Notes under the pieces: generated by a model | What the model saw: only the letters and a program-made list of their open reading frames with translations | Told to the model about the DNA's origin: nothing | The model's database searches: none | Origin: a virus | Virus record (IMG/VR): IMGVR_UViG_3300012000_000013 | Span: 1 to 64,000 of that record | Length of the DNA stretch: 64,000 nucleotides | Direction: 5' to 3' (one strand) | Part shown: positions 1 through 64,000 of the stretch, one piece after another | Numbering within the stretch: the stretch's first letter is position 1 | Layout of the letters: every line of letters starts with the position of its first letter | Made by a program: the position numbers and the translations under genes

Positions 1-1
1 A

Positions 2-61
2 AAGTCTGGTGTTGAAGATGAAGATTTGGATTATTTCAAATCCTTTGCTGAAACAAAGTAA
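2..61 (+). CDS. 3' end of an upstream gene (partial)
   Basis: Only the last 19 codons and a TAA are in the window. The peptide ends EDEDLDYFKSFAETK. It reads in phase from the first bases and is followed 22 bases later by a good terminator, which supports a real gene end. The acidic stretch with aromatic residues resembles the flexible C-terminal tails of phage single-stranded DNA-binding proteins such as gp32, but so little sequence cannot identify the gene. The gp32 idea is a guess. Confidence 0.5.
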   Translation, partial: KSGVEDEDLDYFKSFAETK

Positions 62-83
62 TAAAAAATCCCATGCAAGTCAA

Positions 84-105
84 CCCCGCTTCGGCGGGGT
101 TTTTT
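84..105 (+). terminator. Rho-independent terminator
   Basis: A 6-bp GC stem (CCCCGC/GCGGGG) closes a UUCG tetraloop and is followed by six T. It ends the plus-strand gene that stops at 61. It lies directly in front of the stop of the convergent minus-strand gene and may reduce read-through from both sides. Confidence 0.9.
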
Positions 106-106
106 A

Positions 107-2047
107 TTAGCTAACTGGTCGTAACAGGTATCTCATCATATCATTATCATAGGCAGCTACTTGAGTTCCACCACTACTTCCTGTTTGAGTGTTATTAGTT
201 ATTGTTTTATTATCAATCACTTGATTGTTTGTGCCAGATGGTCTGTTAGCAGCAGCTAATGCTGTTGACGCTGAACCAAGTTTAGCACCAGAAGAAGGAG
301 TTCCATACATATTTTCAGCAAAAACAGTTTGACCAACCTGTTTACCGCCACTAGCTTGAAGTTTATCTAACCAACCGGTATTAGTTCCAGCACCATATGC
401 TTTTCTATTTGCTGCTGTGAAAGCATCTAAATTTTTAGAAATTCCAGATAATGATGAAGCACCTTCAGCAATCATCGCTTGAGATTTTGCATCAGGCCCC
501 TGTTTGAACATTGAACTTGGACCAGGATTATTTGCTGTACCTGTTACTGCTTGAAATTGATTTTTCTCCATTAATGTGTCAATAATACTTCCGCCATTCT
601 TTCTAGTTCTATTCAATATAACTGCCATCACATTAGCATATTCATCTTTATTTCTACTAGATTCGGCATAAACTGCTCTCATCAACATATCATATTCGTC
701 TGGAGTGATTGGTCGACCCAAATATTCTTCAATTGCTTTTTGTGAATCTCCTGAACCACCAATCTTTGATGGCGAAGTGGAAGATGAACCACCAGATTGT
801 CTTGCACCCTCATTTAATGCACCCAACTTTCCAACAAATCCTGTTTGTTGATTTTGTGGTGTTGGTGAAGTTTCTTCCATTGTTCCTGTTGTTGTTTCTT
901 TTTCTCCACTATTACTAAATTCTTTCCACAACTCATATATTTCCCATGCTGTCCAAATAGAAAATCCTAATTGAACTGCAGCTGCTACCCAACCAACAAG
1001 AGGTATTGTTGCTAAAGCACCTGCTTGTGCCAATTTTAGGCCTACTTTACCCCATAGTTGAGGAGATTTTTTAGCAACATAAGCTAAAAATTTACCCCAT
1101 GTAGATTTTGGAGTAGATTTTGCTAATTGACCAACAGACATTGTTCTTGCTTCCATTACAGCAGACGATGTTGCTTTACCTGCGGTAATTAATTTTGAAC
1201 CTGCACTAATCGCACTAGCGCCAGCAAGAGCACCACCAACACCGGCGGCTGTATTGACAAGAGTATCTCCAATATTAGATTTTTCTCCGTCTGGTGTTTC
1301 TAAACCAGTTTCATTTGGAGTTTCAGCAAAAACACCAGACGCACCAAGTAATGCACCTAATCCTAGTATTTTTCCTATTTTTGTTCCAATTAAAAATCTA
1401 AGTATTTTGAAAATTGCACCACCAAAAGCAGAGGCTGCTAACGCAGCTGTTCCAAGAAATCCGGTTAGTGAAGTTAATGGTTTGAGTATAGCACCAAAAA
1501 CACTTCCTACAGCTCCAAGTATTCCCAATAGACCAAATCCATCACCTTCTTTTTTTTCTTTTTTTGGTTCAACTTTAGTTGGTGATGTGCTTCTAGTGTT
1601 TTTATTAAATGTTGCTTCATAAGCATTTTCTCTAAATTTTGCATTAGAAAAATAATTATCAGCTTTTGTTGATGGAGTTGCACCTTGCAATTTTACCATT
1701 TTAGCAATATTCTTTTGCATAATGTTCATTTGCTCGGCAATACGAGGCAAAGACATTGAATTCTTAGCTGCTATTTTACCATTAATACTAATTTCTTGTA
1801 AAACACTTGAAGAACCAGAAGAAATGGCTTCAGAAACATTTGATACTTTACTTGAGCGGTCTATTGCTGAATAACCTTTACCAAAAACTTTACGACCAAC
1901 AATTGATCCTAGCCCAGACCCTCCAAAAAGAATGTTTCTAACATCCATTTTTTCTCGGTTAGACTTATTCAAAGCGGAAGCTGTTCCGCCAATTAAACCT
2001 TTGGTTTTATATTCTTGTTGTAATATGTCAGCTAATCTACTTGCCAT
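107..2047 (-). CDS. Membrane-active tail protein with cell-wall hydrolase domain (candidate tape measure)
   Basis: 646 aa. Residues 1-165 are polar and helical. About 170-245 and 330-375 hold several Gly/Ala-rich hydrophobic helices (LLGILGAVGSVFGAIL, LGLGALLGASGVF, ATIPLVGWVAAAVQLGF). About 440-580 resembles the SleB/CwlJ-type cell-wall hydrolase family (GRPITPDEYDMLMRAVYAES, then NVMAVILNRTR and NQFQAV), with the usual early Glu in AVYAES. The C-terminus is Thr/Asn-rich. It lies 2 nt downstream of the gp26/gp51-like pair, the position of a tape measure after its frameshifted chaperones in lambda-type phages, and its length is close to T4 gp29 (590 aa). Membrane-inserting helices plus a muralytic domain fit a protein ejected into the envelope during infection. 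Seen: the domains and order. Inferred: the tape-measure role. Alternative: a separate virion-associated lysin. Confidence 0.6.
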   Translation of the reverse strand: MASRLADILQQEYKTKGLIGGTASALNKSNREKMDVRNILFGGSGLGSIVGRKVFGKGYSAIDRSSKVSNVSEAISSGSSSVLQEISINGKIAAKNSMSLPRIAEQMNIMQKNIAKMVKLQGATPSTKADNYFSNAKFRENAYEATFNKNTRSTSPTKVEPKKEKKEGDGFGLLGILGAVGSVFGAILKPLTSLTGFLGTAALAASAFGGAIFKILRFLIGTKIGKILGLGALLGASGVFAETPNETGLETPDGEKSNIGDTLVNTAAGVGGALAGASAISAGSKLITAGKATSSAVMEARTMSVGQLAKSTPKSTWGKFLAYVAKKSPQLWGKVGLKLAQAGALATIPLVGWVAAAVQLGFSIWTAWEIYELWKEFSNSGEKETTTGTMEETSPTPQNQQTGFVGKLGALNEGARQSGGSSSTSPSKIGGSGDSQKAIEEYLGRPITPDEYDMLMRAVYAESSRNKDEYANVMAVILNRTRKNGGSIIDTLMEKNQFQAVTGTANNPGPSSMFKQGPDAKSQAMIAEGASSLSGISKNLDAFTAANRKAYGAGTNTGWLDKLQASGGKQVGQTVFAENMYGTPSSGAKLGSASTALAAANRPSGTNNQVIDNKTITNNTQTGSSGGTQVAAYDNDMMRYLLRPVS

Positions 2048-2049
2048 TT

Positions 2050-2241
2050 TTAATGCCTTTGCATTTGTTTAATCTTCTCGTTTTCTTCTTCCAGATATCT
2101 CATTAGCATATTCACATAGATATCTCTTTCCCAAGGTAACATATTTTCCAATTCAGTCAAACTATACTTGTGATGTTGCATTAAAGCAAAGTTTGTTTGA
2201 TAATAGTTCGTCAGGTTTTCATAACCAAAACTTATACGAAA
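2050..2241 (-). CDS. 51: gp51-like reading frame, apparently expressed by -1 frameshift from gp26
   Basis: A 63-codon frame in the -1 phase of gp26 that overlaps the gp26 3' end and stops 2 nt before the next gene. The product (YENLTNYYQTNFALMQHHKY, then SLTELENMLPWERDIYVNML and a charged helical end) looks like the small baseplate-hub assembly protein found at the gp51 position in T4-like marine phages. The HHKYSLTELENM stretch also recalls the T-type tail chaperones. The first ATG (2181) has no ribosome site and would discard 20 codons of convincing coding sequence, and no GTG or TTG lies upstream. A slippery AAATTTT (2241-2247) falls exactly where the two frames can be joined. The fusion product would be about 305 aa. 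If translation instead starts at 2181 the product is 43 aa. Confidence 0.6.
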   Translation of the reverse strand, partial: FRISFGYENLTNYYQTNFALMQHHKYSLTELENMLPWERDIYVNMLMRYLEEENEKIKQMQRH

Positions 2242-2966
2242 AAATTTTGAATTCCTTCTACTTCAATTTTTTCTTCGTGGCCACATTTATTGCATTTAAA
2301 ATCTACATCTTTTCTTATCTTTGGCATCGTGTCAAAGAAATTTTTAATTTTTTCCAAATCTTTACTCTGCATGGATTCTATAAATTCAATTAAATCTTCC
2401 TCTTGAGAATCTTTTGCATAATAAATTTTATCGGCATCATACACATAATCAATACAATTTACTGTCATTTTAATAATTGAATCCGCTTCTGATACATCTT
2501 TAAATTTTTTAAGAGTTTCAAAATTTGGATATTTCATTACAATACCAAGTTTTTCAGTAATTTGAATTTTATTTGTATGTCCTTCTTGTTTTTCTGGATG
2601 AATATCTAAAACATTTAAATCAATTTGAACAACATTATTACATTTTTTTTCTTCTTTAGTTTCTTCATCCAAAACATCATTATTGCATTTATATTTTAGA
2701 TTCACCACTTCTCCTATTGACCTTGCACGAATATTTAAAAATAAATGTTCAATGTCAAATAAAGGTAAAGAATCTGCTTGAAACTCATCTAAAATACAAT
2801 TATTAAGAATCTGTTTAATTGTATCAACAATCGTAGTTAAATCTTCACCTTCATTAGCCATCAAAAAGAGTTTTTCTTCTTTTACTGTAAATGGTCTAAA
2901 TCGCAAGCTTTTGCCGGTGGACAATAACTTTACATTATAAATGGGCACATCAATTTTAGGTAACAT
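2232..2966 (-). CDS. 26: gp26-like baseplate hub assembly protein
   Basis: 244 aa, similar in kind to T4 gp26 (208 aa), a factor needed to build the baseplate hub. The N-terminus (MLPKIDVPIYNVKLLSTGKS, then FRPFTVKEEKLFLMA) is the typical opening of the family. Four cysteines (C94, C109, C225 and C228; KCNKCGHEEKI near the end) could form a split zinc ribbon. It lies downstream of the gp54-like gene with a GAGG ribosome site, and its 3' end carries the slippery site leading into the gp51-like frame. A short form with a rarer extended form is the logic of tail-tube chaperones such as lambda G/GT. The family assignment is fairly secure; the chaperone parallel is inference. Confidence 0.8.
   Translation of the reverse strand: MLPKIDVPIYNVKLLSTGKSLRFRPFTVKEEKLFLMANEGEDLTTIVDTIKQILNNCILDEFQADSLPLFDIEHLFLNIRARSIGEVVNLKYKCNNDVLDEETKEEKKCNNVVQIDLNVLDIHPEKQEGHTNKIQITEKLGIVMKYPNFETLKKFKDVSEADSIIKMTVNCIDYVYDADKIYYAKDSQEEDLIEFIESMQSKDLEKIKNFFDTMPKIRKDVDFKCNKCGHEEKIEVEGIQNFFV
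2241..2247 (-). promoter_or_regulatory. Candidate -1 programmed frameshift heptamer A AAT TTT
   Basis: In the gp26 frame the minus-strand codons are CAA AAT TTT TTC GTA TAA, giving the X XXY YYZ pattern A AAT TTT. A Shine-Dalgarno-like AGAAGGA lies 5 nt upstream of it, a typical bacterial stimulator, and weak hairpins (for example GGTT-ATGAA-AACC) lie downstream. Slipping by -1 enters the gp51-like frame directly. The motif is seen; its activity is inferred. Confidence 0.55.
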
Positions 2967-2982
2967 ATTAAATCCTCATAAA

Positions 2983-3753
2983 TTAAAAAATCTTTGCAAG
3001 CGTTTTTCCTATTGTATTGTTAATAGAATTTCCTGCTCTATCAAAAAAAGGCGCAGCTTTAACACCAAACAAAGCACTAGCGGCTGCAGCCAAATCATAA
3101 CTACCTTCGTATATAACTTTATATCGCTGATATGCAAACTGTACCGATAACCGATGAAAGTTATCTTCTGACCAATTTAATGGTTGTGCAGCCACACCAA
3201 TTGGAAAAGCATCAACCAATTCTACTGAGTAAATCTTTTTAATAAAATCATCATATTGAATAATTGTGATATTGCACATATAACGAGTTGAGTTTCCTTT
3301 TGGAAATCTCATATTGTTTGTGTCTGACGGATGGATTGCTTCTATCCAACGGTCAAACAGTTTTCTCTCATAGAAATCATTTGTGCAAATAAATCCTAAA
3401 TTAATATCATTGTATTGTGATTGATATGGCACTTTAAATGTGGGGCCGTAAATCTTAACATCCTGTGTTAATAATGTTCGACCGGGCAACTCAGCAGTTT
3501 CACATTGTAAAGCTAAGTAACGAGATAAAGAAGCATTGGTTGTTCTTGTTGCTGGATCCTGAGGTGCTGAAAAGATATCAGTTACAGATGATACAATATT
3601 ATTTGGTAAATTAATCAATTGTTCAAGAACTGAATTACCTACAAATGAATTGATATAACTTGGAATAGGAAGAATCACCTCAAACCTAGAAGGTTTTGCC
3701 GGGCCATCGTGTGCTTTAATGTTAGTTAAAAATAATTGTGGTGAAAAAGACAT
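2983..3753 (-). CDS. 54: gp54-like baseplate tail-tube initiator
   Basis: 256 aa. The body has the tail-tube-like pattern of gp19-fold proteins: RFEVILPIP near the start, ALQCETAELPGRTLL around residues 82-96, then KIYGPTFKVPYQSQYND and DFYERKLFDRWIEAIH, and a late VELVDAFPIGVAAQPLNWS strand. Compare gp19 in this window (CKTAQLPGTTVG, FERWLNGI). In T4, gp54 (320 aa) sits on gp48 and starts tube polymerisation. A Gly/Ala-rich helical tail follows residue 225. Its first codon overlaps the stop region of the upstream 192-aa gene, so the two are translationally coupled. It could instead be another tube-fold hub protein, but gp48 is accounted for elsewhere in the window. Confidence 0.65.
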   Translation of the reverse strand: MSFSPQLFLTNIKAHDGPAKPSRFEVILPIPSYINSFVGNSVLEQLINLPNNIVSSVTDIFSAPQDPATRTTNASLSRYLALQCETAELPGRTLLTQDVKIYGPTFKVPYQSQYNDINLGFICTNDFYERKLFDRWIEAIHPSDTNNMRFPKGNSTRYMCNITIIQYDDFIKKIYSVELVDAFPIGVAAQPLNWSEDNFHRLSVQFAYQRYKVIYEGSYDLAAAASALFGVKAAPFFDRAGNSINNTIGKTLAKIF

Positions 3754-4331
3754 TAGAATTTTTTCCTAGAATCTGCGTAAACTTTATTTTTTGTTGCGCC
3801 TATAAAATATTCATATGGAATTAAGGCAGCAATATCCCATTCTTCAGCAGGTATTTCTAAGAACCTACTGTCAACGTGTTTGTAAAGGTACCTCTTGATA
3901 CAAGGAGTACCTTCAAAAATTCTGGAGGCATTTTTAAGTGTGTGATACCTCAAACGAAACTTTGTGGTTTCATCGTAGTCATCATTATTTAAAAATACAC
4001 TCAATTTGTCTAAAAGGATAATCCGTTGCTTTGGGCTGATATAATGCAAATTCAGGCCTAGAAAACCGTCTGGGTAACGTTCAATTGGTATAACCAATGG
4101 GAACCTATCGTAATATGGCAACGAATCCTTTAACTTAGGGTCGTAAAAATAAAAATACATACAACCCAACATCGACCTATTTTTTATCTTATCACGGTCT
4201 TTCATTAACGCCGTGCGCTGAGGTGATAAATTCTTTACCTTAGCTTTTAACCACTCTCTAGCTGCATTGGTTCTTGGTTCTAAACCTTCTTCCGATAGCT
4301 GCTGAGTGATTCTTTCTAGTAAATAAGCCAT
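3753..4331 (-). CDS. Conserved T4-like virion-associated protein, function unknown
   Basis: 192 aa with no recognisable catalytic motif. The central part (GCMYFYFYDPKLKDSLPYYD, then RFPLVIPIERYPDGFLGLNL) has a pattern I recognise from uncharacterised structural proteins of T4-like environmental phages. The N-terminus is basic and helical. It lies between gp4 and the gp54-like gene, which points to head or tail completion. A perfect TATAAATA lies 4 nt before the ATG and no ribosome site is visible, so its late message may be leaderless. The family resemblance is from memory and the role is unknown. Confidence 0.65.
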   Translation of the reverse strand: MAYLLERITQQLSEEGLEPRTNAAREWLKAKVKNLSPQRTALMKDRDKIKNRSMLGCMYFYFYDPKLKDSLPYYDRFPLVIPIERYPDGFLGLNLHYISPKQRIILLDKLSVFLNNDDYDETTKFRLRYHTLKNASRIFEGTPCIKRYLYKHVDSRFLEIPAEEWDIAALIPYEYFIGATKNKVYADSRKKF

Positions 4332-4335
4332 ACTC

Positions 4336-4343
4336 TATTTATA
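4336..4343 (-). promoter_or_regulatory. Late promoter TATAAATA (minus strand)
   Basis: Exact T4 late-promoter octamer on the minus strand, followed by G and only 4 nt before the ATG at 4331. Transcription would be expected to begin at or next to the start codon. Confidence 0.7.
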
Positions 4344-4422
4344 CTCAAAAATAAAGTCCATTATTACCTGCTTTTTGGCAGCAAAACCTTATAAGTATCG
4401 GTGTTCCGCTTTAAAGATAAGG

Positions 4423-4869
4423 TTATAGTAATCCAAGCTCCTGTTCCGTTACCACGAGGAACTTCCACCCATGTTCCTGACAGAATATATCCGCAGCTCT
4501 CCATTTCTCCTGATTAACCGCATAGGTTGCCATCTCCTGTAAAAATCTCTTAGTTTTCCTTTTCTGAGTAGGCATCTTTGTCTGTGCCATTGGCTTTACC
4601 TCAATAATATAAGTCATTACCTTGCCGTCTTTCAACCTCATCTTGGCGATAAAATCTGGAAAGTAGCGGTGCATTTTATTGTCGATTGGAGACTTGTATG
4701 GTACTGCCAATTCTTCTGACGACCACCAGAGAACATTCGGATGTTCATCGAGCCATTTCATTACCCTACGTTCCCATGTTGACCGATAGACGATGTTATC
4801 CGCATCACCTTTATATTTGGTGGGGTGTCTTGGATTGAACCATCCTTTATAAGTTTTGCCAAATGTCAT
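4423..4869 (-). CDS. 4: gp4-like head completion nuclease
   Basis: 148 aa, matching T4 gp4 (150 aa), which acts on filled heads before tail joining. The sequence has a restriction-endonuclease-like core: YRSTWERRVMKWLDEHPNV (early conserved Glu in an S-x-x-E-R helix), then RYFPDFIAKM, then TYIIEVKP, giving the E...D...ExK catalytic set. The last third is basic and helical. It is the first gene of the minus-strand cluster and diverges from gp48. No clear minus-strand late octamer or ribosome site lies directly in front of it. The assignment rests on motif layout, length and synteny. Confidence 0.85.
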   Translation of the reverse strand: MTFGKTYKGWFNPRHPTKYKGDADNIVYRSTWERRVMKWLDEHPNVLWWSSEELAVPYKSPIDNKMHRYFPDFIAKMRLKDGKVMTYIIEVKPMAQTKMPTQKRKTKRFLQEMATYAVNQEKWRAADIFCQEHGWKFLVVTEQELGLL

Positions 4870-4876
4870 ATAAATA
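4869..4876 (+). promoter_or_regulatory. Late promoter TATAAATA before gp48
   Basis: Exact octamer overlapping the gp4 start codon and 26 nt before the gp48 ATG. An AGGA ribosome site lies in between, so this is a conventional late leader for the large plus-strand baseplate operon. Confidence 0.75.
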
Positions 4877-4902
4877 TGTAGTAAATCTCCATAGGATACT
4901 AA

Positions 4903-6171
4903 ATGGCACTTTTCAATCTCACCGACATTAGTTTTAAGGCTCCAGGTTCAGCAAAAGGACCCCTCGCTTCTCTAACTGAAAATTCAGAGTATGCGTCATC
5001 AACACTTCGTTTTCCTAGTGATGTTGGAAGTAGTGATAAAGCTCACTACATGGTTATTAATATAAATGAACAAAAGAAAACTCAGTTTTCTGGTACTGAA
5101 GCTTCAGAAAAACCATTTGTTATTCAAAATCGTATTGATAATCCAACTTTAAGACCAAATATAGGTGGTGTAAAAGAACTTTTAGGTTCAGCTTTATCAA
5201 GTGATCCTGGTAAAATAGTTCAAGAAAAATTTAGAAATGCAGGTAGTTCTCTTTTAGGAGCAATTTCTGGAACAGGAAGAGCTGGAGAAATCGTGTCTAG
5301 TTTATCATCTGGAGTTGGAGACCAAGCAATACAATACATTAAACAAATTGATTCAATTGGATTTACAAGAACAATTCGCAGAATTAAAAACACAATTGTT
5401 TTGTATATGCCTGACACTTTAATGTATTCACAAAGTCAAAGTTATTCACAAACAGACATTGGTGGAGGTCTTGTTTCTGGAATGATGTCCGCTGCTAGTT
5501 CATTAATGGAAACAAAAAGAAATAATCCTGGGGCTAATAGTGAACAATTAGCTAAAGAATATGGAAAAAATTTAGCACCATTTTTTGCCAGTGCTGCTTT
5601 AAATCAATCAGCTCTTGGCAAAACAATTTTTGCAGCTGCTACAGGCACAGTTGTTAATCCAATGATGGAAATACTTTATAGTTCTCCAACGCCTCGTAAT
5701 TTTCAATTTGATTTTCAATTTAACCCAAGAGATGAAAAAGAAGCAAAAGAAGTTCAAGACATTATTGATAGTGTTAGATTCTTTCAGGCACCAGAAATCG
5801 CTCCATCAAGTGGAGGTTTCTTTTTAATTCCTCCTGCTGAATTTGATATTAGTTTCTATTATAACGGACAAATTAATCCAAATATACCTCCAATTTCTAC
5901 TTGTGTATTGACGAATGTTAATGTCAATTATGCTCCAAGTGGTTTTTCTGCATATGAAGTTCCAAATCAAAAAGCTTCTATTGGTGGTACAGGTATGCCA
6001 GTTTCAATTATTATGCAATTGTCATTTATGGAAACTGAAATGGTCTATAAAAATAGTAATTTATTAAGAAGGCCTGTTGGAATTGGATCTTCAGCAACAC
6101 AAAGAAATGCAGATATCTCTGCAGCTTATAACACAGCCGAATTAGGTCAAGTTCAGTTCCGTCAAGAATAA
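4903..6171 (+). CDS. 48: gp48-like baseplate tail-tube cap
   Basis: 422 aa (T4 gp48 is 364 aa). gp48 caps the central baseplate hub and forms the platform on which the gp54 and gp19 tube grows. The C-terminal half is diagnostic: NFQFDFQFNPRDEKEAKEVQ, FFLIPPAEFDISFYY, ISTCVLTNVNVNYAPSGFSA and VSIIMQLSFMETEMV, a tube-like beta fold. Residues 100-250 are Gly/Ser/Ala-rich and helical with weak hydrophobic runs. It opens the plus-strand operon behind a late promoter, with AGGA 7 nt before ATG. gp53 follows after 11 nt. Confident by motif and position. Confidence 0.85.
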   Translation: MALFNLTDISFKAPGSAKGPLASLTENSEYASSTLRFPSDVGSSDKAHYMVININEQKKTQFSGTEASEKPFVIQNRIDNPTLRPNIGGVKELLGSALSSDPGKIVQEKFRNAGSSLLGAISGTGRAGEIVSSLSSGVGDQAIQYIKQIDSIGFTRTIRRIKNTIVLYMPDTLMYSQSQSYSQTDIGGGLVSGMMSAASSLMETKRNNPGANSEQLAKEYGKNLAPFFASAALNQSALGKTIFAAATGTVVNPMMEILYSSPTPRNFQFDFQFNPRDEKEAKEVQDIIDSVRFFQAPEIAPSSGGFFLIPPAEFDISFYYNGQINPNIPPISTCVLTNVNVNYAPSGFSAYEVPNQKASIGGTGMPVSIIMQLSFMETEMVYKNSNLLRRPVGIGSSATQRNADISAAYNTAELGQVQFRQE

Positions 6172-6182
6172 AAAAAACAATC

Positions 6183-6821
6183 ATGTCAAAATATTTTAAC
6201 TACTTTCCAAAAACTTTTTATAAGTTAAATCAAAATTCAAATGATGTTGATGCTGTTACAAATATAACAGCTCGTTTTGGATTTGAACAAGCTTTTAAAA
6301 ATAATTCTGCTGTTTATTATGAATATGATGTGCAGGATAGTGATACTCCAGAAATAATTGCAAACAAGTTTTATGGATCTCCAGAACGCCATTGGGCAGT
6401 TTTAATGATAAATGACATTGTGGATCCACAATTTGATTGGCCTCTTGACCAAAGAACAATCATTTCATACATAGATGAAAAATATTCGGCTAATGCGAGT
6501 GTTGGTCAATCTGGCAAAACTTGGGCTCAAGCAAACATTCACTCATATTATAAAGTTGAAACACGCACCACAAATTCAACTGGAACTGAATTGCAATCAA
6601 AACTTAAAATTGATGCGAATACATATGCTAATGTGGCAGCTACAACATCCAATCTAACATTAGATGACGGCAATTCAATTACAATTACCACAACTAAAGA
6701 AACCAAATCATATTATGATTATGAGGTTGAAGAAAATGAAGCTAAGAGAACCATTAAATTGTTAAAGCCAGAATTTGTTTCATCCATTGAAGAAGAACTT
6801 AAAATTATTTTTAATACATAA
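6183..6821 (+). CDS. 53: gp53-like baseplate wedge protein
   Basis: 212 aa (T4 gp53 is 196 aa). The N-terminal half is typical: SKYFNYFPKTFYKLN, then VYYEYDVQDSDTPEIIANKF and GSPERHWAVLMINDIVDPQFDW. This resembles a LysM-like module that clamps neighbouring wedges together around the hub. Residues 120-185 are a Thr/Asn-rich insertion that looks low in complexity. The last codon overlaps the gp27-like start (TAATG), so translation is coupled. High confidence from motif and synteny. Confidence 0.88.
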   Translation: MSKYFNYFPKTFYKLNQNSNDVDAVTNITARFGFEQAFKNNSAVYYEYDVQDSDTPEIIANKFYGSPERHWAVLMINDIVDPQFDWPLDQRTIISYIDEKYSANASVGQSGKTWAQANIHSYYKVETRTTNSTGTELQSKLKIDANTYANVAATTSNLTLDDGNSITITTTKETKSYYDYEVEENEAKRTIKLLKPEFVSSIEEELKIIFNT

Positions 6822-8116
6822 TGTCCATTGAAATAAATCAAACCTCACAATTTAAAATAAAAGATTTATCAATTATATCAAAGTTTGGTAAAATTGATAT
6901 AGGAGGAGTGTTTCAGGAATTAAACATTTTTGATACAATGTTAATGCCTTGTATGTCAGGCAATATTGTTATACATGATGCTATAGGTCTTTCTCAAAAA
7001 CTATACTTCGATGGAAGTGAAAGTATCAGTATTGATATCTCTAAAAGTGATGAGAGTTTGGCTGTAACAAACATGAAAAAAACTTTTAGAATTTATAAAC
7101 AATCCGACAGAAAAAATATAAATCAAACATCTGAGGAATATATTTTATATTTTGTTTCTGATGAATTTATATATTCTTTGCAACAAAAAATTAATCAATC
7201 TTTTACTGGTTCATATAGTTCTGCAGCTGAAAAAATATTAAAAAATTATTTAAAAGTTAAAACTCCAATTGTTGTTGAGCAATCTCAAGGCCTTCACGAT
7301 TTTATTATTCCTCTATTATCACCTTTTGATTCTCTTAATTGGTTAGCTACTCGTTCTTTAAACAGTAAAAATTTACCAAATTTTATATTTTTTCAAAACA
7401 AATATGCTTATAATTTTACTTCTTTAGATACAATTTTTTCAAATAAAGAAATTGCAAAAATTAATTTTAATCCAAAAAACACAGGCACTTCAGTAGAAAA
7501 CGATGAATTTTTTGGTGCAAGAGATGTGAGAATAATATCTCAATTTAATATAGCACAAAATATATTAGATGGAGCATATTCTGGAAAATTTATTGGTTTT
7601 GATGTTTTAACTAGAAATTTAAGCATAAATTTAATTCCTTTTAATAATGTTTATTCAAAAGGAAAACACTTAAACAAATATCCTAATGTTCCAGCTGCAA
7701 AAAATAGACAAAATTTAAATGTTGATGAGATGACGGATTCTAAAATTAATTTGTATCCATTCATGTCAACAAGAGTAAATAGTTCATATGTTAAAAAAAA
7801 TTACAATCGAAATGCAACCGTTATAGATGATACGGATAATTATGTGTTTCAAAGAGCTGCTTTGTTATCAAATCTAATTGCAACCAGGTTACAAATAACT
7901 TTGCCTGGTAATTTTTCTCTTTCATCAGGATTTAATGTGTATCTTAATTATCCAAAACGAGGAGTTTATGATAACCCATCTGAAGCTATGGATAAAACTT
8001 TACAAGGCAAATATTTAATTGTGGCCGCAAGACACATAATTAGATATGATAAACATGAAACTTTACTTGAAGTTGCTAGCGATTCAAGTAATCGTCCTTT
8101 AGTAACACAAGGATAA
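6821..8116 (+). CDS. 27: gp27-like baseplate hub protein
   Basis: 431 aa (T4 gp27 is 391 aa). gp27 forms the trimeric central hub that carries the gp5 spike. The sequence has a hub-type pattern: early KIDIGGVFQELNIFDTML and CMSGNIVIHDA, then SPFDSLNWLATRSLN followed by PNFIFFQNKYAYNFTSLD, and a late GNFSLSSGFNVYLNY. The next gene, 2 nt downstream, is the gp5 OB domain, as expected for gp27-gp5 partners. The region is strikingly rich in Lys, Asn and Ile codons. T4-like hub proteins are divergent, so the name rests partly on position. Confidence 0.75.
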   Translation: MSIEINQTSQFKIKDLSIISKFGKIDIGGVFQELNIFDTMLMPCMSGNIVIHDAIGLSQKLYFDGSESISIDISKSDESLAVTNMKKTFRIYKQSDRKNINQTSEEYILYFVSDEFIYSLQQKINQSFTGSYSSAAEKILKNYLKVKTPIVVEQSQGLHDFIIPLLSPFDSLNWLATRSLNSKNLPNFIFFQNKYAYNFTSLDTIFSNKEIAKINFNPKNTGTSVENDEFFGARDVRIISQFNIAQNILDGAYSGKFIGFDVLTRNLSINLIPFNNVYSKGKHLNKYPNVPAAKNRQNLNVDEMTDSKINLYPFMSTRVNSSYVKKNYNRNATVIDDTDNYVFQRAALLSNLIATRLQITLPGNFSLSSGFNVYLNYPKRGVYDNPSEAMDKTLQGKYLIVAARHIIRYDKHETLLEVASDSSNRPLVTQG

Positions 8117-8118
8117 AA

Positions 8119-8415
8119 ATGGAAAAAGTGAATTTTGCTGGAGCAAATGGTTTTATATGGTGGGTTGGAGTTGTTGAGGACCGACTTGATCCTTTAGCCA
8201 TTGGCCGGTGCCGTGTAAGAATATTTGGATGGCATTCTGAAAAAAAGAATTTAGTTCCTACAAAAGATTTACCTTGGGCTCACCCAATGCAACCAATTAA
8301 TAATTCTAAAAATTTCTCTGCTCCAAGAATTGGAGATTGGATTGTTGGTTTCTTTTTAGATGGTGAAAATGCACAACAACCAGTAATGATGGGAGTTTTA
8401 CCAGGAATAAAATGA
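8119..8415 (+). CDS. 5: gp5-like OB-fold hub protein without lysozyme domain
   Basis: 98 aa. The whole protein corresponds to the N-terminal OB-fold of T4 gp5 (575 aa): FIWWVGVVEDRLDPLAIGRC, RVRIFGWH, DLPWAHPMQP, then GDWIVGFFLDGENAQQPVMM and GVLPG. The OB domain seats the spike on the hub trimer. The T4 gp5 lysozyme and beta-helix domains are missing from this gene; a separate beta-helix gene lies 1.1 kb downstream and a muralytic domain is found in the 646-aa minus-strand protein. It starts 2 nt after the gp27-like stop and overlaps the next gene by 4 nt. The fold assignment is confident. Confidence 0.85.
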   Translation: MEKVNFAGANGFIWWVGVVEDRLDPLAIGRCRVRIFGWHSEKKNLVPTKDLPWAHPMQPINNSKNFSAPRIGDWIVGFFLDGENAQQPVMMGVLPGIK

Positions 8416-8639
8416 GTAAATTAATGGAACTACATAAGTTGGCTGCAAAAGTAAAAATATTGGAAGAAAAATATTTTGCTGGAGTATTAACTGAAAAAGA
8501 GTTTGCTGAACAAATGGAAAAAACAAACTGCCATTGCCATGATGATATTGTGCTTGATGCTTGTCATGCAGACCAAGATGTTTGTTATCGTGAAATAATT
8601 AATAATGCAATGAAAATGATTAAAAAAGGAACATCATAA
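8412..8639 (+). CDS. Small Cys/His-rich protein in the hub-spike operon
   Basis: 75 aa, unrecognised. Residues 1-37 are an amphipathic helix (LHKLAAKVKILEEKYFAGVL). It is followed by a dense metal-ligand cluster (C40 H41 C42 H43, C51 H52, C58; NCHCHDDIVLDACHADQDVC), then a basic helix. The spacing suggests zinc or iron binding. ATGA overlap with the OB gene and TAATG overlap with the next gene place it inside the spike operon, so it may be a spike chaperone or small structural part. The ligands are seen; function is unknown. Confidence 0.7.
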   Translation: MSKLMELHKLAAKVKILEEKYFAGVLTEKEFAEQMEKTNCHCHDDIVLDACHADQDVCYREIINNAMKMIKKGTS

Positions 8640-9532
8640 TGGCTACGGAAGCTATACCAAGTCCCAATGTAGCAAAGATAGATTCTTTAACATCTGCTGA
8701 TTCTAATGATAAGAAAAAGAATTTGCCGTCAAATCCACCAGCTTTAGGTGTAGGCATTGTTGAAGGCACAATTGTTGACAATTTAAATTCTCAAATATCT
8801 CATGTTTGTGATTTTTCTTTAGATATTCAAAAAAATATTGGATTAAAAAAATATGTTAAAGCCATTTCTAGGTTTATTAGAGATGGAATTCGTGCTGTCA
8901 AACTTGCATTAGGTTTTGGAGAACCATCTGGACTTATTTTTACCGTTATTGAGAAATTAAAAGCTGCAGCTGCTTTTATTAGGTATGTTCAAAAAGAATA
9001 TATTCAACCTGTTCTTGATTTTCAAAAATATGTTCTTGATGTTGTTGTAAAAATAAAAAAACTAATTCAATGGATTTTAAGTTTGCCAGCAAAAATATTT
9101 GCCATGTTAAAAGGTTGTTTAACAAGACTTTATAAAACAATTGCAAGTATTTTCTCTGACGCTTGGAATGAAGCTACAGCTGAAGAAGCAGCTGACTTTG
9201 CCGCACAAAATCCAACTAGCGATTTGATTACTGAACCACCAGGAACACCAGAAGAAGGATCTTTCTCTCAATTAAGAGAAGCTGCTAGCGATTTAAATAA
9301 TGCTAGAAATAAACTCACTCAAGGAGTAGAAACTGTTGTTAAAGATACTGTAACAATATTAGCTTCTGCTACAAATTTAACCTCTGTTTCAACCACAGAT
9401 GGTGATTTAGATCCAGAATACATAGAAGCCATTCTTGTTGAAGTTCAAGAATCATCAGCTAACGCTACGCTTGTTGCTGAAAACAATATGAATAGTGTTT
9501 CTGGTATTATTAATAATAGTAATGGAGGATAA
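8639..9532 (+). CDS. Helical structural protein of the hub-spike operon, unknown function
   Basis: 297 aa, not recognised. Residues 60-180 are a run of amphipathic to hydrophobic helices (VKIKKLIQWILSLPAKIFAM and neighbours), and residues 185-297 are Ala/Glu/Thr-rich. There is no signal peptide or enzyme motif. It lies between the gp5 OB gene and the spike beta-helix gene, 2 nt from the latter, so a baseplate hub or spike assembly role is likely. The helix pattern could also suit a membrane-interacting protein delivered with the spike. Confidence 0.6.
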   Translation: MATEAIPSPNVAKIDSLTSADSNDKKKNLPSNPPALGVGIVEGTIVDNLNSQISHVCDFSLDIQKNIGLKKYVKAISRFIRDGIRAVKLALGFGEPSGLIFTVIEKLKAAAAFIRYVQKEYIQPVLDFQKYVLDVVVKIKKLIQWILSLPAKIFAMLKGCLTRLYKTIASIFSDAWNEATAEEAADFAAQNPTSDLITEPPGTPEEGSFSQLREAASDLNNARNKLTQGVETVVKDTVTILASATNLTSVSTTDGDLDPEYIEAILVEVQESSANATLVAENNMNSVSGIINNSNGG

Positions 9533-9534
9533 TT

Positions 9535-10377
9535 ATGGCAACGTATGAAAGACCTCCAATTGAAAGCACCTGGATTGAACCAGAATCTGCTGCAAACGAT
9601 GAAACTAAACCAGAATATCCATATAATAACATTCAACAAACTGAAGGTGGCCATTCATTTGAAATGGATGATACACCCACTCGTGAAAGAGTTCGTATTC
9701 AACATGGTAAATCAAAAAACTTTATTGAAATGCACCCCAATGGTGACCAAGTTGTAAAAATATTTGGTGATGGTTATGAAATTGTAGCCAAAAATAAAAA
9801 TGTTTTAATAAAAGGTGTTTGTAATATTACTGTGCGTGGTGATTGTAATATGGAAGTTTTAGGCAATTTTAATCAATCTGTTACTGGTGATTACAATCTT
9901 GCTGTTAAGGGTCAATATAATGTTCGAGCAGTTAAAGATATTTCTATATCAGGTGATGATGATGTATCAATTTCTGCAAATGAAAATACTGGCGGTTCTG
10001 TAAGACTTGGTGCTGCAACATCGGTTGATATAAGTTCAGATTTGAATGTGTATGGACCAGCTACTTGTGATTCGCTTGTTGCAACAACACGAGTAACTGG
10101 AGGTATGGGTGTTACAGCTGGACCATTTGGATTTACATCTGCTCTTGGAGGACTTTCTCTTGGCAAACCAACTCCAGCAACTCCAGTTGCAATACCTGGT
10201 TCTATCACCACGGTGGGACCAATTATTTCTGATGTATCTGTGGCTGCACCTCTTGGTAATTTTTTAATAATGACTTCTGTTTTGATGACGGATATAGTTA
10301 ATACCACAATGTATAATTTTCACCAGCATCCTGCACCAAGAGGAATTACAGGATTTCCAACTTTGCCAATGATTTAA
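9535..10377 (+). CDS. Spike beta-helix protein (gp5 C-terminal domain as a separate gene)
   Basis: 280 aa. Residues 60-150 are a regular octad-like beta-helix of the gp5/VgrG needle type: NFIEMHPNGDQVVKIFGDGY, then EIVAKNKNVLIKGVCNITV, CNMEVLGNFNQSVTGDYNLA and VKGQYNVRAVKDISISG. Residues 160-230 are Gly/Ala/Pro-rich. Near the end YNFHQHPAPRG contains an HxH of the kind that binds iron at the tip of P2- and phi92-type spikes. Together with the OB gene it reconstitutes the T4 gp5 spike without the lysozyme. The fold is clear; trimeric needle and iron binding are inferred from related spikes. Confidence 0.82.
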   Translation: MATYERPPIESTWIEPESAANDETKPEYPYNNIQQTEGGHSFEMDDTPTRERVRIQHGKSKNFIEMHPNGDQVVKIFGDGYEIVAKNKNVLIKGVCNITVRGDCNMEVLGNFNQSVTGDYNLAVKGQYNVRAVKDISISGDDDVSISANENTGGSVRLGAATSVDISSDLNVYGPATCDSLVATTRVTGGMGVTAGPFGFTSALGGLSLGKPTPATPVAIPGSITTVGPIISDVSVAAPLGNFLIMTSVLMTDIVNTTMYNFHQHPAPRGITGFPTLPMI

Positions 10378-10396
10378 TTTATAATGGAGAAATAAA

Positions 10397-11275
10397 ATGA
10401 CAACAATAGCAAATTCAGCGGGAGTTTTTGCAAGACTTGGATATAACTTTGATGATCCAAATGAAACCATACAAAATTTTTCAGACGAAACAAAAGCACA
10501 ATTAAATGCAGTTCCTGCTTTGCTTACTTCTTGGGCTGGAAAAGATTTAGCAACTAGTAATGTGGGTTCTTATTATAAAAATCCTGTCGCTACAGATGTG
10601 CAAAGTATTAGCGATTCTGCAAATTTAATTGTTTCAATTGTTACTGCAGCCAATGGATTACAAGGATTAACGGGAACAATTACTACTCTATTTGCTAATA
10701 TTGCAAATACTAATTTGGCTACTGTTTGCCAATCTTATAAATTACATACTGATAGGCTTTCAGGCCTAAGAAATTTTGATGATGATGTGGGTGCCAATAC
10801 TTCAGCCATTTACACCTCACCATATAAAGATCCAGCAATTGGTTATGGCAAATCAGCAATGTATCTTGTTAATCAAACAGACGGAATCGTTAACACCGCA
10901 CCAATTTTAGGTAGTTTTACTAGTCTTTTTGTTGGCCCACAGATAAATGCAAACTCAAGTATAATTTCAACTTACTATAATATAATTAATAATAGTATAA
11001 CAGTAACACAAGACACAAGTGGAGCTTACTCAAACACAGTCCACACCTCAAATCTTTCTTTATCGGTAGTTACAACAATTGATAGCCAGCTGGCGAACAC
11101 CACTATATTTTTGGCAAACAGAGAAAATCACGATAAAAATTATTATGCCAATCTAAAAACTGTGTCGGAAGATTATCAAGAGCTTCGCAAATTACAAAAT
11201 TTAGGAGAATCAGAAAGCACTCTGATTCAAGATTATATTGGAACAGACAAACTACTTTCTAGGCTGAACGCATAA
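10397..11275 (+). CDS. Putative virion structural protein before gp25
   Basis: 292 aa, not identified. It is Asn/Thr/Ser-rich with a C-terminal helical segment (HDKNYYANLKTVSEDYQEL). TGGAGAAATAAAATG gives a good ribosome site. It lies between the spike protein and gp25, a position where related phages carry uncharacterised structural genes. There is no enzymatic motif. The late-promoter octamer for gp25 overlaps its stop codon. Confidence 0.6.
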   Translation: MTTIANSAGVFARLGYNFDDPNETIQNFSDETKAQLNAVPALLTSWAGKDLATSNVGSYYKNPVATDVQSISDSANLIVSIVTAANGLQGLTGTITTLFANIANTNLATVCQSYKLHTDRLSGLRNFDDDVGANTSAIYTSPYKDPAIGYGKSAMYLVNQTDGIVNTAPILGSFTSLFVGPQINANSSIISTYYNIINNSITVTQDTSGAYSNTVHTSNLSLSVVTTIDSQLANTTIFLANRENHDKNYYANLKTVSEDYQELRKLQNLGESESTLIQDYIGTDKLLSRLNA

Positions 11276-11278
11276 ATA
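11271..11278 (+). promoter_or_regulatory. Late-promoter-like CATAAATA before gp25
   Basis: The octamer matches NATAAATA and lies 4 nt before the gp25 ATG. There is no ribosome site between, so the message would start at about the ATG. Confidence 0.55.
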
Positions 11279-11282
11279 AGAT

Positions 11283-11687
11283 ATGGCAACCGTAACCACA
11301 AATATCGCTCGGGAATATAGTGATTTAGACTTAAATTTCACTATTCATCCAGTCAAAAAAGACATAAACCGCCATGTTGGTGATATGGCGGTCATCAATT
11401 CTATAAAGAATTTGGTGTTAACTAATCACTATGAGAGACCATTTCAACCAGATATTGGTAGTAATATTCGCCGACTTTTGTTTGAAAATATGGATACGAT
11501 TACTGCTTCTTCCATAGAAACAGAAATAGAACAAACAATATTAAACTACGAACCTAGAGCTAGAGTTTCAAGAATTAATGCTGTTGCAGATTTTGACAGA
11601 AATGGGTTTAATGTAGAAATGGAATTTTTTGTTATCAATAGAACCGACCCAATTACAATTAATTTTTTCTTAGAACGGATTAGATAA
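11283..11687 (+). CDS. 25: gp25-like baseplate wedge protein
   Basis: 134 aa, the same size as T4 gp25 (132 aa). It has the gp25/GpW-family pattern: YSDLDLNFTIHPVKKDINR, AVINSIKNLVLTNHYERPFQ, GSNIRRLLFENMD and the diagnostic late NYEPRARVSRI (EPR core). gp25 contacts gp6 and nucleates the sheath. gp6 follows after 4 nt, as in T4-like genomes. No Shine-Dalgarno sequence precedes the ATG. Confidence 0.93.
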   Translation: MATVTTNIAREYSDLDLNFTIHPVKKDINRHVGDMAVINSIKNLVLTNHYERPFQPDIGSNIRRLLFENMDTITASSIETEIEQTILNYEPRARVSRINAVADFDRNGFNVEMEFFVINRTDPITINFFLERIR

Positions 11688-11691
11688 GAAA

Positions 11692-13746
11692 ATGGCCAAC
11701 GCTCGTTTACAAATTTCTGACCTTGATTTTGACCAAATCAAGACAAACCTAAAAGCATATTTAAAACAACAATCTCAATTTCAAGACTATGATTTTGATG
11801 GTGCTGGATTAAATATTCTTTTAGATATTCTTGCTTATAATACCCACTACAATTCATACTACTTGAACATGGTGGCCAACGAAGCATTTTTAGATACTGC
11901 TTTACTAAGAGATTCGGTTGTTTCTCACGCCAAAACTTTAGGTTATATTCCTTTTTCTGTTACTGCACCACGAGCAATCGTTAATGTAACTGTGAATAGT
12001 GGAACAACAACACCTGAAACATTGACTATTCCAAAAGGGTTTACATTTAGTTCAAATTTAATTGATAGTCTTTCTTATAATTTTGTTGTATTAGAAGAAA
12101 CCACAGTAACAAAATCCAACACTTCTTTTTTCTTTGAAAATTTGGACATTTATGAAGGTTCATTGGTAAGTTATGTTTTCAATTATACTGAAAACTCTAA
12201 TCCAAAATCTGTATTTGTATTACCTGATAACAATATTGATACAACAACAATTTCTGTATCCGTATCACCAAATGTGGGAAATACATCAACACAAGTTTAT
12301 AATCAAGTAACAGATATTCTTGATATTACTTCAACATCTAATGTTTATTTTTTACAAGAAAGTAAAAATGGAAACTACGAAATTTATTTTGGTGATGGAG
12401 TGGTTGGCAAAGCACTTAATGATGGTGCAGTTGTTACAGTAACATATTTGGTTACCAATGGTGTTGCTGCCAATCAAACGAATGGTTTTGTTGCCGCTTC
12501 TTCAATTGGCGCTTATTCTGATATCGTTGTTGATGTTGTTGATGTAGCATCTGGTGGTTCAACTCGTGAAACAGTCGATTCAATTAAATACTCAGCTGCA
12601 GCTCAATATGCAACACAAAACAGATTGGTTACAGTTAAAGATTATGAATCGTATATTAAGAGTAAATACCCAAGCGTAGATTCTTTATCCGTTTGGGGTG
12701 GCGAAACTGAAACACCAAAAGTTTTTGGTAAAGTTTATATTGCACTAAAACCAAAAGCTAATTATTTTATTTCTGAAACTGAAAAACAAAGAATTATTGA
12801 TGATATTATTAACCCAAAAGCAATTGTATCAGTAAGTGCAGAAATTCGTGATGCACAATTTTTATATTTAATTGTTGAAAACCGAGTTCAATATGACCCA
12901 AAGAAAACATCTTCAGATGAAGGCACAATTAGAACAAATATTCGTCAAGCTATTTTAGATTACCGTGATACCAATTTAAACAAGTTTGCTGGCACATTCA
13001 TTCTTTCAAAATTACAAGACGCTATTGATGCTACCAATGGTGATTCTATTATTGGTTCTGAAACTGTTGTTCGTGTTCAACGCCGGTTTCAACCTCAATT
13101 GAATGAGTCTGTAAGTTATACAATTAAATATAATGTTCCTATTCATCGTGGAACACTAACAAATAAATTAACATCAACACTATTTACAGTATTTGATATT
13201 ACTGGAACAGTAAGAACGGCTCAATTTGATGAAGCTCCACAATCTTTTACTGGTATATCTTCAATTCAAATTACCAATCCAGGCACAGGATATACAACCA
13301 CACCAACAGTTACAATTACTGGCGATGGCACAAATGCAACAGCTGAAGCAGTAATTGTAAATGGTAAAATTCAAAGTATTAATATTACCAATCGTGGTGT
13401 TGATTATACTCGTGCCACAGTTTCAATTACTGGCGGTAACGGATATGGTGCAGAAGCACTTGCTGTTATTGATGGTAAAACAGGTACACTTAGAACAATT
13501 TATTATGATAGTTTAGCACAAAGACAGATTATTAATTCTAATGCAGGAACTATTGATTATGACAATGGAATTGTAACCATTAATAACATTCGGTTTTTAA
13601 GTATTGATTCTGTTGATGGATTAATTCGTGTAACAATTGAATCTGAAAAAGGAATTATTGAATCAACAAGGGACACAATTCTTACCATTGATGAAGATGA
13701 TCCTATAGCAATTTCAACAATATTAGAAAAGAAATATAGTTCATAA
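11692..13746 (+). CDS. 6: gp6-like baseplate wedge protein
   Basis: 684 aa (T4 gp6 is 660 aa). gp6 dimers form the inner ring that binds wedges to the hub. The N-terminus is characteristic: DLDFDQIKTNLKAYLKQQSQ, GAGLNILLDILAYNTHYNSY and NEAFLDTALLRDSVVSHAKT, followed by GYIPFSVTAPRA. Residues 300-480 include the conserved KDYESYIKSKYPSVDSLSVW region. About 518-590 carry a GTGYTTTPTVTITGDGT-type beta module that recurs in gp7, gp8 and the DUF4815-type protein. The TAATGG overlap with gp7 implies coupled translation. Confidence 0.92.
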   Translation: MANARLQISDLDFDQIKTNLKAYLKQQSQFQDYDFDGAGLNILLDILAYNTHYNSYYLNMVANEAFLDTALLRDSVVSHAKTLGYIPFSVTAPRAIVNVTVNSGTTTPETLTIPKGFTFSSNLIDSLSYNFVVLEETTVTKSNTSFFFENLDIYEGSLVSYVFNYTENSNPKSVFVLPDNNIDTTTISVSVSPNVGNTSTQVYNQVTDILDITSTSNVYFLQESKNGNYEIYFGDGVVGKALNDGAVVTVTYLVTNGVAANQTNGFVAASSIGAYSDIVVDVVDVASGGSTRETVDSIKYSAAAQYATQNRLVTVKDYESYIKSKYPSVDSLSVWGGETETPKVFGKVYIALKPKANYFISETEKQRIIDDIINPKAIVSVSAEIRDAQFLYLIVENRVQYDPKKTSSDEGTIRTNIRQAILDYRDTNLNKFAGTFILSKLQDAIDATNGDSIIGSETVVRVQRRFQPQLNESVSYTIKYNVPIHRGTLTNKLTSTLFTVFDITGTVRTAQFDEAPQSFTGISSIQITNPGTGYTTTPTVTITGDGTNATAEAVIVNGKIQSINITNRGVDYTRATVSITGGNGYGAEALAVIDGKTGTLRTIYYDSLAQRQIINSNAGTIDYDNGIVTINNIRFLSIDSVDGLIRVTIESEKGIIESTRDTILTIDEDDPIAISTILEKKYSS

Positions 13747-16253
13747 TGGCTGACCAAAAAACATCGTTACTGATTAATCGTCAGGTACCGGAGTTTGTTC
13801 GTGAAGAACATCCTAATTTTATTGCTTTTTTGGAAGCATATTATGAGTTCTTAGAAAACAAACAAGGCACAAAAAAGAATGACTTAATAACTAAGTCAAA
13901 AGACCTTCGTTACATATCCGATGTTGATTATTCTATTGCAGAATTTGAAAATAACTTTTTCAATACCTATGCTAGTTTAATTCCTCGTAATGTTGAGGTA
14001 GACAAAGGCACTCTAATCAAACAAATATTGCCTTTGTATTTGGCTAAAGGTAATCAGAAATCTTTTCAACTTTTATTCCGTCTTTTATTTAATGAAGAAG
14101 TAGAAGTTATTCAACCAAATTTAAATGTTTTGCGTGCTTCTGATGGCAAATGGTTGATTGAAAATGCATTCCGTATCTCACAAAATGTTTACAGTAATTA
14201 TACTGGTAACGGAACAAAAACAACATTTAAATTGGCTCAAGTTGCTGCGGCAGAAACAATTGCCGTGTATGTGAATGGAGTTTTGAAAACCGAAGCCACA
14301 GATTATTATGTTCGCAAAGAATCCAGAAAATTAATATTCAACTCTGCTCCGGCAAATAATTCTGAAATAAAAGTTTTATATAATGATTTTAATTTTGAAA
14401 TTTTAACAAACCGTAAGTTGACCGGGTCAGATTCTTCTGCTACAGCTTTAGTAGAAAGGGTTTCACAAAAAACAGTTAATACTGTTCCTATTTTTGAACT
14501 TTATGTAAACAAAAAAACTCTCCTTGGAGAATTTACAACAGGCGAAAATGCAACATTAGATATTATAGATCCAGATGATGGTTCGTTAATTGAGATAGAA
14601 GTTTTAGGGTTAGCTTCACTTAGAACAATTAACATTATTAATGGTGGTGCAAGTTATAATGTTGGAGATCCAGTAACAATTACTGGAGGCAACCCTACAA
14701 ATCCAGCAACTGCCGTTATTTCAGAAGTATTCTCTGGTTTTATTAATAAAATTCAAGCTTTAGCTGGCGGTGCCGGATTTAAAGTTGGTTCAAATGTTTA
14801 TGTGGTTGGAACGGGCGCAGCTTCATTAACTCTTGCTATTGATGGTGTTGATGTTTCTGGTCAAAACACAGCAAATGTTTTTGTTGTTAATACTGATAGA
14901 ATTGCTGATTATGGAAGTATTGCAATTAATGCTGCCAATTATGGATTTAATGCTTCAATTGTTACTGAAAATGTTAATTCAAAAATTATTGATGCTTTAA
15001 GTTTTCAGAATGTTACAAGTATTGGTGCAATTACCAATGTGGCAATTTTATTTGCCAATGCCGCATTTGCTTCTATTCCAACATTAGATGCTGATTCTGC
15101 ACCGTTTCAAGCAAACGGCACAACGCATCAAGTTTTAAGCACATATTCACTAGGTAGAATTGAAATTAATAATGGCGGCAGTGGATATGCCATTGGAGAT
15201 GAATTATTATTCACACAAAAATCTATGACTTTTGGTATTGGTGGAGCTGCAGCCGTAACCAATGTGTCACCAACAGGTGCAATTACTAAAGTAGAATTAC
15301 AACCATCAAGAATTCGTGGTACCGCAAATACTTTTGGCAATTCAAATGTAACAGTTATTGGAACTAATACTGTATTTCAAGATGATTTACGAGTTGGTGA
15401 CCGAATTATGGTTAACAATGAACCTCGTTATATTAATTCCATTTCATCCAACACCTCATTGAATGTTAATGTTAATTTTAATTATGCTACAACTAACAAA
15501 ACAATTGGTAAATTTGGTGATTATCCAATAGGCGGTCAAAATTATGATGCTAGAAAATTACCAACAATAACCATTTCATCAACAGCCGGTTCTAATGCTA
15601 ATTTGACTGTATCGGCTCTAATGGGAGATGGTGAGAATTTGTTAGCACAATCTGACCAGAACCCTGGTGCTATATTAAAAATAAGAATTACTGATGCTGG
15701 TCAAGGATATGAATTTGCACCACAGATTAGTTTGACAGCATATGGTGATGGAACAGCTACAGCAAATACAGAAATTGAACCAAGTTATGTTACTTTCCCT
15801 GGTCGTTGGACAACATCTGATTCTTTACTGTCGAGTTCAGAAAGAGTAATTCAAGGTCGTGAATACTATGTTGATTATTCATATTTACTCTCATCTTCGG
15901 TAGAATTTAGTAAATTTAAAGATGTGTTCAAAGATTTAATTCACCCAGCTGGATTCATTGATTATGCAGAATATAAGATTAATGAAACAATTAATACCAC
16001 TATTGACAAAACGGCTTTAAATGTGGCAAATACTATTGCTGGAACAGTCAATGTAAATAGTAGCATCTATATAACTGGCACAAACACGAAATTTAATATT
16101 TCTAATAGTTTAGGTGTGTTAACAATAGGTTCTCAAATTGCTGTTAATTCACAAATTAGATATGTTAATGCTATTTACAGTAACACGGTAGCAACAGTAA
16201 ATTCTGCATTTACGATAACTTCAAACGGCGAAACCCTTGTAATTGTTACATAA
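13746..16253 (+). CDS. 7: gp7-like large baseplate wedge protein
   Basis: 835 aa. The N-terminus (LLINRQVPEFVREEHPNFIA, FLEAYYEFLENKQG) and LPLYLAKGNQKSFQLLFRLL are typical of the large protein after gp6 in T4-like marine phages, annotated there as a gp7 wedge initiator or a virion structural protein. Residues 290-500 hold several GGxGYxxGD beta modules, and 525-590 and 765-835 hold a GTNTxFxxxxxxGDxIxVN module that also appears inside gp13. T4 gp7 is 1032 aa and diverges strongly, so the name rests on gene order. Coupled to gp6 by TAATGG. Confidence 0.68.
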   Translation: MADQKTSLLINRQVPEFVREEHPNFIAFLEAYYEFLENKQGTKKNDLITKSKDLRYISDVDYSIAEFENNFFNTYASLIPRNVEVDKGTLIKQILPLYLAKGNQKSFQLLFRLLFNEEVEVIQPNLNVLRASDGKWLIENAFRISQNVYSNYTGNGTKTTFKLAQVAAAETIAVYVNGVLKTEATDYYVRKESRKLIFNSAPANNSEIKVLYNDFNFEILTNRKLTGSDSSATALVERVSQKTVNTVPIFELYVNKKTLLGEFTTGENATLDIIDPDDGSLIEIEVLGLASLRTINIINGGASYNVGDPVTITGGNPTNPATAVISEVFSGFINKIQALAGGAGFKVGSNVYVVGTGAASLTLAIDGVDVSGQNTANVFVVNTDRIADYGSIAINAANYGFNASIVTENVNSKIIDALSFQNVTSIGAITNVAILFANAAFASIPTLDADSAPFQANGTTHQVLSTYSLGRIEINNGGSGYAIGDELLFTQKSMTFGIGGAAAVTNVSPTGAITKVELQPSRIRGTANTFGNSNVTVIGTNTVFQDDLRVGDRIMVNNEPRYINSISSNTSLNVNVNFNYATTNKTIGKFGDYPIGGQNYDARKLPTITISSTAGSNANLTVSALMGDGENLLAQSDQNPGAILKIRITDAGQGYEFAPQISLTAYGDGTATANTEIEPSYVTFPGRWTTSDSLLSSSERVIQGREYYVDYSYLLSSSVEFSKFKDVFKDLIHPAGFIDYAEYKINETINTTIDKTALNVANTIAGTVNVNSSIYITGTNTKFNISNSLGVLTIGSQIAVNSQIRYVNAIYSNTVATVNSAFTITSNGETLVIVT

Positions 16254-16256
16254 ATA
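16249..16256 (+). promoter_or_regulatory. Late-promoter-like CATAAATA before gp8
   Basis: NATAAATA match overlapping the gp7 stop, 12 nt before the gp8 ATG. No ribosome site in the short gap. Confidence 0.5.
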
Positions 16257-16268
16257 GAATATTAAACC

Positions 16269-17840
16269 ATGGCAACTTTTTACACTTCCAAAAAACTCTC
16301 GTTTAATAACGCAGAACAATTCAAAGAATCGTTCTATGAACCGGAACCAGCTACAGTTGGTTATGTGTTCATTGGAAATCATGTTCCGTATGCAAACGAA
16401 TCTTCTCCAAACTCCATAGTTGATTCCTCTTTTGATGAAAAATCTGTATGGGACAATATGTATGCGGCCAAACGCATTACTGGAAACGATGTAGAATTAG
16501 TTATTCCTCGTGTTAATTGGACAACAGGAAAAAGATACAAACAGTTTGATGACAAAATATCAATTGACACATTATTGACAGCCGATTCTGGTGCTGGTGG
16601 CAATAGTCAACCAATGTATATTTTGACTACCGCCAGAAATGTATATAAGTGTTTATCTAACAACGCAAACTCTATTTCCACAGTAGAACCTACTGGAGAT
16701 TATTCTACGGCTAATGGAACAATCTTTACAGCCGATGGTTTTATTTGGAAATATATGTATAATGTCAAACCTTCTAATCGGTTTTTGACAACAGATTGGA
16801 TTCCAGCTCCAATTTCTACCTCAAAGTTGGACTATAATGTAAGCTCAACAAACTTAATTGATGGCGAATTAACGACAATTATAGTTACTGGCGGAGGCAA
16901 GGGATATGCTGAACCTTCAATTACCGCAACGGCGTTTGTATCAGGAGTAACTACAATTGCTCTTGCAAATACTACAAATGTGGTTGCAAATATGGCAGTA
17001 ACCGGAACAGGCATTGCTTCTGGAACAACTGTAACGACCGTAAATCCAAACACAAGTTCAATCATTATTTCAACTGCCACAACTGCAAACGGTGGCGGAA
17101 CAACAGCCAATAACCTTACATTTAAAACAAGAGTTTATATTGATGGTGATGGAACAGGAGCAGTAGCTACTGCCAATATTACAAATAGTGCCATATCAAA
17201 AATTACACTAGATATTCCTGGAACTGGATATTCGTATGCCAATGCAACAATTTATGGCTCAGCAACCGCTGGTGCAAACACGGCAAATGCTCGAGTGGTT
17301 ATTACTCCTAAATTTGGCCACGGTTTCAATCCTGCAAAAGAGTTAGATGCAACAAATGTTATGGTTGTAGAGAGGATTGGAGCAGTTGACGCCACAGAAA
17401 ATGGTTTAATTTCAACATCCACCTCGTTTAGACAGTATGGACTTCTGAGAGATCCATATAAATATGGCAATACTTCACCTGTGATTAGTTCAAATGCAAA
17501 TACAGTTATTTCGCAAACCACAAATATAACTTTAATTGCTGGTACAAACTTTGAGTTAAACGAGTTTGTTTATCAGGGAGCTTCTTCTAATAGTGCCTAT
17601 TTTTATGGGTTTGTAAATGCTCAATCAGCAAATGAAGTTAGATTGACCAAAGTGAAAGGAACAGTATCAGTTGGTGGCACATTAATTGGTGCAAATTCTG
17701 GTATAAACAGGACTGTTGTAAAATTGACCAATCCTGAATTTCAACCATATACCGGTGATATATTGTATGCTGAAAATATTCAAAAAGTTACACGAGCAGA
17801 TGGACAAGCTGAAAATGTTAAGTTTGTTATTAGATTCTAA
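16269..17840 (+). CDS. 8: gp8-like baseplate wedge protein
   Basis: 523 aa, longer than T4 gp8 (334 aa). The first 190 residues are clearly gp8-like: YVFIGNHVPYANESSP, SVWDNMYAAKRITGNDVELV, PRVNWTTGKRYKQFDD and FIWKYMYNVKPSNRFLTTDW. The extra length is a Thr/Ala/Asn-rich insertion at about 200-330 with a GGGKGYAEPSITATAF beta module and a VTGTGIASGTTVTTV stretch. The C-terminal part (FRQYGLLRDPYKYGN and FQPYTGDILYAENIQKVTRA) returns to the gp8 core. gp8 dimers join gp7 and gp10 in the wedge. Confidence 0.9.
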   Translation: MATFYTSKKLSFNNAEQFKESFYEPEPATVGYVFIGNHVPYANESSPNSIVDSSFDEKSVWDNMYAAKRITGNDVELVIPRVNWTTGKRYKQFDDKISIDTLLTADSGAGGNSQPMYILTTARNVYKCLSNNANSISTVEPTGDYSTANGTIFTADGFIWKYMYNVKPSNRFLTTDWIPAPISTSKLDYNVSSTNLIDGELTTIIVTGGGKGYAEPSITATAFVSGVTTIALANTTNVVANMAVTGTGIASGTTVTTVNPNTSSIIISTATTANGGGTTANNLTFKTRVYIDGDGTGAVATANITNSAISKITLDIPGTGYSYANATIYGSATAGANTANARVVITPKFGHGFNPAKELDATNVMVVERIGAVDATENGLISTSTSFRQYGLLRDPYKYGNTSPVISSNANTVISQTTNITLIAGTNFELNEFVYQGASSNSAYFYGFVNAQSANEVRLTKVKGTVSVGGTLIGANSGINRTVVKLTNPEFQPYTGDILYAENIQKVTRADGQAENVKFVIRF

Positions 17841-17852
17841 GGAAAATAGTTA

Positions 17853-20800
17853 ATGTCGTTAGATACCAATTTTAATGTCAATCCATATTATGATGATTTT
17901 AACGAAGATAAGAAATTTCTTCGGATATTGTTTAAGCCTGGTTTTGCTGTTCAAGCTCGTGAATTAACACAATCTCAAACTCTTTTACAAAAACAAGTTG
18001 AGCGTTTTGGCGAACACGTTTTCAAAAACGGTTCTGTCGTTTCTGGTGGTCAACTGTTCATCCATGATTCCACATATTTAAATGTGGCCACAGATTATGC
18101 TGGTACAGCGGTTAATATTAACAATTTTAACGGCAAAACAATTACCAACTTGGCAGGAACAAAAACTGGTCAAGTTGTGGTTGTTTATGATGCTGATGCT
18201 GGTACTGGTGATCCAAAAACAATCTATGTAAAACAAATTTCAGGAACAGCTTTTGCTGTTGGTGATACAATTACCACAGTTGAAGCTGCTCCAGTTTTTG
18301 CTAATGTTTCAACAGGTGGTGTTGGAACTGGCAAAACATTTTCTGTAAGTGATGGTGTTTATTTTTATGATGGTTTTTTCATTAAAAACAGTTCTCAAAC
18401 AATAGCACTCAGTAAATATAATACATCTGCCAATGCAAGAATTGGTTTTCAAATTACAGAATCTATTGTTGAATATACACAAGATACTTCGTTGCTGGAT
18501 CCAGCACAAGATGCTTCCAACTTTCAAGCTCCAGGTGCCGACCGATTTAAGATTGAACTAATTCTTTCTAGCAGAACGCTTGATTCTACCGATGACACGC
18601 AATTTATTGAGTTAGCTAGAACTGTAAATGGAACTCTATCTTACGCATTAATTTATCCACAATATGCTGTGCTTGAAGATACTTTAGCACGCAGAACATA
18701 TGATGAATCTGGTAACTATACTGTTCGACCATTCAAACTTGCATTAGAAACAAGTGCAGCTAATACTGCAAAGGCTAATGTCATTCTATCGCCAGGTAAA
18801 GCATATGTTTATGGTTACGAATTTGAAACCATTGCACCAACAACAATTACATTTGATAAACCAAGAACAACCGATTCAGTAAATAATAAACGACTGACTG
18901 CTGACTATGGTTATTATGTGTATTCAAATACGCATTTTGGTTCTTTACCAATTAACAGTTTACAAACAGTAGATTTACATTGTGTATCAAATAGCACAAT
19001 CAATGTGGCAACTGCTGGCACAATTACTAACACTAAGATTGGTACAGCTCGTGTTAAATCTATTGCATTTGATTCTGCATCCAATACACAAAATTCTTCA
19101 ACATATACCTATCGCACATATTTGTTTGATGTGAATGTTGGTTCTATTACAGGTGGTAATGTAGTTGTTTTAGGAACAAATACAGGTTATGTTCAGATTG
19201 CAAATAGTATAACTGGTTCACAATTATATTCTACTGCTAATACCGCTTATGTTGGTGCCAAGTTTAGAGTTATTGCTGGTCCTGGTGTTGGTGAAACACC
19301 AAAAACAATTACCAATTACAATGGTGCAACTCAGACAATTCAACTTTCTGAGCCTTTCATTACTACACCAAATTCATTATCTAATTGGTCTATTGACTTT
19401 GAAGTTAATGATGTTAAGTCATTATCAATAGTTAGCGGTACAACTCGTCTTGCCGCAGCTGATATTGATACTTCATCTAAAGATCCAGCTTCAACGTATA
19501 ACGACACATTTATTTCAGATAGCAACCTTGAGCCATTATTGTTTAATCTTGGCCAAAACTATATTGCACAAAATACAATTGCTGATTTTTCATACTCGTA
19601 TAAGCGTCTGTATGCATCTCAGTCATTCTCATCTTCAGATTCTCCAGCATTAACTGTTGGTACTGGTGAAACAATTTCTGCTGCTACAAGTTCTTCTGCT
19701 AAGGCTGAGAATTATCAAATTGTTGTAACAACTGCCGGCACATCACCATATACTGTTGGCCAAATTATTCCTGCTAACTTATATACTGTTGATACAGGTA
19801 CTCGTAAGATTACTGTTACCAATGGTAACAATATGGTTGCAAATATTACTGCAACAATTGATGCAAGTAATCCTGGTTCAAAAGGCAAAACATATGTTGG
19901 TGCCAATGCTACTGTGCAAACATCTGGCGGCACAAGTATTTTTGCAAATAATGGAGTAATTCTTTATACTGCAAATGGTCAAGTTCATATTATGGCCAAC
20001 ACAGTTTATAAAACTCCAGGTACAGTTCAATCGTTATTTGTTCCTGATGTAATTGAATTAGTTTCTGTTTTAGACTTTAACAATAATCAAATTACTGTTG
20101 CTAACTCAGCAACTGCAACTGATGTTACATCACGATACACATTAGATACTGGTCAAAGAGATTCATTGTATGACCATTCATCAATTAGATTAAGGGCTGG
20201 TTCAGCTACACCTACTGGTCCGTTAGTTGTTAAATTTAATCGTTTCAATTCATCTGGTGCTGGATTCTTTACCGTAGATTCTTATGTTGGATACAATTAC
20301 GGAAGTATTCCTTCTTACACAACTCAGGCAACCGGGCAAATTTATCAATTAAGAGATTGCCTTGATTACAGACCTGTTAGGTCGATACCCACATCAGCAG
20401 CGACAGCAAACACCGTCAGCTTTGATGTTGATTCAACCACGACTGGTCCTAAGATTCCAGAGAATGGTTCCGACATACTTTTAGACTATCAATATTATCT
20501 ACCAAGAACGGACAAGGTAATATTGAATAAGAATCGTACCTTTGAAGTTCTCCAAGGCAACCCATCGTTAACTCCTGTTCAGCCAAACGATAAAGATGGT
20601 GCGATGACAATGTATATTCTTCGTGAGCCTGCCTATGTTGCCAACACATCTGATATTGATGTTGAATATGTTGATAACAAACGCTATACAATGCGTGATA
20701 TTGGTAACCTTGACAAACGGATTGGCAACTTAGAATACTATACTTCGCTTTCTTTGCTTGAACAAAATGCATTGAACAAACAAGATTTGACTATTTTGGA

Positions 20801-23783
20801 TTCTACAAACTTACCACGATTTAAGAATGGTATTGTTGTAGATTCTTTTGATGGTACTTCTGTTGCTGATGTAACTAATAATGACTATTCTATTGCTGTT
20901 GATCCTAAGAGAAAAGAAATTAGGCCAACATTTAATATTACATCACATCTATTAACATTTGATTCAGCGAATTCATCTAATTATTTGAAGGCTGGTCCAA
21001 TTGTGATGCCTACAGCAACACATACTGTTTTTGTTGACCAAAATAAATCTTCAAAAGTATATAATATTAACCCATTTAATATTGTAAACTACATTGGTAA
21101 AATTCAATTAGACCCACCATCAGATGTTTGGATTGATACAGACAAACAACCAGATGTTCTTGTAAACCTTGAAGGTGATAAAGACGCATGGGCTTTAATT
21201 ACACGAGATGCTTACAGTTATGAATGGGGTAATTGGGAAACTTATTGGACAGGAACAACAAGTTCTTCATATGTTGCTGATAGGCGCCCAGCACTCGTTC
21301 AAGTAACAACTACAACGACAACACAAAACCAAACTCGTTCTGGTGTATTCTCGCAAGTTGTACCATCAACAATCACTCAATCCTTGGGTGACCGTGTTAT
21401 TGATGTGTCAATTATTCCTTATATGCGTGACCGTGGTATATTGTTTACTTGCTCTGATTTCAAACCAACCACAGAACTTTTTGGTTTCTTTGATAACATT
21501 AGTGTAAACAAATACATTGCTCGTGCAAACAAGTTTACATTAAGTTCTAATAACTTGGGTTACATTACACAGTCTGGTAATGCAGAAAAAGTCAATGTAA
21601 CTAATACTGCAACAAGTACCGTTAATGCAACAGCATTTGTTGTTCGCACATCAAATAGAGAAGCATTTGTAGTTAATTTGAATCCATCAACATTGTTGAA
21701 TGGCGCAACTATGAATTTGGTTGGCCAATCTAGTGGCACAACAATTAAGATTAATGGGTATGACCATTATTCTGGATTTGTAACTTCTGCCACATCTAAC
21801 ACAATCGTATTGTCTGTGGATGCTACAAGTGCAAATAATACTGGTGATTATGCTGGTTCAACAGTTTATATTGTGTCTGGAACTGGCGCTGGTCAATCTG
21901 CCACAGTTTCTTCTTACACCGCAGGAACAAGAACATTAGCAATTGTTGGAACATGGACAACCACGCCAACATCCAATTCTATTTACTCAATTGGTAATCT
22001 AACAACAACATCTGCAGGCGATGTTGCTGGTGTGTTCAATATTCCAAATGGTGTATTCCGTATTGGTGAGAAAAACTTCCGATTGATTGACACCTCAAGT
22101 GGTGATATTGGATCATCTTCTACAAATGGAGATGCCACATTCTTTGCACAAGGTATTTTACAACAAACAGAAAACACAATTATTTCTGCAACTGTTCCAA
22201 CAATTCAACGGGTTGCTGTTAAAGATGACCGTGTTGTTACGACAACAGCTGTTACTGAACGTGTTGTTGGTTGGTATGACCCATTAGCACAAACATTCTT
22301 AGTATCTCCTTCAAATTATCCACAAGGTATTTTCTTATCTAAGGCTCGTTTCTGCTTCAAAACAAAAGATCCAACTGTACCTGTTACATTACAAGTTCGT
22401 TCTGTTGTAAACGGATACCCATCAACATCTTTGATTTATCCATATTCAACAGTTACATTAACACCAGATAAAGTTAAGACAACTACATCTCCTAATTTGG
22501 ATGATGCAACCAAATACACAGAATTTGTATTTGATTCTCCATTGTTCTTGCAACCTGGCGAACATTGTTTTGTATTGTTATCTAACTCTAACAAGTATGA
22601 AACATATTCAGCTGAAATTGGTAAATTAGATACAGTATCAGGTCGACAGATTTCAGAACAACCATATCAAGGTTCATTGTTCTTATCACAAAACGGTTCT
22701 ACATGGACTGCTGAGCAAAACTCAGATTTGATGTTTAGATTGTTCCGTTATACATTTGATACTGGCACAACGCAAACACAATTTAATGTTAACTATCCAT
22801 CGGCTAATACAGTATATGACTTAATGCATTTGATTGCAACTGGCATATCTGTTGAGAATACATCAATCACATATCAGTTCAATTCTGAGAAAGCTGTGAC
22901 TGGCGGTAAAACAGGCTTCTTGCCATTTACTCCGTTGACTGATTACCCAATGACCGATGGTAATGGACGCCGTGTATTAACAACAACTGCTAACACAACA
23001 TTGACAGTTAAAGCTACAATGGCAACAAGCAATCCTGATATTGCACCATTTATTGATACTTCACGCATTAGCATGATTGCGGTTGAAAACATTATCAATG
23101 ATTTGCCACTAAGTAATTCTGATATTGTATTGTCAAGTGGCGGAACAGGTTACTCTACTAACGCCAATGCCGTTGTAACAATTACTGGCGGTGGAGGTTC
23201 AGGTGCAACTGCAGCTGCTGTTGTGACCAATAATGTGGTTACATCTGTATATCTAACGGCTGCTGGTTCTGGTTACGAAACATCACCAACAATTACGCTT
23301 GTAGATGCAAATACAACACCAGGTACCGGCGTAACAATTACCTATAACGGTGAAGATAAGAAGTCTGGTGGTAACTCTAATGTTCGCTACATTACTCGCA
23401 AGGTTAATTTAGCAGATGGATTTGATTCAGGTGATTTGCGTGTCTACCTAACGGCATACAAACCATCCAATTCAAACATTCGTGTTTACTATAAAGTGTT
23501 GTCTATTTCTGACCCTAATGCATTTGAAGATAAAAACTATCAATTAATGACACAATTGAATAATACCAACTTTGTGTCAACTAGCTACAACGATTATCGT
23601 GAAATCTCGTATGCTCCAGGTGTTAATGGCACAGCAAACAATTCTGTAACCTACACTTCTGGTTCAACAGCATACAATTCATTTAGAACATTTGCCATTA
23701 AGATTGTATTGACTGGAACTAATACTACCGATGTTCCTAAGGTGCGTGATTTCCGTGCAATTGCTTTACCTGCAGGTAGTTAA
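17853..23783 (+). CDS. Very large DUF4815-type baseplate or tail-fibre protein
   Basis: 1976 aa, the largest gene here. The N-terminus (NPYYDDFNEDKKFLRILFKP, GFAVQARELTQSQTLLQKQV, RFGEHVFKNGSVVSGG) is the conserved opening of DUF4815-type structural proteins of T4-like marine phages. The middle has RDCLDYRPVR, then RYTMRDIGNLDKRIGNLEYY. Residues 1150-1500 are beta-rich Thr/Ser/Asn sequence. Around 1760-1830 lie two GxGY modules (SGGTGYSTNANAVVTITGGG). It follows gp8, the T4 position of gp9/gp10, and probably forms the wedge periphery where fibres attach. There are no enzyme motifs. The family match is fairly confident; the exact role is inferred. Confidence 0.75.
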   Translation: MSLDTNFNVNPYYDDFNEDKKFLRILFKPGFAVQARELTQSQTLLQKQVERFGEHVFKNGSVVSGGQLFIHDSTYLNVATDYAGTAVNINNFNGKTITNLAGTKTGQVVVVYDADAGTGDPKTIYVKQISGTAFAVGDTITTVEAAPVFANVSTGGVGTGKTFSVSDGVYFYDGFFIKNSSQTIALSKYNTSANARIGFQITESIVEYTQDTSLLDPAQDASNFQAPGADRFKIELILSSRTLDSTDDTQFIELARTVNGTLSYALIYPQYAVLEDTLARRTYDESGNYTVRPFKLALETSAANTAKANVILSPGKAYVYGYEFETIAPTTITFDKPRTTDSVNNKRLTADYGYYVYSNTHFGSLPINSLQTVDLHCVSNSTINVATAGTITNTKIGTARVKSIAFDSASNTQNSSTYTYRTYLFDVNVGSITGGNVVVLGTNTGYVQIANSITGSQLYSTANTAYVGAKFRVIAGPGVGETPKTITNYNGATQTIQLSEPFITTPNSLSNWSIDFEVNDVKSLSIVSGTTRLAAADIDTSSKDPASTYNDTFISDSNLEPLLFNLGQNYIAQNTIADFSYSYKRLYASQSFSSSDSPALTVGTGETISAATSSSAKAENYQIVVTTAGTSPYTVGQIIPANLYTVDTGTRKITVTNGNNMVANITATIDASNPGSKGKTYVGANATVQTSGGTSIFANNGVILYTANGQVHIMANTVYKTPGTVQSLFVPDVIELVSVLDFNNNQITVANSATATDVTSRYTLDTGQRDSLYDHSSIRLRAGSATPTGPLVVKFNRFNSSGAGFFTVDSYVGYNYGSIPSYTTQATGQIYQLRDCLDYRPVRSIPTSAATANTVSFDVDSTTTGPKIPENGSDILLDYQYYLPRTDKVILNKNRTFEVLQGNPSLTPVQPNDKDGAMTMYILREPAYVANTSDIDVEYVDNKRYTMRDIGNLDKRIGNLEYYTSLSLLEQNALNKQDLTILDSTNLPRFKNGIVVDSFDGTSVADVTNNDYSIAVDPKRKEIRPTFNITSHLLTFDSANSSNYLKAGPIVMPTATHTVFVDQNKSSKVYNINPFNIVNYIGKIQLDPPSDVWIDTDKQPDVLVNLEGDKDAWALITRDAYSYEWGNWETYWTGTTSSSYVADRRPALVQVTTTTTTQNQTRSGVFSQVVPSTITQSLGDRVIDVSIIPYMRDRGILFTCSDFKPTTELFGFFDNISVNKYIARANKFTLSSNNLGYITQSGNAEKVNVTNTATSTVNATAFVVRTSNREAFVVNLNPSTLLNGATMNLVGQSSGTTIKINGYDHYSGFVTSATSNTIVLSVDATSANNTGDYAGSTVYIVSGTGAGQSATVSSYTAGTRTLAIVGTWTTTPTSNSIYSIGNLTTTSAGDVAGVFNIPNGVFRIGEKNFRLIDTSSGDIGSSSTNGDATFFAQGILQQTENTIISATVPTIQRVAVKDDRVVTTTAVTERVVGWYDPLAQTFLVSPSNYPQGIFLSKARFCFKTKDPTVPVTLQVRSVVNGYPSTSLIYPYSTVTLTPDKVKTTTSPNLDDATKYTEFVFDSPLFLQPGEHCFVLLSNSNKYETYSAEIGKLDTVSGRQISEQPYQGSLFLSQNGSTWTAEQNSDLMFRLFRYTFDTGTTQTQFNVNYPSANTVYDLMHLIATGISVENTSITYQFNSEKAVTGGKTGFLPFTPLTDYPMTDGNGRRVLTTTANTTLTVKATMATSNPDIAPFIDTSRISMIAVENIINDLPLSNSDIVLSSGGTGYSTNANAVVTITGGGGSGATAAAVVTNNVVTSVYLTAAGSGYETSPTITLVDANTTPGTGVTITYNGEDKKSGGNSNVRYITRKVNLADGFDSGDLRVYLTAYKPSNSNIRVYYKVLSISDPNAFEDKNYQLMTQLNNTNFVSTSYNDYREISYAPGVNGTANNSVTYTSGSTAYNSFRTFAIKIVLTGTNTTDVPKVRDFRAIALPAGS

Positions 23784-23785
23784 TT

Positions 23786-24010
23786 ATGTTCGCTAAAGTA
23801 AAAGACCACGAAAACTTAGTAAGAGATATGAACTCCAAAGCGATTCTAAATACAGATAAATTAGCTTTGCAAGAGTATTATCAGAAAAGAGAAATGGCAA
23901 AAAAAGAACTATCTGAAAAGGTAGAATCAAAACAACGCCTAGATAAAATAGAAAACGAAATGTCAGAGATAAAAGACTTGTTGCGTGAACTGATTGGCAG
24001 AGGTAAATAA
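23786..24010 (+). CDS. Small coiled-coil protein
   Basis: 74 aa. Almost entirely charged helix (LALQEYYQKREMAKKELSEK, then IENEMSEIKDLLRELIGRGK) with heptad-like leucines, so a coiled coil is likely. It starts 2 nt after the giant baseplate gene and overlaps the next start by TAATGG. Possibly a fibre or baseplate assembly factor; the function is unknown. Confidence 0.65.
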   Translation: MFAKVKDHENLVRDMNSKAILNTDKLALQEYYQKREMAKKELSEKVESKQRLDKIENEMSEIKDLLRELIGRGK

Positions 24011-24336
24011 TGGCAGCCAATACAATAAACCAAATAACCACAGCAAATACATTCCAGCAGTGGTTAACTGCCACTTCTTCATTGATTGCCACTGCCAATT
24101 TAATCACAAATGGTAATGGTCAAACATTTTATGCAAATACAATACTAGAGGTTTCTGGTAGTGGTGCTCGTTTAAATGTCAACACCTCTGGTTTCATTGA
24201 AACTTTTTATAGTAACACCGCAAATTTATTGACTGCCAATGTCCAAACTTTAGTTGGAACTGCAAATACCGCAATTTATGATAAAATTGCAGCTGTTGAA
24301 GCTTCTTCTTTAGCGTTCTCAATTGCACTTGGATAA
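24010..24336 (+). CDS. Small fibre-type protein with IALG C-terminus
   Basis: 108 aa, Ala/Asn/Thr-rich beta-type composition like the fibre proteins downstream (LIATANLITNGNGQTFYANT). It ends SSLAFSIALG, nearly the same C-terminus as the 719-aa fibre at 39788 (SAIAFAIALG), suggesting a shared tip, oligomerisation or docking motif. Coupled to the preceding coiled-coil gene. Function unknown; structural role inferred from composition and place. Confidence 0.6.
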   Translation: MAANTINQITTANTFQQWLTATSSLIATANLITNGNGQTFYANTILEVSGSGARLNVNTSGFIETFYSNTANLLTANVQTLVGTANTAIYDKIAAVEASSLAFSIALG

Positions 24337-24347
24337 ATAGATAAATA
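24332..24347 (+). promoter_or_regulatory. Tandem late-promoter-like GATAAATA GATAAATA
   Basis: Two adjacent octamers (24332-24339 and 24340-24347) match NATAAATA, 22 nt before the ATG at 24370, with an AGGA-type site between. They would drive the small-fibre cluster. The duplicated element is unique in this window. Confidence 0.6.
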
Positions 24348-24369
24348 ACAAAGAATAGGAATTTTTTTC

Positions 24370-24696
24370 ATGCCAAATACATTTAAGAATTATTTTTTAA
24401 AAAATGCAGGAACAACTGCGGCTAACGTATATGCTCCAGCAGCATCTACACAGGCTACGGTGATTGGTTTAACGATTGGAAACACAACTGCTTCTCCAAT
24501 TACTGCAAATGTGACCGTAGTTTCTGGCGGAACAACACATTTTATGGTACAAAATGCAACCATTTCAAATGGTGGCGCTTTAGTTCCAATTGGTGGAGAC
24601 CAAAAATTGGTGTTAGAATTTGGAGATTATTTACAAGTTCAAACATCTACAAACAACTCAGCAGATTGTATTTTATCGGTACTGGAGATAACCTAA
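24370..24696 (+). CDS. Small beta-type fibre accessory protein, paralogue 1
   Basis: 108 aa. The pattern is an N-terminal MPNTFKNYFLKNAGTTAANV, then a strand set TVIGLTIGNTTASPITANVT, and a hydrophobic C-terminus ending LEIT. It resembles the proteins at 25447 and 25794 in length and plan (opening MPxxxK, mid-protein IxxQ or IGN strand, ending [LV]EIT or VELT). Probably a small head-fibre, tail-fibre or adhesin base domain. Function unknown. Confidence 0.6.
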   Translation: MPNTFKNYFLKNAGTTAANVYAPAASTQATVIGLTIGNTTASPITANVTVVSGGTTHFMVQNATISNGGALVPIGGDQKLVLEFGDYLQVQTSTNNSADCILSVLEIT

Positions 24697-24697
24697 A

Positions 24698-25447
24698 ATG
24701 GCATACCTTGGCAACGAGCCTGGTGTAGGTGCTTTTATTGTTGCAACCGAAAGGTTCAACGGTACAGGTTCTTGCACACAATTTACTATAACACAAACGG
24801 GTATTCAAGATGCCAATGTTGTTGATGTTATCGTAAATAGCATTCAGCAAGATCCAATTAATTCTTATTCTATTGCTAATGGCGTAATTACTTTTACTGA
24901 AGCTCCATCTTCTGGAACTCAAAATATTATTGTTCGTTATCGTGCAACAACGGTAATTACATATAACAATATTCAAAATTCACAGATTCCTGATGGCACG
25001 ATTACTGCAAGTAAACTGGCCGCAGGAGTTATTGTTCCTAGTGCAACTGCTAATTCGGCTGCAGGTTATGCTAATAGTGCTTTCTCTACTGCTAATTCAT
25101 CATTTATAGCAGCTAATAGTTCAGGCACATATGCTAATACTGGTTTTGCAGTAGCAAACTCTGCAGCAATATATGCTAACTCTGCGTTTTTACGAGCAAA
25201 TACACCGTCTGCAACAGCTAACTCTGGTTCAGTTTATGCTAATTCAGCATTTAATGTGGCTAACGGTGCTGCATCGGTAGCTAATACTGATTATACAACT
25301 TTATCATTTACAGCAGGTGTTTATGGAAATGCAACAATTATTCCTTCATTAACCATTTCTTCAAATGGTCGTATTACAGCAGTAGCAAATACCGCTGTAT
25401 CTGGAATTGATGCACATCCATTTTTCTTTACAGCTATGGGGTCATAA
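24698..25447 (+). CDS. Short tail-fibre protein with YANSAF repeats
   Basis: 249 aa. Residues 1-90 are a beta domain (YLGNEPGVGAFIVATERFNG, then FTEAPSSGTQNIIVRYRATT) resembling fibre N-terminal attachment domains. Residues 110-195 are a repeat of about 18 aa built from YANSAFxxAN units. The C-terminus has NGRITAVANTAVSGIDAHPF, a terminal pattern shared with the larger fibres (NGRISSAN, NGRINAVS). It probably forms a trimeric shaft. Coupled by TAATG to the next gene. The receptor or partner is unknown. Confidence 0.7.
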   Translation: MAYLGNEPGVGAFIVATERFNGTGSCTQFTITQTGIQDANVVDVIVNSIQQDPINSYSIANGVITFTEAPSSGTQNIIVRYRATTVITYNNIQNSQIPDGTITASKLAAGVIVPSATANSAAGYANSAFSTANSSFIAANSSGTYANTGFAVANSAAIYANSAFLRANTPSATANSGSVYANSAFNVANGAASVANTDYTTLSFTAGVYGNATIIPSLTISSNGRITAVANTAVSGIDAHPFFFTAMGS

Positions 25448-25794
25448 TGCCAACAGCATATAAAATTTTAGGTCAAACATTACCAACTGCAAACACATTA
25501 AGTAATGTGTATGTGGTTCCAACATCCACATCTGCAATCGTTAGCACAATTACTATTTGTAATCAAAGCTCTGCTAATGCAAACGTGGATATTATTGTTC
25601 GCCCAATCAATGAAACTTTGGCAAACAAACATTATCTTTTAAGAACAATTACAATTCCTCGTGCGGACACAATGATTCTTTCACCAGGACTTACACTTAA
25701 TGCATCAGTAATTGTAGCAGTAAATAATGCCGTTGTTACTGGTGAAACTGCAGCCAATGTATCCTTTAACGTATTTGGAGTAGAGTTAACATAA
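25447..25794 (+). CDS. Small beta-type fibre accessory protein, paralogue 2
   Basis: 115 aa. MPTAYKILGQTLPTANTLSN opens a protein clearly related to the next gene (MPNTYKILGQVNPSANTQAN), with matching STITICNQSSANANVDIIV against NSIQISNQSASNASYSLMV and the same FGVELT or FGVEIT end. The neighbours overlap by TAATG. This is a local tandem duplication; the function is unknown, probably a virion decoration or fibre domain. Confidence 0.65.
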   Translation: MPTAYKILGQTLPTANTLSNVYVVPTSTSAIVSTITICNQSSANANVDIIVRPINETLANKHYLLRTITIPRADTMILSPGLTLNASVIVAVNNAVVTGETAANVSFNVFGVELT

Positions 25795-26135
25795 TGCCTA
25801 ATACATATAAAATTCTTGGTCAGGTTAATCCTAGTGCCAACACACAAGCTAATATAGATGTTGTTCCTGCTGCAACAGAAGTAGTAATTAATTCAATTCA
25901 AATTTCAAATCAATCAGCATCAAATGCATCTTACAGTTTGATGGTTTTTCCATCTTCTGAGTTTTCTTCACCTGCATCTAATGGAAAATATTTCCTTATT
26001 CGTGGTGGAACAATTCCTGCTAGCGATGCTGCCACATTGACTTTGAGTTTAACTTTACCTGCTGGAGCAATTTTAGCAGCTAACACAAATTCAGCAAGTC
26101 TTTCGTTCTCAGCATTTGGTGTTGAAATCACCTAA
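25794..26135 (+). CDS. Small beta-type fibre accessory protein, paralogue 3
   Basis: 113 aa, tandem paralogue of the preceding protein (shared opening, NQS strand motif and FGVEIT end). It is followed by AGGAAGGTGATATG, a strong ribosome site for the first glycine-rich adhesin gene, so the two may be co-produced. Function unknown. Confidence 0.65.
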   Translation: MPNTYKILGQVNPSANTQANIDVVPAATEVVINSIQISNQSASNASYSLMVFPSSEFSSPASNGKYFLIRGGTIPASDAATLTLSLTLPAGAILAANTNSASLSFSAFGVEIT

Positions 26136-26147
26136 CAGGAAGGTGAT

Positions 26148-27092
26148 ATGTCAATACTATTTTCAAAAAATTTCTCAACAGGCTCTTTTGTAAGACCACT
26201 GGGATATACTTTTCCTGTTGGTCTTAATACCGGTGGATCATTATCGGTTGATTACCTAGTTATTGCTGGTGGCGGTGGCGGTGGTGTTAATATTGGCGGT
26301 GGCGGTGGAGCTGGTGGTTTGTTATCTGGCTCTAATTTAACGCTTGATACAAATTCTATTTACACAGTAACCGTAGGAGCTGGTGGAGCTGCATTAGCTG
26401 CATCAACACAATCTACAACAGGAAATAACGGCTCTAATTCATCATTTAGTATTGTTTCTACTGCTTCAGTAGGTGGTGGTGGAGGTGGTTACTATGCAAG
26501 CACATCAGGATTTGGTGCAAACGGTGGCTCAGGTGGTGGTGCTGGAGCACAAAGCACTCCAACAGTAAATGGAGGCACAGGAACATCTGGGCAAGGTAAT
26601 AATGGTGGTAGTTCAAGTGGTTCTGGTTCTGCTTACGGTGGTGGTGGTGGCGGAGGTGCGAGCGCAGCAGGAGGAAATGCAAGCACAGGTGCTGCTGGTA
26701 ATGGTGGAGCAGGATCAGCCTCATCTATTACAGGATCATCTGTAACTTATGCTGGAGGCGGTGGTGGCGCTGCTTACGGAAGCGGTGCAGTTGCAGGTAA
26801 TGGTGGATCTGGCGGTGGTGGTGCTGGTGCAGCATCAAATGGTGCAACTGGTGGCACTGGAACAATAAATGCGCAAAACGGAACTGCAAATACTGGTGGT
26901 GGCGGTGGCGGTGGATCTTACTATACTCAAGGAGGCACAAACGCTTCTGGTGGTTCAGGCATCGTAATCATCCGCTACTCAGGTTCACAAGCAGCTGCTG
27001 GTGGAAATTACAGTTCTTCTGGTGGATTCTCTATACATACCTTCACGGGTGACGGTACATTTACTGCTAACGTTGAATATCAAATTAATTAA
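26148..27092 (+). CDS. Glycine-rich adhesin, copy 1
   Basis: 314 aa. Three parts: an N-terminal base (FVRPLGYTFPVGL, then VDYLVIAGGGGGG), a long middle with about nine Gly-rich runs joined by Ala/Ser/Thr/Asn linkers, and a C-terminal cap (SGIVIIRYSGSQ, then FSIHTFTGDGTF). The plan matches glycine-rich phage adhesins in which polyglycine type II helices pack into a sandwich and the linkers contact the receptor, as in gp38 of phage S16. First of three tandem paralogues. Receptor binding is inferred from the family; the target cannot be read from the sequence. Confidence 0.78.
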   Translation: MSILFSKNFSTGSFVRPLGYTFPVGLNTGGSLSVDYLVIAGGGGGGVNIGGGGGAGGLLSGSNLTLDTNSIYTVTVGAGGAALAASTQSTTGNNGSNSSFSIVSTASVGGGGGGYYASTSGFGANGGSGGGAGAQSTPTVNGGTGTSGQGNNGGSSSGSGSAYGGGGGGGASAAGGNASTGAAGNGGAGSASSITGSSVTYAGGGGGAAYGSGAVAGNGGSGGGGAGAASNGATGGTGTINAQNGTANTGGGGGGGSYYTQGGTNASGGSGIVIIRYSGSQAAAGGNYSSSGGFSIHTFTGDGTFTANVEYQIN

Positions 27093-27100
27093 AGAAAATA

Positions 27101-28039
27101 ATGGGAATTGAATTTTTTAAAGCCTCTTCAAATTTAATGTTGGTTCGGCCACAGGGATATACTTTTCCTAACGGGTTAACTGGAGGGACGACAATTTCAG
27201 TTGATTATTTGGTTGTTGCTGGTGGCGGTGGTGGTGGCGGAAATACTGGCGGTGGCGGTGGCGCAGGTGGTTATAGAACAGCTTCAGGATTCTCTGTTAC
27301 TGCATCAACTTCATATTCAATTACTGTTGGTGCTGGCGGATCAGGAACAACAGGAGGAACTTCAACAAATGGTTCTTCATCTATATTTTCTTCTATAACT
27401 TCCAGTGGAGGAGGTTATGGTGGTGATTTAGTTTTTCCTGCAGGAGGTTATAATAGACCCGCTGCAAGTGGAGGGTCTGGTGGTGGAGGAGGAAGTGCTT
27501 ATGCAGGAAATCCTACTCCAAGCACAAATTTTGGACCAGGTGCTGCTGGAACTCCAGGCCAAGGAAATTCTGGTGGAAATGGCCAATCAAATGTTTCTAA
27601 TAATTCACCAGGAACAAATTTAACTGCTGGCGGTGGTGGCGGTGGTTCAGGTGGTACTGGCGGAGGCACAACACCTGGAACAGGCGGTGCTGGTGGTGCA
27701 GGTACAGCTTCGCCATTATCAGGAACACCAGTAACATATTCTGGCGGCGGTGGTGGCGGAGGATTTGTTACTTCAGGCCCTGCTGGGACTCCTGGTGGTG
27801 CAGGAGGAGGTGCTAGTCCAGGCACAGGAGCAAATGGAACAACAAACACTGGCGGTGGCGGTGGCGGTGGTGGGACAGGAACAACTTTAGGAGGCAACGG
27901 TGCCTCTGGCATCGTAATTATTCGTTATTCAGGAGTTCAAGCTGCTACTGGTGGTACTGTAACATCTTCTGGTGGAAATACAATACACACCTTTAACGGT
28001 GACGGAATTTTTAGAACAGAATTTTTCGTAATCAATTAA
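27101..28039 (+). CDS. Glycine-rich adhesin, copy 2
   Basis: 312 aa. Same base (LVRPQGYTFPNGL, VDYLVVAGGGGGGG) and cap (SGIVIIRYSGVQAATGG, TIHTFNGDGIF) as the flanking copies, but the Gly-rich middle has different linkers (for example SPGTNLTAGGG and TSGPAGTPGGAG) and more Pro. No strong ribosome site precedes the ATG (TTAAAGAAAATAATG). The high-GC Gly codon runs stand out from the AT-rich surroundings and produce long proline-rich antisense frames that are not genes. Confidence 0.78.
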   Translation: MGIEFFKASSNLMLVRPQGYTFPNGLTGGTTISVDYLVVAGGGGGGGNTGGGGGAGGYRTASGFSVTASTSYSITVGAGGSGTTGGTSTNGSSSIFSSITSSGGGYGGDLVFPAGGYNRPAASGGSGGGGGSAYAGNPTPSTNFGPGAAGTPGQGNSGGNGQSNVSNNSPGTNLTAGGGGGGSGGTGGGTTPGTGGAGGAGTASPLSGTPVTYSGGGGGGGFVTSGPAGTPGGAGGGASPGTGANGTTNTGGGGGGGGTGTTLGGNGASGIVIIRYSGVQAATGGTVTSSGGNTIHTFNGDGIFRTEFFVIN

Positions 28040-28045
28040 AAAAAT

Positions 28046-29029
28046 ATGTCCGCAATTAAATATCTCAAAGCAAACAGAGTAGGCAAATTGGTTCGGCCAA
28101 ATGGATATATTTTTCCTTCTGGACTTTCTGCAACCGCAAATTTAGTTGTGGACTATATTGTAGTTGCTGGAGGCGGTGGCGGTGGTGGTTATGGTGGAGG
28201 CGGTGGCGGTGGTGGTATGAGAACTGGTTCAGGATTTTCTGTAACATCATCAACTCCCTATTCAATTACAGTTGGAGGCGGCGGGCCAGGAGGTTCTGCT
28301 GGTTCAAGCAGAGGTGGAACAGGAACAGGAACAGCGGGAAGTAATGGTTCATCTTCTATTTTTTCTTCAATAACTTCTTCTGGTGGTGGCGGAGGAGGAA
28401 CAGAAGATGGAAACGGCCGAAGCGGGGGTTCTGGTGGAGGCGCAGGCGGAACAGGTTTTCCAAGTGCTCCAATGACAGCAGGACAAGGAACTCCAGGTCA
28501 AGGAAACAATGGTGGCACAAGTGCAGGTAGCGGTTCTGTGCCAGGAAGTCCTTCAGGTTCAGGATGCGGTGGCGGTGGTGGCGCCGGTGCTGTTGGTGCC
28601 AATGCAGTTAATCCTTCTGGAGGAAATGGCGGCGATGGAACATCAACAACAATTGCACCTTCAGGTAACCCAACAACTTATGCTGGTGGCGGAGGTGGCG
28701 GTTTTAGAGCTAGTCCTGGTGCTACTGTTTCTGCTGGTTCTGGAGGTAGTGGAGGCGGAGGTGCTGGAGCTTTTACAGCACCAGTAGCCACAGCAGGTAC
28801 GACAAATACTGGTGGCGGCGGCGGCGGCGGAGGTCATTTGAACGGACCAGGAAACCAAGGAGCTGGCGGTGCAGGTGGTTCAGGTACTGTAATCATTCGT
28901 TACGCTGGTATCCAAGCTGCTACAGGTGGTGCCGTTACATCTTCTGGTGGATATACAATACATACTTTTACTGGTGACGGAACATTTGCTACTAATTCCA
29001 ATTTTGGACTTATTTACTCAATCAATTAA
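28046..29029 (+). CDS. Glycine-rich adhesin, copy 3
   Basis: 327 aa. Third paralogue: base KLVRPNGYIFPSGL and VDYIVVAGGGGGG, cap SGTVIIRYAGIQAATGG and TIHTFTGDGTF, with the longest Gly-rich middle. The closing residues YSIN parallel YQIN and FVIN of the other two copies. The ATG follows the copy 2 stop by 6 nt. Three co-encoded versions imply either a hetero-oligomeric tip or alternative receptor specificities. That interpretation is inference. Confidence 0.78.
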   Translation: MSAIKYLKANRVGKLVRPNGYIFPSGLSATANLVVDYIVVAGGGGGGGYGGGGGGGGMRTGSGFSVTSSTPYSITVGGGGPGGSAGSSRGGTGTGTAGSNGSSSIFSSITSSGGGGGGTEDGNGRSGGSGGGAGGTGFPSAPMTAGQGTPGQGNNGGTSAGSGSVPGSPSGSGCGGGGGAGAVGANAVNPSGGNGGDGTSTTIAPSGNPTTYAGGGGGGFRASPGATVSAGSGGSGGGGAGAFTAPVATAGTTNTGGGGGGGGHLNGPGNQGAGGAGGSGTVIIRYAGIQAATGGAVTSSGGYTIHTFTGDGTFATNSNFGLIYSIN

Positions 29030-29033
29030 ACCA

Positions 29034-29041
29034 TATAAATA
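29034..29041 (+). promoter_or_regulatory. Late promoter TATAAATA
   Basis: Exact octamer after the third adhesin, 29 nt before the ATG at 29071, with TAGGAG as ribosome site. Conventional leader for the small-protein cluster that follows. Confidence 0.75.
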
Positions 29042-29070
29042 GCGGTGTCACTTTTTATTAGGAGCTTTAA

Positions 29071-29463
29071 ATGGCACATTTTGCAAAATTAAATTCAGAC
29101 AATGTAGTAGTCCATGTTTCAGTTGTTGATAACTGGAACTGCGTTGATGGTTCGGGTAATGAAGTAGAAGCAATTGGTGTTGCTTTTCTACAAAGCGTTC
29201 ACGGTGTTGAACCTGGCATTACATGGAAACAAACAAGTTATAACGGCAACATTCGCAAGAACTATGCAGGTATTGGAATGACATATGACGCTGGTCGTGA
29301 TGCTTTCATTTCACCAAAACCATTTGCATCTTGGGTTCTAAACGAAACAACTTGCCGCTGGGAAGCACCAGTTGCTATGCCTTCTGATGCTGGCACAGGA
29401 ACACCGCCAAAGATGTATCGCTGGGATGAAGATACAGTTAATTGGGTTGAAGTAACAATTTAA
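29071..29463 (+). CDS. Conserved small protein of the fibre block
   Basis: 130 aa. MAHFAKLNSDNVVVHVSVVD opens a pattern I recognise from many cyanophage and pelagiphage fibre regions. It continues WKQTSYNGNIRKNYAGIGMT, YDAGRDAFISPKPFASWVLN and CRWEAPVAMP, with a Trp-rich C-terminus. No catalytic set is visible. It may be a fibre-associated structural or assembly protein. Well expressed by the look of its late promoter and TAGGAG site. The role is unknown. Confidence 0.7.
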   Translation: MAHFAKLNSDNVVVHVSVVDNWNCVDGSGNEVEAIGVAFLQSVHGVEPGITWKQTSYNGNIRKNYAGIGMTYDAGRDAFISPKPFASWVLNETTCRWEAPVAMPSDAGTGTPPKMYRWDEDTVNWVEVTI

Positions 29464-29478
29464 TTATAGGAGTTTATA

Positions 29479-29886
29479 ATGGATGTAAATAATGTTAGTG
29501 AAGTAATGAAGAATTTTTCTGGCGACAATGGTATGCCAGTTGGTATTGATACTGCAATCAAGGCTTTAAGGCCTGGTGCAACATGGGAAATTGAAATGGC
29601 CGGTGGCAATATCACTTATCATAAGTGGTATCACAAAGATGGATTAAAACCGCCAACCAAAGATGAGATTGATGTAGAGCTTGCTTATCAAGAAAAGTTA
29701 GCTAAGCATTATCAATATGCTTATGATAGGTGCAAACATTATCCTGATGGATTTGAGCAACTAGATATGTTGTGGCACGCAGTCAATGAAGGAATAGATT
29801 TAAAGAATTCAGAGTGGTTTCAAACGATTAAGGAAGTTAAAGAACAATTTCCTAAATCAGAAGGTAATCCACCAACAAAAGATTAA
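29479..29886 (+). CDS. Small protein with YPxGxEQLDMLWH motif
   Basis: 135 aa. The first half is a small beta domain (GMPVGIDTAIKALRPGATWE). Residues 68-100 read YQYAYDRCKHYPDGFEQLDM followed by LWHAVNEG, a motif known from tail-fibre assembly or accessory proteins of many phages (R-x-x-x-Y-P-x-x-x-x-Q-L-D-x-L-W). ATAGGAG ribosome site. Probably a fibre chaperone-type protein; the assignment is from motif memory only. Confidence 0.6.
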   Translation: MDVNNVSEVMKNFSGDNGMPVGIDTAIKALRPGATWEIEMAGGNITYHKWYHKDGLKPPTKDEIDVELAYQEKLAKHYQYAYDRCKHYPDGFEQLDMLWHAVNEGIDLKNSEWFQTIKEVKEQFPKSEGNPPTKD

Positions 29887-29893
29887 TAACAAG

Positions 29894-29901
29894 AATAAAT
29901 A
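29894..29901 (+). promoter_or_regulatory. Late-promoter-like AATAAATA
   Basis: NATAAATA match 7 nt before the ATG at 29909, with no Shine-Dalgarno between. Another candidate for a near-leaderless late message. Confidence 0.45.
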
Positions 29902-29908
29902 GGCTACC

Positions 29909-31015
29909 ATGGCATTCATAGGCAACACCGTTCAAACAGTTCCGTTTATCACAGATACTTTCTCTGGTACTGGTGCTCAAACGGCATTTACTCCGTTAAC
30001 TAGAGCACCAGCTGGCTCAGCATCTATTGCTGTGTTTATCGCTGGTGTTTATCAACCTCCTTCTGCATATACATTAAGTGGCGTTACCATTACTTTTGTT
30101 TCTGCACCAACAGCAGGCGCAGGTAATATTATTGTTTTACATTTAGGTAATGGTTCTGCAACACAAGTTCCATCTGATGGCTCTGTAACAGTTTCTAAAT
30201 TAAGCAGTGATGTTTATGGATATATCAATGCAGCTTTTGCAACTGCCAATTCAGATAGTGGTGTTGCTAATAGTGGTGCTAGTTATGCTAACTCTGCATT
30301 TATTACTGCTAACAATAGTCTTGGTATTGATTTAACACAGAACACTAATATTACAAATGCTGGAACTTATGCCAATTCAGCCTTTGCTGCAGCTAATACG
30401 GCAACAGCTTCTGGTTCATACGCCAATTCAGCATTTATAGCTGCTAACAACAGTCTTGGTATTGATACTACTCAAAATACCAACATAACAAACGCTGGCA
30501 CTTATGCTAATGCGGCTTTCTTAGTTGCTAATACTCCAACTCATGTAGCAAATAGTGCCGCTAGTTATGCAAATAGTGGATTTGCCGTAGCTAACTCTGC
30601 CGCTGGATATGCTAACTCCGCATTTGCAAAAGCTAACACTGCTGGTGTTGGAACAGTAACTTCAGTTGCTACTGGTAATGGATTATCAGGTGGAACAATT
30701 ACTTCTACTGGAACCTTAGTAGTTGCTTGCCCAACATTTAATACTGTTGGAAGTTATTGTTTTGGTGGGTGGACAAATAATTGCGGTGGCGCAACTTTAA
30801 GTTCAGGTAGCAATTATTCTGCTGGAAGTGGTTTTAGACAAATTCGATCTGTAACAATAGTAAGAAATGATTCTCAACCTTCTTGCAGTAGTTCCGCAGG
30901 TTCTGTAAGTAGTAATAATTTATCAGGCACTTGGAAAATTATGGGTGCACCTGCCTCATCAACTACAAATATGGGTGAAGTTGCTAACATGACTTTAGTT
31001 TGCAGAGTATCTTAA
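29909..31015 (+). CDS. Tail-fibre protein with YANSAF repeats and Cys-containing tip
   Basis: 368 aa. Residues 1-90 are a beta attachment domain (FITDTFSGTGAQTAFTPLTR, like the 24698 fibre). Residues 105-245 carry YANSAFxxAN repeats alternating with LGIDLTQNTNITNAGTYANS units. The C-terminal 120 residues form a distinct tip (SYCFGGWTNNCGGATLSSGS, then SVTIVRNDSQPSC) with four Cys that could form disulphides or bind metal. Probably a trimeric receptor-binding fibre. The target is unknown. Confidence 0.7.
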   Translation: MAFIGNTVQTVPFITDTFSGTGAQTAFTPLTRAPAGSASIAVFIAGVYQPPSAYTLSGVTITFVSAPTAGAGNIIVLHLGNGSATQVPSDGSVTVSKLSSDVYGYINAAFATANSDSGVANSGASYANSAFITANNSLGIDLTQNTNITNAGTYANSAFAAANTATASGSYANSAFIAANNSLGIDTTQNTNITNAGTYANAAFLVANTPTHVANSAASYANSGFAVANSAAGYANSAFAKANTAGVGTVTSVATGNGLSGGTITSTGTLVVACPTFNTVGSYCFGGWTNNCGGATLSSGSNYSAGSGFRQIRSVTIVRNDSQPSCSSSAGSVSSNNLSGTWKIMGAPASSTTNMGEVANMTLVCRVS

Positions 31016-31027
31016 AAAGGAAAATAT

Positions 31028-31282
31028 ATGTTTACTTTAGAATATGCCAAAAATCCAATTTACAACAACGAAGAAGGCACAGCCATTCTCCTAACAGTTA
31101 AATGGGAAGAATTTGTAGAAGAAATGCCTTTTGGTGCTTGCTCTTTTGATCCTGAGCCTTGGGGTGTTGATTTATATAATCGTGCAAAAACGGGTGAATT
31201 TGGTGAAGTTTTACCATTTCAAACAACAGTTGTTGCAAGCATTGATTTTCAGCCAACATCAACAGGTACACAAACATTGTGA
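31028..31282 (+). CDS. Conserved small protein of the fibre block
   Basis: 84 aa. MFTLEYAKNPIYNNEEGTAI and VKWEEFVEEMPFGACSFDPE form a pattern familiar from marine T4-like phage fibre regions. There is no known domain. AAAAGGAAAATATATG gives a good ribosome site. Its stop overlaps the GTG start of the cupin gene, so the pair is coupled. Function unknown. Confidence 0.65.
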   Translation: MFTLEYAKNPIYNNEEGTAILLTVKWEEFVEEMPFGACSFDPEPWGVDLYNRAKTGEFGEVLPFQTTVVASIDFQPTSTGTQTL

Positions 31283-31557
31283 TTCAAGTATCACCAAAAC
31301 ATTTTTTTACTTATGATGGGGCAACTTTATCGGTTTATCATGCTAATAAAGGTCAAGGTTTGCCTAAACACGAACATTCATATCATCATGCAATAGTTTG
31401 TCATTCAGGTTCTTGCGTAGTTCGTGTTGAAGGTAAAGAATTAGTAATGACTAAAAATACTCAACCTGTTAATTTATTAGCAGGTAAATGGCATGAAATT
31501 GAAGCATTAGAAAATGAAACTGTGTTTGTTAATGTTTTTGCAGAAGGTAAATCTTAA
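31279..31557 (+). CDS. Small cupin-fold protein (GTG start)
   Basis: 92 aa. A single cupin barrel is suggested by KGQGLPKHEHSYHHAIVC (HxH metal ligands H31, H33) and a second motif LLAGKWHEIEAL with a third His. The usual Glu between them is not obvious. The GTG start overlaps the upstream stop (GTGA). Cupins bind metals or small ligands. In this setting it may be a structural or capping domain in fibre assembly, or a modifying enzyme. The fold is a motif-level call. Confidence 0.65.
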   Translation: MIQVSPKHFFTYDGATLSVYHANKGQGLPKHEHSYHHAIVCHSGSCVVRVEGKELVMTKNTQPVNLLAGKWHEIEALENETVFVNVFAEGKS

Positions 31558-31733
31558 TGAGAACTGAATATTGTAAAGGCAGAATTTATCCTAATAGTGT
31601 TCCTGAGTTTCGGCACTTACAAAAAGCAGACGGAACAATGGAAATGCAAGTGCGGTATATAAATTCAGGTATGGGTTACACAGGCAAATGGATGCCTGTT
31701 AAAACAGAGCAAGAGCAGACTGAAGTAAAATAA
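31557..31733 (+). CDS. Conserved 58-aa protein
   Basis: 58 aa. Overlaps the cupin stop by TAATG. MRTEYCKGRIYPNSVPEFRH continues with EMQVRYINSGMGYTGKWMPV and ends with a Glu/Gln tail. Coding is supported by the coupled start, codon use like its neighbours, and a terminator 46 nt after the stop. I recall similar small proteins in marine T4-like fibre regions. Function unknown. Confidence 0.65.
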   Translation: MRTEYCKGRIYPNSVPEFRHLQKADGTMEMQVRYINSGMGYTGKWMPVKTEQEQTEVK

Positions 31734-31778
31734 AACAATAAAACTTAGTTGATAACTACTTGCCAGCCAAGAAAGTTT

Positions 31779-31803
31779 AAACCCTGCTTTTGCAGGGTTT
31801 TTT
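31779..31803 (+). terminator. Rho-independent terminator
   Basis: A stem AAACCCTGC/GCAGGGTTT (9 bp, 6 of them the GC-containing core) with a TTTT loop runs into six T. It separates the small-protein cluster from the homing endonuclease. Between it and the next gene (31804-31906) I see no other clear element. Confidence 0.9.
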
Positions 31804-31906
31804 CTATCCATCAATACCCAATTGGACTAAATATAAATGCCTATCACGGTGCGCTAACACCTATAGGCTCTATGTCTTGATTCCATAACAGTAAGGAGAC
31901 ACAGCT

Positions 31907-32647
31907 GTGAATATTTATCATCCAATTCAAAACAAGTATTGTCAATGGTACCAAAATTTGGTAACTAAGGCTAAAGATAGAGTCCTTGATAATACTATTT
32001 ACCAAGAAAAACACCATATCATACCTAAATGTTTTGGTGGAAATGACTTGCCAATCAATCTAGTTTCTTTAACACTTAGAGAACACTATGTTGCACATTT
32101 ACTTTTATCAAAAATGTATGTTGGTGAAGCCAAAAGAAAAATGATGTATGCTTTATGGAGAATGTTACTGCGAGAGAAAACTCGTGGTTCAAGAACATTT
32201 GAAATGTATAGGCAACAGTATATTGAAACTGCCTTAAATACACAAGTAATAACTGATGAATTTCGTCAGAAAGTTTCTAATAGTACCAAAGGAATAAAAA
32301 AAACAATCACTCAAAAAGTTTTGGATAAAAACAAAAGATTGAAAGTTGAACTGTCTGGTATTGGCAATCCAATGTATGGCAAAAAGCAAACGGATAATGC
32401 CAAATTATTAATATCTAAAAGACTAACTAAGCATTATGAAAATCCAGAAAATCGTAAAAAACAAGCATTAACTAGAATTGGTTCAAAACACTCTGAGGAA
32501 GTCAAAAATAAAATGTCTAAAGATAGAGCTGGTGCAGGAAATGCTATGTTTGGTAAAAAACATTCAGAAGAAACCCGTAAAAAGATAAGTGAGGCAGGCA
32601 AAAAAAGGTATAAAACAGAACGGCAAGATAACATAAATAGAACATAA
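31907..32647 (+). mobile_element. Free-standing HNH homing endonuclease with NUMOD3-type repeats
   Basis: 246 aa, GTG start behind TAAGGAGA. The HNH core is YQEKHHIIPKCFGGNDLPIN (H36/H37, N51), followed by LVSLTLREHYVAHLLLSKMY. Two DNA-binding NUMOD3-like units lie at about 152-173 (GNPMYGKKQTDNAK) and 210-236 (GNAMFGKKHSEETRKKISEA). The C-terminus is Lys-rich. Such genes copy themselves into allelic sites by cutting DNA. This one sits between a terminator and the fibre cluster, and its last bases contain a late-promoter octamer used by the next gene. It is not inside an intron and no flanking gene appears split. Assignment is confident. Confidence 0.88.
32632..32639 (+). promoter_or_regulatory. 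Late-promoter-like CATAAATA inside the HNH gene end
   Basis: NATAAATA match overlapping the last HNH codons, 35 nt before the apparent AUU start at 32675. It could restore late transcription of the fibre genes downstream of the inserted endonuclease. Confidence 0.5.
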
Positions 32648-32674
32648 AGTTAATCAAATTTAAGGGGAACTAAA

Positions 32675-33007
32675 ATTTCTGCTTTTTCGGAACTGCTCAT
32701 TGAGCAGAATGCCACTTTCTCCACCACAGTTAATGTAGTAGATTCAGCCGGTTCTGCTGTCAATCTCTATGGGTATTCTGCTTCCACTCAAATGCGTAAA
32801 TCATACTACGCAACATCAGCTACAATAATTACTTCAACCATTACAGGTAATGCTAATGGTGAAATTACTCTTTCTATGACGGCAGCCAATACTGCCAATT
32901 TGACCCCTGGTCGATCCGTTTTTGACCTTTTAATTACAGCTCCAAATGGAACAAAAACAAGAGTAATTGAAGGAATTGTTGTAATATCGCCAGGAGTTAC
33001 ACAATAA
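32675..33007 (+). CDS. Small fibre-block structural protein with apparent AUU start
   Basis: 110 aa if started at ATT 32675. The frame is coding well upstream of the first ATG (32792): SAFSELLIEQNATFSTTVNV and VDSAGSAVNLYGYSASTQMR form one continuous Ig-like beta pattern with the rest (GEITLSMTAANTANLTPGRS, TKTRVIEGIVVISPGVTQ). That pattern is familiar from cyanophage structural proteins. AAGGGG lies 7 nt before the ATT, and no ATG, GTG or TTG is available in frame upstream. Starting at 32792 would give 71 aa and cut the domain. Either AUU is used or ATG was mutated or misread. It overlaps the next gene by TAATGG. Confidence 0.7.
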   Translation: MSAFSELLIEQNATFSTTVNVVDSAGSAVNLYGYSASTQMRKSYYATSATIITSTITGNANGEITLSMTAANTANLTPGRSVFDLLITAPNGTKTRVIEGIVVISPGVTQ

Positions 33008-33222
33008 TGGCTATTACAGGAATTGTTAAACAACAGGTTAGGTCAACAATTGTAGCACAAAGTTTTGCACCTAAACCAAATGTGGCGTTAACTGAATTGA
33101 CAGATGTTAATGTTTCAACAATTCAGAACAATCAAGTGTTACAATACAATTCTGCTACAGGTAAATTTGTAGCAAACACAGTAACCGCTTCTTTAGTTGC
33201 GGTTAACGGCGGTTCGTTTTAA
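33007..33222 (+). CDS. Small fibre accessory protein ending GGSF
   Basis: 71 aa. MAITGIVKQQVRSTIVAQSF, then ALTELTDVNVSTIQNNQVLQ and YNSATGKFVANTV, a conserved short structural pattern of marine T4-like phages. It ends VNGGSF, a C-terminus shared with three other proteins in this block. Its stop overlaps the ATG of the 925-aa fibre, so the two are coupled. Probably an attachment or assembly partner of that fibre; inference. Confidence 0.7.
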   Translation: MAITGIVKQQVRSTIVAQSFAPKPNVALTELTDVNVSTIQNNQVLQYNSATGKFVANTVTASLVAVNGGSF

Positions 33223-35999
33223 TGGCAAATACATTAATACAACTAAAGTCATCCACATCTAATGCGGCTCCAATCGTATTAGATGTTGCTGAACCGGCGT
33301 ATTCGTATGTAAGTAATACCTTATTCATTGGCACTGCTGCTGGTAATGGCGTATTGCCTATTGGCGGCCAGTTTTATGTTGCTCAGCAAGAACTAATATT
33401 TGCAAAAACTAATGCCGCTTTTGCAGCTGCTAATACTGGTTCAGGTGCTGCTTCTGCTGGTTCATATGCCAACTCAGCTTTCTTAGTAGCTAATACTCCA
33501 AACTATGTAGCCAATTCAGCGGCCTCTTATGCTAATGCTGGTTTTGCAGTAGCTAACTCTGCTGCTAGTTATGCTAATAGTTCTTTTTTATCTGCAAATA
33601 CTCCAAGTAATGTAGCAAACTCAGCTGCACTCTATGCTAATTCTGCCTTTGCAGCTGCTAACAATGCTTCTGATACATGGGTTCGTAATCAGGCAAACGC
33701 TGCCTTCTTACAGGCTAATACTCCATCATATACTGCTAATAGTGCAGCCTTATATGCTAACTCTGCTTTCTTACAGGCAAACACACCAAGTTATGTAGCT
33801 AACTCAGCAGCTGCTTATGCCAATGGCGCATTTGCGGCCGCTAATACAAAATTTAATTCATCTGGTGGTACAATCACAGGTGACACAAGTATTACTGGTA
33901 ACTTAACTGTTACTGGCACCACAACATATACAAATACTGTTACTGTATTAATTGCTGATAATATTATCACAGTTAATGCCGCTATTAGTCAGTCAGCACA
34001 ACCAACATCAAACGCTGGTATTGAAGTTGATAGAGGCGCACAACCAAATTCTTCATTTTTATGGATTGAAACTGCTGGTAAATGGTCTGCGAACAACGGA
34101 AATGCTTCATTTTATATTGCAGCCGACTCGGCAGAATCTTATGCTAATGCAGCCTTTGCAGCTGCTAATGCCGCTAATGCAACAGATGCCACTCAAAATG
34201 CCAGTATTACCGCAGCTTTTATTCAAGCAAATGCGGCTTTCTTACAGGCTAATACTCCAAGTAATGTAGCAAACTCAGCTGCAAGTTATGCTAATGCAGC
34301 CTTTACTGCTGCTAATACGGCTGGTGGTTCAGTTCAAGGTAATACAATAAACCTTGGTTCAAACACAGTTGGTCTTTTAGTAAGTAATGCAGTAACACTT
34401 ACAACAACAACAAAAGTAACTGATGGTTTGGCATTAATTAATAATGTGTTAGGTAAATTAGTTCCACCTGGCCCACCTGCTTTCCCATCTTCTAATACTA
34501 TTTCTATTGCTTCTGTATCTTCTTACAGAATGACAAACTTCAGTCAGACAGATAGAACATCAAGTAGTCGTGGTGTTGCTGCTGGCACAACTGTTACAAA
34601 TACAAGACGAGCTGCAACATACTCAATTACACCAACTATTCCTGACCAGGGACCGGGTGATAGTGGCACATTAACATTATTTGTCAATGGTGCAAACACC
34701 GTTGCCTATACATTTACATCATCAAGTGCCAATGGTACTTACACAAGTGGTGGTCACTCATTAGTTATTTCTGATAGTGTTGATTATGGTTCTAAGATTG
34801 TAGGTACTGCACAAGGCTTCTGGAGAAGTTTTGATTGTAGTGCCAACGGTACTGTATCAAATGGTTGGAATGAATTATTCATTACTCATAGTGGCGCTTC
34901 CTCTACCAACACTCCATTTTGGTATTATGATGATAGTGCGCCAGGTGCTGTTGTAGTTAATAACGGAAGTTTAACAGTTAACTCAGCTGCATACTCCAAC
35001 TCATCTACAATTCCACACTATACAAGTGCCACATTATTCAATCTTGGATTTAATATCTCTAAGTTAAGTGGCGATATGTATCCAACTAGTGATACATTTG
35101 TTGCCTCTGCAGCTGGTGGTGCATTTGGTGCCAACTCTGGTGTAACATATGCACAAGCAGGCATCACAACACCACTTGCAAGGAATCTTTATGTTTCAAG
35201 TGGTCAAGCAACAGTCAATTTAACATCAGCAATCGTATCAGGTTTTGGAAATAGTTCAACTGGTGTTGTTGTAACTGGTCAAAACAGTTATACCGCAGGC
35301 ACATTATCGGTAACTCCAGGCGTTACTATTCAATACAAAACAGGCAACACAAGTTCCAATACTGTAATTGGTGGTGAAGATAATCTATTCTTCGGCTCAA
35401 CAGTTGGTACCGGATCAACGGCGGCGTTTCGTATCGTCAATCCTGGTTCAACGGATAATCCTGCATATGCGAATGGTGCATCAGCATTTAACTCGACCTC
35501 TGGTACATTGGAAGCATATGATGCCACAGTAGTTGCCGCTACATTAAAACATGATATAACAAATTACTCCACAGGTTACTTGCCTGTTGGTCCAAATTTA
35601 AGTTCAGGCCGCTCAGGTCCACAATATTTTACATTCAAATTTGTTAGAACATCTTTGTCCAAATTTGATATTCAATTTACAGGTAATACTGCTGGTGTTT
35701 GGGTAGCCGCACCAGGAACTGTAATTGATTCCACTTCTTCGTTGAATGGCTGGTTGTCCATGACTACTGCATATGCAGGCTCTGGAATTCCAGGTGCTAA
35801 TGCTCCAGGTAATGGTAGCAATGGTTGTGCTTTGGGTGGAACAATTACTGCAAATACAGCAGTTACAACACACAGAAAGACTTGCACATTCGGTACAGTA
35901 TCAACATCTAATTCCACAGGTAATGAAGTTTATGTAAGAATTAAATTGTTGGCTGGTCAGACTATTACTGCACTTTCATTACAAACAGCGAATAATTAA
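33222..35999 (+). CDS. Large tail-fibre protein with YANSAF repeats
   Basis: 925 aa. The N-terminus MANTLIQLKSSTSNAAPIVL and AEPAYSYVSNTLFIGTAAGN is the attachment domain shared with the 36618 and 38802 fibres. Residues 65-210 and 300-365 are YANSAFxxAN repeats, and 214-293 hold a beta module (ADNIITVNAAISQSAQPTSN, then GIEVDRGAQPNSSFLWIE) duplicated in the 39788 fibre. The last 550 residues are a unique beta-rich tip (SYRMTNFSQTDRTSSSRGVA and onward), presumably the receptor-facing part. Probably trimeric. The next gene starts immediately after the stop. High confidence as a fibre; the target is unknown. Confidence 0.8.
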   Translation: MANTLIQLKSSTSNAAPIVLDVAEPAYSYVSNTLFIGTAAGNGVLPIGGQFYVAQQELIFAKTNAAFAAANTGSGAASAGSYANSAFLVANTPNYVANSAASYANAGFAVANSAASYANSSFLSANTPSNVANSAALYANSAFAAANNASDTWVRNQANAAFLQANTPSYTANSAALYANSAFLQANTPSYVANSAAAYANGAFAAANTKFNSSGGTITGDTSITGNLTVTGTTTYTNTVTVLIADNIITVNAAISQSAQPTSNAGIEVDRGAQPNSSFLWIETAGKWSANNGNASFYIAADSAESYANAAFAAANAANATDATQNASITAAFIQANAAFLQANTPSNVANSAASYANAAFTAANTAGGSVQGNTINLGSNTVGLLVSNAVTLTTTTKVTDGLALINNVLGKLVPPGPPAFPSSNTISIASVSSYRMTNFSQTDRTSSSRGVAAGTTVTNTRRAATYSITPTIPDQGPGDSGTLTLFVNGANTVAYTFTSSSANGTYTSGGHSLVISDSVDYGSKIVGTAQGFWRSFDCSANGTVSNGWNELFITHSGASSTNTPFWYYDDSAPGAVVVNNGSLTVNSAAYSNSSTIPHYTSATLFNLGFNISKLSGDMYPTSDTFVASAAGGAFGANSGVTYAQAGITTPLARNLYVSSGQATVNLTSAIVSGFGNSSTGVVVTGQNSYTAGTLSVTPGVTIQYKTGNTSSNTVIGGEDNLFFGSTVGTGSTAAFRIVNPGSTDNPAYANGASAFNSTSGTLEAYDATVVAATLKHDITNYSTGYLPVGPNLSSGRSGPQYFTFKFVRTSLSKFDIQFTGNTAGVWVAAPGTVIDSTSSLNGWLSMTTAYAGSGIPGANAPGNGSNGCALGGTITANTAVTTHRKTCTFGTVSTSNSTGNEVYVRIKLLAGQTITALSLQTANN
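33862..34100 (+). repeat. Fibre module shared with 40978-41215
   Basis: Encodes the ADNIITVNAA and GIEVDRGAQPNSSFLWIE module. The copy in the 719-aa fibre is nearly identical in protein sequence but differs at many synonymous sites, so the exchange or duplication is not recent. Confidence 0.75.
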
Positions 36000-36560
36000 A
36001 TGGCAATTTTAGATTCCGCAAAAGTCGACCTACTATACAAAAAGCTCTTTGGTGTTGCTAAGACAGACACACCTGTTAATAAGGGTGCAAGTAATGAATC
36101 TATTGCTAGTCCTGCAATTAATCGTGGTGACAAAATTTGGACACAGGCATCAAGCATACCTGGAACTGCTGCGGCCGTTACTGGTATTGTTGAAGCATAC
36201 CAAACAACTTCGGCTGTTCAATGTACCGCAGACACAACATCAACTGCTATCAGTAGCGTTTTTCCAACTTGGAAAACTAATCTAACCGATTGGATTCCAC
36301 CAGAGTTTGGTTCAACATACTTTGTGGCAGTCTATGCTGACACTTCAGGAGCAGCAAATCCTGTATCAACTGGAACACAAATGTTTGATTCTGGTATTGG
36401 TGGTGTAGGTGAGTGGTTCTTTGACTATCAATCAGGTGTATTAAATTTCATTGGTGGCACAATTCCAGCCACACTAACATCCGCTAAAGTTGTCTATGTT
36501 ACAGGCTACAGATATGTTGGAGAAATAGGAATACAAACAATTAAAGGTGGTAGTTTCTAA
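36000..36560 (+). CDS. Fibre-block structural protein ending GGSF
   Basis: 186 aa. MAILDSAKVDLLYKKLFGVA, then WTQASSIPGT, TDWIPPEFGSTYFVAVYADT and EWFFDYQSGVLNFIGGTIPA followed by a VYVTGYRYVGEIG strand. This is a conserved pattern of marine T4-like structural proteins. It ends TIKGGSF. The ATG abuts the stop of the 925-aa fibre. Likely an adaptor or fibre-associated virion protein; the exact role is unknown. Confidence 0.7.
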   Translation: MAILDSAKVDLLYKKLFGVAKTDTPVNKGASNESIASPAINRGDKIWTQASSIPGTAAAVTGIVEAYQTTSAVQCTADTTSTAISSVFPTWKTNLTDWIPPEFGSTYFVAVYADTSGAANPVSTGTQMFDSGIGGVGEWFFDYQSGVLNFIGGTIPATLTSAKVVYVTGYRYVGEIGIQTIKGGSF

Positions 36561-36571
36561 CTACCGCAAAA

Positions 36572-36579
36572 CATAAATA
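36572..36579 (+). promoter_or_regulatory. Late-promoter-like CATAAATA
   Basis: NATAAATA match in the 57-nt gap, 38 nt before the ATG at 36618. The leader contains GAGGATC as a possible ribosome site. Confidence 0.55.
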
Positions 36580-36617
36580 GACTATAAAGAGCCTTACCCA
36601 ATAGAGGATCATAAAAA

Positions 36618-38288
36618 ATGGCAAATACAGTAATTCAACTAAAGTGGTCTGATGTAACATCAGCACCAACTTCATTAAATGTCGGTGAGGCTGCATATTC
36701 TAATACCTCACAAAGATTATACATTGGTGACACATCTAACAATGTTCTCACCATTGGCGGTAAATTCTTTGTAGACCAACAAGGTCAAATATTTACCAAA
36801 ACTAACGTAGCATTTGATGCCGCTAATAGTGCAGCTTCTTATGCTAACTCTGCTTTTGCAACGGCTAACTCCGGTTCTGCAGCTGCATCAGCCGCAAGTT
36901 ATGCCAACTCAGCATTTGTTGCTGCTAACTCAGCTGGTGTTTATGCCAATTCAGCATTTGTTGCCGCCAATACTCCATCTTATGTTGCTAATAGTGCAGC
37001 CAGTTATGCTAACTCTGGATTTGCTGTTGCTAATAGTTCTGCTTCTTATGCGAATAGTGGATTTGCTACTGCTAACTCTGCTGGTTCATATGCCAATTCA
37101 GCATTTAGTTTAGCAAACGGCCATAGTGCTATTGCTAACTCAGCAGCTGCTTACGCAAACTCCGGTTTTGCAGTTGCTAACTCAGCTGCAACTTATGCTA
37201 ACTCAGCATTTACTCGTGCTAACAATAGTATCAACGCAAATACTGGCGGTACAATTACTGCTGACTTGGTTATTACTGGTAACTTGACAGTTCAAGGTAA
37301 TACAACTTATGTTGATACAAAAACAATTACAACAGGCGATTCATTAATTCACCTTGCTAATAATAATACGGCAGGTGATACAGTAGATATTGGTTTCTAC
37401 GGAACATATAACTCTGGTGGTCAGAAATATACTGGTCTTGTAAGACAAGCTGGTGCAAATTACTTCTTGTTCCAAAACTTAACTAGTGACCCAACTGCAA
37501 ACACTCTTGCTCCAGGTTCGTTAACTGCCGCTAACACAGGCACATTGACTGCTAATTTAACATCATACTCTGTTACAATTAATGGTCAAGACATCAACCT
37601 CTATACAACAAATGCTTATACACAGGCAAATACTGCTGTAGCAAATGCACTTGCGGCTTCAACTGCTGCTAATGCGGCTTTTGCGGTTGCAAATACTGCT
37701 AGTGCTTCTGGTACATCTGCTGGTTCATATGCTAATGCAAGCTTTGCGGTTGCTAATAGTTCCGCTTCATATGCAAATAGTGGATTTGCGGTTGCCAATA
37801 GTGCCGCTAGTTATGCTAACTCAGCGTTTTTATCTGCTAATACTCCATCATATGTAGCAAACTCTGCTGCTAGTTATGCTAACGCAGCCTTTAGTGTTGC
37901 TAATACTGCTAGTGCTTCTGGTACATCTGCTGGTTCATATGCAAACTCTGCGTTTGCAAAGGCTAATACAGACTTTACAAACATTAGTATTACAGGTGCT
38001 GATTATGGTACAGCATCTTCTGTTCCTGCATTTAGAGTCGAAGCGAATGGTCGTATCAGTTCTGCCAACTCAACTGCTATCGCAATCGCTGCTTCTGCAA
38101 TTACTTCTGGCACATTAGGTGTGGCACGAGGCGGTACTGGTGCTGGCACATTTACAACAAATGGTGTTCTGTTGGGTCAAGGTACTTCTGCATTTACCAC
38201 GGCTTCATCGTCAACAGAAGGACATTTATTGACTATCAATGCTTCTGGTGTTCCAACTTTCTCTCATTTACAAGGCGGAACATTCTAA
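36618..38288 (+). CDS. Tail-fibre protein with YANSAF repeats, ending GGTF
   Basis: 556 aa. The N-terminal attachment domain (MANTVIQLKWSDVTSAPTSL, EAAYSNTSQRLYIGD) is shared with the 33222 and 38802 fibres. YANSAFxxAN repeats occupy about 65-210 and 335-455. They flank a beta module (DLVITGNLTVQGNTTYVDTK, DSLIHLANNNTAGDTVDIGF). The C-terminus has NGRISSANSTAIAIA, ARGGTGAGTFTTNGVLLGQG and ends LQGGTF. The GGTGAGT element is a common fibre tip motif. Probably a trimeric shaft with exchangeable ends. Confidence 0.78.
   Translation: MANTVIQLKWSDVTSAPTSLNVGEAAYSNTSQRLYIGDTSNNVLTIGGKFFVDQQGQIFTKTNVAFDAANSAASYANSAFATANSGSAAASAASYANSAFVAANSAGVYANSAFVAANTPSYVANSAASYANSGFAVANSSASYANSGFATANSAGSYANSAFSLANGHSAIANSAAAYANSGFAVANSAATYANSAFTRANNSINANTGGTITADLVITGNLTVQGNTTYVDTKTITTGDSLIHLANNNTAGDTVDIGFYGTYNSGGQKYTGLVRQAGANYFLFQNLTSDPTANTLAPGSLTAANTGTLTANLTSYSVTINGQDINLYTTNAYTQANTAVANALAASTAANAAFAVANTASASGTSAGSYANASFAVANSSASYANSGFAVANSAASYANSAFLSANTPSYVANSAASYANAAFSVANTASASGTSAGSYANSAFAKANTDFTNISITGADYGTASSVPAFRVEANGRISSANSTAIAIAASAITSGTLGVARGGTGAGTFTTNGVLLGQGTSAFTTASSSTEGHLLTINASGVPTFSHLQGGTF
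36820..37970 (+). repeat. YANSAF-coding repeat arrays
   Basis: Two dense arrays (about 36820-37235 and 37620-37970) of a degenerate unit near 54 bases encoding ANSAASYANSAFxxANTPxx. Copies differ mostly at synonymous positions. Similar arrays occur in the fibres starting at 24698, 29909, 33222, 38802 and 39788, making this region prone to homologous exchange. Confidence 0.75.
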
Positions 38289-38313
38289 ATTATTATCGTG
38301 AAAAGGAGTTATT

Positions 38314-38802
38314 ATGAATGTGGAGTTTTCAAATGCATATCAAGAGGTTTTGCTTGAGAACCTAGATGTAATTCTTAAGCAAAACTTTATGATGCAAACA
38401 AGATTAAAGTTGCTTGAAAAAGAAGCAAATGTTCGTGCAGAAATGCAGGCAAAAATTGATGAGCTTACAGTAAAACACCAAGAAGCGTTAGAGCAAATTG
38501 GTCAAAGCCAACATTATAAGGTACAAGCAGAAAGTAATGATGCTATAGTTCAAGAAAAAACTAGAATTCAATCTGCTTTAAATGATACTATGCGAGAGCT
38601 TGGTACAACAAAAAGTGCGTTAGAGGCAAGACAAAAAGAAGTAGAGGAAATGAATTCTCGTATAATTGAATTAGAAAAATTAGTTCCTCCTGCACCTAAA
38701 GTTGTTAAGAAAGTTACTGTAAAAGCTATTGAAGAAAAGCCTGTTGAAATTTCTGCTACTGAAACCAATAAAGTAAGGGTTGAGGCTGGCGGTACATTTT
38801 AA
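38314..38802 (+). CDS. Coiled-coil protein ending GGTF
   Basis: 162 aa. Residues 1-125 are a long charged helix with heptads (QNFMMQTRLKLLEKEANVRA, RQKEVEEMNSRIIELEKLVP). A Lys/Val/Glu linker then leads to the terminal RVEAGGTF. AAAAGGAGTTATTATG is a strong ribosome site. The stop overlaps the ATG of the 38802 fibre. The C-terminal motif shared with other fibre-block proteins and the coupling suggest a fibre assembly or connector function; inference. Confidence 0.7.
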   Translation: MNVEFSNAYQEVLLENLDVILKQNFMMQTRLKLLEKEANVRAEMQAKIDELTVKHQEALEQIGQSQHYKVQAESNDAIVQEKTRIQSALNDTMRELGTTKSALEARQKEVEEMNSRIIELEKLVPPAPKVVKKVTVKAIEEKPVEISATETNKVRVEAGGTF

Positions 38803-39779
38803 TGGCAAATACAGTAATACAACTTAAACACTCAACATTAACCGGTAATGTTCCATCATCACTGGCTAATGGTGAAATTTCCATCAACAGTCGTGATGGA
38901 AAGTTTTTCTATTCCACGCCAGCAGGTGTAGTCACCACTCATTATCCTTATTTGGGACCAGCAGGTCTCAACAAGGAAATTCAATTTAATGATGGTGGCA
39001 CTCTAGGTTCAAGTTCAGGTCTTACATTTGATAAAGCATCTGGATATTTAACTGCCACATTAATAAGAGCAAATCAATCTTCTGGTGATGAAGGAGGTCA
39101 AATTGACCTTGCAACAGCCGCAACAAATCAAAGTTTGTCTGGCGGCTATGTTAACATTGACATCTTTCAAAATAAATTAAGAATTTTTGAATCTGGTGGT
39201 ACTAACCGTGGTGTCTATATTGATATTGCAAATGGTGCATCAGCTGGAGTAGGAACAAATTTATTATCACCATCATCATCTACTGATGGATGGGCAAGAG
39301 GTCAAGCAAACGCTGCCTTTTTACAAGCAAACACTCCAAGCTATACGGCCAATTCTGCCGCTAGTTACGCTAATGCCGCTTTTGCACAAGCAAATACGGG
39401 TTCTGGTTCTGTATCAGCTGGTTCATATGCCAACTCAGCATTTTCTAAAGCTAATTCTGCTTGCACTGCTGCTGCAACAGCACAATCAACAGCATCTAGT
39501 GCAGCTGGAGCCGCTGCGGCCGCACAAGCTACCGCCGATGCAGCTTATAACACTTATGATTTTGCTTCAATATATACACCAAATAATGCAACAACTGTTA
39601 CTGCGTCCAATCGAAACGACACACTTACAATTGTAGGTGAATCTGGCATTGTTGCTTATGCTAATTCTTCAACAAAAACAATAACGATTGCTGGCACTCC
39701 AGGCGCACAAGGATTAACGGTAGACTATGGATTTGTTGCGGATCCATTATATTATGCCATTGATTACGGAACTCTATAA
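38802..39779 (+). CDS. Tail-fibre protein with MANTVIQLK attachment domain
   Basis: 325 aa. MANTVIQLKHSTLTGNVPSS and GEISINSRDGKFFYST form an N-terminal beta domain of the type found at the start of many phage fibres, followed by LNKEIQFNDGGTLGSSSGLT. Residues 165-255 have a few YANSAF-type repeats merging into an Ala-rich segment (STASSAAGAAAAAQATADAA). A short C-terminal strand ends DPLYYAIDYGTL. Coupled to the coiled-coil gene upstream. A late-promoter octamer overlaps its stop. Confidence 0.75.
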   Translation: MANTVIQLKHSTLTGNVPSSLANGEISINSRDGKFFYSTPAGVVTTHYPYLGPAGLNKEIQFNDGGTLGSSSGLTFDKASGYLTATLIRANQSSGDEGGQIDLATAATNQSLSGGYVNIDIFQNKLRIFESGGTNRGVYIDIANGASAGVGTNLLSPSSSTDGWARGQANAAFLQANTPSYTANSAASYANAAFAQANTGSGSVSAGSYANSAFSKANSACTAAATAQSTASSAAGAAAAAQATADAAYNTYDFASIYTPNNATTVTASNRNDTLTIVGESGIVAYANSSTKTITIAGTPGAQGLTVDYGFVADPLYYAIDYGTL

Positions 39780-39782
39780 ATA
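39775..39782 (+). promoter_or_regulatory. Late promoter TATAAATA
   Basis: Exact octamer overlapping the upstream stop codon, 5 nt before the ATG at 39788, with no ribosome site between. Strong case for a message starting at or beside the ATG. Confidence 0.65.
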
Positions 39783-39787
39783 CAAAT

Positions 39788-41947
39788 ATGTCAACACAAG
39801 TCCAATTTCGTAGAGGTACAACAGCTCAGACCGCATCATTTACTGGTGTAACGGCTGAGATTACTGTTGATACCACAAAAAATACAGTCGTTGTCCATGA
39901 TGGGTCAACTGCTGGTGGCTTTGCTTTAGCTAGAGAAAATTCAAGTAATACTGCTGGTTCTTATGCCAACTCTGCATATGCCACCGCTAACTCGGCACAG
40001 TCATATGCTAACTCTGCTTTTGCAACTGCTAACACTTCTGCAGCTGCTGGTTCTTATAGTAACTCTGCATTTGGTGTTGCCAATTCAGCAGCCAGTTATG
40101 CAAATAGTGGATTTGCCGTTGCTAACTCAGCATCTTTATATGCCAATTCAGCATTTTTAACTGCAAACAATTCTGCTGGTGTAAATCTAACTCAAAACAC
40201 CAACATAACAAATGCTGGTACTTACGCTAACTCAGCATTCCTTGCCGCTAATACTCCAAGTCATGTAGCAAATTCAGCTGCATCATACGCTAATGGTGCT
40301 TTCACTAGAGCCAACAATAGTATCAATGCAAATACTGGTGGTACAATATCTGGTAATCTTGTAATTGCTGGTGCAAACCTTGTTGTTGCCAATGGTGCAA
40401 CAGAAGTTTTTAATGTTAGAAGTTGGAGCACTTCAGGTTTAGCTTCTACATCCAATTCAACTGGTACTGTAACAATTACCGGTGGTGTTGGTGTAAAAGG
40501 TAATATTTACGCTGATGCTGTCTTTGATGGTGATATTGAAATTATAGCATATGCTAATACTGCTTTCTTAGCTGCTAATACCCCAAGTCATGTTGCCAAT
40601 TCAGCGGCCAGTTATGCTAATTCTGGTTTTGCCGTAGCAAATTCAGCTGCAAGTTATGCTAACTCTGCTTTCATAGTTGCTAATAATAGTTTAGGTATTG
40701 ATACTACACAGAACACCAACATCACAAATGTTGGAACTTATGCCAACTCAGCATTTTTAACCGCTAATACTCCAACTCATGTAGCAAATTCAGCTGCAAG
40801 TTACGCCAATTCAGGATTTGCAGTAGCTAATAGTGGCAGTTCTTATGCTAACTCAGCATTTGCTTCTGCTAACAATTCTGCTGGCGTAAATCTAACACAG
40901 AATAATAATATTAGTTCTGCTGCCAGTTATGCCAATTCTGCTTACACAAGAGCAAATAATTCATTAAATGCAAACACTGGCGGTTCAATCACCGGTGATA
41001 TTTCAATAACTGGTAATTTAACTGTAACTGGTAATACAACTTACACCAATACAATCACAGTTTTAATTGCAGATAATATTATTACAGTTAATGCCGCAAT
41101 CGACCAAGCAGCACAACCAGCAGTTAATGCTGGTATTGAAGTTGACCGTGGCGCTCAACCAAATTCTTCGTTTTTATGGATTGAAACTTCTGGTAAATGG
41201 GCAGCAAATAACGGCAATGGTTCTATATTCATAGCGGCTGATTCGGCTGAATCATATGCAAATGGTGCTTTTGCTAAAGCTAATAATGAAGGTGGTGTTA
41301 ATGCCACACAGAACACCAACATAACAAACGCTGGCACTTATGCTAATGCAGCTTTCTTAGTTGCTAATACTCCAACTCATGTAGCCAATTCAGCCGCTAG
41401 TTATGCTAATTCAGGATTTGCGGTAGCCAATTCTGGTGCAAGCTATGCTAACTCAGCATTTATAATTGCTAACAATAGTTTGGGTATTGATTTAACTCAG
41501 AATACTAACATTACAAATGCTGGAACTTATGCTAATAGCGCCTTTGCAGCTGCTAACACAGCTGATGCCAAAGCAGTAACAGTAGGTTCATATGCCAACT
41601 CAGCATTCCTTGCTGCTAATACTCCAAGTCATGTTGCTAATAGTGCCGCTGGTTATGCTAACTCCGGTTTTGCAGTAGCTAACTCAGCTGCATCTTACGC
41701 TAACTCAGCATTTCTTGCCGCTAATACTCCAAGTCATGTAGCAAACTCAGCTGCACTATATGCCAATGGTGCTTTTGCTCAAGCAAATACAGACTTTACA
41801 AACATTAGTATTTCACCATCACAAACATATGGTAATTCTGGTTACTATCCTGTAATTACTATATCAGCAAATGGCAGAATTAATGCAGTTTCGACTCAAG
41901 TGGTTACTGACCCAAGTGCTATCGCATTTGCAATTGCTCTAGGATAA
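39788..41947 (+). CDS. Large tail-fibre protein with Mtd-like N-terminal domain and YANSAF repeats
   Basis: 719 aa. Residues 1-50 (STQVQFRRGTTAQTASFTGV, EITVDTTKNTVVVHDGS) match the N-terminal module known from major tropism determinant and other fibre proteins. Long YANSAFxxAN arrays lie at about 55-175, 250-395 and 480-670, with a module at 397-476 duplicated from or to the 33222 fibre. The end has NGRINAVSTQVVTD and SAIAFAIALG. Last gene of the fibre block, directly before gp13. Probably a trimeric long-fibre segment. Confidence 0.8.
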   Translation: MSTQVQFRRGTTAQTASFTGVTAEITVDTTKNTVVVHDGSTAGGFALARENSSNTAGSYANSAYATANSAQSYANSAFATANTSAAAGSYSNSAFGVANSAASYANSGFAVANSASLYANSAFLTANNSAGVNLTQNTNITNAGTYANSAFLAANTPSHVANSAASYANGAFTRANNSINANTGGTISGNLVIAGANLVVANGATEVFNVRSWSTSGLASTSNSTGTVTITGGVGVKGNIYADAVFDGDIEIIAYANTAFLAANTPSHVANSAASYANSGFAVANSAASYANSAFIVANNSLGIDTTQNTNITNVGTYANSAFLTANTPTHVANSAASYANSGFAVANSGSSYANSAFASANNSAGVNLTQNNNISSAASYANSAYTRANNSLNANTGGSITGDISITGNLTVTGNTTYTNTITVLIADNIITVNAAIDQAAQPAVNAGIEVDRGAQPNSSFLWIETSGKWAANNGNGSIFIAADSAESYANGAFAKANNEGGVNATQNTNITNAGTYANAAFLVANTPTHVANSAASYANSGFAVANSGASYANSAFIIANNSLGIDLTQNTNITNAGTYANSAFAAANTADAKAVTVGSYANSAFLAANTPSHVANSAAGYANSGFAVANSAASYANSAFLAANTPSHVANSAALYANGAFAQANTDFTNISISPSQTYGNSGYYPVITISANGRINAVSTQVVTDPSAIAFAIALG
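40978..41215 (+). repeat. Fibre module shared with 33862-34100
   Basis: Second copy of the ADNIITVNAA and GIEVDRGAQPNSSFLWIE module, here within the 719-aa fibre at residues 397-476. Confidence 0.75.
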
Positions 41948-41950
41948 AAA

Positions 41951-42904
41951 ATGGCAAAACCAGCTTCTCGTGCTCAACTAAAAGAATATTGTCTAAGAAA
42001 ACTTGGTAAGCCTGTCATTGAAATCAATGTGGATGATGACCAAGTAGATGACCGTATTGATGAAGCATTAAGTTACTTTGAAGATTATCATTTTGATGGT
42101 ACTGAAAAGATTTACATGAAACATCAACTCACAGCTGAAGATATTAATCGCCGTTGGATTTATGCACCAGATGCGGTTACATTTGTAACAGGTGTATTTC
42201 CATTTGATAATTCTAATGCATCTGTCAATATGTTTGACCTACGATATCAATTACGCTTGCATGACCTTTATGACTTTACATCGGTAAGTTATGTGTCATA
42301 TGAAATTACCATGCAACATTTAAGAACACTTCAATTATTGTTCTCTGGTACACCACAGTTTAGATTTAATCGTAAACAAAACAAAGTATTTTTAGATATA
42401 GATTGGACAAGAGATATTCAACCAGGTCAATATGTGGTTGTTGAATGTTATAGAACATTAAACCCACAAACAATTACTTTAACTGGTACTTGTGCAACAA
42501 CAGCTGCTTCTAATACAGTAGTTGGAACAGGCACAATATTTGACCAACAATTGTTAGAAAATGATTTTGTTACCTTTGGTACAGAAACATTACAGATTGA
42601 TAAAATTAATTCACCAACATCCATTACAGTTCGTGGCCCATTTACAACAACACAAACTGGTGCAACAATGACTGCTGCTGGTTATTCAGATGTTTGGAAT
42701 GATAGATTCTTAAAGAAATATACTACTGCATTGATTAAACTTCAATGGGGTAATAATTTATCCAAATTTGCTGGCATACAAATGCCAGGTGGTGTAACAC
42801 TTGATGGTGTTCGCATTATGGCCGAAGCTCGTGAAGAACTTGAAAAACTTGAAGAAGAAATGCAAGTAATCAATGTTCTTCCTGGCGAAATTATGATGGG
42901 TTGA
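41951..42904 (+). CDS. 13: gp13-like neck protein
   Basis: 317 aa (T4 gp13 is 309 aa). gp13 forms the neck ring under the portal. Diagnostic stretches: LKEYCLRKLGKPVIEINVDD, DQVDDRIDEALSYFEDYHFD, then NDRFLKKYTTALIKLQWGNN and EAREELEKLEEEM near the end. About 174-240 is a beta insertion (VVGTGTIFDQQLLENDFVTF) resembling modules in the gp7-like protein. It is followed by gp14 and gp15 in the canonical order. Confidence 0.93.
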   Translation: MAKPASRAQLKEYCLRKLGKPVIEINVDDDQVDDRIDEALSYFEDYHFDGTEKIYMKHQLTAEDINRRWIYAPDAVTFVTGVFPFDNSNASVNMFDLRYQLRLHDLYDFTSVSYVSYEITMQHLRTLQLLFSGTPQFRFNRKQNKVFLDIDWTRDIQPGQYVVVECYRTLNPQTITLTGTCATTAASNTVVGTGTIFDQQLLENDFVTFGTETLQIDKINSPTSITVRGPFTTTQTGATMTAAGYSDVWNDRFLKKYTTALIKLQWGNNLSKFAGIQMPGGVTLDGVRIMAEAREELEKLEEEMQVINVLPGEIMMG

Positions 42905-42910
42905 TAATGA

Positions 42911-43804
42911 ATGCCTACCAACTTCTACTTTAATCCTTTTCCAATAAATCAAATTACCAGCGAGCAATTGCTGGTGGAAGACCTTGTCATTGAGGCCATG
43001 CAAATCTATGGCATGGATATTTTTTATCTGCCAAGAAGTTCTCGTGATTCAGTAGATTTATTGTATGGTGAAGATACATTAAAAACATACACCTCAGCAT
43101 ATGCACTTGAAATGTACCTTGAAGATGTTACTGGCATGGAAGGTGAAGGTGATTTTATGTCCAAATTTGGGCTTGAAATCCGAGATGATTTAACACTTTT
43201 GGTTTCTCGCCGTAGATTTGCATTTACTGTAAACCAACTTCGGCCAAATGAAGGTGATTTAATTTATATCCCTTTATTACAAAACTTTTTTGAAATTACT
43301 TTTGTAGAGCATGAAAATGGTCAGGCCATGTATTACACATTAGGTCGTGGTCGTGGCGGTAATGTTTATGTGTATGCATTGAAATTAAAACAGTTTGTAT
43401 TTTCTAATGAAGTTGTTGAAACAGGCAATGCTGAAATTGATGGTCAAATCAGAGATGCATACCCACGCACTCGCCTTACACTAAACGCTGGTGGTTCAGG
43501 TGCATTTGTTAATGATGAGATTGTATTTGTAAGTCCTGATGCCACATATGCTAATGCAACAGCACAAGCTATTGTCCATGATTATACAACTGGTTCTCAT
43601 GTTGATGTTTACAGAGTTAGAGGAACATTTACATCTGGCACATTAAGAGGCAAAACCAGTAATGCAACATGGACATTGAATACTGTTTCTGATACTTCAA
43701 CAATGGATGATGCCTTTGAAGATGTGGTTGATAATAATCGTATTGAAACCGAGTCTGATGCAATTATAGACTTTACAGAACACAACCCATTTGGTGAAGC
43801 ATAA
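42911..43804 (+). CDS. 14: gp14-like neck protein
   Basis: 297 aa (T4 gp14 is 256 aa). Together with gp13 it closes the filled head and accepts the tail. Typical sequence: EQLLVEDLVIEAMQIYGMDI, FYLPRSSRD, GEGDFMSKFGLEIRDDLTLL, then RPNEGDLIYIPLLQNFFEI and TLNAGGSGAFVNDEI. The chosen ATG at 42911 gives MPTNFYFNPF. An earlier ATG at 42907 is out of frame. Overlaps gp15 by TAATG. Confidence 0.92.
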   Translation: MPTNFYFNPFPINQITSEQLLVEDLVIEAMQIYGMDIFYLPRSSRDSVDLLYGEDTLKTYTSAYALEMYLEDVTGMEGEGDFMSKFGLEIRDDLTLLVSRRRFAFTVNQLRPNEGDLIYIPLLQNFFEITFVEHENGQAMYYTLGRGRGGNVYVYALKLKQFVFSNEVVETGNAEIDGQIRDAYPRTRLTLNAGGSGAFVNDEIVFVSPDATYANATAQAIVHDYTTGSHVDVYRVRGTFTSGTLRGKTSNATWTLNTVSDTSTMDDAFEDVVDNNRIETESDAIIDFTEHNPFGEA

Positions 43805-44805
43805 TGTTAGGTAATGCACATTTTTATAACCGAACTATTCGCAAAGTTGTTGTTGCGTTTGGTTCTATGTTCAATGACATTCTTTTGACCCGCTATTCAA
43901 AAGATGGGTTAACCGCATACGAAATTACCAAAGTGCCATTGTCTTATGGTGCAAAAGAAAAATACTTAGTTCGTTTACAATCTGACCCAACTCTTACAAA
44001 ATCTATTGCAACAACTGTACCTCGTATGAGTTTTGATTTGGTAGGAATGTCATACGACACCACAAGAAAACAACAAACTACATTACAGAATTTTGGCTTT
44101 AGTTCTGGTTCTTTTAGAAGCCAATATGTTCCAATTCCATATAATTTTGATTTTAATTTATCAATCTATGTAAGAAACACAGAAGATGGCACACAAATAC
44201 TAGAACAAATATTGCCATTTTTTACACCAGATTTTACAGTAACAATTGATTTCATCAAAGAGATGGATCAAAAGTATGATATGCCTGTTATTCTTAACTC
44301 AGTAAGTCCTGAAGTTGATTATGAAGGCGACTTTATGAATACTCGGTTAATTATTTGGAATCTCACATTTACTGCCAAAGGTTACATTTGGCCTCCAGTA
44401 TCCGCCAATAATTCTAGTAAATACATTACTTCAGCCAATGCAAACATATATACCGATTCTACTAACCTAGATGCACAAAAAGTATATGTTAATATGGCAA
44501 CAGGTTTTGGTGTATATACCACTGGTGAAGATATTAAAGTTGAAGCCAAAGGTGTAACAGGCAAAGTATTATACTTTAGTAATACTGCGGATGGAACATT
44601 AGTATTGACAAACTTGAATAAAAAAGTTCAAGCGAATGATAAAGTAACTGGAGTGTATTCTAATTCAACATTTACAGTTACAAGAATAGATACTTCACCA
44701 ACAAAAGCGGTGGCAATTGTGGTAACGCCAAGTCCACCAACTGCAAATGGAAATGGGCCATATGGATTTGAAGAAACATTTACTGAATGGCCTGATACAT
44801 TATGA
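43804..44805 (+). CDS. 15: gp15-like tail sheath stabiliser / terminator
   Basis: 333 aa, longer than T4 gp15 (272 aa). gp15 caps the finished tail and links it to the neck. Core motifs: HFYNRTIRKVVVAFGSMFND, PLSYGAKEKYLVRLQSDPTL, PRMSFDLVGMSYDTTRKQQT and ILPFFTPDFTVTIDFIKEMD. The extra length is C-terminal, beyond residue 200, and consists of beta-type Thr/Asn-rich sequence. Its stop overlaps the gp16 start. Confidence 0.93.
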   Translation: MLGNAHFYNRTIRKVVVAFGSMFNDILLTRYSKDGLTAYEITKVPLSYGAKEKYLVRLQSDPTLTKSIATTVPRMSFDLVGMSYDTTRKQQTTLQNFGFSSGSFRSQYVPIPYNFDFNLSIYVRNTEDGTQILEQILPFFTPDFTVTIDFIKEMDQKYDMPVILNSVSPEVDYEGDFMNTRLIIWNLTFTAKGYIWPPVSANNSSKYITSANANIYTDSTNLDAQKVYVNMATGFGVYTTGEDIKVEAKGVTGKVLYFSNTADGTLVLTNLNKKVQANDKVTGVYSNSTFTVTRIDTSPTKAVAIVVTPSPPTANGNGPYGFEETFTEWPDTL

Positions 44806-45209
44806 AAAAATTAAACGACAATTTATCTGAGATTTTTGATATTGAACCAATGGAACAACCAGAGGTTTTGCCTGCGGTTAAACCAACCACAGAGTTAGTT
44901 GCCTCTGATGAAGTGGAAACTGACGCAGCTTTAGCAAGAAAAAACATTAAAGGTTTACTAGATAAAGGTGGTGCAGCCATAGATAATCTATTGTTAGTTG
45001 CACAAGAATCTGAGCACCCACGAGCATATGAAGTTGCCGCTAATTTTATTAAAACATTAGGTGACTTAAATAAAGACTTGTTAGAGATTCAAAAACAAAA
45101 ACAAAGTTTACGGCCAGTTGAGATAAACAACCAATCTATCAATGTAGAGAAAGCAGTATTTGTTGGATCTACCGCAGAATTACTTAAACAAATTAGAGAG
45201 AATAAATAA
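44802..45209 (+). CDS. 16: gp16-like terminase small subunit
   Basis: 135 aa (T4 gp16 is 164 aa). An acidic N-terminus (NLSEIFDIEPMEQPEVLPAV) leads to the conserved helical core RKNIKGLLDKGGAAIDNLLL and YEVAANFIKTLGDLNKDLLE, which forms the oligomerising ring helices. A C-terminal segment VEKAVFVGSTAELLKQIREN follows. It regulates packaging by gp17. Overlaps gp15 by ATGA. The usual neighbour gp17 is displaced by a 435-nt Dps-like gene. Confidence 0.9.
   Translation: MKKLNDNLSEIFDIEPMEQPEVLPAVKPTTELVASDEVETDAALARKNIKGLLDKGGAAIDNLLLVAQESEHPRAYEVAANFIKTLGDLNKDLLEIQKQKQSLRPVEINNQSINVEKAVFVGSTAELLKQIRENK
45201..45208 (+). promoter_or_regulatory. Late-promoter-like AATAAATA before the Dps-like gene
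   Basis: NATAAATA match overlapping the gp16 stop, 5 nt before the ATG at 45214. No Shine-Dalgarno sequence lies in the gap. Confidence 0.5.
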
Positions 45210-45213
45210 TACC

Positions 45214-45648
45214 ATGGAACAATTAATTGAACAAATGAAAACAATTTTAGGTACAACCTTTGGGTTGTATTTTAAGGCACACTCATACCATTGGAACATT
45301 GAGGGTCCTGATTTTGCACAATACCATGATTTTTTAGGTAATTTTTACACTGGCGTTTTTGCCAATGTTGACCCAATCGCAGAACATATTCGTGCCTTAA
45401 ATTCATATGCACCAGTATCATTAAGTAGAATGTTAGAACTATCTGATATTGAAGAAACAGATACCGTTCCATCAGCATTAACAATGTTGTCAAATCTAAA
45501 AAATGATAACGAAAGATATATGATGCATTTGCGTGCTGGTATTGCCGCAGCTGAAGGTGCAAATGAGCCAGCCGTTGGTAATTTTCTACAAGACATTTTA
45601 GACCAACATCAAAAACAAGGTTGGATGTTAAGAAGTTTTACAAAATAA
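45214..45648 (+). CDS. dps: Dps-like ferritin (DNA-protection protein)
   Basis: 144 aa, a single four-helix ferritin domain. Dps proteins form 12-mers that oxidise and store iron and shield DNA. The signature FKAHSYHWNIEGPDF...YHDF...VDPIAEHIRAL aligns with the intersubunit ferroxidase site: H26, H38, D53 and E57 correspond to E. coli Dps H51, H63, D78 and E82, but the position of D67 is Gly42. There is no Lys-rich DNA-binding tail. An in-frame ATG at 45160 lies inside gp16 and would add 18 residues; 45214 gives the natural Dps N-terminus. Its place between terminase subunits is unusual relative to T4. Confidence 0.85.
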   Translation: MEQLIEQMKTILGTTFGLYFKAHSYHWNIEGPDFAQYHDFLGNFYTGVFANVDPIAEHIRALNSYAPVSLSRMLELSDIEETDTVPSALTMLSNLKNDNERYMMHLRAGIAAAEGANEPAVGNFLQDILDQHQKQGWMLRSFTK

Positions 45649-45652
45649 TTGA

Positions 45653-47338
<1,686 letters not shown>

Positions 47339-47341
47339 AAA

Positions 47342-47349
47342 ACTAAATA
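47342..47349 (+). promoter_or_regulatory. Weak late-promoter-like ACTAAATA before gp18
   Basis: One mismatch to NATAAATA (ACTAAATA), 41 nt before the gp18 ATG, with AAGGAG as ribosome site. The high expected dose of sheath protein makes a promoter here plausible. Confidence 0.4.
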
Positions 47350-47390
47350 GAACATAAAGAAAAATTGACCCGTAAACTAAGGAGAAATCC

Positions 47391-49304
47391 ATGGCATTTC
47401 AGCTATCACCAGGGGTAAATGTATCAGAAATCGACCTGACTACAATTGTCCCTTCCGTTGCCACCTCTATTGGTGGTATTGCTGGAAATTTCAATTGGGG
47501 TCCAGTAAATGAAGTCGTTACCGTGTCTGACGAAGTTCAACTCGTTAGTCGTTTTGGTAAACCAGACACTACAAATTATGAATACTGGTTCTCAGCTGCA
47601 AACTTCCTTGCATATTCAAATAATTTAAAAATTGTTCGTGCTGCTAACACCACTTCTACTCTTAATGCCACAGCCAATGGTTCTGGTGTTTTGATTGAAA
47701 ATCAAAGTGATTATGTAAACAACCACGAAGGTGCAACTAATACTGCTTACGGCCCAATGTCGTCTAAATGGGCTGGCGCTTTAGGTAATAGTTTGCGTAT
47801 TTCTATGTGTCCATCTTCACAAGCATATTCTGCTAACTTAACAGTTACAGATAGTCTAAGAGCAAATGCTCTCAACTATTTGACAGATGTTACCACAGTT
47901 ATCAATATTAATGGTAATGCAAATGCTGCTGCCAATATTGTTGCTGGTGATTTAATTTCTGTTGACGGTGGAACATCTTATGTTCGTGTTGCCTCTGTCA
48001 ATGCAACTGCAATTACTGTTGCAACCGCATTTACTTCAAATGTGACAGTTGGTACAGCAATCTTGCGTAAATGGCAATATGCTGACCAATTTGGTGTTGC
48101 TCCAAGCACATCAAATTATGTATCAGATAAAGCCGGTAGTAGAGATGAAATGCATATTATTGTTGTTGATGAAGATGGTAAATTTAGTGGTACTGCAAAC
48201 ACAGTATTGGAAAAATATTTGTTTGTTTCTAAAGCATCTGATGCAATCAACAATGATGGTTCTTCAAACTATTATAAGACAGTATTGAATACTCAATCAC
48301 AATATGTTTGGTGGTTAGGTCATCAACCTGGCGCATCTAATTGGGGAACTGCGGCTGCAGGAACAACTTACACCAATATCAACACTCCATTTACAGCATC
48401 ATTAAGTGCTGGTGCAGATGGTACAATTGGTAATTCTGAAACTATTACTGCATATGGATTCTTTGCTAATCCTGATGTTGTTGATGTTTCGTTGTTAATT
48501 TCTGGTCCAGGAAATGCAACAGTAGCAGCAAGTTTGATTTCTACTGTTGAATCTCGTAAAGATGCACTAGTATTCTTGTCGCCAACCAAAGCATCTGTTG
48601 TTAACAATGCTGGTTCTGAATCAACAAGCATTCTTTCTTTCCGTGCAGGATTGACAAGTTCATCTTACGCTGTATTAGATTCTGGTTACAAATATCAATA
48701 CGACAAGTATAGTGATGTGTATCGCTGGGTACCATTAAATGGTGATATTGCTGGTGTTTGTGCTCGCACAGACCTTGAGCGTGATCCATGGTTCTCACCT
48801 GGCGGTTTAAATCGTGGTATTATTAAGAATGTTATTAAGTTGGCATACAACCCAACCAAAACTGAGCGTGATAACTTGTATGTTCAAGGTATCAATCCAG
48901 TTGTAACATTCCAAGGTGAAGGTACAATTTTGTTTGGCGACAAGACAATGTTGAATCGTCCATCAGTATTTGACCGCATCAATGTTCGCCGTTTATTCAT
49001 TGTGCTTGAGAAATCTATTGCTCGTGCAGCTCGTTCAACATTGTTTGAATTCAACGACCAATTTACTCGTGCTCAGTTTGTAAACTTAGTAGAACCATAC
49101 CTGCGTGATGTCCAAGGTCGCCGTGGTATTACTGACTTCCGTGTAGTTTGCGACACAACAAACAACACACCAGAAGTTATTGACAGTAATCGTTTTGTAG
49201 GCGATATCTACATCAAACCAGCTCGTTCAGTCAACTTTATTCAACTTAACTTTGTGGCAGTTCGCACAGGTGTTTCGTTTGAAGAAATCGTTGGCCGGTT
49301 CTAA
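47391..49304 (+). CDS. 18: gp18-like tail sheath protein
   Basis: 637 aa (T4 gp18 is 659 aa). Contractile sheath subunit. The N-terminus FQLSPGVNVSEIDLTTIVPS and GIAGNFNWGPVNEVVTVSDE, NYEYWFSAANFLAYSNNLKI is typical. The C-terminal domain has the conserved FGDKTMLNRPSVFDRINVRR, LFIVLEKSIARAARSTLFEF and AVRTGVSFEEIVG. Residues 170-260 are a Thr/Asn/Ala-rich variable part. TAAGGAGAAATCCATG is a strong ribosome site. Confidence 0.95.
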   Translation: MAFQLSPGVNVSEIDLTTIVPSVATSIGGIAGNFNWGPVNEVVTVSDEVQLVSRFGKPDTTNYEYWFSAANFLAYSNNLKIVRAANTTSTLNATANGSGVLIENQSDYVNNHEGATNTAYGPMSSKWAGALGNSLRISMCPSSQAYSANLTVTDSLRANALNYLTDVTTVININGNANAAANIVAGDLISVDGGTSYVRVASVNATAITVATAFTSNVTVGTAILRKWQYADQFGVAPSTSNYVSDKAGSRDEMHIIVVDEDGKFSGTANTVLEKYLFVSKASDAINNDGSSNYYKTVLNTQSQYVWWLGHQPGASNWGTAAAGTTYTNINTPFTASLSAGADGTIGNSETITAYGFFANPDVVDVSLLISGPGNATVAASLISTVESRKDALVFLSPTKASVVNNAGSESTSILSFRAGLTSSSYAVLDSGYKYQYDKYSDVYRWVPLNGDIAGVCARTDLERDPWFSPGGLNRGIIKNVIKLAYNPTKTERDNLYVQGINPVVTFQGEGTILFGDKTMLNRPSVFDRINVRRLFIVLEKSIARAARSTLFEFNDQFTRAQFVNLVEPYLRDVQGRRGITDFRVVCDTTNNTPEVIDSNRFVGDIYIKPARSVNFIQLNFVAVRTGVSFEEIVGRF

Positions 49305-49310
49305 TAAATA
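49303..49310 (+). promoter_or_regulatory. Late-promoter-like AATAAATA before gp19
   Basis: NATAAATA match overlapping the gp18 stop, 18 nt before the gp19 ATG, with TAGGAG between. A standard late leader. Confidence 0.6.
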
Positions 49311-49328
49311 GAGAGATAGGAGAAAACA

Positions 49329-49874
49329 ATGGCATTTAATGTAAATCAATTCCGCTCTCAGATGGTAGGAGACGGTGCTCGCCCAAATTTATTTGAGGTG
49401 AGTATGCCGTTTCCTGGTTTCTCAGCACCGGGAGATGCACAACAGAAATTAACTTTCATGTGCAAAACAGCTCAGTTACCTGGCACAACAGTTGGTGTAG
49501 TTCCTGTTCAATACTTTGGCCGCGAGTTAAAGTTTGCAGGCAACCGCACATTCCAAGATTGGACAATTACAATTATTAACGATGAAGATTTTGTTGTTCG
49601 CAATGCTTTCGAGCGTTGGTTGAATGGCATCAATAGTCATAGTTTGAATGTTCGTAGTCCAATAGCTCAGACACCTGGTAGTTACACAGTTGATTCTGAT
49701 GTTACACAATTTGGTAAAGCAGGACAATCGCTTAAGAAGTATAAATTCTTAGGTGTGTTCCCAACTGATGTTGCACCAATTGATGTTGATTGGGGTTCTA
49801 ACGATACTATTGAAGAATTTACCGTAACTCTGTCCTACCAGTGGTGGGAATCAGTAGAAACCGGTGTTGTGTAA
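49329..49874 (+). CDS. 19: gp19-like tail tube protein
   Basis: 181 aa (T4 gp19 is 163 aa). Subunit of the inner tail tube. Conserved pattern: FRSQMVGDGARPNLFEVSMP, MCKTAQLPGTTVGVVPVQYF, then FAGNRTFQDWTITIINDEDF and RNAFERWLNGINSH. The late DVDWGSNDTIEEFTVTLSYQ closes the fold. Strong ribosome site, own late octamer and a terminator right after the stop, consistent with abundant expression. Confidence 0.95.
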   Translation: MAFNVNQFRSQMVGDGARPNLFEVSMPFPGFSAPGDAQQKLTFMCKTAQLPGTTVGVVPVQYFGRELKFAGNRTFQDWTITIINDEDFVVRNAFERWLNGINSHSLNVRSPIAQTPGSYTVDSDVTQFGKAGQSLKKYKFLGVFPTDVAPIDVDWGSNDTIEEFTVTLSYQWWESVETGVV

Positions 49875-49876
49875 GG

Positions 49877-49905
49877 AGAAGGACTTCGGTCCTTCTTTAC
49901 TTTTT
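49877..49905 (+). terminator. Terminator hairpin after gp19
   Basis: 8-bp stem AGAAGGAC/GTCCTTCT with a UUCG loop starts 3 nt after the gp19 stop. The T tract is interrupted (TTACTTTTT), so termination may be partial. Confidence 0.8.
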
Positions 49906-49918
49906 AGGATGATATAAA

Positions 49919-51577
49919 ATGGCGGTAAAACTTTTTGGCTTTACACTAGGTAAAAAGGATATTGTTCAGGTTGAGAAACCTGAGCAAGCTTCTTTTTCGC
50001 TTCCAACCGAAACCATTGATGATGGTGCGGTTACTATTACTCAAAATGCTCACTATGGTACATATGTTGACCTAGAGGGTTCTATTCGTAATGAGTTAGA
50101 GTTAATTACTCGTTACCGTGAAATGTCTAACCATCCAGAATGTGATATGGCAATTGATGAAATTGTCAATGAAGCTATTACACATGATACAGATGGCAAG
50201 GTTATGGATATCAATTTAGATAATCTAAAACAACCTGAAACAATTAAGAAAAAGATTATTGAAGAATTTAACAACATTCAAAAAATGTTAAACTTTAGTA
50301 ATCTTGCTGACGACCTATTCAAACGTTGGTACATTGATGGTCGTATTTACTATCATGTCATTGTAAATGATAAGGCACCAAAAGAAGGAATTAAAGAGCT
50401 TCGTTATATTGACCCACGCAAGATTCGTAAAGTGCGTGAGATTCAAAAAGACCGTGATTCAAAAACTGGTGCTCAGATTATTAAATCTGTAGCTGAATAT
50501 TATATTTACAATGACCGTGGTACGGCAACACAATCATTTACGGCATCTACAAATCAAGGCTTAAGAATTGCACCTGAGTCCATTATTAATGTGAACTCTG
50601 GTTTAATGGATGCAAAAAATACATTTGTAATTTCGTATCTACATAAAGCAATTAAAGCTCTCAATCAATTAAGAATGATTGAAGATGCTGTTGTAATCTA
50701 TCGTTTATCACGAGCACCTGAGCGCCGTATATTTTATATTGATGTTGGTAATTTACCAAAAGGTAAAGCTGAACAATATATGCGTTCTATTATGACACAG
50801 TATCGTAACAAGTTAGTGTATGATGCTAATACAGGTGAAATTCGTGATGAACGTAAACATTTATCCATGTTAGAAGATTTCTGGTTACCACGCCGTGAAG
50901 GTGGTAAAGGTACTGAGATTACTACACTTCCTGCTGGTCAAAACCTTGGTCAAATGGAAGATGTTGAATACTTCCAAAAGAAACTATTACAATCGTTGAA
51001 TGTTCCAATTTCTCGCCTTGACCCACAACAAGGTGCAGGCATTATGGGTATTGGTAAAACAACTGAAGTAACCCGTGATGAAGTTAAGTTTAATAAATTT
51101 ATTAATCGTTTGCGTAATAAATTCTCTCGTATTTTTGATGATGCTTTGCGTGTTCAATTAGCACTCAAAGGAATTTGTACCACAGAAGAATGGGACGATT
51201 TTAAAGAAGCAATTTATTACGACTTTAAGAAAGATAATAACTTTGTTGAAATGCGTGAAGCCGAACTTATTCGTGAGCGTGTATTAACAGCAACACAATT
51301 AGACCCATTTATTGGCAAATATTACTCTAGTAAATGGGTTAAGAAAAATGTGCTTCGTATGACAGATGAAGATATTGAAGAAATGGAGAAAGAAATTGAA
51401 GAAGAAGGCAGCCAACCCGTTCTTGCTGATGGCGAAGAAACCTCAGCCCAAGCAACCAACGCAGACGCAACAAGTCAAGCCGAGGACAACACTCAGGAAA
51501 GCAACGGCACGGAGTCGTTAACTCCTCAGTTGGATGATGCGGTAAATAAGTATGCTTTTAATATAAATAAGAGATAA
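49919..51577 (+). CDS. 20: gp20-like portal vertex protein
   Basis: 552 aa (T4 gp20 is 524 aa). The dodecameric portal through which DNA is packaged and ejected. Recognisable core: DLEGSIRNELELITRYREMS, HPECDMAIDEIVNEAITHDT, RIYYHVIVNDKAPKEGIKEL, RYIDPRKIRKVREI and FWLPRREGGKGTEITTLPAG. KKLLQSLNVPISRLDPQQGA completes the conserved wing and stem region. The acidic Gln/Asn/Ala-rich tail after residue 500 looks flexible. AGGATGATATAAAATG precedes the start. Confidence 0.95.
   Translation: MAVKLFGFTLGKKDIVQVEKPEQASFSLPTETIDDGAVTITQNAHYGTYVDLEGSIRNELELITRYREMSNHPECDMAIDEIVNEAITHDTDGKVMDINLDNLKQPETIKKKIIEEFNNIQKMLNFSNLADDLFKRWYIDGRIYYHVIVNDKAPKEGIKELRYIDPRKIRKVREIQKDRDSKTGAQIIKSVAEYYIYNDRGTATQSFTASTNQGLRIAPESIINVNSGLMDAKNTFVISYLHKAIKALNQLRMIEDAVVIYRLSRAPERRIFYIDVGNLPKGKAEQYMRSIMTQYRNKLVYDANTGEIRDERKHLSMLEDFWLPRREGGKGTEITTLPAGQNLGQMEDVEYFQKKLLQSLNVPISRLDPQQGAGIMGIGKTTEVTRDEVKFNKFINRLRNKFSRIFDDALRVQLALKGICTTEEWDDFKEAIYYDFKKDNNFVEMREAELIRERVLTATQLDPFIGKYYSSKWVKKNVLRMTDEDIEEMEKEIEEEGSQPVLADGEETSAQATNADATSQAEDNTQESNGTESLTPQLDDAVNKYAFNINKR
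51562..51569 (+). promoter_or_regulatory. TATAAATA within the gp20 3' end
   Basis: Exact late octamer inside the last gp20 codons, 19 nt before the ATG at 51589, with GGAG between. It is well placed for the prohead-core genes, but the match lies in coding sequence and could be chance. Confidence 0.45.
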
Positions 51578-51588
51578 TGGAGAATAAC

Positions 51589-51792
51589 ATGACAGCAGAA
51601 ACATTTATTAATCAGTTAGCTTCTGGACAAGCTGCTGATGCAAAAGAAACATTAGCAGATTTATTGTCTGCTCGTGCCTTTGAGGCACTAGATGCTCGCA
51701 AGCAAGAATTGGCAACAGCATTGTTTGGTGGGCAACAAGAACAACCTGAAGTTGAAGTGCAAGATACGGAAGACACAGAAACGGAAGTTTAA
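51589..51792 (+). CDS. 67: gp67-like prohead core protein
   Basis: 67 aa from the ATG at 51589, which has TGGAG 6-7 nt upstream. An earlier ATG at 51577 overlaps the gp20 stop and would add four residues. A helical first half (TAETFINQLASGQAADAKET, SARAFEALDARKQELATALF) precedes an acidic Glu/Thr/Asp tail. T4 gp67 (80 aa, acidic) occupies the same slot after gp20. The name rests on synteny, size and charge rather than clear sequence identity. Confidence 0.6.
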   Translation: MTAETFINQLASGQAADAKETLADLLSARAFEALDARKQELATALFGGQQEQPEVEVQDTEDTETEV

Positions 51793-52577
51793 TGAAGTCC
51801 ATTAAAGATTTTAGAAACATTCTATTAGAAGAAGAAAAATCAGACTATAAACAGTTTGACCAATTAGTTCGTGCTGGTTTAGCCAATAAAGCACAGATAC
51901 AAAAAATTCATCGTGTTTTAGACAAGATGAAAGAAGATAAACCAGTATTAACATCCGTTGATAGAGCAATTGTGCAAGATTTGTTAAATAAAATGGTAGA
52001 TGTTGTTACCAATAATAAACAAATCTTTCAACAAACTCGCCGGGCTGTAAGAGAAGATATTGTTGATACTTCAGATTTTAAGATTGATAAGACTGGTCGA
52101 AAGTATAAAGCTCACCGAATTAAACTTGGTGACACACCTGCAGCTGATGGGTCAGTTGAGTTGGCAAAAGAAGAAGTGGTTCAATTAACAGAAGCACAAG
52201 ACCCACCTTTTGTATTGGTATTGAAGCGTAAAGCAATTCGTTTGTATCCTGATGGTACTAAAATTGCTTTGTATCATAATGACCGATTAGACAAAGATTT
52301 TGCTGTACCTTATGCAACATCATCTCAACCTGTTATTCAGGCTGAAGCAGTTGATGCAATCGGTCAGTTACAAAAAATTAAAGATTCTCATCAACACGGC
52401 ACAGTAAACCATAAAGATGGTTCTGCCAGTAAAGTTGATGTTCAAACTGCACACGCTGTATTAATGGTGCATAAGAATTTGAATGATGAGAACAAAAAAA
52501 AATTTGCTGATATGGTGGCAAGGTCTGCACATCATATGCAAAAAGCAGCCAACTTTGCTGTTAGTAAAATGAAATGA
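51792..52577 (+). CDS. Conserved prohead or virion protein between gp67-like and gp68-like
   Basis: 261 aa. MKSIKDFRNILLEEEKSDYK begins a helical domain (AQIQKIHRVLDKMKEDKPVL). It is followed by a beta part (PFVLVLKRKAIRLYPDGTKI) and a His/Lys-rich helical end (VQTAHAVLMVHKNLNDENKK). The pattern is familiar from marine T4-like phages, where it is annotated as structural. LTEAQDPP near residue 135 has an L-x-E-A site of the kind cut by the prohead protease. Overlaps both neighbours by a few bases. Confidence 0.65.
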   Translation: MKSIKDFRNILLEEEKSDYKQFDQLVRAGLANKAQIQKIHRVLDKMKEDKPVLTSVDRAIVQDLLNKMVDVVTNNKQIFQQTRRAVREDIVDTSDFKIDKTGRKYKAHRIKLGDTPAADGSVELAKEEVVQLTEAQDPPFVLVLKRKAIRLYPDGTKIALYHNDRLDKDFAVPYATSSQPVIQAEAVDAIGQLQKIKDSHQHGTVNHKDGSASKVDVQTAHAVLMVHKNLNDENKKKFADMVARSAHHMQKAANFAVSKMK

Positions 52578-53014
52578 GTTTTGTAGAGCTAATTGCAAAA
52601 AACAAACTTATTGAGGCAAAAGAATTTATATTCAATCGCCTTGATGAAATTACTGCTGACTATTTGGCAGAAGAAAAAGAATTTGTAGGTAGAAATACTT
52701 ATGTTGAAGTAGAAGAACAATTAGACGAGGCCTCAACGAATGTGATTAAAATGGGTCGAGTCAAAAAGATTCGCCGCCGTATTCGTAGAAATGCACAAGG
52801 TAGAATTATTGTTCAAAAGAATATAAGAAAGTCTGCAATAAAAGGTTACAGAGTATCAGGTAGCACAGTTAAAAGAATACCTGCTATTGAAAGAATACAG
52901 AAAGCAAGAAAATTAAAAAGGTACTGGAAGACAAAAGGTAAAGCAAAATTGCGTAGAACATTACTCAAAAGAAAAATGTCTATCAGACGCCGAACATCCA
53001 TGGGAATAAAATAA
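52574..53014 (+). CDS. 68: gp68-like prohead core protein
   Basis: 146 aa, matching T4 gp68 (141 aa) in size, place and charge. The first 55 residues are acidic and helical (LIEAKEFIFNRLDEITADYL). The rest is extremely basic (KKIRRRIRRNAQGRI, LRRTLLKRKMSIRRRTSMGI), suggesting DNA or core contact. The EQLDEAST site looks like a prohead protease cleavage site (L-x-E-A). Overlaps the previous stop by ATGA. Name from position and character. Confidence 0.7.
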   Translation: MSFVELIAKNKLIEAKEFIFNRLDEITADYLAEEKEFVGRNTYVEVEEQLDEASTNVIKMGRVKKIRRRIRRNAQGRIIVQKNIRKSAIKGYRVSGSTVKRIPAIERIQKARKLKRYWKTKGKAKLRRTLLKRKMSIRRRTSMGIK

Positions 53015-53015
53015 A

Positions 53016-53366
53016 ATGCCAATAGAAATTTCAAATACATTAAGGTCAGTTTCGGTTGTTCGTGTTGAAGGCACTGGCACCTACTATGCTAATCTTATTT
53101 CTTTAGCAGCCAATAGTAATGAAGTTGTTAGTGCTGCTAACATTAAACGGATTAACTGGTCAACAAACGGTAACATTACTATTGTTCGCAATGGCAATGT
53201 AATTGGTACATTCCATAATGCAGGTGAAATTAGATGTGATGAGTGGGCATATTCAATTGCAAACAACAACACATCTAACGTAGTCATTACAATTACAACA
53301 GGCGGAACATTATTTTTAGAGTTATCTAAATCTGCTAATTACACAACACCACTAACAGGAATGTAA
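53016..53366 (+). CDS. Small beta-type protein in the capsid operon, unknown
   Basis: 116 aa. MPIEISNTLRSVSVVRVEGT, then VSAANIKRINWSTNGNITIV and GNVIGTFHNAGEIRCDEWAY, a compact beta pattern without enzyme motifs. It ends in NYTTPLTGM. It sits between gp68-like and gp21 with 1-nt gaps, so it is expressed with the head genes. It could be a head decoration or core protein. I recognise similar proteins only as uncharacterised. Confidence 0.65.
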   Translation: MPIEISNTLRSVSVVRVEGTGTYYANLISLAANSNEVVSAANIKRINWSTNGNITIVRNGNVIGTFHNAGEIRCDEWAYSIANNNTSNVVITITTGGTLFLELSKSANYTTPLTGM

Positions 53367-53367
53367 T

Positions 53368-54018
53368 ATGAAACTTATTACAGAAAGAATAGAACAAGTT
53401 CAGTATATTACTGAAGCTTCTGAAAACGGCAAAAAGAACCTGTATATCACGGGTCCTTTTTTAGTTTACGACAAACCAAATAAAAACAACCGACTTTATA
53501 CCAAAGATACTCTATCTAAGGAAGTTGGTCGTTATAATGAGGAGTTTGTCAAAACAAATCGTGCCTTAGGTGAATTAGGTCATCCTGATACCCCATCTAT
53601 TAATTTAGAGCGTGTATCACATAAGATTGTTTCACTTGAGGACAATGGTGAGGCATTCATTGGTAAAGCGATGATTTTAGAAACACCCTATGGTCAGATT
53701 GTTAAAAACTTTATTGATTCTGGTGTTAACCTTGGAGTATCTTCTCGTGGCATGGGTTCACTCACGCAAACAAGAGAAGGTTATAACTTGGTACAAGATG
53801 ATTTCAAATTGGCAACGGCAGCTGATATTGTAGCAGATCCATCTGCTCCAGGTGCATTTGTCAATGGGATTATGGAGAACAAAGAATGGTTATTTGTTGA
53901 TGGTCGTTTTGTAGAGGCCGACATTGATTCAGCAAAAAGACAGATTAGACAAGCATCACGCAAAGACATAGAACAGGTTGCCTTAACCTTGTTTGAAAAC
54001 TTTATCCGAAAACTTTAA
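53368..54018 (+). CDS. 21: gp21-like prohead maturation protease
   Basis: 216 aa (T4 gp21 is 212 aa). The S78/herpes-type serine protease that degrades the scaffold and trims gp23 after (L/I)xE. His72 lies in RALGELGHPDTPSINLERVS, and the serine in GVSSRGMGSL (S125 or S126). The second conserved His is H85 in ERVSHKIVSL. The C-terminal helix IDSAKRQIRQASRKDIEQVA fits the family. gp22 follows, as in T4. Confidence 0.94.
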   Translation: MKLITERIEQVQYITEASENGKKNLYITGPFLVYDKPNKNNRLYTKDTLSKEVGRYNEEFVKTNRALGELGHPDTPSINLERVSHKIVSLEDNGEAFIGKAMILETPYGQIVKNFIDSGVNLGVSSRGMGSLTQTREGYNLVQDDFKLATAADIVADPSAPGAFVNGIMENKEWLFVDGRFVEADIDSAKRQIRQASRKDIEQVALTLFENFIRKL

Positions 54019-54021
54019 TTT

Positions 54022-54029
54022 TATAAATA
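54022..54029 (+). promoter_or_regulatory. Late promoter TATAAATA before gp22
   Basis: Exact octamer, 22 nt before the gp22 ATG, with AAGGAG between. A textbook late promoter feeding scaffold and major capsid genes. Confidence 0.8.
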
Positions 54030-54051
54030 GAAAATCATAAGGAGATTCCTA

Positions 54052-55083
54052 ATGGCATCAAACAAATTATTTGAGGCAGCCGCAGAAATTCTTGCACAAA
54101 GCAAGAGTGCTGCACCAGCTATGCCTACACAAAAACTAGATGGCGAAATTATTGACTTGGGTGGACCAACACCACAAGACAGTAAGCCAACTGACGATTC
54201 TAATAAAATCGACACAACAAAGGGCGCTAAATCTGCAGCTGCTCCAACAACGAAGCCATCTGCCGCTTCTGCCAAAATGGAAGAAGCAGAGTCCAATGAA
54301 GAAATCATTGCTGAAAAAATGCATGATGACGAGAAAAAAGAAATGATGAAGAAAAAGATGAAAGAGGACATTGACGCCCTTTTCGCTGATGATTCTACCA
54401 TTTCAGAAGAATTCAAATCCAAAGTTTCTACAATTTTTGAAGCTCGTGTCCAAGACCGTGTTACTCAAATTGAAGAAGAAACCGAAGAGCGTTATGCTGG
54501 TATGCTTGAAGAAGCAGTTGAGTCTATCAAGCAAGATTTGACAGAGAAAGTTGACGACTATCTATCTTACATTGTTGAGCAATGGATGGAAGAAAACCAA
54601 ATCGCTATTGAATCTGGTCTCCGTTCTGAAATGACCGAAGATTTTATTGCCGGTTTACGCAATCTATTTGCAGAGCACTATATTGATGTGCCTGCAGAAA
54701 AAATCGACCTCGTTGATGAGTTGGCTGGTAAAGTTGAAGAACTTGAAACCAAACTCAACGAAGAAATCGAGCGTGGTGTTAGCTATGCTAAGGCATTAGT
54801 TGAATCTCGCAAAAAAGAAATTACTGCCGAAGTATGTGAAGGTCTCATCGCAACTCAAGTTGAAAAAATCAAATCACTCGCAGAGAGTGTTGAATTCTCC
54901 ACAGAGGACGAATACAAAGAGAAACTTGAAACAATCCGTGAGAACTATTTCCCATCTGGTGTTAAAAAAGCCAGTGAAGCACAACTTCAGGAAGAAGTAA
55001 CTGATGGCTCAGAGAAGCAAGTCGTTTCTAACGACCCTTATGTTGCCGCAGTTGCAAACGCAATTTCTAAAACAAAAATTTAA
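54052..55083 (+). CDS. 22: gp22-like prohead scaffold protein
   Basis: 343 aa (T4 gp22 is 269 aa). The main internal core around which gp23 assembles; it is degraded by gp21. Mostly charged helix (IAEKMHDDEKKEMMKKKMKE, LVDELAGKVEELETKLNEEI) after a Pro/Thr/Ala-rich 75-residue head. FKSKVSTIFEARVQDRVTQI and EEAVESIKQDLTEKVDDYLS are the conserved segments. The C-terminus SNDPYVAAVANAISKTKI resembles the conserved end of the family. Strong AAGGAG site. Confidence 0.9.
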   Translation: MASNKLFEAAAEILAQSKSAAPAMPTQKLDGEIIDLGGPTPQDSKPTDDSNKIDTTKGAKSAAAPTTKPSAASAKMEEAESNEEIIAEKMHDDEKKEMMKKKMKEDIDALFADDSTISEEFKSKVSTIFEARVQDRVTQIEEETEERYAGMLEEAVESIKQDLTEKVDDYLSYIVEQWMEENQIAIESGLRSEMTEDFIAGLRNLFAEHYIDVPAEKIDLVDELAGKVEELETKLNEEIERGVSYAKALVESRKKEITAEVCEGLIATQVEKIKSLAESVEFSTEDEYKEKLETIRENYFPSGVKKASEAQLQEEVTDGSEKQVVSNDPYVAAVANAISKTKI

Positions 55084-55105
55084 TTAAACTCTAAGGAGAA
55101 ACTCA

Positions 55106-56452
55106 ATGTATTTGTCCGAACAATTACAGAAAAAATGGGAAGGCGTTCTGGATCATCCAGATATGCCTGCTATTAAAGACCCATATCGTAAAGCAGTAAC
55201 AGCTGTCGTTCTTGAAAATCAAGTTCAAGAAATGGCTAAAGCTGGTAACATCCTTCAAGAAGCTGGTTCCCCAACAAACTTTGCTGGTACAGGCGGTTTT
55301 GGTGGCAGTGCAGCTGCTGCAGGCCCTGTTGCTGGTTTCGACCCAATCTTAATCAGCTTGGTTCGCCGTTCGTTGCCTAACCTCATCGCTTATGATATTT
55401 GCGGTGTTCAGCCAATGACTGGTCCAACAGGTTTGATTTTTGCTATGCGTTCACGCTATGCATCACAAGGTGGTACAGAAGCATTCTACAACGAAGCCAA
55501 CACAGGTTTCGCTGGTGCAAACGGTGGTGGCGCTCAAATCGCCCTTAGCATTCCTTCTGATACTGCTGCTAACAACACATTTGCTGGTAATGCTGCTGCA
55601 ATCGCTGCTATGACCACAGGTAGTGCTGAAGCTTTAGGTGATGGCGCATCTGGTAATACATTCCAAGAAATGGCATTCTCTATTGAGAAAGTTACTGTAA
55701 CTGCAAAGACTCGTGCTTTGAAGGCAGAATACTCATTAGAACTCGCTCAAGACTTGAAAGCAGTTCATGGTTTGGATGCAGAAACAGAATTGGCAAATAT
55801 TTTGTCGTCTGAAATTCTTGCTGAAATTAACCGTGAAGTTATCCGCACAATCTATGGTGTTGCTAAGTTGGGTGCTCAAGTTGGTACAACAACTGCTGGT
55901 ACATTCAACCTCGACACAGATTCCAACGGTCGTTGGATGGTTGAGAAGATTAAAGGTTTGGCATTCCAAATCGAGCGTGAAGCTAATACAATTGCCAAGA
56001 CAACACGTCGTGGCAAAGGTAACGTTCTAATCTGCTCTTCTGATGTTGCATCTGCTTTTGCAATGGCAGGCTTGTTAGATTATAACTCTGCTCTCCAATC
56101 TCAAGTTAACCTCACAGTTGACGATACTGGTAACACATTTGCTGGTACAATGTTTGGTCGTATCAAGGTTTACATCGACCCATACTTCACCACAAATTCT
56201 ACCAATGAGTTTGCTGTTGTTGGTTACAAAGGTACAAACGCCTATGACGCTGGTATTTTCTACTGCCCATACGTTCCATTGCAAATGGTTCGTGCAGTTG
56301 ATACTGGCACCTTCCAGCCAAAGATTGGTTTCAAGACCCGTTACGGTCTCGTTGCCAACCCATTTGCAGAAGGTACATCACAAGGCCTTGGCGCATTGAC
56401 TGTTCAATCCAACAACTACTACCGTGGTTTCCGGATTTACAATTTGATGTAA
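55106..56452 (+). CDS. 23: gp23-like major capsid protein
   Basis: 448 aa precursor (T4 gp23 is 521 aa), HK97-type fold. The N-terminal scaffold-like region runs to NILQEAGSP, where L-Q-E/A fits gp21 cleavage after E52. The core follows: ISLVRRSLPNLIAYDICGVQ, PMTGPTGLIFAMRSRYASQG, SIEKVTVTAKTRALKAEYSL, ELAQDLKAVHGLDAETELAN and ILSSEILAEINREVIRTIYG. The end GLGALTVQSNNYYRGFRIYN is diagnostic. AAGGAG ribosome site, strong terminator after it. Its codon use is less A/T-biased than the hub genes, as expected for heavy expression. Confidence 0.97.
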   Translation: MYLSEQLQKKWEGVLDHPDMPAIKDPYRKAVTAVVLENQVQEMAKAGNILQEAGSPTNFAGTGGFGGSAAAAGPVAGFDPILISLVRRSLPNLIAYDICGVQPMTGPTGLIFAMRSRYASQGGTEAFYNEANTGFAGANGGGAQIALSIPSDTAANNTFAGNAAAIAAMTTGSAEALGDGASGNTFQEMAFSIEKVTVTAKTRALKAEYSLELAQDLKAVHGLDAETELANILSSEILAEINREVIRTIYGVAKLGAQVGTTTAGTFNLDTDSNGRWMVEKIKGLAFQIEREANTIAKTTRRGKGNVLICSSDVASAFAMAGLLDYNSALQSQVNLTVDDTGNTFAGTMFGRIKVYIDPYFTTNSTNEFAVVGYKGTNAYDAGIFYCPYVPLQMVRAVDTGTFQPKIGFKTRYGLVANPFAEGTSQGLGALTVQSNNYYRGFRIYNLM

Positions 56453-56480
56453 TTAAAAACTCCAACAAGAGAGTTCTTAA

Positions 56481-56507
56481 AGAGGCACTTCGGTGCCTCT
56501 TTTTTTT
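56481..56507 (+). terminator. Strong terminator after gp23
   Basis: 8-bp stem AGAGGCAC/GTGCCTCT with a UUCG tetraloop followed by seven or more T. It insulates the major capsid gene from gp3 and the recombination genes. Confidence 0.93.
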
Positions 56508-56511
56508 GGCG

Positions 56512-56519
56512 TATAAATA
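56512..56519 (+). promoter_or_regulatory. Late promoter TATAAATA before gp3
   Basis: Exact octamer just after the gp23 terminator, 5 nt before the ATG at 56525, without a ribosome site. The arrangement terminator, octamer, ATG makes a leaderless late message very likely here. Confidence 0.72.
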
Positions 56520-56524
56520 GTAGT

Positions 56525-57076
56525 ATGACAGCAATCACAAGAAACCCAGCCAATCCAAATTACTTACACCCTAATAAGTTTCAATTAAACTTTAGTAGGG
56601 CATCCAATGTGCAATACTTTTGCCAATCAGTAAGTGTGCCTGGCATCTCCATGTCTGAAGTTCCACAGAATACTCCTTTTGTTGACTTGTATAGACCTGG
56701 TGAAAAAGCCATTTATGACTTACTGAATGTTACCTTTATTGTTGATGAACAATTAAAAGCATGGTTAGAAATACATGATTGGATCCGTGCTATGACTTTT
56801 CCAACAGATTTTAAAGAATACCAAAATTTAAGTTTGTTAAGTAAACAAGCTGGCATAAGGCAAGAATTGGGAATTGGTGCCCAATATTCCGATGCTACAG
56901 TTACCATATTATCATCGGCAAATAATCCAACTCACCGATTTAAATTTTATGAAGTATTCCCTACAACACTATCTACATTTGTAATGTCGGCATCTGATAC
57001 TCCAGACAGTATCATTACTGCCGATGCCACATTCAGATATTCCTATTATGATGTTGACATAGTATCACAAAACTGA
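56525..57076 (+). CDS. 3: gp3-like tail completion protein
   Basis: 183 aa (T4 gp3 is 176 aa). NPNYLHPNKFQLNFSRASNV, YFCQSVSVPGISMSEVPQNT, PFVDLYRPGEKAIYDLLNVT and QLKAWLEIHDWIRAMTFPTD form a tube-like fold, in line with gp3 ending the tail tube. In marine T4-like phages a gene of this kind follows gp23. There is no Shine-Dalgarno; a late octamer lies 5 nt upstream. A role as another tube-fold component is possible. Confidence 0.78.
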   Translation: MTAITRNPANPNYLHPNKFQLNFSRASNVQYFCQSVSVPGISMSEVPQNTPFVDLYRPGEKAIYDLLNVTFIVDEQLKAWLEIHDWIRAMTFPTDFKEYQNLSLLSKQAGIRQELGIGAQYSDATVTILSSANNPTHRFKFYEVFPTTLSTFVMSASDTPDSIITADATFRYSYYDVDIVSQN

Positions 57077-57101
57077 TATACTCCTGAAAGGAGGCTTTGG
57101 T

Positions 57102-57536
57102 ATGAATAAACTTGATGAATTATTAGAATTGTGGGCAAAAGATTCTGTTATTGATAGAACAGAACCAGGCAAAGAACTCACAAACATTCCACAATTACAT
57201 AGTAAGTATTTGAATATACTTTCACGGCATCGCCTATTGGCAAAAGAAGCCGAGTTCAAGTATAACAAATTAAAACGAATTAAATGGGAATATTATACAG
57301 GTAAACTAGATGATGATACTCTTAGACAATATGGATGGGAACCATTTCCATTTGTATTGAAATCTGAAATCAATACCTACTTTGAAAGTGATGATGACTT
57401 AAACAAATTAGTGGCATCAAAAATGATACACGATGAGATTGTAGATGCTTGTCAAAGTATTTTGAAAGAACTGAATAGTAGAACCTACCAGCTAAGGGAT
57501 TTTATTTCCTGGGAGCGGTTCATACAAGGAATTTAA
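57102..57536 (+). CDS. uvsY: UvsY-like recombination mediator
   Basis: 144 aa (T4 UvsY is 137 aa). UvsY loads the UvsX recombinase on gp32-coated single strands. The pattern NKLDELLELWAKDSVIDRTE, SKYLNILSRHRLLAKEAEFK, YNKLKRIKWEYYTGKLDD and a late EIVDACQSILKELNSRTYQL is typical, mostly helical. AAAGGAGGCTTTGGTATG gives a very strong ribosome site. No late octamer is seen, so it may be read through or have a middle-type promoter. The stop is followed directly by the TTG start of uvsW. Confidence 0.85.
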   Translation: MNKLDELLELWAKDSVIDRTEPGKELTNIPQLHSKYLNILSRHRLLAKEAEFKYNKLKRIKWEYYTGKLDDDTLRQYGWEPFPFVLKSEINTYFESDDDLNKLVASKMIHDEIVDACQSILKELNSRTYQLRDFISWERFIQGI

Positions 57537-59000
57537 TTGGATATTAGACTAGAGAAAGTCAATGAAGCTTTTATTCGTGTTCAATCAGAAAGAAATATAG
57601 CTCAAGAACTTTCAGATTACTTTACTTTTTTTGTGCCAGGTTATCAATTTACACCTGCATACAAAGCACGATATTGGGATGGAAAGATACGCCTATTGGA
57701 TTTACGAACAATGGGCCTGTATCATGGCCTTGTTCCATACATTCAAAAGTTTGCTGAAGAACGGCAATATCAAGTAGAGATTGATTCAGAGGTAACTGCT
57801 ACTGAAAATTTCTCAATCAAAGAAGCCAAAGATTTTATTGAAACACTTAATCTTCCACATGAAGTGCGAGATTACCAATTAAATTCTTTTGTTCATGCAA
57901 TACGAAACAAACGAATACTTCTATTATCTCCTACGGCATCAGGTAAATCTCTTATTCTTTATTTGATACTCCGTCAAATACAAGATTCAGGCCACAAGAA
58001 AGGTCTATTGATTGTTCCAACCACATCATTGGTTGAACAAATGTATAAAGACTTTCAAGATTATGGATACGATTCAGATAAACATTGTCACCGACAGTAT
58101 GCAGGTAAAGACAAAGTTACAGATAAGTTTCTAACGATTACCACATGGCAATCTATCTACAAGAACCCACCAGAGTATTTTGAACAATATGATTTTGTTC
58201 TTGGTGATGAAGCACATCAATTCAAAGCCAAATCACTCACAACGATTATGTCTGGCACAATTAATGCCAAGTATCGTATTGGTTGCACAGGTACATTAGA
58301 TGGTACTCAAACACATCGCCTTGTGTTAGAAGGTTTATTTGGTCCTGTTTATAGAGCCACTTCTACCGCAGAACTAATTCAAAACAAACAATTAGCAGAT
58401 TTCAAAATCAAATGCCTTATATTAAAGTATCCTGATTCTGTTTGTAAAATGGCTCGTGATTGGGACTATAATACAGAAGTTGAATATATAGTTATGAGCG
58501 CTGCTAGAAATGAATTCATTAAGAACCTAGCACTATCTTTAGAAGGTAATTCTCTTATTCTTTTCCAGTTTGTAGAAAAACATGGCAAAGATTTACATTC
58601 AATTATCAAAGAACAAGCAAAGAATCGCCAGGTATTCTTTGTTTACGGAGGAACAGATGTTGAAGTCCGTGAATCAATTCGTGCTATTACTGAAAAAGAA
58701 AAAGACGCTATTATTGTGGCATCTTATGGCACTTTCTCTACTGGTATTAACATTCGCAATCTACACAATATCATCTTTGCAAGTCCTTCTAAGTCTAGGA
58801 TTCGTAATCTGCAATCTATCGGTAGAGGTTTACGGATAGGTGATGATAAAACTGAAGCCACATTATTTGATATCTCTGATGATTTCCGTATAGGCAAATT
58901 TACCAATTACACCTTGAAACATTTCGTAGAACGTGTTAAAATATACGATGATGAAAAATTCAATTACAAGTTTTATAACATAGACCTAAAAAATGGATAA
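57537..59000 (+). CDS. uvsW: UvsW-like DNA helicase (TTG start)
   Basis: 487 aa (T4 UvsW is 503 aa). Superfamily 2 helicase that remodels branched DNA and ends origin-dependent replication. An N-terminal substrate-gripping domain (1-100) leads to Walker A SPTASGKS (131-138), DEAH (224-227), CTGTLDG, then IVASYGTFSTGINIRNLHNI and SIGRGLRIGDDKTEATLFDI (motifs V and VI). The TTG follows the uvsY stop, with CAAGGA 7 nt upstream; no nearby ATG gives the proper N-terminus. Overlaps the next gene by 8 nt. Confidence 0.95.
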   Translation: MDIRLEKVNEAFIRVQSERNIAQELSDYFTFFVPGYQFTPAYKARYWDGKIRLLDLRTMGLYHGLVPYIQKFAEERQYQVEIDSEVTATENFSIKEAKDFIETLNLPHEVRDYQLNSFVHAIRNKRILLLSPTASGKSLILYLILRQIQDSGHKKGLLIVPTTSLVEQMYKDFQDYGYDSDKHCHRQYAGKDKVTDKFLTITTWQSIYKNPPEYFEQYDFVLGDEAHQFKAKSLTTIMSGTINAKYRIGCTGTLDGTQTHRLVLEGLFGPVYRATSTAELIQNKQLADFKIKCLILKYPDSVCKMARDWDYNTEVEYIVMSAARNEFIKNLALSLEGNSLILFQFVEKHGKDLHSIIKEQAKNRQVFFVYGGTDVEVRESIRAITEKEKDAIIVASYGTFSTGINIRNLHNIIFASPSKSRIRNLQSIGRGLRIGDDKTEATLFDISDDFRIGKFTNYTLKHFVERVKIYDDEKFNYKFYNIDLKNG

Positions 59001-59409
59001 TATAAAAATAGTAAGACTGCAATCAGGTGAAGATGTTATAGCAAATTATACTGATGATGAAGAAGGCTCAATTACTTTAACAAACCCAATGACTTTGATG
59101 TTTAAAAGAATGCCAACTGGCAGAGCTGTAATGATGATGAGTCCTTGGTTACCTTTAGAATTAGTTGAAGATAATGTTGCTAACATATATGCTCAAGACA
59201 TTCTTTCCGTATTTCAACCAAAACAACACATTATTGATTATTACAATACAACGGTAACAGAAGTTGAAGAAGATAGAAAAAATGATGAGATGGATGAACT
59301 GCATGATATGGAAGAAGATGATTTGGAGATGTCAGTAGAGGAAGAACAAGAAGCTATGGAAGAATTAAAACTGCTTCGTCAGGATATTAAGAAGAAGCTT
59401 TTACACTAA
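58993..59409 (+). CDS. Conserved protein between uvsW and gp55, possibly Sm-like
   Basis: 138 aa. Residues 1-85 are a compact beta domain (NIKIVRLQSGEDVIANYTDD, SITLTNPMTLMFKRMP, then AVMMMSPWLPLELVEDNVAN), which in shape recalls an Sm/Hfq-like barrel. Residues 90-138 are an acidic coiled segment. The gene sits in this slot in marine T4-like phages as far as I recall. The Sm-like idea is inferred from strand pattern only. The following 103 nt (59410-59512) are non-coding and hold a promoter-like element. Confidence 0.6.
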   Translation: MDNIKIVRLQSGEDVIANYTDDEEGSITLTNPMTLMFKRMPTGRAVMMMSPWLPLELVEDNVANIYAQDILSVFQPKQHIIDYYNTTVTEVEEDRKNDEMDELHDMEEDDLEMSVEEEQEAMEELKLLRQDIKKKLLH

Positions 59410-59497
59410 ACTTGCAAACGGAACACCGCTACTATAACATTGTCAAGCGATAAATGAGGCAAATGTAGCATAAGAATGGTGCTTTTTCTGGAAAGTA

Positions 59498-59506
59498 TGA
59501 TATAAT
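59498..59506 (+). promoter_or_regulatory. Extended -10 promoter TGATATAAT
   Basis: TGnTATAAT matches the host sigma70 extended -10 element and is not a late octamer. No -35 hexamer is evident 17 nt upstream. It lies 6 nt before the ATG at 59513, so this message too would begin at or near the start codon. It may give gp55 and its upstream gene earlier expression than the virion genes. Confidence 0.5.
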
Positions 59507-59512
59507 GATTGT

Positions 59513-59926
59513 ATGTTAGAATATAATGAACAGAACCTACAAACAGTATGCGAGGTTATTAAACGAAACCTTACACCAGATTTGTTGCCAAAAAAATGGA
59601 TAATTAGAAACGAAAGTAATCCGGCCTTTGGCCATTGTCATAATGCCTCTGGTTGTTTGTATAAGATATTTGGTTCTAAACAATTAAGTTTGTACCGAGG
59701 CTTTGATGGTGAAATATATCATTGGTGGGTTCAAGATAAAGAAGGTAAGATAATTGATTTAACTTCAGAACAATACACAAGTATTGGTAAAGTACCACCT
59801 TATGATAAAGCCGAGAAGGCAGGTTTACTTGGCTTTGAATATAAAAAAAGAGTTCTTAAATTGCATGACAGAGTAGTAAATGAATTGAGCGGTAATAAAT
59901 TAGGATTATTAAATCATTATGAGTAA
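59513..59926 (+). CDS. Putative papain-like (YunG-like) protein before gp55
   Basis: 137 aa, not firmly identified. PAFGHCHNASGCLYKIFGSK, then EIYHWWVQDKEGKIIDLTSE gives an ordered Cys42, His70, Asp82 set in the arrangement of papain-fold and YunG-like proteins: Cys at a helix start, His in a strand before WW, Asp in IID. A cysteine peptidase, transglutaminase or amidase activity is therefore possible but unproven. No ribosome site; an extended -10 element lies 6 nt before the ATG. Overlaps gp55 by 8 nt. Confidence 0.6.
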   Translation: MLEYNEQNLQTVCEVIKRNLTPDLLPKKWIIRNESNPAFGHCHNASGCLYKIFGSKQLSLYRGFDGEIYHWWVQDKEGKIIDLTSEQYTSIGKVPPYDKAEKAGLLGFEYKKRVLKLHDRVVNELSGNKLGLLNHYE

Positions 59927-60473
59927 AAAACATTACATAAACAATGCAGACTTCTTGGCTGCACTTATTGACTATAAAGAAAGATGTAAGAAAGCAAAGA
60001 AAGCCAAGAAAGAAGATCCACCAATTCCAAATTATGTTGGTGAATGTTTTCTAAAGATTGCAGAACACCTTTCTCGCAAACCTAATTTTGTATCATATTC
60101 TTTTCGTGATGAAATGATTGCAGATGGTATTGAGAATTGTATCCAATACTTCCGTAATTTTGATGAAACTAAATCAAAGAACCCATTTGCCTACTTTACA
60201 CAAATTATTTACTTTGCTTTTTTGCGTAGAATCCAAAAAGAAAAAAAACAACTGTATGTAAAGTATAAGGCAACACAACAATTTGGTATGCTTGATGAAG
60301 GCGAAATGTATGAAGATGTTGATGGTCATATGAAACAGTTTGAACTCTATGATAACATTGCTGAGTTTATTGAAACATTTGAAGAAGCTAAAGAAAAGAA
60401 AAAAAAATCTAAGACAAAAGGATTAGAGAAGTTTCTTGACGCTGACGAATTGGATATTCCAAAAGAACTATGA
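59919..60473 (+). CDS. 55: gp55-like late sigma factor
   Basis: 184 aa (T4 gp55 is 185 aa). A minimal sigma factor that directs host RNA polymerase to late octamers with the sliding clamp. NNADFLAALIDYKERCKKAK, then the region 2-like FRDEMIADGIENCIQYFRNF and PFAYFTQIIYFAFLRRIQKE, which contacts core polymerase and melts DNA. The C-terminal GLEKFLDADELDIPKEL has the hydrophobic and acidic character of the clamp-binding tail. Its presence matches the many NATAAATA sites in the window. Overlaps gp47 by ATGA. Confidence 0.93.
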   Translation: MSKKHYINNADFLAALIDYKERCKKAKKAKKEDPPIPNYVGECFLKIAEHLSRKPNFVSYSFRDEMIADGIENCIQYFRNFDETKSKNPFAYFTQIIYFAFLRRIQKEKKQLYVKYKATQQFGMLDEGEMYEDVDGHMKQFELYDNIAEFIETFEEAKEKKKKSKTKGLEKFLDADELDIPKEL

Positions 60474-61537
60474 AGATTGCTCTTATAAACGACACCCATG
60501 CAGGTGCTCGTGGTGATGACCCACGATTTAATGAATTCTTTTTTAAGTTTTGGGAAGGCACATTCTTTCCTTATCTAAAAGAAAACAACATTAAACACAT
60601 CTGCCATCTTGGTGATGTTGTTGACCGCAGAAAGTTTATTTCATTTGTAACACTCAATTCTTGGCGTAAACGCTTCTTTGATGTATTACAGACAGAAGGC
60701 ATTAATATGGATGTGATTGTTGGTAACCATGATGTTACTTACAAGAACACCAATGAGATTAATGCTATGCATGAGTTGTTTGACCATTACACTAATATCA
60801 ATGTGATGATTGAACCAAAAGATATGGAGTATGATGGTCTATCTGTTGCGATGATACCATGGATTAACTCAAGTAATTATGAACAAGCTTTAGAATTTCT
60901 AAAGACAACCAAATCGCAAGTAGTATTTGGACATTTTGAGATTGCTGGGTTTGAAATGGATAGAGGTAATGTGTGTCATACAGGAATGGACAAATCAACC
61001 TTTGATAGGTTTGATATGGTTCTATCTGGCCACTTTCATCATAAGTCTACCAATGGTTCTATTCACTATCTTGGTAATCAATATGAAATAACATGGGCAG
61101 ATTATAATGACCCTCGTGGTTTCCATGTGTTTGATACTGAAACAAGAGAGTTGACATTTGTTTCAAACCCTAATAGAATGTTTCATAAAATTAACTATGA
61201 TGATGCAACAACTGACTTTGCTTATTGGCAAAAATTTGATTATGCAGCCTTGAAAGATTGTTATGTAAAGATTGTAGTATTGAATAAACAAAACCCATAT
61301 CTATTTGATAATGTGTTAGATAATCTATACAAGGCAGGCATTGGTGATATTGCCATTGTTGAGGACTTTACCGATACGATTATTGAAGATGATAAAGACC
61401 TTGTGAATCAGGCAGAAGATACAATGACCATTCTATCCAAGTATATTGATAACTTGACATTGACTGTGGATAATGATAAACTTAAAACTTTAATGAAAGA
61501 GCTTTATGTTGAAGCTCTCACTACTGAAACTGAATGA
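60470..61537 (+). CDS. 47: gp47-like recombination nuclease subunit (SbcD/Mre11 family)
   Basis: 355 aa (T4 gp47 is 339 aa). Metallophosphoesterase that with gp46 resects double-strand ends. Metal motifs in order: INDTHAG (D8, H10), HLGDVVDRRKF, VGNHDVTYKN, VFGHFEI and LSGHFHHKSTNGSIHYLGNQ. The C-terminal part forms the capping and gp46-contact region. Overlaps gp46 by ATGA (start 61534), fitting stoichiometric synthesis. Confidence 0.95.
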   Translation: MKIALINDTHAGARGDDPRFNEFFFKFWEGTFFPYLKENNIKHICHLGDVVDRRKFISFVTLNSWRKRFFDVLQTEGINMDVIVGNHDVTYKNTNEINAMHELFDHYTNINVMIEPKDMEYDGLSVAMIPWINSSNYEQALEFLKTTKSQVVFGHFEIAGFEMDRGNVCHTGMDKSTFDRFDMVLSGHFHHKSTNGSIHYLGNQYEITWADYNDPRGFHVFDTETRELTFVSNPNRMFHKINYDDATTDFAYWQKFDYAALKDCYVKIVVLNKQNPYLFDNVLDNLYKAGIGDIAIVEDFTDTIIEDDKDLVNQAEDTMTILSKYIDNLTLTVDNDKLKTLMKELYVEALTTETE

Positions 61538-63246
61538 TATTATTTCGTAAAATAAAATGGAAAAATCTGTTAAGTACCGGTAACCACTTTACAGAGATAC
61601 AGTTTGATAAGTCACCTAGCACACTAATAGTTGGTTCAAACGGAGCAGGTAAATCTACAATGCTTGATGCATTGTGTTTTGTTTTGTTTGGCAAGCCATT
61701 TCGCTCGGTGAATAAACCATTGTTGTTGAATTCAATCAATGGTAAAGATTGTCTTGTTGAAGTTGAATTTAATTCTGGCAACAAGCACTATAAGATTGTT
61801 CGTGGCATTAAGCCAAATGTGTTTGAGATTTGGCAAGATGGTGAGATGATTAATCAAGATGCTGCTGTAAGAGATTACCAAGAATACCTTGAAAAGTTTA
61901 TTCTTAAATTAAACTATAAATCATTTACACAAATTGTAATTCTTGGTTCAGCATCATTCACACCATTCATGCAATTGTCGGCATCTGACCGCAGAGCAAT
62001 CATTGAAGAACTTTTAGATATTCAGGTGTTTTCTGCCATGAACAATATTCTAAAAGACAAGATTACAATGAACAAAGATGCCACGACAACTAAAAAATAT
62101 GACATTGATTTGGCTGAACAGAAGTATAACTTACAGAAAAAACATATTGATGAACTAAAACAAAACAATGAAGATAAGGTAAAAGAATATGAAGGTGAGA
62201 TTAGTGGTAGTGCGAACACCATATCCACGCTGGCAGAACAGATTGAATTGTTCTCTAACGAAGTTCGACAGTTACAAATACTCGTCAATGCAAAGGCTGA
62301 AACAGAGGCTAAGGTCAAAAAGATTACAAAACTTGAATCGCAAATTGAAAGCAACTTATCCAAATTTCGTAAGGATATCAATTTCTTTCAACACAATGAC
62401 GATTGTCCAACGTGTAGGCAAGCCATTGCCATGGAATTCAAAGAGAAAGAACTTACCTTACTTGGTACCAAGGTTACGGAATGTGACCATGGTTTGCAAG
62501 AGTTAGAGAAGAAGTTATTAGCAGAACAAACTAAACTGAATTCAATCTCTGAAACACAAAAGAAAATTCAAGAATTGCAAATTGAAATTGCAACCAAAAA
62601 TACCACTATTACCGAAACAAACAAATATATTAAACGGTTAGAAAAACAGATTGAAGATTTGAAGTTAAACAAATCAACTACCGACAAAGAAGAACAAGAA
62701 TTAAGTGTCATAAATGAATCATTAAGTCAGTTAAAGCAACATTTAAGAACCCTTATAGATGAAAAAACATACTATGAGGTAGCATCAGGCTTGTTGAAAG
62801 ATACAGGTATCAAGACCAAGATTATCAAACAGTATTTGCCAATCATCAATAAATTGGTAAACAAATATTTGGCATCATTTGATTTCTTTGTGAACTTTAA
62901 CCTTGATGAATCATTTAAAGAAACAATTAAGTCAAGGCACCGTGATGATTTTACCTATGATTCTTTTTCAGAAGGTGAAAAACAAAAGATTGATTTGGCA
63001 CTATTGTTTAGTTGGCGTGCTGTTGCTAAACTGAAAAACTCTGCCAATACTAATCTATTAATACTTGATGAAGTGTTTGATTCCAGCCTTGATGCCAATG
63101 GCACAGAATATCTAATGACCATATTGCAGATGTTAGAAGGCACAAATGTATTTGTTATCTCTCATAAGGGTGATATACTACAAGATAAATTCCGTAGTGT
63201 GGTTCGTTTTGAGAAGGTAAAAAACTTTAGTAGGATTGTAAAATGA
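61534..63246 (+). CDS. 46: gp46-like recombination ATPase (SbcC/Rad50 family)
   Basis: 570 aa (T4 gp46 is 560 aa). Walker A is GSNGAGKST (34-42). Coiled coil runs from about 180 to 440, broken by the zinc-hook CPTC (C291, C294). The signature motif is YDSFSEGEKQKIDLALLF, Walker B is NLLILDEVFD, and the switch His is in VFVISHKGD. Works with gp47 in end resection and host DNA breakdown. Overlaps the next gene by ATGA. Confidence 0.96.
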   Translation: MILFRKIKWKNLLSTGNHFTEIQFDKSPSTLIVGSNGAGKSTMLDALCFVLFGKPFRSVNKPLLLNSINGKDCLVEVEFNSGNKHYKIVRGIKPNVFEIWQDGEMINQDAAVRDYQEYLEKFILKLNYKSFTQIVILGSASFTPFMQLSASDRRAIIEELLDIQVFSAMNNILKDKITMNKDATTTKKYDIDLAEQKYNLQKKHIDELKQNNEDKVKEYEGEISGSANTISTLAEQIELFSNEVRQLQILVNAKAETEAKVKKITKLESQIESNLSKFRKDINFFQHNDDCPTCRQAIAMEFKEKELTLLGTKVTECDHGLQELEKKLLAEQTKLNSISETQKKIQELQIEIATKNTTITETNKYIKRLEKQIEDLKLNKSTTDKEEQELSVINESLSQLKQHLRTLIDEKTYYEVASGLLKDTGIKTKIIKQYLPIINKLVNKYLASFDFFVNFNLDESFKETIKSRHRDDFTYDSFSEGEKQKIDLALLFSWRAVAKLKNSANTNLLILDEVFDSSLDANGTEYLMTILQMLEGTNVFVISHKGDILQDKFRSVVRFEKVKNFSRIVK

Positions 63247-64000
63247 ACTTTGAACATTATTTAAGAAACTATAAAGAAGTAATTGATAAAGAAGTAGAGG
63301 GTTGGTTTTATCCTAAAGACATTATCATTACTTACGGCATATTAAAAGAATTACAAAAACCAAAAGGTGATGTGTGTGAGATTGGTGTTGCATATGGTAA
63401 AAGTGCCATTGCTATCTCACAGTTTATTGGTAACAATAACTTTTACTTGTATGATATCTTTTCTGAATCTGATAAAGAAAAAGCATCTGCTAATATTGCA
63501 AAGTTTGGTAATGCAAACAATCTAATTTGGAGATTAGAAGATACAACAGAGTTGAAATATGATGATGTTGTTTTTCAGAATGAATTAAGATTTCTCCACA
63601 TTGATGGTTGCCATGAACACTCAGCTGTGTTAAGTGATTTGCTATTGTTTAATACCAAAATGAGAGATGATGGCATCATTGCACTTGATGACTTTCAAGA
63701 CCAAGAATTTCCTGGTGTTAATAGTGCAGCCTTTCAATTCTCATTATCAAATACTAATTATAAAAATTGGAGAATATTTGCGATTGGCGACAACAAAGCA
63801 TATATGTGCCAAAAGAAATATGCCGAATTATATCAAAAGGCTTTGATAGATTACATTCAAAAGGCAAAAGAACAATACAATGTTCCATTTGCTATGCATT
63901 TGGGTTTGCGTGAACTTTTGGATATGAATGTTCTTATGTGTGATTCCAGAACGGCATGGGACCCACAGGTAATAAAAGAATCTTTGTTTGACAAACCAAT
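63243..64000 (+). CDS. SAM-dependent methyltransferase (partial, runs off the window)
   Basis: At least 252 codons, open at the window end. GDVCEIGVAYGKSAIAISQF is the SAM-binding motif I, NFYLYDIF the acidic loop, and FLHIDGCHEHSAVLSDLLLF then DDGIIALDDFQDQEF match the Methyltransf_24-type class I family. Such enzymes often act on sugars or small metabolites, and some are found in surface polysaccharide pathways. The ATGA overlap with gp46 means it is co-translated. The substrate cannot be told. Confidence 0.82.
   Translation, partial: MNFEHYLRNYKEVIDKEVEGWFYPKDIIITYGILKELQKPKGDVCEIGVAYGKSAIAISQFIGNNNFYLYDIFSESDKEKASANIAKFGNANNLIWRLEDTTELKYDDVVFQNELRFLHIDGCHEHSAVLSDLLLFNTKMRDDGIIALDDFQDQEFPGVNSAAFQFSLSNTNYKNWRIFAIGDNKAYMCQKKYAELYQKALIDYIQKAKEQYNVPFAMHLGLRELLDMNVLMCDSRTAWDPQVIKESLFDKP

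Follow-up and report, generated by a model that had tools for sequence, protein, structure and literature searches.

Gene organization at the gp26 locus

The window, by which we mean the whole 64,000-nucleotide stretch of viral DNA analysed (positions 1 to 64,000 of IMG/VR record IMGVR_UViG_3300012000_000013), carries gene 26 on the minus strand, with a tail-tube-like gene upstream and a probable tape measure gene downstream (Table 1). The gp26 protein belongs to the Pfam family T4_baseplate (PF12322; E 1.2e-63, 215 bits against a family cut-off of 24.5) and matches the profile phrog_150 (E 7e-69). Its gene ends GAA GGA ATT CAA AAT TTT TTC GTA TAA on the minus strand; all sequence statements in a preliminary description of this DNA, including the gp26 end CAA AAT TTT TTC GTA TAA, check out. 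No second, T4-style separate long copy of gp26 was found in the record from which the window derives (65.7 kb, completeness not established). Residues C94, C109, C225 and C228 of gp26 form a zinc-ribbon-like cysteine pattern that is conserved in many non-cyanophage relatives; most of these residues are absent from gp26 of the cyanophages P-SSM2, S-RIM44 and P-HM1.

The −1 frame at the end of gene 26 is open from 2262 to 2050 and closes with a TAA at 2052–2050, 2 nt before the ATG (2047) of the next gene, as had been described; counted from the slip site defined below, it spans 64 codons. The encoded extension is recognized by phrog_634, the gp51 profile named 'baseplate hub assembly catalyst' (E 1e-27). 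It also aligns with the final 50 positions of the gp26 profile phrog_150 (E 4e-7), a hint that the gp26 and tail parts share one protein in some phrog_150 members; T4 gp51 is such a case. The sole Pfam match of the extension, Stealth_CR2, is sub-threshold and was judged spurious.

Table 1 Features at the gp26 locus of the window
Feature	Position	Strand	Description
Tail-tube-like protein, upstream	2983..3753	−	phrog_45 / gp19-like
Gene 26	2966-2232	−	244 aa; predicted short chaperone form (TAC-N-like); PF12322 T4_baseplate
AGAAGGA, internal SD-like element	2253..2259	−	8 nt upstream of heptamer; possible stimulator
A AAT TTT, heptamer of the preliminary description	2247-2241	−	partly conserved
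Slippery heptamer T TTT TTC (U UUU UUC)	2244-2238	−	0-frame NNT TTT TTC, two codons before gp26 stop; conserved, 119/119 representatives
−1 frame extension, 'gp51'	2050..2243	−	predicted C-terminal domain of long form; FFRISFGYENL...QRH
gp26 stop TAA	2232..2234	−	would be bypassed by frameshift
First −1 frame ATG	2179..2181	−	codon 21 from slip site; internal Met codon of extension, no SD-like element
Next gene, probable tape measure protein	107..2047	−	646 aa, hydrophobic segments, C-terminal hydrolase-like domain

The locus had been placed directly before the tape measure gene. Its position directly before the next gene holds, and in most of 98 readable relatives the downstream gene likewise starts no more than about 10 nt from the end of the extension. 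The identity of that gene as a tape measure gene is probable, not proved: some homologues in the downstream slot match tape-measure PHROGs, and the window protein itself matches none. Proteins in this slot (L008–L108) have similar N termini in close relatives and muralytic domains that differ between phages (Hydrolase_2, phage lysozyme, SLT and M23). Differing muralytic domains are frequent in tape measure proteins.

A slippery heptamer is conserved at the end of gene 26

We compared the locus with 80 IMG/VR relatives, 80 partly overlapping loci from a wider profile scan and named phages, and reduced these to 125 representatives, defined as distinct gp26 homologues with less than 85% identity. 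Of the 125, 119 have a heptamer T TTT TTC, T TTT TTT or T TTT TTA close to the gp26 end, phased as NNT TTT TTN. The six exceptions are T4, Klebsiella phage Marfa and four phages of or near Ackermannviridae, so that outside Tevenvirinae and Ackermannviridae all 119 relatives carry it, among them the isolates KVP40, PhiW-14, phiM7, CC2, BUCT608, OLIVR5, P-SSM2, S-RIM44, P-HM1 and Melnitz. Homologues with a stand-alone gp51 and no conserved slippery site had been named in advance as evidence against a frameshift; outside Ackermannviridae and T4-type phages, every homologue has the site.

The preliminary description had placed slipping on A AAT TTT. This heptamer is present in the window but only in part of the relatives, most of which read AGT TTT TTC; we therefore reject it as the main slip site and take the conserved T TTT TTC, 3 nt downstream, as the working heptamer. 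The same junction peptide, QNFFRISFGYENL, is expected from either.

Codon choice at the heptamer is strongly constrained. The first Phe codon is TTT in 119 of 119 genes, against a background of 1060 TTT and 366 TTC codons in the same genes, and it is TTT even in genes of 0.53-0.55 GC, which favour TTC; the codon before it ends in T in all 119. With each gene's own codon usage, the two synonymous third positions give log10 P of -18.8 and -16.3, values that treat relatives as independent and so overstate significance. Judged by codon usage, conservation of the heptamer is far beyond chance. Read as a gp26 codon, the triplet that follows varies (V 38, G 35, E 10, A 9, S 4, D 4 and others, with a stop in 14 genes), whereas the −1 codon overlapping it encodes Arg in 92 of 119. 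Since the gp26 residue varies and the −1 Arg is kept, the −1 frame appears to be selected already upstream of the gp26 stop. In one relative (L162), the heptamer is T TTT TTA: the second gp26 Phe is lost, and the slip site and the −1 frame FFRI are retained. This pattern of substitutions indicates that the constraint on the heptamer reflects decoding, beyond mere protein conservation.

A stimulatory role had been proposed for the AGAAGGA element, which is present as described. An SD-like GAAGG or GAGGG lies 8-9 nt upstream of the heptamer in nearly all relatives, with a mean anti-SD pairing energy of -6.3 compared with -1.2 elsewhere, and pairing is stronger than the gene mean in 117 of 119. 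A synonymous control reveals no excess over the constraint from conserved Glu-Gly codons (z -0.8); these codons explain most of the signal, and we therefore leave a role as stimulator as possible. No strong conserved 3′ stem-loop was found; the 50 nt downstream fold weakly better than shuffled sequence (mean z -0.7).

Substitutions point to selection on the −1 frame ahead of its first ATG

No ATG, GTG or TTG precedes the ATG at 2181 in the −1 frame of the window, which leaves its first 20 codons start-less, and no SD-like match was found at that ATG; both points had been made before. The ATG at codon 21 is kept in 57 of 113 complete relatives, and 17 of the 113 have their first ATG at codons 2-5, close to the gp26 stop. 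We analysed substitutions in codons 5-19 of the 55 tails (the window and 54 relatives) that have no ATG, GTG or TTG in codons 0-19. The third position of the −1 frame accounts for 54% of them, and single changes comprise 4299 synonymous and 3125 non-synonymous in the −1 frame versus 1677/5506 and 746/6549 in the other frames, a large contrast among pairs that are not independent. By this measure purifying selection acts on the −1 frame ahead of its first ATG, in agreement with the earlier impression that these start-less codons look coding.

Searching with the gp51 tail by tblastn recovers at least 571 phage records. Of the records examined, some leave the tail without annotation and others list it as a hypothetical protein or a separate 'baseplate hub assembly catalyst'; none joins it to gp26. 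For ACG-2014b, ORM_20 and ACP17 (L178, L179 and L180) the slippery site and tail are present and public records annotate no gp51. In one contig (L030) gp26 stops early, about 140 nt upstream of its usual end, with the tail intact, probably owing to an indel in that contig.

Most records treat gp51 as a separate small protein, whose translation would rely on reinitiation or coupling once gp26 has terminated. The two CDSs of public records agree with such a product, and an ATG overlaps the gp26 stop in KVP40, PhiW-14 and BUCT608 and, in or near Ackermannviridae, in VAP7, K475 and Ds3CZ. Yet the 55 start-less tails are nonetheless under −1 frame selection, the −1 Arg ahead of the gp26 stop is conserved, only 4 of 113 complete tails combine an early start codon with an SD-like element, the slippery site is retained even where an ATG exists, and T4 gp51 itself contains a gp26-like domain. 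We consider it very unlikely that gp51 is made solely in this way.

RNA polymerase slippage, in which one U added on the T run would create the fusion, is marginally less probable still. In its favour are a homopolymeric run (6-7 T) and a nearly identical expected product, but 6 nt is short for transcriptional slippage, the run always lies in X XXY YYZ phase (a phase partly forced by Phe-Phe coding), and the third bases seen (C, T and A) are exactly those that ribosomal slippage tolerates. An open frame arising by accident, or from an indel introduced in sequencing or assembly, has a negligible chance of explaining the locus and is refuted by conservation of the same −1 phase in independent contigs and closed isolate genomes.

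The predicted fusion has the architecture of T4 gp51

In T4 gp51 (249 aa), residues 1-201 form a PF12322 domain (E 3.9e-52), after which comes the tail domain (phrog_634); hhalign places the alignment of extensions on residues 200-243 of T4 gp51 (E 3.4e-5). Because T4 gp51 is a gp26-like domain joined to the same tail, the predicted fusion of about 305 aa has, at the level of domains, the full-length T4 gp51 architecture. Both parts are encoded in the window; their union in a single protein depends on the frameshift.

An AlphaFold2 model of gp26 has a pLDDT of 84 over its full length and 87 over residues 1-90. Foldseek with the full-length model gave no significant match. With residues 1-90, the top two PDB matches were 2ob9 (HK97 chaperone gp13) and 3fgx, at probabilities of 0.93 and 0.94, TM about 0.5 and E of 0.06-0.11 (0.064 and 0.11, none below 0.05); both structures are termed tail assembly chaperones (PMC9603447). 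The modelled N-terminal domain of gp26 best matches tail-assembly chaperone folds, a likeness that is suggestive and not significant by E-value. At the sequence level, gp26 showed no homology to lambda G or P2 E.

Some lineages arrange gene 51 differently

In T4 and Klebsiella phage Marfa, gene 51 is separate, full-length and on the opposite strand. KVP40, PhiW-14, BUCT608 and phiM7 (T TTT TTT) keep the slippery site together with an ATG that overlaps the gp26 stop, so relatives with an ATG near this stop could make free gp51 as well. In Ackermannviridae, T TTT TTC is absent and the gp51-like tail still lies in the same −1 phase. TAATG is found in Agtrevirus, Limestonevirus and VAP7, and in K475, which is related; at the TAATG position, Kuttervirus and Taipeivirus read ATT, and they have no early ATG. 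Tails in −1 phase without T TTT TTC were seen in L086 (3730-3760), L182, L183, L184, L185, L095 and L097 (Ackermannviridae and Vibrio phage K475).

We offer one tentative and rather doubtful scenario for these differences. In marine and freshwater T4-like phages the long form would require frameshifting at a nearly invariant U UUU UUC. Individual lineages would have replaced this, T4 with its duplicated and fused gene 51 and Ackermannviridae with starts that overlap the stop, and KVP40, PhiW-14 and BUCT608 would make fused and free gp51 from one message.

Discussion

We propose that gene 26 very probably encodes both forms of a tail-assembly chaperone, through a −1 frameshift at U UUU UUC that joins gp26 to the gp51 domain. 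The conserved site, the constant −1 phase, the selection that acts on the −1 frame and the architecture shared with T4 gp51 together give strong comparative support to the earlier proposal of a programmed −1 frameshift resembling that of lambda G/GT. In the mechanism that we infer, from the slip and its efficiency to the action as a chaperone, the majority of ribosomes would terminate at the gp26 UAA and produce the short form. A minority would slip back by one base with tRNA-Phe in the P and A sites on U UUU UUC, possibly assisted by the SD-like element, and would continue in the −1 frame beyond the gp26 stop to give a long form in which gp26 residues 1-243 are followed by 62 from the gp51 domain. 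If the two forms act as in lambda G/GT and P2 E/E′, the short one would coat the tape measure protein made from the next gene, and recruitment of tube subunits would fall to the long one. The architecture of gp51, the chaperone-fold matches of the N-terminal domain and the probable tape measure gene next in order are the reasons for reading the mechanism, by analogy, as −1 frameshifting of the lambda G/GT and P2 E/E′ kind.

Several known systems resemble this arrangement. In lambda, a short and a frameshifted long chaperone are made in the order tube - G - T - tape measure (V-G-T-H), the same order as here, where the tape measure is probable; lambda differs in its slippery sequence, GGGAAAG, and no sequence homology between it and gp26 was found. 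Phage P2 has a contractile tail and produces E and E+E′ by shifting to −1 at T TTT TTG, immediately ahead of tape measure gene T; in P2 the slip site and the stop downstream of it are further apart, and gpE has no detectable sequence homology to gp26. The TAC locus of Vandenendeviridae and Andersonviridae (phage Adele, PMC12846349) shares an uninterrupted −1 extension, a poly-T slip motif and a position before the tape measure gene; its motif is GTTTTT, in contrast to the full T TTT TTC here.

The preliminary description gave no precedent for such a frameshift in gp26/gp51, yet the kind is established: as reported in PMC10885494 and PMC12846349, tail chaperones of T4-like phages were identified by Vladimirov, Gautam & Davidson 2022 (Virology 566:9-15). 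According to these citing papers, some T4-like phages have separate short and long chaperone genes (PMC10885494), and poly-T is a known −1 slippery signal in TAC-N genes of T4-like phages (PMC12846349). On our reading, the T4-like gp26/gp51 of Vladimirov et al., as represented there, is the same protein pair, T4 gp51 being gp26-like with the same tail; in T4 the long form comes from the separate gene on the opposite strand, whereas here it must come from frameshifting. In the literature compared, which represents Vladimirov et al. 2022 through these citing papers, we found no description by name of a frameshift for cyanophage-type gp26/gp51. The frameshifting chaperone is therefore known in outline and novelty is modest; the gain is a corrected annotation and no new system.

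Cyanophage gp51 has been noted as seemingly about 200 residues short relative to T4 (PMC3037559). Read as the second half of the predicted frameshifted protein, this 'short gp51' would account for the residues lacking. Reading the tail as the frameshifted C terminus of gp26 would correct annotations in phage records, and abundant ocean phages would gain a defined, testable tail-length chaperone.
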